Assembly (NCBI GenBank): GCA_022759365.1
Contig: JAEMPJ010000007.1
Location: 73,372-119,854, forward strand
Reading direction: 5' to 3'
DNA: 46,483 nucleotides
From: Thermogladius sp.
GTDB taxonomy: Archaea; Thermoproteota; Thermoprotei_A; Sulfolobales; Desulfurococcaceae
In this document: in pieces, positions 1-46,483 of the stretch
Layout of the letters: the number at the start of each line of letters is the position of its first letter
Numbering within the stretch: position 1 is the first letter of the stretch
Notes under the pieces: generated by a model
The model's database searches: none
What the model was told of the DNA's origin: nothing
Seen by the model: the letters and a program-made list of their open reading frames with translations, nothing else
Position numbers and translations under genes: made by a program

Positions 1-21
1 AGGGAGCTTCTCGAGATAACA

Positions 22-516
22 ATGATTATCGTAGAGAAAATGATGGGTGAGGAAGGCAGGAAGATCCTCGAATTCATGCTTTCAAACAACGATTTAATCA
101 TAGAGGAGACCGCCGGCAAGGATCTAAATATAAAGTCGAATATTGTCAGGAAGATACTCCAAAAGCTCTCAGACGAGGCTATTGTGATCCCTGTTAAAGT
201 AAAGGATAAAGACAAGGTTCTACACGGCTGGGTTCTTAATAGGGATGCCTTGGCCAACTTCATCATCACAAGGCTAAGGAAATCCAGGGAAAAATTGTCA
301 ACAAGGATAAGAGAGCTCGAAGAGAACACTTTCTTCACGTGCCCCACATGTCATAGGAGGTTTAGGTACGAAGAAGCCCTGGCAAACGATTTCCACTGCC
401 CTAATGACAACACGTTGCTTGTTGAAGTGGATAGGGATTACGAGATAAATTTCCTCAGGGAGAAACTTAAGTCCCTTGACAGGCTTCTCGAGTATATTTA
501 CAGTGATGGATTTTGA
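22..516 (+). CDS. tfe: Transcription factor E (TFE alpha, TFIIE-alpha homologue)
   Basis: N-terminal winged-helix-like region and C-terminal zinc ribbon (FFTCPTCHRRFRYEEALANDFHCPNDNTLL), typical archaeal TFE layout. Confidence 0.88.
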   Translation: MIIVEKMMGEEGRKILEFMLSNNDLIIEETAGKDLNIKSNIVRKILQKLSDEAIVIPVKVKDKDKVLHGWVLNRDALANFIITRLRKSREKLSTRIRELEENTFFTCPTCHRRFRYEEALANDFHCPNDNTLLVEVDRDYEINFLREKLKSLDRLLEYIYSDGF

Positions 517-1481
517 AGTCTAAAGTAGTTTTCGTCGACCTTTTCTCGGGTGCAGGAGGCTTCTCTATCGGTTTCGTTGAGACAGGGCTCTACAAGCCTG
601 TTTTAGCAATAGATAATTTCAAACCAGCCGCTCTAACCTATAAAGCTAACATACCAGAGCCAGTGGTGCTAGCCGAAGACATCAAGGACGTCACTTATTC
701 TACACTGAAAGATTTTCTGGGGAGCCTAGACATACCGGTGGTTATAGGTAGTCCTCCCTGCGAGCCTTTCACAGGCGCCAACCCAAGAAGGAAGGGGAGA
801 CCTCTAGACAGGTTGTACGTTGACCCCCAGGGGCAGTTAACTCTACACTTCATTAGAATAGTGGGTTTGTTGAAGCCGCAGATCTTTGTGATGGAGAATG
901 TGCCCGCTATAATGGAAGGAGAACTGAAAGAGGCTTTGATAAGGGAGTTTAAGCGGGTTGGCTACGAGAAAGTGTACTTCAATGTTCTAAACGCCGAGGA
1001 CTACTCGAGTCCTAGCAGGAGGAAGAGGGTTTTCATATCTAATATCGAGATTAAGCCGAGGAAGTCGGAGAATAGGGTTAAGGTAGCCGATGTATTAAAC
1101 GACCTCCCCCCGCCTGGTAGCAAGTTGCCGAACCACGACCCCCCACCGGAATTAAGCTGGAGGAAGCTTAAGAGGGTGGCTAGGCTAAGGCATGGGAAAG
1201 CCATGATATATTTCCAGGGCGCGACAGGGGAGATACCCAACCTCATTAGACTAGACCCGAACGATACAGCCCCGACTGTTCTCGGCTCCTCTCGTTTCAT
1301 ACACCCCTATGAGAACAGGTTTTTAACAGTTAGAGAGCAGGCTAGGCTCATGGGTTTCCCAGACTACTTCGTCTTCTACGGTGGGAGAGATGAGCAGTAC
1401 AACATGATCGGGGAGGCGGTGCCCGTACCCCTCTCGAAGGCGATAGCTCAATTCATCTACGACTCGTTGCGCGAATTATAG
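513..1481 (+). CDS. DNA (cytosine-5-)-methyltransferase
   Basis: Motif I VDLFSGAGGFSIGF, motif IV GSPPCEPF, motif VI MENVP, motif VIII SRRKRVF; TTG start overlapping the tfe stop. Confidence 0.9.
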   Translation: MKSKVVFVDLFSGAGGFSIGFVETGLYKPVLAIDNFKPAALTYKANIPEPVVLAEDIKDVTYSTLKDFLGSLDIPVVIGSPPCEPFTGANPRRKGRPLDRLYVDPQGQLTLHFIRIVGLLKPQIFVMENVPAIMEGELKEALIREFKRVGYEKVYFNVLNAEDYSSPSRRKRVFISNIEIKPRKSENRVKVADVLNDLPPPGSKLPNHDPPPELSWRKLKRVARLRHGKAMIYFQGATGEIPNLIRLDPNDTAPTVLGSSRFIHPYENRFLTVREQARLMGFPDYFVFYGGRDEQYNMIGEAVPVPLSKAIAQFIYDSLREL

Positions 1482-1542
1482 AGGCCGCCTGAATTAAAAA
1501 TCCCGTAATCCTAATATTTGGAACAAGCCCCCGATTACCCAA

Positions 1543-2010
1543 GTGAAAAAGAGGTGTGTGATTATGGTTATCTACGCTGGAATCTACAGTCCCACGAGCG
1601 TTCAAAGAGTCGTCGACTTCGTTAGAATAGTGTACGCTTTCCCTTCTCTCACACCCGTCGTTATAAAGCCGGTTGGCGCCGCCGCTCAAATAGGAGTACC
1701 GGAAGCATTTAAGATCTCCATTAAACTCAACAAGCCACTAATAGTAATCCCCGAGCTGAATGACGCCATGGAGTTGTTAAAGCTGGCTGGGGCCTACTAT
1801 TACAGTGATGAAGGGGAAGAACTAGAGTTATCCCATGTATTGAAGACTCCTGGGAACCACCTGCTAGTCCTCCCCTCGGGGGAGAGCGAGCCCAGTAAAA
1901 AAGAGTTGGTTGGGGTAAGGCTGTTTAAGTTGAAGGACATCCCGCCCCAGTTGCCTCCTCTGGCGATCTTATCGATATTAATGTACAAGTTGTTCTACCA
2001 GGTGACATAG
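1543..2010 (+). CDS. Conserved archaeal protein of uncertain function (RecB-nuclease-like or SpoU-like annotations are possible); probable start at internal ATG about 1564
   Basis: Coherent ORF, VIYAGIYSPTSVQRVVDFVRIVY...VVIKPVGAAAQIGVPEAFK; family only vaguely recognised. Confidence 0.6.
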   Translation: MKKRCVIMVIYAGIYSPTSVQRVVDFVRIVYAFPSLTPVVIKPVGAAAQIGVPEAFKISIKLNKPLIVIPELNDAMELLKLAGAYYYSDEGEELELSHVLKTPGNHLLVLPSGESEPSKKELVGVRLFKLKDIPPQLPPLAILSILMYKLFYQVT

Positions 2011-2945
2011 GTTATCTTGATGCTTCTACTCAACTCGTCTATAGCCCTCCAGTCCTCGTAGCTGAGCCTCCAGCCTATAGCCCCAGCATTCTCGCTAACC
2101 TGCTCTGGCGTCTTAGCGCCTGGGATAGGGATTATAACCGGGCTGTAGTTGACCAGCCAGTTCAGGGCTACCTGCGAGGGGGTTTTACCATACTTCCCCG
2201 CTATCTCGACAAGCTTGTTTACGAGCGGCATGATTTTCCCGAAATTCTCCTCGTTGAAGACGGGGTCATTCGACCTAAGGTCCTTGAACTCCCTTATGTT
2301 CTCCAAGTTGTATTTGCCTGAGAGAGCACCTTTAGCTAATGGGCTCCAGGGTATGAAGGCTAGATCGTTCGCCTCAGCGTAGGGTATCAACTCCTCCTCC
2401 GACCACCTCTCAACCAGGTTAAACCTGTACTGCATGCTCACTATATCGGTTACCGACAAGTTTGCCCTCAAGTCCTCGACCAACGCCACCGGGTAGTTGC
2501 TTACACCCAGGTACCTGACGACCCCCTGGACTACAAGCCTCTCCAACGCCCTAGCATATCTCTGGGTAGGTATATTATGGTGTGTTGGAGGGTGATGTAT
2601 CTGGAGCAAGTCTATGTATGAGACCCCAAGCCTTTTAAGAGACCTGTCTACAGCCTTGAAGACGTCGTCTGGTTGAAGGAACTCGCCCGGTATCTTCGTT
2701 GCTATCACAACTTCTTCTCTTTTAACACCCAGCTCTTTAAGGGCCTTCCCCAGAAACGTCTCGCTCATACCTCTGCCGTAAACCATAGCGGTGTCGAAGA
2801 AGTTTATACCTACTTCAACGGCCTTAGCGATAACAGCCTTAGCCTTCTCGTAGTCTGTCAGACCCCATGTCTCGCTGAACTGCCATGTACCCAACCCTAT
2901 CCTAGAGACCTTGAGGTCGCTCCAACCCAGCTCCACGTACTCCAC
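1995..2945 (-). CDS. Aldo/keto reductase
   Basis: GLGTWQF, NFFDTAMVYGRGMSE, YIDLLQIHHP, IPIPGAKTPEQVSENAGA motifs. Confidence 0.9.
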   Translation of the reverse strand: MEYVELGWSDLKVSRIGLGTWQFSETWGLTDYEKAKAVIAKAVEVGINFFDTAMVYGRGMSETFLGKALKELGVKREEVVIATKIPGEFLQPDDVFKAVDRSLKRLGVSYIDLLQIHHPPTHHNIPTQRYARALERLVVQGVVRYLGVSNYPVALVEDLRANLSVTDIVSMQYRFNLVERWSEEELIPYAEANDLAFIPWSPLAKGALSGKYNLENIREFKDLRSNDPVFNEENFGKIMPLVNKLVEIAGKYGKTPSQVALNWLVNYSPVIIPIPGAKTPEQVSENAGAIGWRLSYEDWRAIDELSRSIKITYVTW

Positions 2946-3023
2946 GATCCCACCACCTATGGTAAACGAAGGTGAATCAAGCTTTAAACAGCTTTCCCCG
3001 CATACAGTGCAATAGGCCTTCGG

Positions 3024-4016
3024 GTGCTTACTATGGGGTTCAAACTAAAAGCCGCACCTATGCAGGTAACCGGTAAGGAGGAAGTATACGATGTGATCAT
3101 AGTGGGCGGGGGTCCAGCCGGTTTGACAGCGGCACTATATAGTGCTAGGTACGAGCTGAAGCCTGTTGTAATAGCGAAGCTTGTAGGGGGTTACATGACT
3201 GAAGCGCCTGTGGTAGACGACTACCCTGGCCTACCTGATACCCCGGGTGAAGAGCTTGTAAACAAGTTTGTGAGCCATGTGAGGAAGTACAACGTGCCTA
3301 TCATCCAAGACGAGGTCGTCAACATCTACAGGAAGAACGGGTTGTGGTGCGCTGAGACTGCTTCGGAGAAGACTATTTGCGGATACGCTGTAATACTGGC
3401 TGTGGGCAGCGAGAAGAGGAAGCTGAATGTTAAAGGCGAGGAAGAGTTCACCGGGAGAGGCGTCTCGTACTGCGCTACATGCGACGGCCCATTGTTCAAA
3501 GACAAGGTAGTGGCCGTTGTAGGAGGAGGTAACTCCGCTTTAACCTCAGCGCTCTACCTTGCATCACTGGCCTCAAAGGTGTATTTAATCCACAGGAGGG
3601 ATACGTTCAAGGCGTTTAAAGTCTATGTCGAGAAGGCCGCGAGCAACCCGAAAATAGAGATATTGAAGAACACCATCATTAAGGAAATAGTAGGGGATAC
3701 ACGTGTACGTGGAATAGTAGTGTACGACAAGAGTAGAGGAGAGGAGAAGACTCTTACAGTAGACGGGGTGTTCATTGAAATAGGCTTGAAACCGCCTAAA
3801 GAGTTCTTCGAGAAAATAGGGTTAGAGGTCGACGAGTCAGGGCATGTAGTGGTTAAAGTAGATAGATCTACAAACCTCGAGGGTGTTTTCGTGGCGGGCG
3901 ACGCGGCGGGAGGCCCCTACAAGTACAGGTTTGAGCAAATTATAACGGCTGCAGCTGATGGAGCTATAGCGGCGGACGCAGCGTTCAAGTACATTTTATC
4001 TACTAAGAAGACTTGA
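3024..4016 (+). CDS. trxB: Thioredoxin reductase-like NAD(P)/FAD disulfide oxidoreductase
   Basis: IIVGGGPAGLTAALYSAR, redox CATCDG, VVGGGNSAL, GVFVAGDAAGG. Confidence 0.9.
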   Translation: MLTMGFKLKAAPMQVTGKEEVYDVIIVGGGPAGLTAALYSARYELKPVVIAKLVGGYMTEAPVVDDYPGLPDTPGEELVNKFVSHVRKYNVPIIQDEVVNIYRKNGLWCAETASEKTICGYAVILAVGSEKRKLNVKGEEEFTGRGVSYCATCDGPLFKDKVVAVVGGGNSALTSALYLASLASKVYLIHRRDTFKAFKVYVEKAASNPKIEILKNTIIKEIVGDTRVRGIVVYDKSRGEEKTLTVDGVFIEIGLKPPKEFFEKIGLEVDESGHVVVKVDRSTNLEGVFVAGDAAGGPYKYRFEQIITAAADGAIAADAAFKYILSTKKT

Positions 4017-4068
4017 GCCCAGCATGTTTAAAGCTATTAAACCCCTCGAATAGATTAACTGGGATCAA

Positions 4069-4142
4069 GGGCCCGTAGCTCAGCCCGGTAGAGCGCCCGG
4101 CTCATAACCGGGTGGTCGGGGGTTCAAATCCCCCCGGGCCCA
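4069..4142 (+). tRNA. tRNA with CAT anticodon (tRNA-Met; Ile2 not excluded)
   Basis: Acceptor GGGCCCG/CGGGCCC + A, TTCAAAT T-loop, anticodon loop CTCATAA; 74 nt, no intron. Confidence 0.93.
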
Positions 4143-4158
4143 TACACTGAGTAGATTT

Positions 4159-5427
4159 TTATGTCCCGTAAGACCAGGACTTCAAATACTCCGCCTGCTC
4201 AGGCGTAAGCTCGTCTATCCTCACGCCCATGGTATCTAATTTGAGCCTGGCAACCATTTCATCGAGCTCTCTAGGAGGGTTGTATACCCTCCTCTCAAGC
4301 CTACCTTTATTCTCGAGAAGGTATCTTACAGCGAGATACTGGTTTGCGAAGCTCATGTCCATCACCTCGCTTGGATGGCCCTCAGCCGCTACAAGGTTAA
4401 CCAGCCTGCCCTCAGCCAGCAGGTAGAGTCTACGCCCGTCTTTCAGAGTGTACTCGGTCACGTTCTCCCTGATGATCCTTTTCCCAATAGAAATCCCCTC
4501 TAAGTCAGGTATCCAAACTTCCACGTTGAAATGCCCGGCATTGGCCAGTATAGCCCCGTCCTTCATCTTCTCGAAGTGCTCTCTCCTCAAGACAGCCTTG
4601 TTGCCTGTTGCCGTGATGAATATGTCGCCTATGCTTGCCGCCTCGCTCATAGGCATCACCTCGAAGCCGTCGAAGACAGCCTCCAGGGCTCTAATCGGGT
4701 CTACCTCGGTAACTATAACCCTCCTCGCCCCTAGGCCTCTGGCCCTCAGCGCGATGCCCTTGCCAACCCACCCGTAGCCCGCTACAACAACGTTTTTACC
4801 CGCAATCAATATGTTCGTCGCCCTCATAATACCGTCGAAAGTACTCTGCCCGGTGCCAAACCTGTTGTCAAACAAGAACTTGGTGTAAGCGTTGTTCACC
4901 GCGATTACAGGGTATTGTAGGAGGCCCTCCCTCTCAAGCGCTTTCAAGCGGATGACACCGGTTGTAGTCTCCTCGGTGCCCCCCACAATCTTCTCCGCGA
5001 TATTCTTGAAGCCGCTGTGTAGCGTCGCGTGGAGATCACCGCCGTCATCTAAGACTACGTCTGGTCTGCTCTCCACTACTTGCCTAATACACCAGTAGTA
5101 GTCCTCGCTAGTCTGACCCCTCCACGCGCATACTCTAATGCCATACTCGACTAGGGCTGCCGCAACATCGTCCTGTGTGGATAGAGGGTTGCTGGCCGCT
5201 AAAACCACTTCCTCGGCGCCGGAGTCCTTTAGAGCCATCATTAAGACGCCTGTCTCCTTGGTCACGTGTAGCACAGCACCCACTCTAACGCCGGCGAGCG
5301 GTTTTCTCCTCCTCCCCTCCTCCCTAAGCTTCATTAGAACAGGCATGTGTTTCATAGCCCAGTCTAACTTCAATCTCCCGGATTCAGCTAGGCTGATATC
5401 TCTCACTCTACTGCTCAAACAAGCCAC
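4159..5427 (-). CDS. ahcY: Adenosylhomocysteinase (SAHase)
   Basis: [53 protein letters not shown]. Confidence 0.95.
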
Positions 5428-5557
5428 CCTCCTAAACTAATAGTCTTGGAAATATTAAGCAGTAGCTTAAGCATGCGACCATTAGCTCAAAGCAGGCGGC
5501 TTTTACTCAATTTAAATTTTAAAACACCCTATCGCATACCCATGTTAGGAAGATTAC

Positions 5558-5809
5558 GTGATAGAGGTGCTGGAAGTGGGCAAGGTTAGGATAAGGTTGG
5601 TGAAAAGGGTTGCAAGGCAACTACTCGAGTCAAACCCCCAGTTGTTCACAAGGGACTTTGAAGCCAACAAGCGGGTGGTCTCTAAGCTTATTTCCACGAG
5701 GTCTAAGAAGCTTAGGAACCAGATAGCGGGGTACATAACACACTTAGTTGCCATTAGATCCAGGGAGAAGAAGGTTGAAACAGTTGAAGAAGCACCTCCC
5801 CAAGCCTAG
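5558..5809 (+). CDS. rps17e: 30S ribosomal protein S17e
   Basis: KVRIRLVKRVARQLLESNPQLFTRDFEANKRVVSKL...SKKLRNQIAGYITHL. Confidence 0.88.
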   Translation: MIEVLEVGKVRIRLVKRVARQLLESNPQLFTRDFEANKRVVSKLISTRSKKLRNQIAGYITHLVAIRSREKKVETVEEAPPQA

Positions 5810-5943
5810 TTAGAGGAAACCCCGTCCTCAAGGCTTCAACGACCACGGCTCTCCATCTATCACAGGAACACTATTGGAGCGGCTGTGATGTCAAACCTTA
5901 TAAACCTCTATGAAACTTGAAAGACCTGCGGTAGGCAACCTGC

Positions 5944-6423
5944 ATGGGCTTGAAAATCTACTCGCCAACCCGCGGGTTTCTGACTGTTGAATACCTTGGT
6001 AGAGTGTATAATGCTAGGTTCTTCCTGTGCTCTAAGAAAAGCCGTGATCTCGACAGCGAGTTGCAAGCGCTAGGGTTGACGCCTGAGCTTCCAGTGGCGT
6101 TGATCCCTGTTAAGCTCGTCGAGAACGACCTACAGCTTATTCAAGGAGTAGTCCACTACTTTGTTAACAGAGGATTATTGACCCGTATTAGACACGAAGG
6201 GCTACTCCTAGCTATGTTGATCACGGGTTTCAAGCAAATAAAAGACCTGTTAAGCTCCCTTAGAGAGGCGTACTCTGAGACAGACAAATACTTGCTAGTA
6301 TCGGCTACACAAGCCTATAATAGACCTGTTAATTGCATTGACTACCCGCTCAGCAATATAGACTTCTCGAGGAGTATTACAGGCAATGTAAAAAACGTCA
6401 CTGTTATACTAGACCTCCTATAG
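5944..6423 (+). CDS. Hypothetical protein; possible Cgi121-like KEOPS subunit
   Basis: HEGLLLAMLITGFKQIKDLLSSL...YLLVSATQ resembles the Cgi121 E-x-L-x(4)-(S/T)G-x-(R/K)QI block; family assignment tentative. Confidence 0.5.
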   Translation: MGLKIYSPTRGFLTVEYLGRVYNARFFLCSKKSRDLDSELQALGLTPELPVALIPVKLVENDLQLIQGVVHYFVNRGLLTRIRHEGLLLAMLITGFKQIKDLLSSLREAYSETDKYLLVSATQAYNRPVNCIDYPLSNIDFSRSITGNVKNVTVILDLL

Positions 6424-6426
6424 CTT

Positions 6427-6519
6427 CTACCACTCCTCCTCCCACTCCTCTTCTTCCCACTCTTCCTCTGGCTCTTCCTCCTCCCACTCTTCCTCCCATT
6501 CCTCCTCTAGCCACAACAT
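6427..6519 (-). CDS. Candidate 30-aa Glu/Trp mini-protein MLWLEEEWEEEWEEEEPEEEWEEEEWEEEW
   Basis: Codon-by-codon translation of the minus strand gives ATG...TAG with 20 Glu and 6 Trp of 30; GGTGG SD-like at 6525-6529; TATA-like TACTTAAATA at 6561-6570. Confidence 0.55.
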   Translation of the reverse strand: MLWLEEEWEEEWEEEEPEEEWEEEEWEEEW

Positions 6520-6669
6520 GTCTTCCACCTTACGTCTTAAAAGTATTTGACAATCAAGAATATTTAAGTAAAGCGGTCAGTTGTTACTATGTTTCACGAG
6601 GGGCATCCATCTGGTCTATGCATTTAATAAGGTTAGTTGAGTAAAGTATTGAGCCGTAGGGTGTGACGC

Positions 6670-6975
6670 TTGGTAAAGTTCTGCCCAAGATGCGGGGCTG
6701 CAATGTTTCCCTTGAAGAAGAAGGAGAGTGGAGAAGAATACTATGTTTTGAAATGCCCTAGATGCGGTTACGAGGAGAAGGCTTCCAAGAAGGATTTAGA
6801 GGCATACGGGTTGAAGTATGTAGTCGACTCTAGTAAGAGGACTATAACAGCTAAGGCGACGGAGGCCAGGGCGTCATCCCTATCCCCAGACGAGAGGGAG
6901 ATGCTCCAGGAGTACTACGAGGTTTTACTGGAGAGCATGAAAGAGGAGGAAGGCGAGGAGGAGGAATCAGACTAA
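6670..6975 (+). CDS. TFS/RPB9-family protein with the N-terminal zinc ribbon only and an acidic tail
   Basis: FCPRCGAAMFP...YYVLKCPRCGYE ribbon; no second TFIIS-type ribbon; ends EEEGEEEESD; TTG start. Confidence 0.75.
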   Translation: MVKFCPRCGAAMFPLKKKESGEEYYVLKCPRCGYEEKASKKDLEAYGLKYVVDSSKRTITAKATEARASSLSPDEREMLQEYYEVLLESMKEEEGEEEESD

Positions 6976-7018
6976 ACTTCTTCTTCACCGCTCCGAGCCG
7001 TCACCACTCATCATATTA
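6963..7018 (-). ncRNA. C/D box sRNA
   Basis: Minus strand: ATGATGA (C, 7008-7014) - 12 nt - CGGA (D', 6992-6995) - 3 nt - GTGAAGA (C', 6982-6988) - 11 nt - CTGA (D, 6967-6970). Confidence 0.82.
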
Positions 7019-7092
7019 AATTAAACCTGTCGATGTATAACTAAGTTAACCTATGGTAAACAACGGCTATAAAACAGCATCGGTGGGGTTCG

Positions 7093-8901
7093 TTGACGAG
7101 AGTAGCCGTAATTGATAGGGCTTTCTGTAAACCAGACAAATGTTCACTGGAGTGTATAAGGTTCTGCCCTGTCAACAGGAGTAGGAAGGTTAAGGCTATT
7201 GAGCTGAGCGCGGATGGAAAACACGCAGTCATAAACGAGAACACGTGTATCGGTTGCGGTATATGCGTAAAGAAGTGCCCGTTTAACGCGATCTCGATAG
7301 TCAACTTGCCAGACGAGCTGGAGAAATTCACCGTCCACCGCTACGGCGAGAACATGTTTAAACTCTACGGCCTCCCACCGCTCACACTTGGGGGAATCCT
7401 TGGTGTTATAGGTAGGAATGGGAGCGGTAAGACAACTACCGTTAAGATTCTCTCGGGGCAACTCAAGCCTAATCTAGGAAACTACGCGAACCCGCCGGAC
7501 TGGGATAAAATACTTAGGGCGTTTAGGGGTACAGAGGTGAACGCCTACCTCCAGAAACTCGCTAACGGGAGCTTGAAGACTGCTGTTAAACCACAGTATA
7601 TCGAGGCTGCTCGGAGGGTTTTAAAGGGGAGTGTCAGAGAGCTGCTTGAGAAGGCTGATGAGAGAGGTTTGCTTAAGGAGGTTGTGGAGAAGACTGGTAT
7701 ATCTGGTATTATGGGCAGAGATGTTAGGGAGCTGAGCGGAGGGGAGTTGCAGAAACTGCTTGTCTCAGCTGTATTGATGAAAAACGCTGACGCGTACTTC
7801 TTCGACGAGCCCTTCTCATATCTCGACGTGAGGGAGAGAGTAAGGGTGGCCTCAGCTATAAGAGAGTTCTTGAACCCCTCTAAAGTCTACGTTATGATTG
7901 TTGAGCACGACCTTATGATACTGGACTACGTGAGCGACTACATAGCCGTGTTATACGGTGAGCCAGGGGTCTACGGCATTGCGAGCAAGCCGTATGGTGT
8001 TAGGAGCGGTGTGAACTTCTACCTGGAGGGCTACCTGCCAGCGGAGAACATTAGGATCCGCAAAGAGCCTATTAGATTCAGGATTAGCGTAGCAGACAGG
8101 AGTAAACACCCCGAGGAATACCCTATTCTCAAGTGGGGCAACCTGTGGAAGGCCTACCCGAGTAGCGGCTTCAAGCTCATCGTCGAGGAAGGAGAGGTGC
8201 ACCCCGGCGAGGTGCTCGGCATCCTAGGGCCAAACGGGATAGGGAAGTCGACGTTCATAAGCATGCTCGCAAACGTGGTTAAACCAGATAAAGGGGAAGT
8301 GCTCGTGGGCACAGATAAGATCAGCTATAAACCACAGGAGGTCTCGCCCTCAATATTCGGATTCGAGACGGTGAAAGATAATCTAGCGAGTGCCTCCAAA
8401 GACGCCGTCGACCCTACTACCTGGCTCTACGATGAGTTGACTAGGAGACTAGGCTTGAACAAGATGCTTGATAGAAATGTGAGAGAGCTTAGCGGCGGCG
8501 AGCTACAGAAGCTTGCGGTCGCTGTCACGTTGGCTAGAGACGCAGACGTGTACCTCTTAGACGAGCCTTCAGCATACCTGGACGTCGAGGAGAGGATCAG
8601 CGTCGCGAGGCTGATAAGGAGGATAGTGGAGGAGAAGAGGAAGGCCGCTATTGTTGTCGAGCACGATCTTCTACTACAGAACTATGTTAGCGATAAAATA
8701 ATGGTTTTCACGGGCAGGCCTGGGGTGGAGGGTGTCGCCTTAAAGCCTACGGATATTCGAACAGGTTTCAACAATCTGCTGAAGCAACTTGACATAACTG
8801 TTAGAAGAGACCACGAAACAGGTAGGCCGAGGATAAACAAGCCTGGCTCATACCTTGACAGGGAGCAAAAGAGCAGGGGGGAATACTACCTCCCGGATTA
8901 G
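7093..8901 (+). CDS. ABCE1/Rli1 ribosome-recycling ATPase
   Basis: N-terminal 4Fe-4S motifs CIGCGICVKKCPF, two ABC NTPase domains (GRNGSGKTT; GPNGIGKST), two LSGGELQK signatures. Confidence 0.96.
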   Translation: MTRVAVIDRAFCKPDKCSLECIRFCPVNRSRKVKAIELSADGKHAVINENTCIGCGICVKKCPFNAISIVNLPDELEKFTVHRYGENMFKLYGLPPLTLGGILGVIGRNGSGKTTTVKILSGQLKPNLGNYANPPDWDKILRAFRGTEVNAYLQKLANGSLKTAVKPQYIEAARRVLKGSVRELLEKADERGLLKEVVEKTGISGIMGRDVRELSGGELQKLLVSAVLMKNADAYFFDEPFSYLDVRERVRVASAIREFLNPSKVYVMIVEHDLMILDYVSDYIAVLYGEPGVYGIASKPYGVRSGVNFYLEGYLPAENIRIRKEPIRFRISVADRSKHPEEYPILKWGNLWKAYPSSGFKLIVEEGEVHPGEVLGILGPNGIGKSTFISMLANVVKPDKGEVLVGTDKISYKPQEVSPSIFGFETVKDNLASASKDAVDPTTWLYDELTRRLGLNKMLDRNVRELSGGELQKLAVAVTLARDADVYLLDEPSAYLDVEERISVARLIRRIVEEKRKAAIVVEHDLLLQNYVSDKIMVFTGRPGVEGVALKPTDIRTGFNNLLKQLDITVRRDHETGRPRINKPGSYLDREQKSRGEYYLPD

Positions 8902-8940
8902 TTTAAATATTCATTTAAATCGACTCGTTAATTCGTTTAG

Positions 8941-8961
8941 AGATAGTTTTATTAACTATCT
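8941..8961. promoter_or_regulatory. Perfect 8-bp inverted repeat AGATAGTT-ttatt-AACTATCT upstream of fbp
   Basis: Read directly; 30 nt before the likely fbp ATG. Confidence 0.45.
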
Positions 8962-8990
8962 GACACACCTAATTAAATAAGGTGGATCTC

Positions 8991-10145
8991 ATGGCTGATA
9001 GAATAACGTTGTCTGTTATTAAAGCAGATGTTGGAAGTATAGCAGGACACTACATGCCTCACCCAGACCAGCTGGCCGCCGCCACTAAAGTCCTGTCGGA
9101 GGCTAAGCAGAAGGGTTTGATCATAGACTTCTACGTCACACATGTCGGAGACGACATCCAGCTGATAATGACACACACCAAAGGCGTCGACCACCCAGAT
9201 ATACATGGGTTGGCCTGGGATGCCTTCAAAGCCGCTACTAATGTAGCCAAAGAGCTCAAGCTATACGCTGCCGGGCAAGACTTGCTGAGCGATGCCTTCA
9301 GCGGTAATGTAAGAGGGCTGGGCCCCGGGGTAGCTGAGCTGGAGATGGAGGAGAGGAAAGCCGAGCCTGTGATAACCTTCCACGCCGATAAAACCGAGCC
9401 GGGTGCCTTCAACCTCCCCATGTACAAGATCTTCGCAGACCCCTTCAACACAGCCGGGCTGGTCATAGACCCCAGGATGCACGCAGGCTTCGTGTTCGAA
9501 GTATTCGATGTATTCGAGGGTAAGAGCGTGTTGCTTAAGACCCCTGAGGAGTCCTACGACCTCCTAGCGTTGATTGGAACACCGGGCAGGTTCATTGTTA
9601 GAAGAATCTACAGGAAGGAGGACAACCTGCTTGCGGCCGTCGTAAGCGTTGAGAGACTAAACCTTGTAGCAGGCCAGTACGTTGGCAAAGACGACCCGGT
9701 CGCCATTGTAAGAGCCCAGTCAGGGCTACCAGCCGCAGGCGAGATACTTGAAGCCTTCGCCTTCCCACATCTAGTCGCCGGATGGATGAGGGGGAGCCAC
9801 CACGGGCCTCTAATACCTGTCCCAATGAGGTACGCTAAGGTGACTAGGTTCGACGGCCCGCCTAGGGTGATAGCCCTGGGCTGGAATATCAGTAAGGGCA
9901 GGCTCATTGGGCCAGCCGACCTCTTCGACGATGTAGCGTACGATGAGACGAGGAGGCTTGCGCTGCAGATAGCGGACTATATGAGGAGGCATGGGCCCTT
10001 CATGCCACACAGGCTAGGCCCCGAGGAGATGGAGTACACCACTCTGCCAGAGGTACTAGCGAAGCTTAAGGACAGGTTCGTCAAGACCGAGGAAGTGAAA
10101 GTTGTTAAAAGGCACAGCGAGATGTTGAGCGGAGGACACGACTAA
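8991..10145 (+). CDS. fbp: Bifunctional fructose-1,6-bisphosphate aldolase/phosphatase (archaeal class V FBPase)
   Basis: ITLSVIKADVGSIAGHYMPHP..., THVGDDIQLIMTH, HGLAWDAFKAAT; ORF track starts at GTG 8982 but ATG 8991 follows an SD-like GGTGG. Confidence 0.95.
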   Translation: MADRITLSVIKADVGSIAGHYMPHPDQLAAATKVLSEAKQKGLIIDFYVTHVGDDIQLIMTHTKGVDHPDIHGLAWDAFKAATNVAKELKLYAAGQDLLSDAFSGNVRGLGPGVAELEMEERKAEPVITFHADKTEPGAFNLPMYKIFADPFNTAGLVIDPRMHAGFVFEVFDVFEGKSVLLKTPEESYDLLALIGTPGRFIVRRIYRKEDNLLAAVVSVERLNLVAGQYVGKDDPVAIVRAQSGLPAAGEILEAFAFPHLVAGWMRGSHHGPLIPVPMRYAKVTRFDGPPRVIALGWNISKGRLIGPADLFDDVAYDETRRLALQIADYMRRHGPFMPHRLGPEEMEYTTLPEVLAKLKDRFVKTEEVKVVKRHSEMLSGGHD

Positions 10146-10178
10146 TTTTTTACTTAACCCCGGTTCAAAACCCTTTAG

Positions 10179-10892
10179 GTGGGTGGTTTGAAGCCTGTCA
10201 TCGTAGTTAACTATAAGGCGTATTACCCGCAGAGCTTCGGCGAGAACGCTGTTAGAATAGCCAGGGATGCAACGAGGGTTTACAGCGAGCTGAAGGGGGA
10301 GGTCGAGCTAGTTCTAGCACCGCCGTACACCGAGATAAGGAGGATTGTGGAAGAAGTCAGGGGAACCGGGGTCAAGGTGTTCGCCCAACACGCTGACCCA
10401 GTGGAGCCTGGGGCTGTAACAGGTTTTATACCTCTCGAAGGCCTTGTAGACGCTGGTGTCAAAGGGGTTATCCTGAACCACAGCGAGCACAGGTTGAAGC
10501 TAGCCGACTTAAACATGTTAATAAAGAAGGCTGGTAAACTAGGCTTGGAGACCCTTGTGTGCGCTGACGAACCCGAGACAGGTGCCTCAGCAGCTGTCCT
10601 CAACCCAACATACGTGGCGGTTGAGCCCCCCGAGCTGATAGGGACTGGTATAAGCGTCAGCAAAGCTAAACCTGAGGTTATAGTGAGGAGCGTTGAGCTG
10701 ATTCGTAGAGTTAACGACAAGGTGGTCATTTTAACGGGGGCTGGTATAACAGATGGGCTCGACGTATACGCTGCGATTAAATATGGGACAAGCGGCGTCC
10801 TAGTGGCCTCAGCTATTGTTAAGGCGAGAGACCCCTACTCTGTGATAAAGGATATGGCTGTGAACGCGTTGAAGGCTACTCGCGGTCAATAG
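10179..10892 (+). CDS. tpiA: Triosephosphate isomerase (archaeal type)
   Basis: VVNYKAYYPQSFGENA, GVILNHSEHRL, AVEPPELIGTG, ILTGAGIT. Confidence 0.95.
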   Translation: MGGLKPVIVVNYKAYYPQSFGENAVRIARDATRVYSELKGEVELVLAPPYTEIRRIVEEVRGTGVKVFAQHADPVEPGAVTGFIPLEGLVDAGVKGVILNHSEHRLKLADLNMLIKKAGKLGLETLVCADEPETGASAAVLNPTYVAVEPPELIGTGISVSKAKPEVIVRSVELIRRVNDKVVILTGAGITDGLDVYAAIKYGTSGVLVASAIVKARDPYSVIKDMAVNALKATRGQ

Positions 10893-10935
10893 CGCTAAAC
10901 CTATAAAATCCATATAGTTTTATTATTCGATTGGA

Positions 10936-11038
10936 GCCGCCGTAGCTCAGCCGGGTAGAGCGCCGGCCTCGTATGGGCTGTTTTAAAAGCCGAGGTCGGG
11001 AAAGCCGGTGGACGCGGGTTCAAATCCCGCCGGCGGCT
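10936..11038 (+). tRNA. tRNA-Thr(CGT) with a 29-nt intron at 37/38 (intron 10974-11002)
   Basis: Acceptor GCCGCCG/CGGCGGC; anticodon stem CCGGC/GCCGG; loop CT-CGT-A then intron tgggctgttttaaaagccgaggtcgggaa; T-arm GCGGG TTCAAAT CCCGC. Confidence 0.9.
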
Positions 11039-12450
11039 TAAGCCAGCATCCTCTTAATAATTATCTCATGCATTTCGCCCGCGGGTTTGGCAAAAGATTC
11101 TACAACGATATCGCCTATCGACAACTCGTTTTTCTCACGCGCCAGCTTTTCAAGCTCTACAATCCCCTGGTCGTAGCTGACGTCGCCTTGAACCCTCTTA
11201 CTCATATCGTACACTCTGAGGCCGTAGTACAAGACGAGCCTCTCAGCAAGCTCCCTGCTAGGGGTACCGACTACCACGTCTACCCTGGGCCTGAGCCTGG
11301 CTATTAGAGGTGGCACTGAGCCTGTCTTAGAGAAGACTAAAATCTTACCCTCCACGCTCTCAGCAAGCGAGAGGAGGCCGTATACATATTTGTCTTTCAG
11401 GGAGTTCCCCTCCAGTGACCCCCTAACCACCTTCGTATGCTCTGGTTTGATGTCGGCCTCGGCGGACTCGATTATTTTCTTAAGCCATCTAACCGCCTCG
11501 AGAGGGTACTTGCCGACCGCTGTCTCATCCGCTAACATTATGGAGTCAACCATGTCGTGGACAGCGTTGTAGACGTCGACTACCTCACTCCTATTCGGCC
11601 TGGGTTGATTAACCATTGACTCCAACAGCTGAGTCGCCACTATAACTGGTTTCCCGTAGGAGATAGAGGTCATTGTAATATCCTTCTGTATACGCGGGAG
11701 CTTGTCTAGGTCGAAGTGGAGGCCTAGATCACCCCTCGCCGTGAGGATCATGTCGCTCGCTTTAACTATCTCCTTTAGATTCCTGTAGGCCGTGGGCGTC
11801 TCGATCTTAGCTATCACTCCAGTAGATCCTTTCGCCTCGCTTATCAGGTTCCTGACAATGCTTATATCCCGCCCCGACCTAACATAGCTTACGCCGATGA
11901 ACGTGAACCCTCTTTCTACTGCGTATTTTATAGATGAGACGTCCTCGCTATCCAGGAGAGGTATATTCGGCTCTTTACCCTTCACAACAATTTTTTTACC
12001 TGACCTAACCACACCGTCGTAGAGAGCCCTAGCCAGAAAGTAGTCGTCCCCGGTTTCAACGACCCGTAGAACGCACTCGCCGTCGCCAACTAGGATTACA
12101 TCACCTACCTCAACCACCTCGAAGACCCCCCTCGTTTTCACGGGTATCTCGCCTCTATCCGATTTTTCCCCTAATACAAATTTCAACACCTTGTCTTGCT
12201 CGATCTTAACCGGTTCTTCGCTGAGAAAGCCTATTCTTATTTGCGGCCCCCTTAAATCGCCTATAAGTGCAACCGGCTGCTCCAGCTCGCTTGAAGCCTC
12301 TTTCACGAGCTTGACAAACTCATCCCACTCGGCTTTGTCGCCATGGCTGAAGTTTATCCTGAAACCTGAAACCCCTTCTCTAATAAGCTTCTTGACGAGG
12401 TCTACTGATCTCAGCGAAGGACCTAGGGTAGCTATAATCTTCGTTTTCAA
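11038..12450 (-). CDS. pyk: Pyruvate kinase
   Basis: KIIATLGPSLRS, FRINFSHG, TARGDLGL, VIVATQLLESM, MLADETAVGKYP. Confidence 0.96.
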   Translation of the reverse strand: MKTKIIATLGPSLRSVDLVKKLIREGVSGFRINFSHGDKAEWDEFVKLVKEASSELEQPVALIGDLRGPQIRIGFLSEEPVKIEQDKVLKFVLGEKSDRGEIPVKTRGVFEVVEVGDVILVGDGECVLRVVETGDDYFLARALYDGVVRSGKKIVVKGKEPNIPLLDSEDVSSIKYAVERGFTFIGVSYVRSGRDISIVRNLISEAKGSTGVIAKIETPTAYRNLKEIVKASDMILTARGDLGLHFDLDKLPRIQKDITMTSISYGKPVIVATQLLESMVNQPRPNRSEVVDVYNAVHDMVDSIMLADETAVGKYPLEAVRWLKKIIESAEADIKPEHTKVVRGSLEGNSLKDKYVYGLLSLAESVEGKILVFSKTGSVPPLIARLRPRVDVVVGTPSRELAERLVLYYGLRVYDMSKRVQGDVSYDQGIVELEKLAREKNELSIGDIVVESFAKPAGEMHEIIIKRMLA

Positions 12451-12534
12451 ATACCACCCCTCGGAAACGTTAATTAGATTATAGCGTCTGACGTATTATT
12501 AATTCTACGAACTGCATTTTACAAACGTGGTAGT

Positions 12535-13812
12535 ATGAGGCGGGTGCTAGCAGTCGCCACGCTTATAGTGGTGCTCCTGGCCCTGGATTTCAGCCCGACA
12601 CCTGAATCCCAGGAAGTTTGTTTCGAAGGAATATACATGACCACGAGTAGTATGATCGGTTATTTCAACTACACGGATCTCTACTTGTGGAGCCCCTACG
12701 TGTCTATTGAAGGAATTCTACTCAATTACAATAATTTCGGCGGGATTTTAAACATCTCTCTTGTATACAACAATATTGTGGTAGCCCAAGATCAAAAAAT
12801 AGTTATGCCGAATAGTTCCACACCATTCCACCTCTCAGCGAACTTGTCAAGCTATGGAGTATACTCGGTGAGCACGTATTCTATCATCGTCTCTCTGAGG
12901 TCGCCTAGCGACAACAGTCTTCTATACGCGTGCACTCTAGCTAAGGGGGCTGTCTACGTGAGCGGCTACAACTGGCCTGTCAGCGTGTGGAGCAATAGCA
13001 CTACTCAAGATGTTACTGTTTCAGTCATGCCGAGTATAGTAACCAACAATACAGCGTCCCCGCCACAGATCTACGTCTACGCCAAGGGGCTGGCTCCACT
13101 CAAGATATATGAGATAGAAGCTGTCTACCCGAATATCCCTAACAACCCAATCCACCTCACCACAATAGGCTCGGGGGCCTACGGCGACCTCTACACGACG
13201 GTAATCCTACCCGTTGTCTCAAATACCTCGAGTATCTACATCGTAGTATACGACCCCACGACTAATACCAGTTACAACAGCACTATAATGCAGATGACGC
13301 TCCCCAGCCCGCCGAGAACATGCGTCCAGGGCATTGATATAGGCTTGCCCTCGGGGACGCTTATAACACCTGTCCAACCGACGACCACTACTAGTACTAC
13401 GACACCCACCGCTATTACAGAAACGGTTACCTCGACTACAACCCTGACCTCCACATGGACTACAACCCAGACCCTCTACATTAACAACACTATCACGAAC
13501 ACTGTCACAGTAACCACTACTGTAATCCAGAACAGCACCCTGACGCAAACTTTAACCGTGGGGCACAATTCAACTCATACTACAACCCAGACAATAGTCT
13601 CCACGAGCACTGTCGAAAACCCACTCCTATCACAGGCGAGTAAGGCGGCTTCAATGCTCGTGAGCACGGGCTATGTGGTCATTGTAGGCTTCCTAGCGGT
13701 CACCACCGCTGTAGCGGCCTCAGTCAGTATTCTAGCCCATAGACCTTTATTCAAGACTATTAAGCGTGTTGAAGAAGAGGTTGGCAGGAGAATCCAGAGG
13801 AAACACAAGTGA
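12535..13812 (+). CDS. Secreted, membrane-anchored surface protein with Ser/Thr-rich stalk
   Basis: N-terminal signal-like hydrophobic segment, many N-x-S/T sequons, long TTTTSTTTPTA... tract, C-terminal TM followed by basic tail. Confidence 0.8.
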   Translation: MRRVLAVATLIVVLLALDFSPTPESQEVCFEGIYMTTSSMIGYFNYTDLYLWSPYVSIEGILLNYNNFGGILNISLVYNNIVVAQDQKIVMPNSSTPFHLSANLSSYGVYSVSTYSIIVSLRSPSDNSLLYACTLAKGAVYVSGYNWPVSVWSNSTTQDVTVSVMPSIVTNNTASPPQIYVYAKGLAPLKIYEIEAVYPNIPNNPIHLTTIGSGAYGDLYTTVILPVVSNTSSIYIVVYDPTTNTSYNSTIMQMTLPSPPRTCVQGIDIGLPSGTLITPVQPTTTTSTTTPTAITETVTSTTTLTSTWTTTQTLYINNTITNTVTVTTTVIQNSTLTQTLTVGHNSTHTTTQTIVSTSTVENPLLSQASKAASMLVSTGYVVIVGFLAVTTAVAASVSILAHRPLFKTIKRVEEEVGRRIQRKHK

Positions 13813-13815
13813 AAC

Positions 13816-13942
13816 GGCCCGACCCCAGCTCAAGGCGGCTGCGAGGCCTCTCGGACCTCACCGCCACCTTGACGCGGTTGGCTTAACTTCCGGGTTCGAT
13901 ATGAGACCGGGTGTTGCCCAACCGCTATGGCCGGGTCGGGCC
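13816..13942 (-). rRNA. rrf: 5S ribosomal RNA
   Basis: Minus strand reads ggcccgacccggccatagcggttgggcaacacccggtctcatatcgaacccggaagttaagccaaccgcgtcaaggtggcggtgaggtccgagaggcctcgcagccgccttgagctggggtcgggcc, closely matching archaeal 5S rRNA with terminal helix. Confidence 0.95.
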
Positions 13943-13958
13943 AAGTATTCCTGATAGG

Positions 13959-14237
13959 TTAGCCGGCTTTTAAAATCTTACTCTTGTCGACCGAGTATAT
14001 CCCTTTTATCTTCAGGTCTCCACCGCACCTAGGGCACTTCCCTTTGACAAGGCCGATGAAATCCCCTGGCTCGTGGTCTCTCTCCACCTGGAAGCCGCAT
14101 GAGTAGCAGACCAATAGCTCGCGGGTCACATACTCTACTCTAGCCGGCTTCTTCTTAGTCTCCATAAACATGTACACTATTAGGATTATCACCAAGATTA
14201 TCGTAAACACGGTGTAAGGGTCTAGGTAGCTCATCAC
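13959..14237 (-). CDS. Small single-TM zinc-ribbon protein
   Basis: N-terminal hydrophobic segment; CYSCGFQVE...GKCPRCGGDL. Confidence 0.72.
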   Translation of the reverse strand: MMSYLDPYTVFTIILVIILIVYMFMETKKKPARVEYVTRELLVCYSCGFQVERDHEPGDFIGLVKGKCPRCGGDLKIKGIYSVDKSKILKAG

Positions 14238-15352
14238 AACGGCACCCCGATAGTGTTGCCTATACCGGCTACTATGACTGTGGAGTTTGGTTTAGTCTCC
14301 TCTCTTATAAGCCTTAGGACATGCTCCATAGCTTTAAGAGAGGATTCAAATATCTCTTTCCTCATAACCGTGAGGGCCTCCCTGTAATCCATTTTCACGA
14401 CTATCGCCCTCAGAGGAATGTTGTACTTTGTCGCAGCCCTCTCAATAGCTATCTTCTCGGGGCCGGGGTCGCCTATAGCGGCGCCTACACCCTCCGCTAT
14501 CGAGCCGGTGTCCTCGCCCTCCAGCTTCAAAGCCGCATCCACTGTTATAATCAGGTCAACGCTACCCTTCAACTCCTCGACAAGGCTGTTTATCACAGCC
14601 CCAGGGTGGCCCACGTTGCTACCGGGCCCCTCAGCCTTGACAAATAGAACCCTCCTGTCCTCGAGCCAGGCTTCAATTATGCTTGTATCGTCGACAACCC
14701 TCTTTGACAACATCTTGGACTTTTCAACTAGGTTGTAAACTACCAGGGGGCCTAGGGAGTCCCCGATAGGCTTACCCGTCGTAAAGGGGTCTAATGCCAT
14801 ATGGTATGTTTCAACGTATTTCATAATAGTTGGCATCACGAGCTCGAGTTGCATTAGTAGAATCCAATTGTTCTCCCTCTCACCTGTAAGAAGGTAGTGT
14901 CTGATAACCTTGTATATCAGGTTCAAACCGGAGAGTATCTCCATGCTGGTTTCAATCAGGCTTCTCTCGAATTTACCTACGTTCGGAAGAGAGTTTTCGA
15001 TAAACCTCCTCAAAGTCCCCTCGCCTGTCCTGAGCGTGTGATCCAGCCTCTTGATTATGTCAGTGGGCTCAATGCCAACCGGCTCAATGACGAAGAAGTC
15101 TAGAACCCTGTCGACTAGGACAGCCGGCGTCTTGTAGCCTAGGTTCGATATTATCTTCTCAACCCTCATCCTGTCCTCATCGATAATCCTTTTAATGATG
15201 TTCAGCTTATTCCTGATGTCCATAGCCCATATTCTCATCTGGATCTTCTGGTTTAACCCTGTGATCAATAGTATGAATATTGCCAGCCAGATGATCTGCG
15301 TGATAAGAGATATCGTATCACTGTCCATCCTACACCAACTAACATAGAGCAT
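14234..15352 (-). CDS. DUF1512 family membrane-anchored protein
   Basis: N-terminal TM; KPIGDSLGPLVVYNLVE, VKAEGPGSNVGHPGAVINSLVEE, ITVDAALKLEGEDTGSIAEGVGAAIGDPGPEK. Confidence 0.82.
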   Translation of the reverse strand: MLYVSWCRMDSDTISLITQIIWLAIFILLITGLNQKIQMRIWAMDIRNKLNIIKRIIDEDRMRVEKIISNLGYKTPAVLVDRVLDFFVIEPVGIEPTDIIKRLDHTLRTGEGTLRRFIENSLPNVGKFERSLIETSMEILSGLNLIYKVIRHYLLTGERENNWILLMQLELVMPTIMKYVETYHMALDPFTTGKPIGDSLGPLVVYNLVEKSKMLSKRVVDDTSIIEAWLEDRRVLFVKAEGPGSNVGHPGAVINSLVEELKGSVDLIITVDAALKLEGEDTGSIAEGVGAAIGDPGPEKIAIERAATKYNIPLRAIVVKMDYREALTVMRKEIFESSLKAMEHVLRLIREETKPNSTVIVAGIGNTIGVPL

Positions 15353-15443
15353 TATTCGTTAAATAACTTTTAAAGTAAAATAAACCTGGCTACGCTGGGA
15401 TTACGTCTGGAAAGCCCCGCCCCCTTAGGGGACAAGGTGTAGG

Positions 15444-16346
15444 TCACATTGTTGTCACAACTACCTCCTTGTCCAGTACGAGGAATGTATGCTCGAATTG
15501 TGCTACAGGCCTACCACTCCTCTCGATTAGAACAGGGTACTCTACTAGTACCCCTCTTCTACGCAGGCCGTCCAATAATGATGCGACATCGCCCCGGAGA
15601 CCCTGGTACCACCTGAGCGCGAAGGGGAGAGTCCTCCTCTCAGAGTAGACGAGGTTGTAGAACTCTTCTTCGGCACCGGACAGCTTGGCCCTTCCCAGGG
15701 GTCTGAGAGCGTATATTGTAACCTGGTCGCCCTCCCTGACGAGGCCTGCTCCGTCTGTGGCAAACGGCTCTACAGCGTACACTCCCTGTTTAATCCTCCA
15801 GACAGCGGTTATATCATCGTAGTTGGGGATACTCCTCCCGCTGTGAATCATGAACCTGTCTATACTGTGCCCGCTAAGGTTGGTGATGGGTTTAAAGCCC
15901 GATGACTTGATGACCTTCTCGACCACTCTACCTATCTCCCTCGCCCTGATACCAGGCTTGAATATCTCAACAACCTCCTCGAGGGCTCTACGAGCAGCCT
16001 CCACCAACCCTTCTAGGGCAGGGTTCAAGCAGATGGTCGTGGCCGTATCAGCTATGTAACCGTCGACGTGGACGCCGAGATCCACCTTGACAACAGAACC
16101 ATCCGGGATGACGCTGGGGTCGCCTGGTGTAGGCGTGTAATGGGCTGCCACCTCGTTCACACCGATGTTCACCGGGAACGCTGGTTGACCCCCCTGCTCC
16201 TGGATCTCCCTTTCCAGCTCGGTGGCTATGTCCAGAAGCCTAACGCCGGGTTTCACTATTTTCTCAGCCTTATCCCTAACCCTCCTGGCGATCTCCCCGG
16301 CTTTAATGTACTTCTTAACCTCTTCCTCCTCCAAAGATAAAAACAC
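15444..16346 (-). CDS. map: Methionine aminopeptidase, type II
   Basis: AFPVNIGVNEVAAHYTP, VKVDLGVHVDGYIADTA, NLSGHSIDRFMIHSG, YAVEPFATDG. Confidence 0.95.
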   Translation of the reverse strand: MFLSLEEEEVKKYIKAGEIARRVRDKAEKIVKPGVRLLDIATELEREIQEQGGQPAFPVNIGVNEVAAHYTPTPGDPSVIPDGSVVKVDLGVHVDGYIADTATTICLNPALEGLVEAARRALEEVVEIFKPGIRAREIGRVVEKVIKSSGFKPITNLSGHSIDRFMIHSGRSIPNYDDITAVWRIKQGVYAVEPFATDGAGLVREGDQVTIYALRPLGRAKLSGAEEEFYNLVYSERRTLPFALRWYQGLRGDVASLLDGLRRRGVLVEYPVLIERSGRPVAQFEHTFLVLDKEVVVTTM

Positions 16347-16397
16347 CTTGAAAGTTTATGTTTTGCAGGTAAGATATAAATTCTTAGAGGTGTTTCT

Positions 16398-17084
16398 GTG
16401 GCCCGGATTAAATACCTCGGGCACAGCGCGTTCGAGGTAACCCTAAGGGGCTTCGACGGGAGGGATAAAACAATCCTAGTAGACCCTTGGATCAACAACC
16501 CGCTCAGCCCGGTTAAACTAAGCTACTTCCAGGGGAGGAGGGTGGACTACATCCTCGTGACACACGACCACGCCGACCACCTAGGCAACGCTTTCGACAT
16601 AGCTAAGCTGACGGACGCCACTATAGTAGGCGTGTTCGAGCTAGCTGAGGAGGCTGATAGAATGGGTTTAAAGTCGATAGGAGGGAATATCGGTGGGAGG
16701 CTCAATGTAGGAGACCTAGAGATCGTGATGACCCCAGCCGCTCACAGCTCATCTAAGGGCACTCCCATCGGATTCGTTGTAAGGGGCTTAGATGCCTCGT
16801 TCTACCACGCAGGCGACACCGGTTTATTCTGTGAGATGAGCCTTATCGGGGAGCTCTACAGTCCCGAGATAGCTATGCTACCGATAGGAGGGCATTTCAC
16901 AATGGGGGTCAAAGAAGCTGTTAAAGCCGTCGAGCTCATCAGGCCCAGAGTCGTTATACCAATGCACTACAACACGTTCCCCCAGATTAAAGCCGACCCG
17001 CTGAAGTTCAAGGAGTTAGTGGAGTCTCTAACCCCAAGCAGGGTAGTGGTATTGAAGCCTGGCGAGGAACTCCAATACCCTTAA
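16398..17084 (+). CDS. Metallo-beta-lactamase-fold metal-dependent hydrolase (UPF0173-like)
   Basis: LGHSAFEV, VTHDHADHLGNA, HAGDTGLF, LPIGGHFTMG, MHYNTFP. Confidence 0.88.
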   Translation: MARIKYLGHSAFEVTLRGFDGRDKTILVDPWINNPLSPVKLSYFQGRRVDYILVTHDHADHLGNAFDIAKLTDATIVGVFELAEEADRMGLKSIGGNIGGRLNVGDLEIVMTPAAHSSSKGTPIGFVVRGLDASFYHAGDTGLFCEMSLIGELYSPEIAMLPIGGHFTMGVKEAVKAVELIRPRVVIPMHYNTFPQIKADPLKFKELVESLTPSRVVVLKPGEELQYP

Positions 17085-17267
17085 CCTGGCCATAGCCTGA
17101 CCCTGTTTATGCTCGCACAACCCTCTTTTACTCCAACCCTCTCCACAGAAGACGAAATGTCTTCTACTCGGAAGAAGCAACTATGTTGAAGAACCTCTCC
17201 ACAGGTAGCACTGGAGCCTAACCCTAGTCTACACATGGATAAAAGGGGGGTTCGGTTAATATCAATA

Positions 17268-17346
17268 GTGGCCCCGCCATAAGAGCCCGTGTAACGGTAA
17301 ACCCGTAGAGGTCGCGTGAACACGGGTGTCAGGGGCGGGGTACAAC
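17268..17346 (+). ncRNA. H/ACA-type guide RNA candidate
   Basis: P1 CCCCGCC/GGCGGGG (17272-17278/17334-17340), P2 CCCGTGT/ACACGGG (17286-17292/17320-17326), 7-nt strands both sides of the pocket, ACA at 17342-17344 exactly 15 nt after P2. Confidence 0.6.
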
Positions 17347-17467
17347 CCTCCTGGAGGGTTGTAGAAGTGTTTGCGGGATTTTCCGCTTGAATAGCCTTTT
17401 GACCCAGGCTTCCAGCCTATCCGCTTGAACATTGTTTCTTAATGCCAGCACGGGTCTAATCGTGTTT

Positions 17468-17500
17468 ATTTAAATCGCAACACCATAGTGTGATTTAAAT
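17468..17500. promoter_or_regulatory. Inverted repeat ATTTAAATC...GATTTAAAT (with inner ACAC/GTGT) upstream of tyrS
   Basis: Read directly; arms 17468-17476 and 17492-17500, overlapping a TATA-like TTTAAAT. Confidence 0.45.
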
Positions 17501-17515
17501 TAAGCTGTCGAGGGA

Positions 17516-18604
17516 GTGATGTCTTTGCCTGGGGGCAAGCTTGACCTGGCTTTGAGGAATACAGTCGAGGTTATCCTACCCGAGGAGCTGGAGGCCAGGC
17601 TCTCTAGTGGTGAAAGGGTTACAGGGTACCTCGGCTTCGAGCCGAGCGGGCTAGTCCACATCGGCTGGCTTGTCTGGATGTTTAAAGTGAGGGATCTGAC
17701 TAATGTGGGAGTCGACTTCACGATTCTCGAGGCGACATGGCACGCCTTCATAAACGACAAGCTTGGAGGAGACCTTGAGCTGATAAGGAAGGCCGCGAGG
17801 CTTGTTAGGCATGTTTTAAGGGCTGTGGGTGTAGAGAGCAACGTAAGGTTCGTGGACGCGGAGGAACTCGTGTCAGACGAAAAGTACTGGGGCCTCCTCC
17901 TCAAGTCGGCTAAGTCGACGAGCCTGGCAAGGGTTAAGAGGGCTTTAACGATAATGGGGAGGAGGGCTGAGGAGGCTGAGTTAGACACCTCTAAGCTCAT
18001 ATACCCTTTGATGCAGGTCACAGACATATTCTACCTAGGCGTCGACATAGCCTTAGGGGGCTTAGACCAAAGGAAAGCCCACATGCTGGCCAGGGATATA
18101 GCTGAGAAACTAGGGTTGAAGAAGCCGATAGCAATACACACGCCAATAATCACGTCCCTAGGCGGGCCTGGCCGTGGAGTGGGGGGCGTTGAAGTGGACG
18201 AGGCGCTAGCCGAGTCAAAGATGAGCAAGAGTAAGCCTGAGACAGCTATATTCGTACACGACACACCCGAGGAAGTAGAGGCAAAGATAATGAAAGCCTA
18301 CTGCCCTCCAAGGGTCGTCGAGTTCAACCCGATTATAGATATAAATAAATACCTGTTGTTCCAGCAAGAAGGCTTCAAACTAGTCGTCGAGAGGCCTGAA
18401 AAGTACGGTGGGACAGTCGTCTACGAGAACTATAAAGAACTAGAGAAAGCGTATGTTGAGGGTAAGCTACACCCATTAGACTTGAAGAAGGCGACGGCAG
18501 AGTCCTTGAACAGGCTGTTGGATGATATTAGGAGGAAACTTTTCAGCAGCGGGGAGGCTGCTAAAATTATCGAAGAGCTAAAGGGGGCAAGGATCACGAG
18601 GTAG
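17516..18604 (+). CDS. tyrS: Tyrosyl-tRNA synthetase
   Basis: GYLGFEPSGLVHIGWL, YPLMQVTDIFYL, GGLDQRKAHMLAR, KMSKSKPE. Confidence 0.93.
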   Translation: MMSLPGGKLDLALRNTVEVILPEELEARLSSGERVTGYLGFEPSGLVHIGWLVWMFKVRDLTNVGVDFTILEATWHAFINDKLGGDLELIRKAARLVRHVLRAVGVESNVRFVDAEELVSDEKYWGLLLKSAKSTSLARVKRALTIMGRRAEEAELDTSKLIYPLMQVTDIFYLGVDIALGGLDQRKAHMLARDIAEKLGLKKPIAIHTPIITSLGGPGRGVGGVEVDEALAESKMSKSKPETAIFVHDTPEEVEAKIMKAYCPPRVVEFNPIIDINKYLLFQQEGFKLVVERPEKYGGTVVYENYKELEKAYVEGKLHPLDLKKATAESLNRLLDDIRRKLFSSGEAAKIIEELKGARITR

Positions 18605-18642
18605 GGTTTAAAATCCACGTAGAAATCGATTTTAATAATAGC

Positions 18643-18745
18643 GGGCCGGTAGCTCAGCCTGGAAGAGCGCCGCCCTTGCAAGGGCCCGGTTCAACCGAGG
18701 TCGCGGGAAAGGCGGAGGTCCCGGGTTCAAGTCCCGGCCGGTCCA
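18643..18745 (+). tRNA. tRNA-Ala(TGC) with a 29-nt intron at 37/38 (intron 18681-18709)
   Basis: Acceptor GGGCCGG/CCGGTCC + A, including the G3-U70 alanine identity pair; anticodon stem CCGCC/GGCGG; loop CT-TGC-A; intron agggcccggttcaaccgaggtcgcgggaa. Confidence 0.92.
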
Positions 18746-18854
18746 ATCCCCTTCTAGAGGAATCCTTAGTGCGACAACAGGTTTGGAGGCCTGGATTAGG
18801 GTTCTACTGATGTCAATTGAACTAGGGTAAAAACATATGATATGAAAAATCCAC

Positions 18855-19115
18855 CTAGCTACTCTTAGCCTTGATTCTCTCCTCCACGACGATCATGGTT
18901 ATCGTGGTTCTGATATCAGGGAGCCTCCTCACCTTGTTTGTAACTATCTCTCTAATCTTCTCCAGCGAGTCAGACTCTATTTTAACCACAACATCGTAAG
19001 TACCGTAAACAATGTAAGCCTCAGAAATCTCCGGGATCTTATACAACTCCTCCAGTACACGCGACTCCGCTCCAATCTCGGTCTGGATTAATACTATGGC
19101 CGTCGCTTTAGGCAT
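18855..19115 (-). CDS. Lrp/AsnC ligand-binding (RAM) domain protein, stand-alone
   Basis: MPKATAIVLIQTEIGAESRVLEELYKIPEISEAYIVYGTYDVVVKIES...; no HTH; ORF track start 19193 gives an unlikely N-terminal extension. Confidence 0.85.
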   Translation of the reverse strand: MPKATAIVLIQTEIGAESRVLEELYKIPEISEAYIVYGTYDVVVKIESDSLEKIREIVTNKVRRLPDIRTTITMIVVEERIKAKSS

Positions 19116-19173
19116 TTCACATCCCAATATTATAAAAGGCGGTGGATAAAATAAATATTTCACGCTGAAAACC

Positions 19174-19686
19174 TTGCCTAGGATACTGGTCATCTATAGG
19201 AGGGAAGACGACCCGAGGAAGAACACGTCTCTCAAAATGGTTAGAATGGGGCTCGCCGAGATTGCGAAGCCCAGCCTGGTTAGAAGAGGCGTCGTGTTAA
19301 ACCCTTTCTCAAACGATTACCTAGGCCCATGGCTTAGGGGTGAAGTCGAGTTGAACGGCATAGTCGTCGTGGACGCTAGCTGGAGGAGGCTCCAGCCAGG
19401 CGTCTTCCACGGCATTAAGGGTAGGCACGTCAAGCTACCGCCTCTCATAGCAGCCAACCCGGTGAATTACGGTAAGCCCTGTGTTCTCTCGAGTATAGAG
19501 GCCGTGGCAGCATCCTTATTCATAACTGGCTTCAAAGACTGGTATCAAAGGCTCCTGGGCTTGTTCAAGTGGATGAAGACGTTCCACGACCTTAACAGCG
19601 AACTGCTGGAAGAGTACTCTAAAGCATCCACGCTGGAAGAACTAGAGAAAGCGGTAAGAGAGTTCTGGGAGAACCCTCCCTGCTAG
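19174..19686 (+). CDS. Tsr3-type 18S/16S rRNA aminocarboxypropyltransferase
   Basis: LVRRGVVLNPFSNDYLG, VVDASWRRL, LPPLIAANPVNYGKPCVLSSIEAVAASL. Confidence 0.88.
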   Translation: MPRILVIYRREDDPRKNTSLKMVRMGLAEIAKPSLVRRGVVLNPFSNDYLGPWLRGEVELNGIVVVDASWRRLQPGVFHGIKGRHVKLPPLIAANPVNYGKPCVLSSIEAVAASLFITGFKDWYQRLLGLFKWMKTFHDLNSELLEEYSKASTLEELEKAVREFWENPPC

Positions 19687-19687
19687 T

Positions 19688-20004
19688 GGGCCGGGGAATA
19701 ACCCGTCTTCTGTAACACGCCCGCATTTGACTAAGCGGCCTTAACCGGTCCGGCGACCAGTCACCCCGGTGCCAGGCCTTACACCCCACGGGGCGGCCGT
19801 TTCAACGCATCCACCACCATTCTCGGTTGGTTACCAGGCCCTCGTCGCCGAGGGCCTCGCGCAACCTCATCGACACCCGGTGGTGGCCGTGTCGTTTCTG
19901 TGCCGTTGCCACGGGGACTGCCCGTGCTCCTTGCGGAGCCGTGGGGTCGCCTGGTGGACGGTGTTTCCTCACCCCTGGACGGGGCGTAGCGGGCTCCCCG
20001 GCCC
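19688..20004 (-). ncRNA. rnpB: RNase P RNA
   Basis: Minus strand has gaggaaacaccgtccaccaggcg, ggcacagaaacgacacggcc, gttacagaagacgggttattccccggccc; terminal gggccgggg/ccccggccc pairing; TATA-like CTTAAAAAG upstream. Confidence 0.88.
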
Positions 20005-20044
20005 AGTTGAAATATTTCTTTTTAAGTCCTCTTAAGCATGCGTA

Positions 20045-20317
20045 TCAGAATTTCTTCCTCAAGCTTATGGATATGTAAGAGAAGATCCTGCCTCTAACCC
20101 TTTCACTACCTATTTCAACTTTCACGAGCTCCAAGCCGTCCCCCAGCCTCTGAGCCAGCTCGTTGTACACGTCTACAGCCTTGGATATGTAGGGCCCCCT
20201 ACCCCTAATCACTACGAGACCCGGCCCCTCCTGGAAGCCTACGATAGCCTCCACAACGTAGTCGTCGAGGCTGTTCCTTCTCACCTCGATCACTTTGTTC
20301 ACAACGTTCTCGCTCAT
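20045..20317 (-). CDS. Alba-family DNA/RNA-binding protein (divergent paralogue)
   Basis: VNKVIEVRRNSLDDYVVEAIVGFQEGPGLVVIRGRGPYISKAVDVYNELAQRLGDG. Confidence 0.85.
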   Translation of the reverse strand: MSENVVNKVIEVRRNSLDDYVVEAIVGFQEGPGLVVIRGRGPYISKAVDVYNELAQRLGDGLELVKVEIGSERVRGRIFSYISISLRKKF

Positions 20318-20753
20318 TCAAACCTCCTCTATTCAATTTTAGCTTAAGAAAGATGAGAATTAAACTTTTTGATTCAGGCACCGGCTCAGGGAACCTGAGG
20401 TTTCACGGGTCTGGTTCCAATACAGCCTCTGGACATATTAATAGGGTGAGCGTCTGGAACCTAATGTTCCCTAGGGTTGGTTCTACTAGACGCACCAGTG
20501 GTTCCCCCTACCCCTTTACTTCCAATCCAACAACTATTCACTGTTTAACGTAGGCATAGAATAGTTTGTATAATGAGATCCTTCAAAATGATCGAGAAAG
20601 ATAGAATTCATTGTGACCGATTTTCTATAGTTTACCTATGAAAACATGGCTGGCGTATCCAGGCCATGTCTTGTTTGAATACTAATGACAGGACGTAGGG
20701 GGAAACCTTGGGTTCGCGCCCATTGCTTCGACTGGATTCCCTGGAACTCAGTC

Positions 20754-23700
20754 TCACGCTGTGTTAGTGAGCGCGCTGTCTCTCGCTGTTGGGAGTGTTG
20801 TCTGGATTAAGTTGAGCCTGCTAAGGCTGTCCACAAGCTTCACTATTTCGACGGCAGAGCTTGTCCCCCCGTTTACAATTTCATCTATGGTCTCCTCCAT
20901 TCTCCTCGTCGTCTCAACGCTTACTAGGTCGGGGAATTCGGAGGCTAAATGCCTGTATACCTCGATACCCAGTTTAGTTGCCACAAGCCTCCTCCTCTTC
21001 GCGCTCTCAACAACATACCCGTGCCGCTTAATGCTCTCAATAATCTTGGCGTATGTGCTTGGCCTACCTATACCAGTCTTCTTCATTAAGAGGACTATAT
21101 CGCCCTCGCTGTACAAGGCGGTGCGGCTGCCCCTCACACACTGCGCGGACAAGATGCCGGCTCTAGTACTGTCTAGCCCTATTTTAGCCAGCTTAGGTGG
21201 TTGGATAAGGTTGAAACCGTTTTCAACGATATCCTCTATCAACCTTAGGTTAGAGATACGCATGTCGTCAACGTAGACATCGTACTCGGATACAACGGCT
21301 TTAAACGGCTTCATCTGGCTTGCTATAAACCTCCTGAAGATCAGGTCGTACACCTTTAGGTGGAGCTTTGTTAGAGGCCTGGTCAACACTAGTACACCCT
21401 CTGTCAAAGCCTTCTCAAGCATCTCGACGTCCAGGGGCCTTGTTGGCCTGATAGCCTCATGCGCCCCGCTAGCGCCCCAGCTACTCGGGTTTGCGAACGG
21501 CGTCAAGTTCTTTGACTCAAGGTATTTCAAAGCCACGCTCACGCCTGTAGGCGAGACATGCGTTGAATCAGTCCTATGGTATGTTATCAAACCCATTTCA
21601 AACAAGTCTTGAGCCAGCCTCATGGCGAGGCCCGAGGGCAAGCCAATCCTCGAGGAGGCGACGAGGTACTCGTCTGTGGTGAAGGGCGGGGGCGGGCTGA
21701 ACGTCTCGACGCTCGTGGACTTCTTTACTAGAGTGACATGCTTGCTTGAGGCTATTTTATCAGCCGTGGACTTATCTTCGACACAGACATTCAATCGGTC
21801 GACTCCCGGGAGGTCTAGTTGGATGCTCACCCTCCAGCACTTGGACTCGTTATACTCCCTCATCCTGTCGACTATGAAGCCTAGTACAGGGGTTTGAACC
21901 CTCCCAGCCCCGAGGAACCTGGCGTTGTACTTGGACTGCAGGTATGTGCTTAGGCTGAAGCCCACAAGCCTGTCGAGCACTCTCCTGTAGATCTCTGCTT
22001 CAACCATCCTCTTGTTAACCGCCCTCTTATTCTCTAAGGCCTTGAAGAACTCCCTCAAAGTTATCTCGTGCATTTCAACCCTGTATACTTGTTTACCGAG
22101 GTACCTGATCGACAAGTAGACGTCGTAGGCGATCTTCTCACCCTCTTCATCGGGGTCTGTGGCTATGTAGACCTCGTCAACCTCCCTCGCAACCTTCCTG
22201 AGAGCAGCAATCGTCTCTGTTGAGTCGCTGTACAACCTGCTCCCACACCTAGGGCAGGTGTCGCCGTGAGTGAACTGTGTACCGCAGACCAGGCATTTCT
22301 TAATAGACTCGTAGGCTGGGGATATAGTACTGTCCTCGAACACTACACCGTGCAGGCCCATGCCCGGCCTAGTTGTCAAGTCGTATAAGTGGCCCCGGGT
22401 AGCCATTATGCTTAAATGTATGACCTGGTTGTCGCGTACAAAGGGGATCTCGTATACGGGTGTCCTGCCAATAATCCTCTTCAACGGTTTACCGAAGAAA
22501 CCCGCTATCGTCCTGGCTTTAGTGGGGGATTCAACGATGACGAGGATGCTCTTAAAGCTGAACGCGCCGCCTGCGCCCCTCCTCGACGCCTCTATTAAAG
22601 CCGCCTCTCTGCCTAGGTCGACTTGATCCAGCCTTGTTATAGTGAAAGAGTCGTTCGAGATATTCTTTAAACGGGTCTCAAGCCCTTTAACAACGTTTTC
22701 CAGGAGAGCATGCTCGAATATTATGGATAAACCATGTGTCATACGACCTTTAAACATCCTGCTGGATCTACCTGTCGCCTGGATGTACGTCATCAAGTCC
22801 GGTACTAGAACCAGGACCCCGCTTTCTCCGCGGATTAATGTCAGCGAGCCTGCTTCGACAACCCTGCCCGCGGCTACTATGCCCTCCACCTTCTCCACGA
22901 CCAGGCTCTTAATCTCCCTTAAACGGGAGGCAACGTTCCTAAGGTAGCCGGTTAAAACCTCCTCGCTAATTTTACCTTTGAGAACCTGGGATACAAGCCT
23001 TAGTTCTCCAGGCGAGAGTTTCAGGGCGTAGTTCTTCAGCTCCTGCAATACACCTTCTAGACCAGCCACATTATTCTCCTTAACAAGGATAGCCAGTCTT
23101 ATCAAACCGCTCAGGCTTGAAGCGTAGTCCTCGAGCCTGATGGAGAAGAGGGGGGTGCCGAAGAAGACAACGAGTCTTATAGCCTCGGGTGCGTCTATGC
23201 CTCTAACGCTTACACCGTAATAGTTCGCACTACCGTAGATGAAATCCACCTCCCCACTCCTAAGCCTCTCTATGGACTCAGGCTTGGCCTCCTCGAACCT
23301 TAAACCAACCTGCTCCAACCTGCTCTTTAATTCGTCAAGGCATTTCTCAAAGAAACGTCTGAAGGGGTGTCTAGGGCTAACGTAGATTATCCCGCCTCTA
23401 CCCAGCCTCTTAAAGTACTCGACTACAGTGTCACAGGATTCGACGGTTAGATAAGTGTCTGTCACGTCTCTGCCGTAGACTGTTACCCCCGAGATATCGA
23501 TTCTCAAAAGCTCTCTGAGAACCCTAGAGTAAAAGCCCCTCATCCTCCCAGTCGCGGAGGAGAAGACTACTTGCTTCGCCCCTCTATTGGTGGACTCCCC
23601 TATCCTTCTATCGATCTCAAGTAGCTCCTCAACGAGCTTCCTGTACTCCTCGTCATCGCCGAGGGTTTTAGATACAAGTACTTTCCAGTGGAGACCTATT

Positions 23701-24377
23701 TTTGTTTTAACCAGGCCTATAACATCCTCACTGAAACCTAGTATCTTCAGGAGCCTCACAATGTTCTTCTGGCTTCTAAGCAGGCTATCCACGTCGTCGA
23801 CGATCACTATATCAACGCCAGAGGAAGACAGGGCGTGCTCGTACTTCGAGAAGAAGCTGTTTGTCGCGACCAGGATGTCGAAACCACCGTTCGCGATATC
23901 GCTTATAAGATCCTCCTTCGCCTTCTTAGAGAGTTTAGAGTCGTAGGCGTGCACCCTCAGGTTGAGCTTCATCTTCTCGACTATTTCGCGCATCCTGCTG
24001 TAAACCTGGTTTACGAGAGCTCTTGTGGGGACAAGGAATAAGACTCTCTTCTTGTAGAACGCCGAGGAGTACACGGCGTAGACTATGAGTAGTGTCGTCT
24101 TCCCCAGCCCGGTCGGCGCTATAATAGCTGTGCTCTCCCCGCTTAGAAACCTCATAGCCCAGGCTCTCTGCCCGCCCCACATAGGGGAGCCCACGGACTT
24201 CTCGAAGAAGACGCTGAAGTCTTCCAGCTCTTTATTTAGGAACTCCTCTAAGCTGGCCTCGGAGCTCTTCTTCCTCATGCAGTTATAGCAAACGCCATGG
24301 GACTCCAATTCGAGAGCCGATACGTCGCCGCCGCAGAGAGGACAAGACGACAGGTATATTGGGTTCAGCTTTAGCAT
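20754..24377 (-). CDS. rgy: Reverse gyrase
   Basis: Zinc finger CPLCGG...CYNC, helicase Walker A APTGLGKTT, second zinc motif CLVCGTQFTHGDTCPRCG, topo IA IATDPDEEGEKIAYD and GLITYHRTDSTHVSPTG. Confidence 0.97.
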   Translation of the reverse strand: MLKLNPIYLSSCPLCGGDVSALELESHGVCYNCMRKKSSEASLEEFLNKELEDFSVFFEKSVGSPMWGGQRAWAMRFLSGESTAIIAPTGLGKTTLLIVYAVYSSAFYKKRVLFLVPTRALVNQVYSRMREIVEKMKLNLRVHAYDSKLSKKAKEDLISDIANGGFDILVATNSFFSKYEHALSSSGVDIVIVDDVDSLLRSQKNIVRLLKILGFSEDVIGLVKTKIGLHWKVLVSKTLGDDEEYRKLVEELLEIDRRIGESTNRGAKQVVFSSATGRMRGFYSRVLRELLRIDISGVTVYGRDVTDTYLTVESCDTVVEYFKRLGRGGIIYVSPRHPFRRFFEKCLDELKSRLEQVGLRFEEAKPESIERLRSGEVDFIYGSANYYGVSVRGIDAPEAIRLVVFFGTPLFSIRLEDYASSLSGLIRLAILVKENNVAGLEGVLQELKNYALKLSPGELRLVSQVLKGKISEEVLTGYLRNVASRLREIKSLVVEKVEGIVAAGRVVEAGSLTLIRGESGVLVLVPDLMTYIQATGRSSRMFKGRMTHGLSIIFEHALLENVVKGLETRLKNISNDSFTITRLDQVDLGREAALIEASRRGAGGAFSFKSILVIVESPTKARTIAGFFGKPLKRIIGRTPVYEIPFVRDNQVIHLSIMATRGHLYDLTTRPGMGLHGVVFEDSTISPAYESIKKCLVCGTQFTHGDTCPRCGSRLYSDSTETIAALRKVAREVDEVYIATDPDEEGEKIAYDVYLSIRYLGKQVYRVEMHEITLREFFKALENKRAVNKRMVEAEIYRRVLDRLVGFSLSTYLQSKYNARFLGAGRVQTPVLGFIVDRMREYNESKCWRVSIQLDLPGVDRLNVCVEDKSTADKIASSKHVTLVKKSTSVETFSPPPPFTTDEYLVASSRIGLPSGLAMRLAQDLFEMGLITYHRTDSTHVSPTGVSVALKYLESKNLTPFANPSSWGASGAHEAIRPTRPLDVEMLEKALTEGVLVLTRPLTKLHLKVYDLIFRRFIASQMKPFKAVVSEYDVYVDDMRISNLRLIEDIVENGFNLIQPPKLAKIGLDSTRAGILSAQCVRGSRTALYSEGDIVLLMKKTGIGRPSTYAKIIESIKRHGYVVESAKRRRLVATKLGIEVYRHLASEFPDLVSVETTRRMEETIDEIVNGGTSSAVEIVKLVDSLSRLNLIQTTLPTARDSALTNTA

Positions 24378-24528
24378 TCGCTTTAAAGCCCCTATGTGGT
24401 TATCCCGTTGAATTAAACTGTTTAAAGAAGCGTGGTGCGGTATTACCGGCTCTCAACCAGGGATAGTAAAGCTTTTATACGGTTTACCTAATGTTATAGA
24501 TTTCAGCCATACACCATGTCATAAGTGG

Positions 24529-24831
24529 GTGAAGGAAATGGCAGTCCAACCGCAAAGTGCCAACACCGTGTTAGTTGGTAAGAAGCCTGTAATGAACTAT
24601 GTGATAGCTGTATTAACCCTAGTCCACCAGGGCATCAAAGAGATCTACATCAAGGCCCGTGGCAGGGCGATCAGCAAAGCCGTAGACACAGTCGAGATAG
24701 TTAGGAACAGGTTCCTGCCTGGCAAGGTCGATGTAGAGGAGATTAAGATAGGCAGCCAGACAGTGACGAACCCTCAGGGCAAGGAGAGCAGGGTCAGCAT
24801 CATCGAGATCAAGATCAAGGTCAAGGAGTAA
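24529..24831 (+). CDS. albA: Alba DNA/RNA-binding protein
   Basis: [54 protein letters not shown]. Confidence 0.95.
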
Positions 24832-24885
24832 AGAGGCCTAGATTAATCGGGGAAGATAGCAAACATTATTTTTAATAAAAACCCA

Positions 24886-25176
24886 TTAGCAGGCATCCTT
24901 TAGACGCCTCCTCCAAGCCGAGTACTCCTCGGCTAAACGCCTCAAGTATTCAACGGGGCTCACGCACTCGTACTCCATCTCGCCTGTTTTAACAAGGAGA
25001 TTCAGCTTGACCAACCTCCTTACAATGTTCAATGCGGTCTTATTAGAGTAGCAGAACTTCTCCTTTAAAACATCGGTTGCTTCACCTAGATTAATAGGGG
25101 TCTGCCTCTCCAGGCACAGCGCGACATACGATGCTAGCTCTCTTTTCTTAAGGTATTTACCCCCCGGGCTACTCAT
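24886..25176 (-). CDS. Small winged-helix-like protein; likely start MSSPGGKYLKK
   Basis: Helix-rich sequence, KTALNIVRRLVKLNLLVKTGEMEYECVSP; upstream part of the 164-aa ORF is antisense to the next gene. Confidence 0.6.
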   Translation of the reverse strand: MSSPGGKYLKKRELASYVALCLERQTPINLGEATDVLKEKFCYSNKTALNIVRRLVKLNLLVKTGEMEYECVSPVEYLRRLAEEYSAWRRRLKDAC

Positions 25177-25240
25177 GACTACACCTAGCTTGAAATAAGT
25201 GTGCTGGGATAAAATTAAAAGCGGTGATTGCTTGCCCCGC

Positions 25241-25879
25241 GTGAAAGCAGGGAGTGTTGTCGTAGAGACCTGGAGGCTGGGCTTGGACGAATTGATGTCC
25301 ATACTACGTGCTTTAGCCAGGGAGAGTAGAGTGGGATTGCTCACAAAGCCGTCTCTCGTCCAGGTAAAGGTCGGCAACAATATCGTCTACGTAGCGGCCC
25401 CACAGTTCAGCTTAGTGGTGGCTGGTGACAATGCTACCTCCCTACCCCAGGGTCTACTCGATAACCGGATGGCCTATGTCCTTGAGGGGGATGCCTGGCT
25501 GGACTTAAAGTGGGTTGAAGCAGGCTCTCTACTAGCCCTGCTGGAGGGCCTGGTGGAATGTGTGAGGGGCTCTAGGTGCGGGAGGGTGGAGCTAGACAAT
25601 CGGGTCGACGTGCACCTTGAGCCTACAGACGAGGAGTGTGAGAGGATTTTGACCACAGGGTTCTACACAGCCCCCTACCACTACGTCGTGGAAGCCTCTC
25701 AGGTAGGTTACGGGTCCGAGCCTGGTTTAACCTCATACCCAGGGGGCGGCAGGTTGCTTGAACTCTCCTATGGTGAGAAGGTTTCGATAAGGCTTAAGAT
25801 TCCGCATGGATGCAGGAGTTTCGAGACGGGGCTCCTCATAGGCTTATTAGATGCCTTCCTCTACGTGTTGGAGGGTTGA
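25241..25879 (+). CDS. Hypothetical protein (ORF track start 25199; GTG at 25241 more plausible)
   Basis: Long ORF, no family recognised. Confidence 0.6.
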   Translation: MKAGSVVVETWRLGLDELMSILRALARESRVGLLTKPSLVQVKVGNNIVYVAAPQFSLVVAGDNATSLPQGLLDNRMAYVLEGDAWLDLKWVEAGSLLALLEGLVECVRGSRCGRVELDNRVDVHLEPTDEECERILTTGFYTAPYHYVVEASQVGYGSEPGLTSYPGGGRLLELSYGEKVSIRLKIPHGCRSFETGLLIGLLDAFLYVLEG

Positions 25880-25917
25880 CAGGAGTATTTATAGCCCTGG
25901 CTACGGGGTTTATTGAT

Positions 25918-25978
25918 TGGATGAAGACACTTGCCCCCATACGACGGCAGGATGACGACATTACCGCGATCTGACAGG
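25918..25978 (+). ncRNA. C/D box sRNA candidate
   Basis: ATGAAGA (25921-25927), degenerate ACGA (25941-25944), ATGACGA (25952-25958), 12-nt guide cattaccgcgat, CTGA (25971-25974); guide complementary to CGCGGUAAU. Confidence 0.5.
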
Positions 25979-25983
25979 TCCGC

Positions 25984-26226
25984 CTAGATGCTCTTAGCCT
26001 TCTTCTTAGCCTTGGCTTCAAGTAGCTCAGCGTACTCTTCTACAAGCCTTTTAATGTAGGGCTGTAATATACGGGGCTCGACTCTTTCAAGCAGGCTCCT
26101 GAAGAATTTGCTGGCGCACCTATTACTATGGAACTCTAGCTCTAAATCACCGTACCGTATCACTATACCCTGCCCCTCTGGGAAGGGCCTACCGCACACT
26201 ATGCATTTATGTCTTGCACTCATTGA
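25984..26226 (-). CDS. rpl24e: 50S ribosomal protein L24e
   Basis: CIVCGRPFPEGQGIVIRYGDLELEFHSNRCASKFF. Confidence 0.82.
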   Translation of the reverse strand, partial: SMSARHKCIVCGRPFPEGQGIVIRYGDLELEFHSNRCASKFFRSLLERVEPRILQPYIKRLVEEYAELLEAKAKKKAKSI

Positions 26227-26935
26227 AGCCCACCTCAACCAGCTTCTCGTAGACTGTTGCGGGTTCTTTAGTGTAGAGTCTTATCCTCGAGCCACCGCTG
26301 GCCTTATCCTGGATTTCAATAAACCTCCTCTGCTTGTTAACCGTGAAGCAGAGTGTTGGGCTGGCTTGAATGAAGTTCCTGTTGTTTATGACTACACCTT
26401 TCCTATAGATGGCGAAGCTCTGCGGTATAATCAGGTTGACGCTGCTCACTTTCTTTGTAACAGCCCACCTCACAGAGTATAGCACGACTAGTATGAGAGT
26501 GTACATTGTCATATAGTTTATGAACCTGGATAGTAAAATGTTGCCTGTCGCATTATTAAGGTAAGATATGACATACACGCCGGCGAGCCCGTTGTATAAA
26601 GGGTATAAGAAGACCGCTAGTAGCGATATAGCCAGGGTCACCATCAGGAACTTGAACTGGGAGCTTAGATCCTTGTTTAAACCAGGGTCGGTGACAGCGA
26701 TCTTCAAGCTGTCAACCTCCCTATGCAAGGGGGCCCCCAGCTCGCTTAAGGGAGGCATCTTACTAGTCCTCATCGTGATCCTGTACACTATGTAGAAGAA
26801 CACCATGTAGAAGATGAGGAATAACAGGAAAGCATAAGCTGGGGCTAGAGTAGACAGCAATGATATTACAAGCACGCTAACCGTGTTGATTAAAAAACTT
26901 ACATGTCTCTTCGGCTGTTGCATCATCGTGGACAC
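26207..26935 (-). CDS. Multipass membrane protein (DUF2208-like, tentative)
   Basis: About four to five hydrophobic TM segments and a C-terminal soluble domain; overlaps the L24e start. Confidence 0.65.
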   Translation of the reverse strand: MSTMMQQPKRHVSFLINTVSVLVISLLSTLAPAYAFLLFLIFYMVFFYIVYRITMRTSKMPPLSELGAPLHREVDSLKIAVTDPGLNKDLSSQFKFLMVTLAISLLAVFLYPLYNGLAGVYVISYLNNATGNILLSRFINYMTMYTLILVVLYSVRWAVTKKVSSVNLIIPQSFAIYRKGVVINNRNFIQASPTLCFTVNKQRRFIEIQDKASGGSRIRLYTKEPATVYEKLVEVGFNECKT

Positions 26936-26988
26936 GCGTTAATCACTATAACGAGGTAGATTAATAAATCTGGAGCAACATACTCAAG

Positions 26989-27045
26989 AAAGATGATGAG
27001 TCGCCACTTATCGGACGTGTGAAGAAGGCTCGTGTTTCTGAACGA
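26989..27045 (+). ncRNA. C/D box sRNA (first of a tandem pair)
   Basis: ATGATGA (26993-26999) - 12 nt - CGGA (27012-27015) - 3 nt - GTGAAGA (27019-27025) - 12 nt - CTGA (27038-27041). Confidence 0.87.
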
Positions 27046-27081
27046 GGTAAAAGTTATTTTACCGGTGTCTAAGAGTACGGA

Positions 27082-27136
27082 GAGAGTGATGATAAGGGAG
27101 CTCCGATAGGTGAGGATGTTATCCCTGTCTGACGGG
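27082..27136 (+). ncRNA. C/D box sRNA (second of a tandem pair)
   Basis: GTGATGA (27086-27092) - 10 nt - CCGA (27103-27106) - 3 nt - GTGAGGA (27110-27116) - 12 nt - CTGA (27129-27132). Confidence 0.85.
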
Positions 27137-27144
27137 GGCTTTGC

Positions 27145-27654
27145 TTGGCCGGGACCCTTAGATTGACTCTTTACGTGGATGCTGTTAGCGAGCTACACTT
27201 ACCCAAGCTAGCCAGGTTATTGGAGAGTAAGGGTTTTAGAGTGAAGACCCTGCCGCCGGTCTCACTGCAGGCTTCTATAGTCCTCGGACTAGGAGAAGCT
27301 GGGGAGATTGTAAGCAGAATTAGGGACATAGCCTCCTCGAACTATCTCCGGGGAGTATGCTTCGAGCTCTCCGCAAAGCTCTCTAAATGCCCCTGCTCGA
27401 GAAACATTGTTAAAGTAAGGGGCTGGACGATATGCTCCGACACTTACGACAACACGCAGTTCTACGTGAAATGCGGGGAGAGGGGCGGACTGGTCATGGC
27501 GGTTTTAACCGGCTCGCTAAGGGATTTAACAAGTCCACCGCACTCTATTTTCACAGCGTGCCGTAGCACTGGCGAAGCCGGTGCCCTGGTGGAATTAGTG
27601 GAGAAAGCTTTGAACACTCTCACCTCCTATGTCAAGAGTTTTATAAACGAGTAA
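27145..27654 (+). CDS. Hypothetical protein
   Basis: Coherent 169-aa ORF, TTG start, no family recognised. Confidence 0.55.
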   Translation: MAGTLRLTLYVDAVSELHLPKLARLLESKGFRVKTLPPVSLQASIVLGLGEAGEIVSRIRDIASSNYLRGVCFELSAKLSKCPCSRNIVKVRGWTICSDTYDNTQFYVKCGERGGLVMAVLTGSLRDLTSPPHSIFTACRSTGEAGALVELVEKALNTLTSYVKSFINE

Positions 27655-27667
27655 ACTCTATTAGGCC

Positions 27668-27702
27668 GGGCGTTCATCCCCTAGAACAAGTGATGAACGC
27701 CC
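27668..27702. repeat. Perfect 11-bp inverted repeat GGGCGTTCATC-13 nt-GATGAACGCCC
   Basis: Read directly, 13 nt after the stop of the 27145 gene. Confidence 0.7.
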
Positions 27703-27827
27703 TATCCATAGACTACCACGGGATGATGACTGTCGAACCCTGTCTGAGAAGCGAGTGCTTGTTTACCTCAATGCTTGAAATCCACGGGGTTCCAGTTGAA
27801 TCTAAACCGGGTTTACCCGTATGGTTT

Positions 27828-28580
27828 TCAATCGGCCTTAGGTAGCATGTTCTTAAACCTTAGAGCGTCATCAAACATGTATACGTTGTTGAATAACACG
27901 TAGACATCTCTACTCGCGGAGTACTGTGAGACAATACTCAAAAGCCTGGCCAGGTCTTCATCCTTGTACTTATACTTGTAGTTCACCTCGCCTCCACCTA
28001 TCCCGTGGAGCCTGAAATACACTAGGTTAGCCCTACCTAGGATCGGCTGGCCTCTGAATGGGTCCACAACATGGACAACGCCGTATTCCTCAACGATCTC
28101 ACCGATCTCACGGGACTTACTCCAATCACCCCTTGGCTCCCAGGCTAGCGTGAACCCCTGTGCTATCTCACTCGCCTTGCTGAAGAACTCTCTAACCCAT
28201 TTCACAGACTCCTCGTTGTAGGGTAGGCTAGGCGGTGTCTGAATAACTATGACGCGGGCTTTCAAAGCCTCAGCGACTCTAACGGTGTCTTCCAACGCGT
28301 CCAAGTTCTCCTTAGTCGGCTTCAGGAAGCCGTAGTTGTCGAGCACTCCCCCAGGCTTTCGCCGCATTTTCTTCCATGTTGGTGAGGATGGGGGGTGTGT
28401 TATAACCTGCCATGCTTTGAGAGTGAACTCGAAGCCCTCGGGCGCCTCGCCCCTGAGTTTTTCAGCCCACTCCACTGATGGAAGGTCGTAGAATGTGTTC
28501 TGGAGCTCGACTAGGTTGAAGGACTCGTAGTACTTCCTCCTAGCTTTAGGGAAACCGCAACAACCTACTTTAACAACCAT
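27828..28580 (-). CDS. DUF72 family protein (YecE-like)
   Basis: VGCCGFPKARRKYYESFNLVELQNTFYDLP, FEFTLKAWQVITHP, VYVLFNNVYMFDDA. Confidence 0.88.
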   Translation of the reverse strand: MVVKVGCCGFPKARRKYYESFNLVELQNTFYDLPSVEWAEKLRGEAPEGFEFTLKAWQVITHPPSSPTWKKMRRKPGGVLDNYGFLKPTKENLDALEDTVRVAEALKARVIVIQTPPSLPYNEESVKWVREFFSKASEIAQGFTLAWEPRGDWSKSREIGEIVEEYGVVHVVDPFRGQPILGRANLVYFRLHGIGGGEVNYKYKYKDEDLARLLSIVSQYSASRDVYVLFNNVYMFDDALRFKNMLPKAD

Positions 28581-28585
28581 TACAG

Positions 28586-28999
28586 CTACCCTGTGAACCA
28601 GACAGCCTCAATATTCTTGACAGCCTCAAGCATCTTCAGCTTGTCTGCTATCAGGTTTGGCTGCTTAATGTCTGTCTTAGAGACATCTATGATGATCTCG
28701 CATTCAGCTATCTCAGCCCTCTTTATCACAACGCACTTCGTCATGACGATGTCGGCACCGTAGTCGGCTAGATATTTGGTTATCTCAGCTAGAACGCCTG
28801 GCCTATCCTCGATCCTCATTAATAGTCTAACTAGCTTAGCTGAGACAGGTAGAGGCGTGATAACGATCTCCTTCTTGTCTTTGTCTCCCACGACGACAAC
28901 GAACATACCCTCCCTGATGTCGAGGGCCTCTCTAATTGTTAGAGGGATTGTTATCCTGCCTTTGGAGTCCACGCGCACGAGCTCCTCTATTTTAACCAT
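28586..28999 (-). CDS. AbrB/SpoVT-like DNA-binding domain fused to an ACT domain
   Basis: VRVDSKGRITIPLTIREALDIREGM (AbrB-like) followed by LLMRIEDRPGVLAEITKYLADYGADIV (ACT). Confidence 0.82.
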   Translation of the reverse strand: MVKIEELVRVDSKGRITIPLTIREALDIREGMFVVVVGDKDKKEIVITPLPVSAKLVRLLMRIEDRPGVLAEITKYLADYGADIVMTKCVVIKRAEIAECEIIIDVSKTDIKQPNLIADKLKMLEAVKNIEAVWFTG

Positions 29000-29070
29000 G
29001 TAAACCCTCCCATGCTAGTTGATTAATTTGTAGATACCTTTTTATAAACTATAGCAAACAACAGCGTTGT

Positions 29071-30753
29071 TCATCCGAGCAGGTTAGCCCTCTTGAACAC
29101 CAACCACCCTACGGTGACAGGTACTATGATCCATGAGAGAACGGATGCTATCACAAGCCATATGTTGACTACACCAGCGGCCCCTGCTCCAATGGTGGGA
29201 ATGTTGTTGTAGGAGGCAAAGTAGTATTGTGCGAAGGAGGTTGCCCCTAGAGGTGAGAAGTACTGGGCTATATAGGTGTTCCTGGCGATCGCATCAGCTA
29301 GTCCCGGCCCTATCCCCTGGCTTATTGTAACAAAATACACTATCAGAGGGTAGCCGATCGTGTAGAAGAGGTATATGAAGATAGATAACGCTAGGTAGGA
29401 ACCCCCTCTAGTAAAGGCCGCTATAGCGTAGCACACGCTGTAGAATGCTACTAGTGACGCGGCCACTCCGGCGAACAAGATTAAGTAGGAGTAGAAGTCC
29501 AATAGTATGCCTGTTAAAACGTAGAGCGTGAGAGAGGTCGAGGCGAAGAATAACCCCGTTGAAGCCAGGGCCACCAGCACGCCAGATAGGAATCTCGTGG
29601 TGTAGAGGTCGAGCCTTGTTAGGGGCCTGGCAAGCAGGAACTCGAGGGCGCCGGCACTCCTGGGCTTAGCAATGTAAACGTAGGCTAAATACAGCATTAG
29701 GACTGGGTAGAACGTTGAGAACAAACCTAAGCCGCTTTGACCAGCTATAGCGTTGACGACCAACTTCCTCGTAGCCGAGGTGTCTACCATCTGGGGGACT
29801 GCTAAAGTAGCACCAACGATAAGGCCGTGCTGGCTCCTTGAAACAAGTATTGCAACCGGTTCGGGGGGTAGTGATTGGTTGACTGCCTGGCCGCTTTGTT
29901 CAGCTAGGCTTATTTCAATAGGAGTGACCTCGGGGAGGCTGAAACTGATGTTCTCGAGGCGTATCTCTAGGAATGATAGCCCAGGCTTAACTTGACCAAT
30001 ATAGATGAAGGATGAGTTTAATTGAGTGTAGTCGATGCTGGAGGGCACCTGTGTCGCGTTGAACGCGAAGTACAAGTCGTAGGTTAGATTATCCTCGTCG
30101 TGCAGGAATATTATTGAGGCTAACCTGTATGAACCCTGGCTTAAGTTGGCTAGGAGGAAGGATGCTAGATAGAATCTGTCTCCACAACTCTCAGGCTGGC
30201 CCATAGGAATAATTGAAACCGCTTCTTTAACCGGGATAGTTGTCCCGTTAAAGCAGTTGAAGAACCTCCCTGGCGCGGTTATATACTGAGACGAGTAAGT
30301 CATGTAGATGGTCTTGTTATTGTAATTGAAAGGCGTGTAGTATGAGATCGTTCTATAAGAGCCTACTTTAGTCGTAGCTTCTAATTCAATGTAGATTTGA
30401 GACGGTTGGCTTGGCAGCCCGCTTAAAGTCTTCGTTTCCAAAACCCTCCCTACCCCCTGGAGCGCTCCTGTGGTTAAAGTGATTCTGCCCCCTCCGCTCG
30501 TGTAGTATAGACTGTAGGATAAGGCTCCCTGCGTGAGCTCCAGCTCCGGGGTGATGAACAAAGCTTCAATATAGAATTGCTTGCTCTCCGGGTCGATGGA
30601 GGAGTAGACTATTGTGGAGCTAGAGGGGGTTGTAGCCAATACACCTATTATTAAATAGGCGAACCCGGCTCCTGCCAGCATGAAGATTACTAGAGCTATT
30701 AGTACCGAGGGCCTCAGTAAACCTCTTTTGAAATCGTAGAAGACGGGCTTCAA
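29071..30753 (-). CDS. ABC transporter permease with large extracytoplasmic domain
   Basis: N-terminal TM, long soluble region, about five C-terminal TMs with SAGALEFLLARPLTRLDLYTTRFLSG; 4-nt overlap with ATPase gene. Confidence 0.82.
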   Translation of the reverse strand: MKPVFYDFKRGLLRPSVLIALVIFMLAGAGFAYLIIGVLATTPSSSTIVYSSIDPESKQFYIEALFITPELELTQGALSYSLYYTSGGGRITLTTGALQGVGRVLETKTLSGLPSQPSQIYIELEATTKVGSYRTISYYTPFNYNNKTIYMTYSSQYITAPGRFFNCFNGTTIPVKEAVSIIPMGQPESCGDRFYLASFLLANLSQGSYRLASIIFLHDEDNLTYDLYFAFNATQVPSSIDYTQLNSSFIYIGQVKPGLSFLEIRLENISFSLPEVTPIEISLAEQSGQAVNQSLPPEPVAILVSRSQHGLIVGATLAVPQMVDTSATRKLVVNAIAGQSGLGLFSTFYPVLMLYLAYVYIAKPRSAGALEFLLARPLTRLDLYTTRFLSGVLVALASTGLFFASTSLTLYVLTGILLDFYSYLILFAGVAASLVAFYSVCYAIAAFTRGGSYLALSIFIYLFYTIGYPLIVYFVTISQGIGPGLADAIARNTYIAQYFSPLGATSFAQYYFASYNNIPTIGAGAAGVVNIWLVIASVLSWIIVPVTVGWLVFKRANLLG

Positions 30754-31673
30754 GACTTATCGGCCTCCTTGATCAACGTGAAGAAGAAGTCTTCCAGGCT
30801 CCTCTCCTCTCTCCCAGCCTCCAGCACGCCTACACCGTTTTTAACAAGCTCAGCGATTATCTCGTCAACGTTGCTCGAGGGCTTTCTAACGAGTACCTTA
30901 GAGCCATCTAAAACCACTGGTTCACCGAACCTGCTCAGTATCCTCAAGACGTTTTCATCAACCCTGTTTAAGGCGAGCTTGACGCCTGCACCGGCTTTAC
31001 TCTTTATCTCCTCCATCGGGTACACTCCTACAATCCTCCCCTTATGTATGAAGACAACCCTGTCAGCTATATCTTCTACCTCGCTCAGTATATGCGAGGA
31101 GAACAAGACGGCCTTACCCCTCTTCTTGAACTCCTTGGTTAAACCCCTGAAGAAGGCTATCCCCTGTGGATCCAACCCGTTTAAGACCTCGTCGAATATG
31201 AAGTTCGGTGGATCGTTCATCATCGACACTGCTAGGGCAAACCTCTTCTTCATCCCCTGAGAGAAGTAAGAGAGCTTCATGTTAAGCGCGTTGCCCAGCC
31301 CGAATTCCTCGAGTAGCTCCCTGCCCAGCCTCCTAGCCTCTGAGCTGCTCAACCCGTAGTACCCTGCTATATAGGTGAAGTAGTCTAACGCCTTGAACTC
31401 TGTCTCGAATATAGGTTGCTCTGGAACCCAGCCGACTCTCTCCGAGGCTTTCTTCTTCTCCCTTAGAACGGAGTATCCATCTATCAACACCTCCCCGCTG
31501 TCCGGCGGTAGAACCCCAACGGCTATCCTTATGGTAGTTGTCTTACCGGCACCGTTCAACCCTACGTATCCTACTACTTCCCCGTTAGGAACCTTGAATG
31601 ACACATCCTCTAGAACTCTCTTCCTCCCAAAAGACTTGTAGACGCTCACGATCTCAATTGTCAAACCAGACAT
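30750..31673 (-). CDS. ABC transporter ATP-binding protein
   Basis: GLNGAGKTTTIR, LSYFSQGMKKR, NFIFDEVLNGLDP, SSHILSEVEDIADRV. Confidence 0.93.
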   Translation of the reverse strand: MSGLTIEIVSVYKSFGRKRVLEDVSFKVPNGEVVGYVGLNGAGKTTTIRIAVGVLPPDSGEVLIDGYSVLREKKKASERVGWVPEQPIFETEFKALDYFTYIAGYYGLSSSEARRLGRELLEEFGLGNALNMKLSYFSQGMKKRFALAVSMMNDPPNFIFDEVLNGLDPQGIAFFRGLTKEFKKRGKAVLFSSHILSEVEDIADRVVFIHKGRIVGVYPMEEIKSKAGAGVKLALNRVDENVLRILSRFGEPVVLDGSKVLVRKPSSNVDEIIAELVKNGVGVLEAGREERSLEDFFFTLIKEADKS

Positions 31674-31719
31674 CCTTGAACATTAGGATGTGGGAGACCG
31701 CTAAAAAATCTGCTGGACG

Positions 31720-32529
31720 CTAGCTCTCCGGCGGGGGGATTATGGTAAGCGTTTTAACAGGGTAGTCTCTAAGCCTCTCCTTCCACATCTCTCCTAGACC
31801 TAGTATGACTATTATATCTGAGATCGTTACACGGGCTTTCTCCAGCATTTCGATGACGGCTCTCAAAGTCTTACCAGAGTAGACAACGTCTGCTAGTATG
31901 AGCACGAAGTCTTTCCTACTCAGCATGTCCCTGTCTATGTACAGTGTTTCAGCCTCCTTAGGGGATCTAACGACCACTGAACTATAGTATTGGACGCCGG
32001 GGTAACTCCTCCTCTTCACGGGGATTATTGAGGCGCCCAACTCCATGCCCAGGAGCGAGCCGAGGGGTAGGACAGACTCGGCTGTCACGACGATTTTAGT
32101 CACATTGGTTGGGACCAGCTCTAGTAGTAGGAGTATTGAGAGGAGCCTGATGATATACGGGTCTTTGAGGACTCTGGACAAGTCTATTAAAGTACTCTTC
32201 TCGTGCTCAACCAACTCCTTCAAGAGGTGGTTTATGTCTATCGATAAAGCCAGCTCTGATAGAATGCTCACCGCCTGCTCGTAGCTGGGTATAATGTTGC
32301 CTCTAACATACCGGCATAACACGGACTCAGGCACGTTCGTCAACATGGATAGATCCTTGTAGGAGAGGTTTGTCTTCAGCAACCTCAGCATCTCGTTAGC
32401 CAGCAACCTAATCTTCATCCTATTAGCTTTTGTTGAACCGTAGACCCTGTTGATATTGCTCATCATCTGAGCTATTTCGCTCTCTAAAGGCTTCCTCACA
32501 ACGATTGTGGTGACTGGGGTTCTAACCAT
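31720..32529 (-). CDS. HTH-phosphoribosyltransferase-like regulator (GfcR-type architecture); start MVRTPVTT
   Basis: N-terminal HTH (LSYKDLSMLTNVPESVLCRYVRGNIIPS) plus PRTase-like VLILADVVYSGKTLRAVIEML. Confidence 0.78.
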   Translation of the reverse strand: MVRTPVTTIVVRKPLESEIAQMMSNINRVYGSTKANRMKIRLLANEMLRLLKTNLSYKDLSMLTNVPESVLCRYVRGNIIPSYEQAVSILSELALSIDINHLLKELVEHEKSTLIDLSRVLKDPYIIRLLSILLLLELVPTNVTKIVVTAESVLPLGSLLGMELGASIIPVKRRSYPGVQYYSSVVVRSPKEAETLYIDRDMLSRKDFVLILADVVYSGKTLRAVIEMLEKARVTISDIIVILGLGEMWKERLRDYPVKTLTIIPPPES

Positions 32530-32588
32530 GTAATCAACCTTATCAATGATAAGTTTAATATAGCTGAATAAAAACTTATTCAACCGGG

Positions 32589-33071
32589 ATGAATGGGGTC
32601 TTAAGTTCCGACCCGGTGAGGAGAAACCCACGCTACGACCGGTGGATTAAACTGGTTGAAGTAAGGCTCGGCAAGCAGCTCGAGGATATTGGTTTCACCC
32701 TCAATGAAATATACGAGGCTGTGGCAGAGGGGGTTTTGGAGGGGTGGAGCTATCTCGTTCTCTGCGGCTCTTGCGGTAGCTGGGAATACTGTGTTGTGGC
32801 TTCAGCGACCTACGAGGGCGAGGGCTTCGAGGTAAAACCCGTGGGCCTGAGAGCATCTGTCGGCGAGGACCACCCGTTCGATGAGGTGGCCGAGAGAATA
32901 CTCTCGATCTCGAGGACGGTTGTCAAGAAGGGTGGCAGGGTCTTCTTCTACATCCCCCTCGAGTACGCTAAGTCTGTGAAGATACTTTTATGCGGTGACT
33001 CAAGGCCTTCTGGTATAAGAGTCGAGGAGCTATTATTTGAGGAAGTGGAGTTTATCGGTGGGGGAGAGTAG
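32589..33071 (+). CDS. Hypothetical protein upstream of XPB
   Basis: Coherent ORF whose stop directly abuts the GTG start of the XPB gene; family not recognised. Confidence 0.6.
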   Translation: MNGVLSSDPVRRNPRYDRWIKLVEVRLGKQLEDIGFTLNEIYEAVAEGVLEGWSYLVLCGSCGSWEYCVVASATYEGEGFEVKPVGLRASVGEDHPFDEVAERILSISRTVVKKGGRVFFYIPLEYAKSVKILLCGDSRPSGIRVEELLFEEVEFIGGGE

Positions 33072-34724
33072 GTGGTTGTAGTCAAAGCGAGGGGGTGGGT
33101 GAGCGACGAGGATTTCCAGGAGTTGCTTAGGGTGGGGAGGTATATTGGTAGGGTGGGTGGGAGTGTTTTATTCGAGCTCGACGTCGGGAAGGCTGTTTCA
33201 AACGGGTATAGCTTTGAGGATGTCGTAAACCTGGTCAACGAGTTGAACCTCGAGGTCGAGGGCTCTATCGAGGAGCTGAGAGGCGAGTTCAGCAAGTACA
33301 AGGTCTCACTCGAATACGATCCCCAAACCGGCTACGTGGTAGTTAAAATCCCCCTGATCCTCCACGGGAGGGTCAAGGAGAAACTACAGCAGGTTGGTGC
33401 TAGGAGGCTTGGGCTCCAGAACGATGTGGTAGTCTATAAGCTCCTGCCCTACATGCTACCCACCCTGGGCAAGTTGCTTCAGGCAAGCGGCTTGAGCATC
33501 GAGGATAAACAAGGGTTGCTGGCCAAGAAGGCGTTGCCTTTTAAACCCGAGCTCGTCAACGTGAAGCTGAGAGACTACCAGGAGGAGGCTTTAGCAAAGT
33601 GGTTTGAGAATAATGGTACCGGCATCATAGCCCTCCCGACGGGCTCCGGCAAGACTCTGATAGGGATTGCCGCACTGACAAGGATTTCGGAGAGGACGCT
33701 CATAGTGACGTATACGAGAGAGCAGGCCCTACAGTGGAGGGAGGCGATCTTAAAATACACTAACACCCCCGGCCACATGGTGGGGTTGCTCTACAGCGAG
33801 GAGAAGAGGATCGCGCCTATAACAATCACGACTTATCAAAGCGGCTTCAGGGTGATAAGAGAGATAGCCCACCAGTACAGCCTGCTGATAGTAGACGAAG
33901 TCCACCACTTGCCGGCGGACAAGTTCAGGTTTATCGCAGTCCACGCTATAGCGCCCTACAGGATGGGTTTATCGGCTACGCCGTACAGAGAGGACGGGAG
34001 GCACGAGGATTTATTCCCCCTGCTAGGGGGCATAGTCTACTATAAGACCCCCAGCGAGCTGTCGGAGCGAGGCTACCTGGCTAAATACGTCGTCTACACG
34101 GTGAAGGCTAGGCTCAACCCCGAGGAGTGGAAGACGTACCTCGAGCTGAGGACTCTATTCGAGAAGTACGCTGCTGGCAGACCCTTCGATAAACTGGTTG
34201 AGGAGGCTTCAAGAGGCGATAAATCCGCTGCCGAGGCCCTCAGAATCCACAGCAAGATTAGAATGCTCCTAGCCAGGTCTAAATCCAAGATTGAGAAGGC
34301 TGTTGAGATAGCCCGCCGGGAGCTCGAGAAAGGGGGCAAGATAATTATCTTCACCCAATACGTTGAGCAAGCCGAGGAGATCGCTAAGAGACTTAACGCC
34401 TGGTTGCTAACCGGTGAGACGCCTGTGGATGAGAGGAGGAAGGCTCTCGAGGAATTCAAGGCGGCTAAATCAGGGGTTCTGGTTGTAACCACGGTTGGAG
34501 ACGAGGGGCTTGATATACCCGACGCCAATGTCGGCATCATAGTCTCGGGCACCGGCTCCAGGAGGCAGTTTATACAGAGGTTGGGCAGGATATTGAGGCC
34601 TAAGCCGGGTGGCGGTGAGGCGAGGCTGTATGAGATCGTTATTGAGAAGACAAGCGAGGAGTTCCAGGCTAGGAAGAGGAAGAGCATGGACTTAGACGAG
34701 TTCTCTAGCTCTTCTTCATCTTAG
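33072..34724 (+). CDS. XPB/Rad25 DNA repair helicase
   Basis: Walker A ALPTGSGKTLIG, DEVHHLP, RMGLSATPYREDGR, TTVGDEGLDIP, QRLGRILRPK. Confidence 0.95.
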   Translation: MVVVKARGWVSDEDFQELLRVGRYIGRVGGSVLFELDVGKAVSNGYSFEDVVNLVNELNLEVEGSIEELRGEFSKYKVSLEYDPQTGYVVVKIPLILHGRVKEKLQQVGARRLGLQNDVVVYKLLPYMLPTLGKLLQASGLSIEDKQGLLAKKALPFKPELVNVKLRDYQEEALAKWFENNGTGIIALPTGSGKTLIGIAALTRISERTLIVTYTREQALQWREAILKYTNTPGHMVGLLYSEEKRIAPITITTYQSGFRVIREIAHQYSLLIVDEVHHLPADKFRFIAVHAIAPYRMGLSATPYREDGRHEDLFPLLGGIVYYKTPSELSERGYLAKYVVYTVKARLNPEEWKTYLELRTLFEKYAAGRPFDKLVEEASRGDKSAAEALRIHSKIRMLLARSKSKIEKAVEIARRELEKGGKIIIFTQYVEQAEEIAKRLNAWLLTGETPVDERRKALEEFKAAKSGVLVVTTVGDEGLDIPDANVGIIVSGTGSRRQFIQRLGRILRPKPGGGEARLYEIVIEKTSEEFQARKRKSMDLDEFSSSSSS

Positions 34725-34923
34725 CTCTAATAGATTCAAGCAACCTCCTATCGATTCCCATCTTCCTGATTATCTCGAGGACCTTCGCATAAGCCTCGTC
34801 ATCGCTTGAAGCCTCAACGTTGAAGACGATGTTGGTTCCAGCCAGGGCAATCCTATACCTGGTCTTACCTAGGAAAACGTACTTCTCGACCAGGGTTAGG
34901 TCGCTTGTGGAGATCTCGCTCAA
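34705..34923 (-). CDS. Small hypothetical protein, TTG start
   Basis: 72-aa ORF in the tight interval between XPB and HIT; overlaps the XPB 3' end by 20 nt. Confidence 0.55.
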   Translation of the reverse strand: MSEISTSDLTLVEKYVFLGKTRYRIALAGTNIVFNVEASSDDEAYAKVLEIIRKMGIDRRLLESIRAKMKKS

Positions 34924-34977
34924 TCAGCCAACCCCTTTTATCATCACGTGTCAGCGATCGAGGGCTTCCTCACCCAG
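34921..34977 (-). ncRNA. C/D box sRNA
   Basis: Minus strand: GTGAGGA (34967-34973) - 12 nt - CTGA (34951-34954) - 3 nt - GTGATGA (34941-34947) - 13 nt - CTGA (34924-34927). Confidence 0.85.
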
Positions 34978-35424
34978 CTATGAAGTAGGCCAGTTCTCCT
35001 TTAATAACCTGTATGTCTCGGAGAGCGCTATGGGGAGGGTCTTCGTCTCGGCGATGACAGGCATGAAATTGCTGTCGCCAGTCCAGCGTGGGACTACATG
35101 AACGTGTACGTGGCCTGGTACCCCGGCTCCCGCAGGCCTCCCGATGTTCACCCCTATATTAAACCCCTCAGGGTTCACGGCCTTCCTCAACGCTGTGATA
35201 GACTGGTTGATAAGCTTCACTAACTCCATGAGCTCCTCATCGTTCATTTTCTCAAGGCTCTCCACGTGCCTGTAGGGGGCTATCATCAAGTGGCCGCTGT
35301 TGTAGGGGAAGGTGTTTAAGACGACGAAGTTGAATCTCCCCCTGTACACGATGTAGGCCTCTTCATCCCTCATCTCCTTGAGCCTGCAGAACAAGCATTC
35401 CTGAGCACTGGTAGCAGTCTTCAC
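34978..35424 (-). CDS. HIT family protein
   Basis: CLFCRL, VVLNTFPYNSGHLMIAPYRH, HVHVHVVPRW. Confidence 0.93.
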   Translation of the reverse strand: MKTATSAQECLFCRLKEMRDEEAYIVYRGRFNFVVLNTFPYNSGHLMIAPYRHVESLEKMNDEELMELVKLINQSITALRKAVNPEGFNIGVNIGRPAGAGVPGHVHVHVVPRWTGDSNFMPVIAETKTLPIALSETYRLLKENWPTS

Positions 35425-35560
35425 GTACTGGTATCTCCAGGGCGACCAGAGGATCCTCGTTTAAACCACCTGCTCCAGCTACACCTGGTTTAAATTTTAG
35501 CGTTGTGTAGGAATATATGTGTAGTGAGGCAAAACACGTTAAAGGCTGTGGGGTGGCGTA

Positions 35561-36331
35561 TTGGACTCGCCTCCTTTGATCGCAGTCGTCGAATACTCTA
35601 TCACACTACTCTTCCTCATACCCTTCGCGATATACGACTACAAGAGAAGGGATATCCCAGACAAACTAGTGTACTTGTTCCTCGCGTCTTCAGTAATCCT
35701 AGGTATACTCGCCTACACGGATGTTGCACCAGCCCTCCCCATCACGGCTGTCGGGCTCTATTTCTTCATCTCAGTGGTTCCACTACCACTCGTCCTCTTG
35801 GTTTTAGCGGAGTTAAAGCTTATGGGCTTCGCGGACTTCTTCGTAGTCTTATCTCTCTCTATAATGTACAGTTTACCGATGAGGTATCCCACGCTACTCG
35901 CCTCCACGAATATCCCGATCCCGCCGATATCATTCTACGTCCTGATCAACGCGCTAATACTCCAGGTTATAGTCCACTACTCTATCACGGTTGCCCGGGT
36001 GCTTAGACACGGGTTCAAGCTGCCTGGGGGGCTGGGGGTATTGGATAAGGCTTACCTGCTAATAGCGGGCTGGCCCGTCAGAGTCGGCGAGGTGGTTGAT
36101 AAAGAATACTACACGCCTCTCCTAGTGCCCTTCGAGAGAGAGCCCGGTGGAGTAGAGTGGCGTATCACCCGGTTGACTAGGATAGAGGATCCTGGATTGA
36201 GGTCGAGGATAAGAGAGTTCCTGGAAAGAGGCTTAATATCGCGCGACGAGGTAATATGGGCTTCCTACGGCCACCCGCTTGTCACGTATATAGCCGTCGG
36301 CTTCATAGTCTACATACTGCTCGGCTTCTAG
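35561..36331 (+). CDS. A24 family prepilin/preflagellin peptidase-like membrane protein
   Basis: Multipass; YDYKRRDIPDKLVY and LMGFADFFV resemble the two catalytic-Asp regions of archaeal A24 peptidases. Confidence 0.72.
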   Translation: MDSPPLIAVVEYSITLLFLIPFAIYDYKRRDIPDKLVYLFLASSVILGILAYTDVAPALPITAVGLYFFISVVPLPLVLLVLAELKLMGFADFFVVLSLSIMYSLPMRYPTLLASTNIPIPPISFYVLINALILQVIVHYSITVARVLRHGFKLPGGLGVLDKAYLLIAGWPVRVGEVVDKEYYTPLLVPFEREPGGVEWRITRLTRIEDPGLRSRIREFLERGLISRDEVIWASYGHPLVTYIAVGFIVYILLGF

Positions 36332-36333
36332 AA

Positions 36334-37302
36334 CTACTCTTCAGCGTCCCTTATACCTTCCTCCGTGATTACGAAGACGGCTTCACCCTCGGGTAGGTGG
36401 GGCGCGTCCACGACCCTCGCAATCCTCTTATTCCCCTTTGACTTCCTCAACTGGACTCTAATGCCCGGCGTGTGGGCTAGGACATGCCCTCCGACAGCCG
36501 TGGTTGGGTCGCCGTAGAACACGTCCGGTCTAGCCATAACCTGGTTTGTCACCACGACAGCCAGGTTGTATGCTTCAGCGAGCCTCATCAGCTGGTGTAG
36601 GTGGGCGTTGAGCTTCTGCTGTCTCTCGGCTAGGTGTTCTCTACCAGGGTACTCGGCTCTAAAGTGGCTTGTAACGCTGTCTACTGCGACAAGCTTAACG
36701 TTGTTCTTCGGCACGAAGCTGAACAACTCTTCGACAATACTTATCTGGTGGTCGCTGTTGTACGCTCTCTGGTAGAAGATGTTCTCCATGGCTTTATCAG
36801 GGTCTAAGCCGACCCCCCTCGCCATAGCCTCTATCCTCTCCCACCTGAAAGTACCCTCTGTGTCTATGTAGACTGCCTTACCCGACAAGCCTCCCTTCTC
36901 CGGTGGTAGCTGGACGTTGACTGCTAGCTGGTGGCATATCTGGGTTTTACCTGAGCCGTACTCGCCGAAGAACTCTGTAATAGTCTTTGTCTCAATGCCC
37001 CCTCCAAGAATATTGTCTAGTTCCCTACTCCCGGTTGTTATCTTCCTTATTGAGAGCCTCTCGTTCTTCACGTCTCTAGCGGTCTTGAAGGTTAAGCCGA
37101 GCACTTTTCTCGCGCTGTCTATAATCCTCGAAACCGTGGTTGGGGGGAGGCCAGTCTTCTCCGAGATTTCTTCCGGCCTAGCCACTATTAGAGCCCAAAC
37201 AGTCGTGTAGCCTGCTGACTCGAGCTTCTCGGCTATCTGTGGGTTGACGTTCGGCAAATCCTTGATGTAAATAATCTTGCCTGAAGACTCGGACTCACTC
37301 AT
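36334..37302 (-). CDS. radA: DNA repair and recombination protein RadA
   Basis: HhH N-terminus, [58 protein letters not shown]. Confidence 0.97.
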
Positions 37303-37359
37303 TTAAACCACCCAATCATGCATCAACATTTTTAAACCGGCTATTTACGTTAACCCGTG

Positions 37360-37509
37360 TTAATCACCGCTCTCAACATACTCCAATATGTCGTGGAAAG
37401 TGTTCCTCCGGCAGTAGGGGCAGTAGTGGAACAACTGCTTGAACTCCTTCTTCAAGGGGAAGCTGACCTCAAGCTTCCAGGTGTTACCGCACTCTCTGCA
37501 CTTCAACAA
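37360..37509 (-). CDS. Small zinc-ribbon protein (about 49 aa, TTG start)
   Basis: Minus translation ..LLKCRECGNTWKLEVSFPLKKEFKQLFHYCPYCRRNTFHDILEYVESGD*; AGGAGG just upstream; follows the ASCH gene; below ORF-track length cutoff. Confidence 0.72.
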   Translation of the reverse strand: MLKCRECGNTWKLEVSFPLKKEFKQLFHYCPYCRRNTFHDILEYVESGD

Positions 37510-37527
37510 CCAGTAGGGTATCCTCCT

Positions 37528-38115
37528 TCACCTCTCCTCTCTCAATATCTGTTTTTCGACAAGCAGTCTCAGGACACGGTTTAAAAGATCTACCAGGAGG
37601 TCTCTCTTCCCCGGATCCTTGAGGACTCTCGCAACAGTCAAATCTATGTCACCCGTCCTTGTTAGCTCTAGGAGAAGCCTGGACTCGAATCCGGTTAACT
37701 CTTTCGACAAATACCTTAAACCGATTCTAGCCAGCTCCACTGGGCTCAAGCCCCCGAAAGGCTTGTTTAAATTCACGGTGTCAACCCTTTTAACAACCCG
37801 TAGACCGATGACAGTTACATACTCGTCTTCGCTTATACCCGGGTAGAGCTTTTTCAAAGTTTTCAACAGCTCGGCTTTGTTCTCGAAGCCATCCCTTTTA
37901 GCCTCGTCCTCGCTTATATCTCTAAGCTTCTTGTAATACACGTACTCTACTCTGGCGACCGCTATAGGCCTTGAACCAGCGTGGAGGATAACCTCTCTAT
38001 ACCTGGGTTTGACAATACCCCTCCTGATAGTAGTCGTTTTAGAGCCCTCGATTAATCTAGTAGCATACTCCTCCTTGAACAAGATGTGCCTTCCCAAAAA
38101 TCTGCGCTCGGTCAT
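37528..38115 (-). CDS. ASCH-domain (PUA-like) protein with C-terminal helical extension
   Basis: ILFKEEYATRLIEGSKTTTIRRGIVKPRYREVILHAGSRPIAVARVEYVYYKKLRDIS. Confidence 0.8.
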   Translation of the reverse strand: MTERRFLGRHILFKEEYATRLIEGSKTTTIRRGIVKPRYREVILHAGSRPIAVARVEYVYYKKLRDISEDEAKRDGFENKAELLKTLKKLYPGISEDEYVTVIGLRVVKRVDTVNLNKPFGGLSPVELARIGLRYLSKELTGFESRLLLELTRTGDIDLTVARVLKDPGKRDLLVDLLNRVLRLLVEKQILREER

Positions 38116-38130
38116 CTGCGACTACTCTAC

Positions 38131-39969
38131 TTAGAGCTGGTAGCTTGCTAGAGGCCTCCTACTAACGAGTAGGGGTAGTGTGGGCTCGGTCACCGGGTAG
38201 CCTTTAACCTCCTCGCTGAGCTTGTCTAGAAGCTCGTTCAGCGTCATAGTGACCGTTTCATTGCTCACTCTAACACGGACGCTCAGTGTATTGCTCTTAA
38301 CCTCTCTCTCACCTATAACAACGATGTACGGTATCCACTCCCTCCCAGCGTCTCTAATCCTCTTACCCAGGCTCTCATCCCTGTCGTCCACGTCTACTCT
38401 AAACCCCCTGCCCGCTATCTCGGAGGCTATTTTCACCGCGTAGTCCAAGTACTCGTTGGAGACAGGTATCACTCTCACTTGTATAGGGGAGAGCCATGTG
38501 GGTAGACCCGGTGTCTTACCCTGCTTCTCGTTTAAGGCGGCTGTGTCGAGTAGCATGTATAAGTACCTCTCGACACCGCCTATGAGGGCTGTGTGTATTA
38601 TGACGGGGTGCCTCTTATCGCCCTCGGGTGTCGTGTAGGTTATGTTGAACCTCTTACCGTTGCCCACGTCTATCTGGAAAGTGGCTATCTCCCTCGGCCT
38701 CCCGATGTTGTCTATGATATGGTACTCAACGTTTAGAACCCAGTAGTATATCCCTCCAGGTATGACGGAGACTAATACAGGGTAGTTTTCTCTCTTAACG
38801 AACTCCACTATATCGTTGAAGTTGTTTTCGAAGAAGTCTCTTGAAACATTGTATAAGGCAACGTACTTCCTCCCAACCTTGCTAGCCTCCTCTAGGATCT
38901 TCCCTTGGACTATCTTCGATATTTCAATAGCCTCCCTTAGATCCTTGGTCAATATGTGGAGGTCGGGCATGTAGAACTTCCTGAGCCTGAAGCAGAGGTT
39001 TAACTCACCCCTCTGCTCCAACCTGTAGCTGTCAGCCACCTCGAACATGCCGAACGGGAGGTCTTTGTAGCTTATAACCCAGTCTCTCAGCATAGCGAAC
39101 TGCTGGTGGCACGCGGCATACCTCATCACAAACCTGTCTTCGTCGACGGAGACCTCGTATAGCCTGTCGCCGAATAAGAGCGCGTGCTCTAGAACAGGCC
39201 TCTCCTTCAGGTTGAACATGTTGCTGCCCATCACCTTGAACACGGGTATGCCGAGGCTCCTCGCGACCTGCCAGCTGTACCTTATGACAGACTCCATCAA
39301 CACGACAGCGTGTGGGCCATACCTCATATGCCCGTGGTCGCTCATCGGCTCCCACTCGAAGCCGAACTTCCTGCAGTAGTCGTTTACCCTATTCTCTCCT
39401 CCAGCGAGTTCAACCCCGAACACTTCTTTGTCTACGAGAGCCTTCAAGTCGGGGTAGCTGGAGTAGTCGAAGCTAGACGGGTCGTGGACTCCCCCGTCCG
39501 GGGTTACAATGTAGAACTTCTTCTCCAGAACCCTCCTAGCGGCGCCTGTCTCCTGCCTCCTAATAGTCTTAGAGAGCTCGCTGAGAGGGTGGCCGTAGCA
39601 TTCGAGGGTGAACTCCTTGTACCAGCCGAATGGGGCTCTCTCAACCTTCAACCCCTTCTCCCTAAGCTTGTCGGCGAACTTCTTCAACAAGTCTACCGCT
39701 ATAGAAGGCGGGGCGAGCTCGCTGGATAAATGGGCGTACGGGTACACTACTATGAGGCCCGGCTTCACTTCCGAAGCGGTCTTGGAGACCTCTTCAGCAG
39801 CCCTCTCCGCAACGCTCTCGTCGTCCCCCTCCTCAACTGTGGTGAAGACTACGAGGGCGTTCTCGAACTCGCCTGAACCCCCCGCCTCACCCAGGCTCTC
39901 CGGCTCCTTGACAGCGGGCTCCCTCGCCTTGTACGAGAACCTCCTGGCGTGTATTAAAAGTAGCCTCAA
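38131..39969 (-). CDS. thrS: Threonyl-tRNA synthetase (archaeal type with N-terminal editing domain)
   Basis: MRLLLIHARRFSYKAREPA, RYGPHAVVLMESVIRYSWQ, MRYAACHQQFAMLRDW, SYRLEQRGELNLCFRLRKFYMPDLHILTKDL. Confidence 0.95.
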   Translation of the reverse strand: MRLLLIHARRFSYKAREPAVKEPESLGEAGGSGEFENALVVFTTVEEGDDESVAERAAEEVSKTASEVKPGLIVVYPYAHLSSELAPPSIAVDLLKKFADKLREKGLKVERAPFGWYKEFTLECYGHPLSELSKTIRRQETGAARRVLEKKFYIVTPDGGVHDPSSFDYSSYPDLKALVDKEVFGVELAGGENRVNDYCRKFGFEWEPMSDHGHMRYGPHAVVLMESVIRYSWQVARSLGIPVFKVMGSNMFNLKERPVLEHALLFGDRLYEVSVDEDRFVMRYAACHQQFAMLRDWVISYKDLPFGMFEVADSYRLEQRGELNLCFRLRKFYMPDLHILTKDLREAIEISKIVQGKILEEASKVGRKYVALYNVSRDFFENNFNDIVEFVKRENYPVLVSVIPGGIYYWVLNVEYHIIDNIGRPREIATFQIDVGNGKRFNITYTTPEGDKRHPVIIHTALIGGVERYLYMLLDTAALNEKQGKTPGLPTWLSPIQVRVIPVSNEYLDYAVKIASEIAGRGFRVDVDDRDESLGKRIRDAGREWIPYIVVIGEREVKSNTLSVRVRVSNETVTMTLNELLDKLSEEVKGYPVTEPTLPLLVSRRPLASYQL

Positions 39970-40069
39970 AACATACCCCTTCGAAGGCTTTATGCAATAT
40001 CAGATAAGCCTTAATTAAAACCTTACCTTGTCGCAGATAGCTTAATAACACCGGTGAACATTGTTGCCT

Positions 40070-40125
40070 ACGAGTGATGAACCCCTTGAATGCGATTGGT
40101 GAGCGCACCTGTCTCAGCTGAGTAG
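40070..40125 (+). ncRNA. C/D box sRNA candidate
   Basis: GTGATGA (40074-40080) - 11 nt - degenerate GCGA (40092-40095) - 3 nt - GTGAGCG (40099-40105) - 12 nt - CTGA (40118-40121). Confidence 0.62.
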
Positions 40126-40172
40126 TGGTGAGCGCGCGCTAGACCCCGGTTAGGGGGGTTCGGGGAGACAGC

Positions 40173-40811
40173 TCACGTAGCCATCTTCAAGAATATCTGG
40201 GAGTCCCCTACCTCATACTCTCCCGTGGTCTCCTGCCGTATCCACCCGTGTTTTTCCTGGAGCCTCCTAACGATAGACCTAAGCCGCTTGAAGCTCGTGC
40301 TACTGATGTTGAAGACTTTGACAACGAAGTCCTCTGGGGGCACCTCCCCCGTGAGCGAGGCGTAGGCGACCATGTAGGCTAGGGCATACCTGCCGCGTAG
40401 ACTTCTAGCTAGGAGAGCCGGGTTCTCCCTGCTGATGATCTCCAGGCCTTTCTCCACGTAGTCTCTAACCCCCTCTCTTTCAATGTTCTCCTCCGCTAGT
40501 AGGGAGGCCTTGCTTTTAACGGTGTGGATAAGCCTACCCGTCTCGAGAACCTTATCCGTGTCGACGACCATCCAAGGCCTCTCCCTCGAGATCTTGTAGG
40601 CCTTATTATACAGTTTCAGCTTGATCTTGTAGGCCCTCTTATCCAGCCCCTTCACGCCTGCGGGGCGGCGCTTAGGCTTCTCCTCGCTTGGGCTGGATGT
40701 GGAGGTGTAGTCGAAAACCCTCTCCACGACTAGGCCGCATCTACTGCAGACCACCACCCCCTCCTCGTAAACCCAGACGAGGCTGGATCCGCAGACAGGG
40801 CATTTATCCAT
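40173..40811 (-). CDS. TFB-like protein: TFIIB-type zinc ribbon with divergent remainder
   Basis: CPVCGSSLVWVYEEGVVVCSRCGLVVERVFDY; downstream basic/helical region, not a clear two-repeat cyclin core. Confidence 0.68.
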   Translation of the reverse strand: MDKCPVCGSSLVWVYEEGVVVCSRCGLVVERVFDYTSTSSPSEEKPKRRPAGVKGLDKRAYKIKLKLYNKAYKISRERPWMVVDTDKVLETGRLIHTVKSKASLLAEENIEREGVRDYVEKGLEIISRENPALLARSLRGRYALAYMVAYASLTGEVPPEDFVVKVFNISSTSFKRLRSIVRRLQEKHGWIRQETTGEYEVGDSQIFLKMAT

Positions 40812-40942
40812 TCTAGCACCAGGCTACCCTACTCCTCCCACTATTTTTAATGGGGAGTTCAATTGAGCGGGGAGGGGGAGGGGGGTGAAAGTTTCCGTTA
40901 ACACTCGTTTATTAACCTTAGTAAGGTATACGATTAGCAAAG

Positions 40943-41557
40943 GTGGCTGTATTGGAGGCCGTCCTGCCTGGGACAGTGATAGGCATCAAGACTAGCAGTG
41001 GAGTTGTCTTCGCCGGGGAGAAGAGGCTGACGTACGACGGGTTTATACTCAGCAAGAACGTGAGGAAACTCTTCCCGATCACCGATCATGTCGCCGTAGG
41101 GTTCGCTGGTTTAACAGGCGATATGAACTACCTCTACAGGGTGCTCAAAGCCGAGGCTAAACGCTACGAGCTAGAGCACGGGAGGGAGATTAAGGCGAGG
41201 AGCCTCGCTAAACTGCTCTCAATAATACTCTACAGCTACAAGCTATTCCCCATGTTAACAGAGGCTGTCGTAGGGGGCTTCGACGAGGCTCCAAGCCTGT
41301 ACGTGTTAGACCCCGTCGGGAGCCTCCTGGAGGAGAGGTACACAGCGTTAGGCTCGGGCTCCCAGCTGGCTTTAAGCATAGTAGAGCAAGGCTACAGGGA
41401 GGACATGCCGCTCGAGGAGGCTAAGAACCTGGCTCTCAAAGCAATCCTTGCCGCTATCGAGAGAGACGTGTTGTCGGGCGACGGCGTCGACTTCCTGCTC
41501 ATAACCAGGGAGGGTATTAGAAGCGAGGAGTATATGTTAACCAGATCCTCGTCCTAG
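40943..41557 (+). CDS. psmB: Proteasome beta subunit, PsmB1-like (probably non-catalytic)
   Basis: LPGTVIGIKTSSGVVFAGEKRLTYDGFILSK, VLDPVGSLLEERYTALGSGSQLALSIVE, IERDVLSGDGVDF. Confidence 0.9.
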   Translation: MAVLEAVLPGTVIGIKTSSGVVFAGEKRLTYDGFILSKNVRKLFPITDHVAVGFAGLTGDMNYLYRVLKAEAKRYELEHGREIKARSLAKLLSIILYSYKLFPMLTEAVVGGFDEAPSLYVLDPVGSLLEERYTALGSGSQLALSIVEQGYREDMPLEEAKNLALKAILAAIERDVLSGDGVDFLLITREGIRSEEYMLTRSSS

Positions 41558-41657
41558 AGCTAAAACCCATTCTCCTGGTTTCAAGGTAGTAGAGAGAAGA
41601 TTTATTTATTTGTCTCAACCAAATTCTAATTAGCCTAGTGGGAAAGGTGTACCCTAT

Positions 41658-44600
41658 ATGAACATACGTGTTAAGATCGTTTTCCCCTTAATCTTCCTAG
41701 CCATAATAGTAATACCAATACTCGCAGTAATGCCGGCTGGACAGACGATGAACCTACCTCCTAGTAGGGTAACAGATGTGAAAAGCCTCCTCGAGGTATT
41801 CGACAACAACGGGTTTAAGATCGCTGACGCCCAGGAGCCGGGCATCCAGGTTTTAAGCAATAGTGCTGGGCAGGTCTACAAGCCTTTCCTACTGGTGGCG
41901 TACAAGCCCGCTTTATCGCTTGTTAAAGACTACGCTAAGATAAAGTACTATATCCCGTTGCCGAACAACGTTGTCTTAGCCTACGTCGTTGTATCCAGGG
42001 AGGGCTTGGTTAAGCTGGCTGGACTGCCCGGCGTGTTGAGCATAATGCCGTCCCCCTCCCTGGAGGAGTTGTTCTCGGATAAGGCTAGGCTCCAAGTCAT
42101 GTCACGTGAGGATAAGGCTCCTGCCCAGGCGGCGGGCGGCGGGGGCTACAGCACGTTCTCAACCCTTGACATCCTGGGCGTGAAGAAGGAGTGGTCTACA
42201 TACGGGTTCAAGGGTGATGGCGTAATAGTCGGCGAAGTCGACACTGGAATAGACTTCACGAACCCTGAGCTAGGGTTAGACGCTGTCGCCAGAGACCCGT
42301 CTGGGACGCCACTACTAGTGGTCAACGACGAGCACATCGCTCTAACACCTATAACAGTCGTCAGGGATGCGAACGGGTATTTGAACACTAGTGGCGCTAT
42401 AGTACCAGTCTTCAGCACACTATACTCAGGCTTCTACGGCCAACCCTACATCTACGCCGTCAAGGTGACTGTCAACTGGACGGCGCCGCCCGTCAGCAAG
42501 AGCGGGGTCTACAAATTCGGGTTCCTCGAATGGTTCTTCTCGGATTCCCTCACAGGCTACTATGTCAGGGTGAGGATACCGACTCTCCTGGTAGACGCTG
42601 ACACGCCCGGCGTATACAATGCCGTGATGTTCGATTTGTCAACCGCATTCTACTCCCTATCCGTGGCTATGATGAGGCTCGAGAACTCTACCCTAGGTAC
42701 AATACTCTGGGCGCCGCCGAACCCGGCCTGGCTCGACTACAGCTTCAACGACGAGGAGCTGTTCAAGCTCGGTGTGAACGATGTTGTGGGCAGGGACTTC
42801 GACGGCGACGGGGTCATAGACTTCGGTGTTGGAGCAATCGCCGGAGCATACATAGACTCCTACGGGCTGGCTAACTACACGTACTCCTACCCAACCTTCA
42901 GCTTCGGGCAGCCCGGCGAGTACCCTGGCTTAGACCCGAACGGGAATTACGTGGCGGTTCTAACAGACTGGGAGGGCCACGGCACTAGCGTCGCCACAAT
43001 TATAGCTGCTAGAGGCAGGCTCAACTACACCGGGTACGGAGGGGTCTACAAGCTCTTCGGCGTAGCGCCCGAGGCAAAGCTGTCTGCGGGCACAGGCTTC
43101 TTCTTCGGCGACCTCATACCAGTCGAGTACTGGCTCGGTGGCTGGGACTGGGTCTACGACCCGAACTACGAGGCCCTCTTCCCGGTTCCAAGCGGTGTTA
43201 GGAGAGCTGACTTGATAAGCAACAGCTGGGGCTACATCAACCTGGCTAAGTGGGGTCACCAAGGCCCCGGCATGGACTACTTATCGGCTGTCTTCGACCA
43301 GATTGTCGCTGTAAACCTGCTGATGAACCATAACGTTACACTAGTCTTCGCTGCCGGCAACTACGGGCCGGGATACACGACTATATCATCACCCGGCGCA
43401 GACCTCCTCATAATAGAGGTGGCTGCCTCAACAAACTTCGAGTACTACCAGCTCTACGGCTACCCGCCCGGGCGGAGCGGCAACATAATACCCTTCAGTA
43501 GCAGGGGTCCCAACGCCCTAGGCTACCCGAAGCCGGATGTAGCGGCCGTCGGCGCATTCGAGTGGGCTGGCGTCAGGACTATTGACGGCAGGGGGTATGG
43601 TGCCATAGGCTACGATGAGGGTGCTGGAGGCGGCTTAACATTATTCGGCGGGACAAGCGAGGCGACGCCGTTTACAAGCGGCGTACTAGCCCTGGGAGTC
43701 CAGGCGTACTTGGCTAAATACGGCTGGATCCCATCCCCCGTTGACCTCAAGGTCTTGGTTAAGAGTAGTACAAACGACTTGAAGTACCCTGTCCTAGAGC
43801 AGGGTAGCGGGCAGGTCGACGCGTTTAAACTCGTCTCAACAATCATGTCAAACGGTTTCACAGCCTACTTGACCCAGCCGATAGCTTCAGCTTTCGTGGA
43901 GAACTACGCCAACGTATACGGGTCTTACACGGGCACTATAGCAGGCATGCTGGCTGACACAGCCTTGTACGCTGTTGTCCCAGCTGGATCCTCTGTTAAC
44001 TTCACTATAAACCTCAACGGGCAGGGCATTGTATCGGCTAGGGCCGTCTGGTACCAGATGGTGAGAGAGGTGACAGTCTACGACGGCGTCTACTACTTTA
44101 CAACAAGCTTGTTCACGCTCCCCAGGATATACTTCTCCGACGGCGACTACGTAGAGTTCTACATCCAGTTCAAGAACCTGTCCTACACGCCGCCCTACTA
44201 CAGCCAGATACCTTCAAGCAGCGGCTACATGATAAGGGCGGATGTCTTCGACTACTACGCTGGAAGCCTCTACAGGTTGACTACAGACAGTAAGATAGCG
44301 ACAGAGGATAGGATCCCAGTTGGCAATGTCTCGCTTAACGTCAAGGGAGACCTAGTCCTAAGGCTGAGGCCCAACCCATCAGCCCCAGCCCCGACGCCTG
44401 TCGCCGTCAGGATTGTCGCTAGAGTGTACAAGGAGGCTCCAACACCCTTCATCTCCTTCAACCTACCATACCTGTTCACGTACATCAATGGAAGCGGCGC
44501 TATAACAGGTAGGATAACCATACCCCCGCTCCAGCAACCAGGCGTCTACGAGGCTAAGATACTCTTGTACACGCCCGGCAAGACTATCGTCATCCCGGCG

Positions 44601-45590
44601 ACCATACTCGTACCGGTTGTACTAGACAACGTCAACGCCATTAGGCTCGGCTTCTACAAGTCGTTCCTAACATACGACTCCTACACGCCGGTGGGCTTAG
44701 CTGACCCGGTGTACGGCAGTTACACGGAGAGCCTTGACTGGAGGCTGATACCAGTCTACGTGTCAGACCCCAGGGTAGCCGGCTTCCTAGTGCAGGCGAG
44801 GTGGTCTAGCGGGCCCGCTACATCGCTGGAGCTGATCGCCCAGCCTCCCGGAGGATCCTTCCTGCCCACGGGAGACTTGAACTTGTTCTCAGCGTACAAG
44901 CTGACTGCTTCAATAGGCTACGTGTACAACCCGAACCCAAGCGACCAGTTGAACGGGTTGCTGAGAGTATACGTCCCCGTTAAATGGAGCACACTATATG
45001 CATACGCCACGGTACTAACACACTACAGGATTACTGCAACCCCGTCATCCTACAGTGAGACAATACTCCCCATCCAGTACGCCTACCCTGGCGCCTTAAC
45101 AGGGTTGTACAGGTTGCTGGTAGCCTACAACAGCTATAGCGGTAGCCTAACATACGACCCGGTGGCGCTGGACATCACTGTGGTGAGGGCGTACCAGGTT
45201 GAGACACCTGTCTCAGGCGGGTTGAGCGTCACAGCATACTTCACAGCCCTATCACCCTCAGCCCCACTACTCAGCGCGAGCGCTTACGCTGTGACGGATG
45301 GGAGCGTAGCCGGCGGTAGCTTAGTCAACATTACTCTAGGTGTTAGAGTCTTCCAGAACGGTTCCAGGAGCACGGTTCTCACTGGGCAGGGATACTACCT
45401 AGGCCTAGTATCCAACGGGATGCTGTACACTGTATCCTACACCGTCTCATCGCCTAGCTACGTTGAGACAGTGCTAGTGCTACCCAACGTCGCGTGGCAC
45501 GCGACAGGCCTCTACTACTACAACACCACGAGCAACAGCTTAGTGGTGTTCAGCATCTCTTACAACGCTGTCGTGACCACGGGCTTGTAG
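41658..45590 (+). CDS. Large secreted subtilisin-like serine protease (S8), pyrolysin/STABLE-like
   Basis: Signal peptide; catalytic VDTGIDF, WEGHGTSVATIIAA, FGGTSEATPFTSGVLAL; long beta-rich C-terminal region. Confidence 0.92.
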   Translation: MNIRVKIVFPLIFLAIIVIPILAVMPAGQTMNLPPSRVTDVKSLLEVFDNNGFKIADAQEPGIQVLSNSAGQVYKPFLLVAYKPALSLVKDYAKIKYYIPLPNNVVLAYVVVSREGLVKLAGLPGVLSIMPSPSLEELFSDKARLQVMSREDKAPAQAAGGGGYSTFSTLDILGVKKEWSTYGFKGDGVIVGEVDTGIDFTNPELGLDAVARDPSGTPLLVVNDEHIALTPITVVRDANGYLNTSGAIVPVFSTLYSGFYGQPYIYAVKVTVNWTAPPVSKSGVYKFGFLEWFFSDSLTGYYVRVRIPTLLVDADTPGVYNAVMFDLSTAFYSLSVAMMRLENSTLGTILWAPPNPAWLDYSFNDEELFKLGVNDVVGRDFDGDGVIDFGVGAIAGAYIDSYGLANYTYSYPTFSFGQPGEYPGLDPNGNYVAVLTDWEGHGTSVATIIAARGRLNYTGYGGVYKLFGVAPEAKLSAGTGFFFGDLIPVEYWLGGWDWVYDPNYEALFPVPSGVRRADLISNSWGYINLAKWGHQGPGMDYLSAVFDQIVAVNLLMNHNVTLVFAAGNYGPGYTTISSPGADLLIIEVAASTNFEYYQLYGYPPGRSGNIIPFSSRGPNALGYPKPDVAAVGAFEWAGVRTIDGRGYGAIGYDEGAGGGLTLFGGTSEATPFTSGVLALGVQAYLAKYGWIPSPVDLKVLVKSSTNDLKYPVLEQGSGQVDAFKLVSTIMSNGFTAYLTQPIASAFVENYANVYGSYTGTIAGMLADTALYAVVPAGSSVNFTINLNGQGIVSARAVWYQMVREVTVYDGVYYFTTSLFTLPRIYFSDGDYVEFYIQFKNLSYTPPYYSQIPSSSGYMIRADVFDYYAGSLYRLTTDSKIATEDRIPVGNVSLNVKGDLVLRLRPNPSAPAPTPVAVRIVARVYKEAPTPFISFNLPYLFTYINGSGAITGRITIPPLQQPGVYEAKILLYTPGKTIVIPATILVPVVLDNVNAIRLGFYKSFLTYDSYTPVGLADPVYGSYTESLDWRLIPVYVSDPRVAGFLVQARWSSGPATSLELIAQPPGGSFLPTGDLNLFSAYKLTASIGYVYNPNPSDQLNGLLRVYVPVKWSTLYAYATVLTHYRITATPSSYSETILPIQYAYPGALTGLYRLLVAYNSYSGSLTYDPVALDITVVRAYQVETPVSGGLSVTAYFTALSPSAPLLSASAYAVTDGSVAGGSLVNITLGVRVFQNGSRSTVLTGQGYYLGLVSNGMLYTVSYTVSSPSYVETVLVLPNVAWHATGLYYYNTTSNSLVVFSISYNAVVTTGL

Positions 45591-45646
45591 ACTCCAGCTC
45601 AGACTCTTTTTTCCCCTCGAACCATTATCCTCCTGGATGATAACCC

Positions 45647-46300
45647 TTGTTCGACTACAGCAAGGCTGTCAGGCTCCAGAGAGAGCTGTTTAAACAAGTC
45701 GCGGCTAGTCTGAGCAACCCGCTTGTCGACGCCAGCAGAGTTGAATACATAGCCGGGGTAGACGCCTCCTACACGGGCGGCTACTCTATAGGCGTGGCGG
45801 TACTGGTGGAAGCCGGTAGCCTCAGGGTCCTCGAGAAAACCCACGCCCTGGTCAAGGCTCACGTGCCCTATATACCAGGCCTACTCGCCTTCAGGGAGGC
45901 CCCCGGTGTCATAGAGGCCTTGCTTAAACTAAGGTTGAAGCCGAGCGTGCTGATGGTGGATGGCCATGGTTTAACCCACCCAAGGGGCTTCGGCATAGCC
46001 TCCCATATAGGGCTGGTTCTAGGCGTGCCCAGTATAGGTGTCGCTAAGAGCAGGCTCTACGGTGAGGTCAGAGTTGAAGGAGGCGTCAGGTACATCTACG
46101 CCCACGGCTTGAAGGCGGGGGCGATCCTCGAGCACCGCGGGGGCGAACTATACGTGAGCGTAGGCTACGCTATAACACTAGATGAAGCACTGAAGATAGT
46201 TAGGGCGACGCTCAGAGACCACAAACTGCCCGAGCCAATACACTTAGCGGACGCATACTCCAAGGAGCTGAAGAGAGCGCTCAAAGGTGAAGACGGCTAG
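45647..46300 (+). CDS. nfi: Endonuclease V
   Basis: YIAGVDASYTGGYSIGVAVLVE, YIPGLLAFREAP, LMVDGHGLTHPRGFGIASHIGLVLGVPSIGVAKSRL. Confidence 0.94.
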   Translation: MFDYSKAVRLQRELFKQVAASLSNPLVDASRVEYIAGVDASYTGGYSIGVAVLVEAGSLRVLEKTHALVKAHVPYIPGLLAFREAPGVIEALLKLRLKPSVLMVDGHGLTHPRGFGIASHIGLVLGVPSIGVAKSRLYGEVRVEGGVRYIYAHGLKAGAILEHRGGELYVSVGYAITLDEALKIVRATLRDHKLPEPIHLADAYSKELKRALKGEDG

Positions 46301-46408
46301 GGTGTAAAACAACCGTGAACTAACCCCTCTGCGAAAGCGGGGAGAACGCGTATGCCACATCACCCTGAGACTTAGGTTAAAACTAGGATAGGAGCATTAG
46401 TTAGAATA

Positions 46409-46483
46409 GGGCCCGTCGCCTAGCTTGGATAGGGCGCCGGCCTGCGGAGCCGGAGGACCCGGGTTCAAGTCCCGGCGGGCCCG
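46409..46483 (+). tRNA. tRNA-Arg(GCG)
   Basis: Acceptor GGGCCCG/CGGGCCC + G; anticodon stem CCGGC/GCCGG, loop CTGCGGA; T-arm CCGGGTTCAAGTCCCGG; ends at the window edge. Confidence 0.9.

Follow-up and report, generated by a model that had tools for sequence, protein, structure and literature searches.

A small minus-strand open reading frame in the window (the whole stretch of 46,483 nucleotides from Thermogladius sp. that was analysed) encodes a peptide made almost entirely of Glu and Trp, which we call EW. Comparison with relatives shows, at the level of sequence, that EW is a protein-coding gene of an undescribed family, which is found across the Thermoproteota and is absent from the libraries that we searched. 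The most constant companion of this gene is RLI/ABCE1. Taken jointly, the coding status of EW and its linkage to ABCE1 are well supported, and we would be surprised if they were wrong. We think it probable that EW is a partner of the translation machinery that has so far escaped notice. What is new is the protein family and its composition, while the mechanism that we discuss below stays a proposal.

Reading frame and family members

In the window, EW is read from an ATG at 6519 to a stop at 6429-6427, that is, over 30 codons, exactly as the original prediction had it. A GTG three codons 5' of the ATG gives an alternative form of 33 residues, and a genome-wide search found a single copy of EW in the window's own genome. 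The sequence 5' of the ORF reads ...tacTTAAATAttc...gtaAGGTGgaagacATG. The Shine-Dalgarno-like (SD) and TATA-like motifs that had been predicted before the ATG are both present and are shared by three other genomes of the genus, where AGGTGgaagacATG and ACTTAAATAT, both 5' of EW on the minus strand, are kept (Table 1).

Table 1. Features of the window at and around the EW gene
Feature	Position	Strand	Basis and remarks
eS17 (S17e) ribosomal protein	5558..5809	plus	profile searches
Cgi121-like KEOPS subunit ("5944 gene")	5944..6423	plus	profile, Pfam, Foldseek; tail-to-tail with EW
EW mini-protein gene, MLWLEEEWEEEWEEEEPEEEWEEEEWEEEW*	6427..6519	minus	ORF list, homologues and codon-position test
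Shine-Dalgarno-like AGGTGG	6526..6531	minus	about 6 nt before the EW ATG; conserved in genomes G000-G003
TATA-like box ACTTAAATAT	6560..6571	minus	sequence and upstream sequences of G000-G003; kept in the genus
TFS/RPB9-like single zinc-ribbon protein, acidic tail	6670..6975	plus	TFS_arch 33 bits, below cut-off
RLI/ABCE1, ribosome-recycling ATPase	7093..8901	plus	Fer4_RLI, ABC_tran

We collected 116 EW members from 115 genomes of the same class, all of which consist mostly of Glu/Asp plus Trp. The core set comprises 103 compact members from 102 genomes, mostly 24-41 residues long, with one form of 12 residues (G014). A pattern search found EW in 127 of the 214 genomes of the order, a few of these matches (from family f6) being unrelated long proteins, whereas the reversed control pattern was found in 2-3 of 214, which puts the EW matches well beyond chance. 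In other genera, the ORFs next to homologues of the 5944 gene share little DNA identity and have the same two-residue make-up (for example MIWFEEEWWEEEEEEEWEEEEEEWWEEEEEW, LIWFEEEWEEEWWEEEEEWEEEWEEEEW and MLWFEEEWEEEWEEEEWEEEEWEEEEW), and the Sulfolobaceae use a dialect that contains D (for example VDVLVFEEDWEEEFEEFEEEEDWEEEEDWEEEW).

In this family, G makes up about 95% of codon position 1 and A about 95% of position 2, as counted on the non-Trp codons of the acidic tracts (H 0.37 and 0.32 bits), and position 3 is variable (1.42 bits). Between the members of 43 close pairs we see 27, 13 and 230 differences at codon positions 1, 2 and 3, and 217 synonymous versus 37 non-synonymous codon changes; the pairs share branches and are not fully independent, so that these counts describe rather than test. 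Since the change is confined to one frame, which would not happen in a purine-rich non-coding tract, it argues for a coding sequence. Furthermore, an SD motif of at least 4 nt precedes 63 of the 77 members with a single possible ATG, a restriction by which the start was chosen blind to the SD, compared with 21% in shuffles. The prediction of an unannotated mini-protein under selection is thus borne out: as the check proposed with it asked, syntenic relatives were compared, and they keep the frame, their changes are mostly synonymous with a bias to the third position, and the ORF is apparently translated.

The same prediction had offered an alternative, in which EW is no gene and its tract is a C/T-rich 3' element of the Cgi121-like gene; a microsatellite of that gene would be a similar reading. 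There is indeed a tandem-repeat signal at 6426-6514, and the plus strand there is a polypyrimidine tract. However, the codon-position test already contradicts such an element, and the frame-specific conservation extends across the phylum, with or without Cgi121. We reject this alternative because the ORF occurs in either orientation to the 5944 gene and also without it; it is almost certainly wrong.

The EW members that we tested have no match in Pfam, NCBIfam, PADLOC or PDB, searches whose sensitivity is limited by the low complexity of the peptide; one PDB sequence match, to an engineered protein, lies at chance level (E = 8.9). In the literature on small proteins and on EEEW in archaea we found no report of an EW peptide. 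A viral origin was rejected, as the strict pattern has no match in viral contigs.

Some members depart from the compact form. Families f5 and f6 (loci L059-L075) have longer Glu-rich proteins with FW, YW or LW pairs, located away from RLI, and in several f6 genomes the long form is convergent with a gene for a MiaB/CDKAL-type tRNA methylthiotransferase. These long forms are mostly without a terminal W, and they may not be orthologous to EW. One Sulfolobaceae genome (G190) has two EW genes (L124 and L148), one beside RLI and the other elsewhere, which may be the trace of a duplication that preceded relocation in its genus.

Composition and the C-terminal tryptophan

The core members are composed of 66% Glu, 19% Trp and 5% Asp, and basic residues are absent from the acidic body of all but one of them. 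Of the 103, 92 end in Trp and 3 in Phe, and in 100 the residue before the last is Glu. Among non-redundant bodies, 58 of 69 end in Trp, compared with an internal Trp frequency of 0.167 (p = 2e-34, a value that overstates independence, the sequences being related). Terminal Trp is likewise present in 11 of 12 members from outside the class.

Aromatic residues are spaced by about 4.8 residues, and their periodicity peaks at 75 degrees (1.57 versus 0.84 in shuffled sequences). At 100 degrees there is no signal of an amphipathic helix (0.77 versus 0.81 in shuffled sequences), and this model was rejected on that ground. On composition and spacing, we take EW to be more likely a disordered peptide of the sticker-and-spacer type than an amphipathic helix. 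The regular spacing of Trp noticed in the window is thus real, but its arrangement as W-E3/4 around a Pro is not general: most members have blocks of E5-8 and WW pairs, Pro occurs in few (a central Pro is also seen in G006), and symmetry about it is not a feature of the family.

Gene neighbourhood

We identify the 5944 gene as a strongly diverged Cgi121, a subunit of the KEOPS complex for tRNA t6A. On its own it has no Pfam match; its profile matches Cgi121 in PDB (E = 9e-6), PF08617 is found in 2 of 11 relatives (best 1.7e-5), and the top Foldseek matches are all Cgi121/TPRKB, with E above 1e-3. Across the class, its relatives stand between eS17 and EW/RLI, and S17e adjoins the EW locus in families f1-f3 and f9. 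The TFS-like protein consists of an N-terminal zinc ribbon only and an acidic tail, and its paralogue family travels with RLI in f1, f12-f16, f19, f33, f34 and f40.

In most families EW lies directly upstream of RLI. Both are on the same strand in f2, f3, f8, f10, f11, f13 and f14, in the order Cgi121, EW, RLI in f3, f10 and most of f2 and f8, and simply EW, RLI in f11. The TFS-like gene stands between EW and RLI in f13, f14, f19 and f40; in f13 and f14 the order on one strand is Cgi121, EW, TFS-like, RLI, and in f12 the contig ends after the TFS-like gene of the same series. In f1, which includes the window, EW is tail-to-tail with Cgi121 and lies between it and the TFS-like-RLI pair. Here EW is on the strand opposite RLI in 19 of the 22 genomes that have RLI in the fetched locus, and in the window and most f1 genomes it is at least 567 nt away from RLI, with the TFS-like gene in between. 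In the Sulfolobaceae, EW ends 38-76 nt short of the matched RLI start in 22 of 29 RLI loci and lies about 700 nt upstream in one further locus (L161). In the g72 genomes of that group EW is found elsewhere in the genome, away from RLI, yet it is conserved.

A pattern of the WW type had matched 39 of the 397 genomes of the phylum, none of them outside the class. We rejected a class-restricted family, because single-Trp forms turned up beside RLI in other classes, and the apparent limit is thus an artefact of the pattern. Of the 27 families sampled in these other classes, 12 have EW on the same strand as RLI and upstream of it; in 10 the two genes are directly adjacent, at about 57-220 nt, and in 2 a TFS-like gene stands between. 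From its persistence across all these loci we conclude that RLI is the most constant companion of EW. The original prediction had considered a link to the adjacent TFS/RPB9-like gene; this is often a neighbour of EW, as in f13 and f14, yet it is RLI/ABCE1 that is constant, and this gene had not been connected with EW.

On the other hand, EW was not detected in the RLI loci of f18, f23, f50 and what we take to be Ignicoccus- and Aeropyrum-type genomes. Loss, relocation or divergence could account for this, and it follows that ABCE1 does not always need EW. A fusion of EW to the termini of RLI in such lineages was looked for and not seen; the only protein with such a tail is the TFS-like protein of f16 (L222 and L242), which ends in an E-rich, Trp-bearing stretch, ...EEEEEEEEEEEEGEGWGEGEEY, possibly a fusion of an EW-like tail. 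In two f15 genomes (L223 and L224) the slot before the TFS-like gene and RLI is occupied by a small acidic ORF rich in Phe, in which Phe replaces Trp.

Possible roles and known systems

ABCE1 splits ribosomes and then stays on the small subunit. To our knowledge archaea have no eIF3j, and they lack eIF3 as well, so that the RRM of eIF3b, the known partner of the eIF3j motif, is missing. In eukaryotes, eIF3j helps ABCE1 to recycle ribosomes (PMC7196836), joins it in a post-splitting complex on the 40S subunit (PMC10175282) and binds its known partner by means of a Trp set in an acidic motif (PMC2824034). Given this precedent and the constancy of ABCE1 as a neighbour, we propose that EW may be a disordered acidic-aromatic ligand that acts in trans and modulates ABCE1 or the post-splitting small subunit in the manner of eIF3j/Hcr1, a reading to which we assign a probability of roughly one in three. 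Action in trans is indicated at least where EW is on the strand opposite RLI or far away from it, since a role as a cis leader is excluded there. The peptide would carry three or four Trp "stickers" about 5 residues apart, with Glu providing solubility. These stickers and the free C-terminal Trp would lodge in hydrophobic pockets of a basic surface, either on ABCE1 or on the small subunit that it has just split, and binding would modulate splitting or release by ABCE1 as well as the hand-over to initiation; in eukaryotes the same may hold for the N-terminus of eIF3j/Hcr1, which is acidic and bears Trp. Every step from linkage to binding to effect is inferred, and linkage is not interaction; that EW also has Cgi121 and the TFS-like gene as neighbours counts against a role with ABCE1. 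More tentatively still, EW could be an archaeal translation factor of about 30 residues, built from Glu and Trp, that works with ABCE1 in recycling and is a functional counterpart, perhaps even an evolutionary forerunner, of the acidic-Trp motif of eIF3j.

Other roles fit part of these observations. Acidic-aromatic tails are typical of histone chaperones, and a polyanionic Trp peptide with virtually no basic residue might likewise shield basic proteins, such as chromatin proteins or new ribosomal proteins (for example eS17, its neighbour in f1-f3 and f9), as a chaperone or nucleic-acid mimic that is independent of the activity of ABCE1. We think this somewhat unlikely: a near-invariant C-terminal Trp would be superfluous in a generic polyanion, and the lasting linkage is to RLI and not to S17e (f8, f10, f11 and outside the class), although the fetched loci are short and a distant S17e could be missed. 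Metal binding, another role named in the original prediction, gained no support here and is not contradicted either. Potentially, EW could instead be a detachable acidic tail of the TFS-like protein that acts on RNA polymerase, as the order EW-TFS-like-RLI in f13, f14, f19 and f40 and the tail of the f16 protein would suggest; this is unlikely, for f2, f3, f8, f10 and f11 keep EW beside RLI and the TFS-like gene was not detected in their fetched loci.

ABCE1 is also an Fe-S protein, and the C-terminal Trp of EW might recruit a cluster-transfer factor to it. Rli1 of eukaryotes depends in this way on Yae1-Lto1, with a critical Trp at the end of Lto1 (PMC10623007). While about 92% of the core members end in [DE]-[WF], none has the full motif [LIM]-[DES]-[WF], position -3 being E or D in 101 of 103; moreover, the motif is reported to be exclusively conserved in eukaryotic clients of the CIA machinery and absent from the archaeal homologues examined (PMC10623007), which makes an adaptor of this kind quite unlikely. 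Finally, translation of a Glu-rich ORF that ends in Trp might stall or destabilise ribosomes and so tune how strongly the downstream RLI is expressed by recycling capacity. In many families EW precedes RLI on its strand by 40-500 nt, and in bacteria acidic nascent chains have been connected with pausing and intrinsic destabilisation of ribosomes (PMC11282234). Such a regulatory leader is very unlikely, because EW is mostly on the opposite strand in f1 and unlinked in g72, where its composition and C-terminal W nevertheless persist.

If the role with ABCE1 is true, few conserved translation factors would be as small and as simple as EW. That a two-letter protein should be phylum-wide and linked to a universal ribosome-recycling ATPase calls into question ideas about the minimum sequence complexity of a conserved protein. 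The curated family libraries that we searched lack it, though it is found in well-studied archaea. It also makes the question of an eIF3j-type accessory of ABCE1 in archaea testable in Sulfolobus, where genetics exists.

Among known systems, acidic ribosome-destabilising leader peptides resemble EW in being encoded by a short acidic ORF, which in many genomes lies 5' of a translation-factor gene, but other EW genes lie on the opposite strand or are unlinked, so that there the peptide acts in trans. Histone-chaperone tails of the DEF/Y type and acidic activation domains have aromatic anchors spaced in a polyacidic disordered sequence, a design that EW may share; they are parts of larger proteins, whereas EW is a protein by itself, in linkage with translation genes. 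The CIA-targeting (TCR) tripeptide of Lto1 and other clients is similar in placing acidic-aromatic residues at the C-terminus of a small partner of Rli1/ABCE1, and its last two positions fit most EW members. Its position -3, however, is L, I or M, whereas every core member has E or D there except two, which have R and W, and the CIA targeting complex is eukaryotic (PMC10623007). eIF3j/Hcr1 differs from EW in the helical domain that follows its motif, since EW is a free peptide of 25-40 residues (the core ORFs stop after 12-41 codons and have no Pfam match), and in its alphabet, that of EW being far narrower and too low in complexity for a comparison by sequence homology. On the other hand, both have Trp within a Glu/Asp-rich stretch, as all collected EW members do, and both are connected to ABCE1/Rli1, eIF3j/Hcr1 in ribosome recycling (PMC2824034, PMC7196836) and EW through gene linkage.
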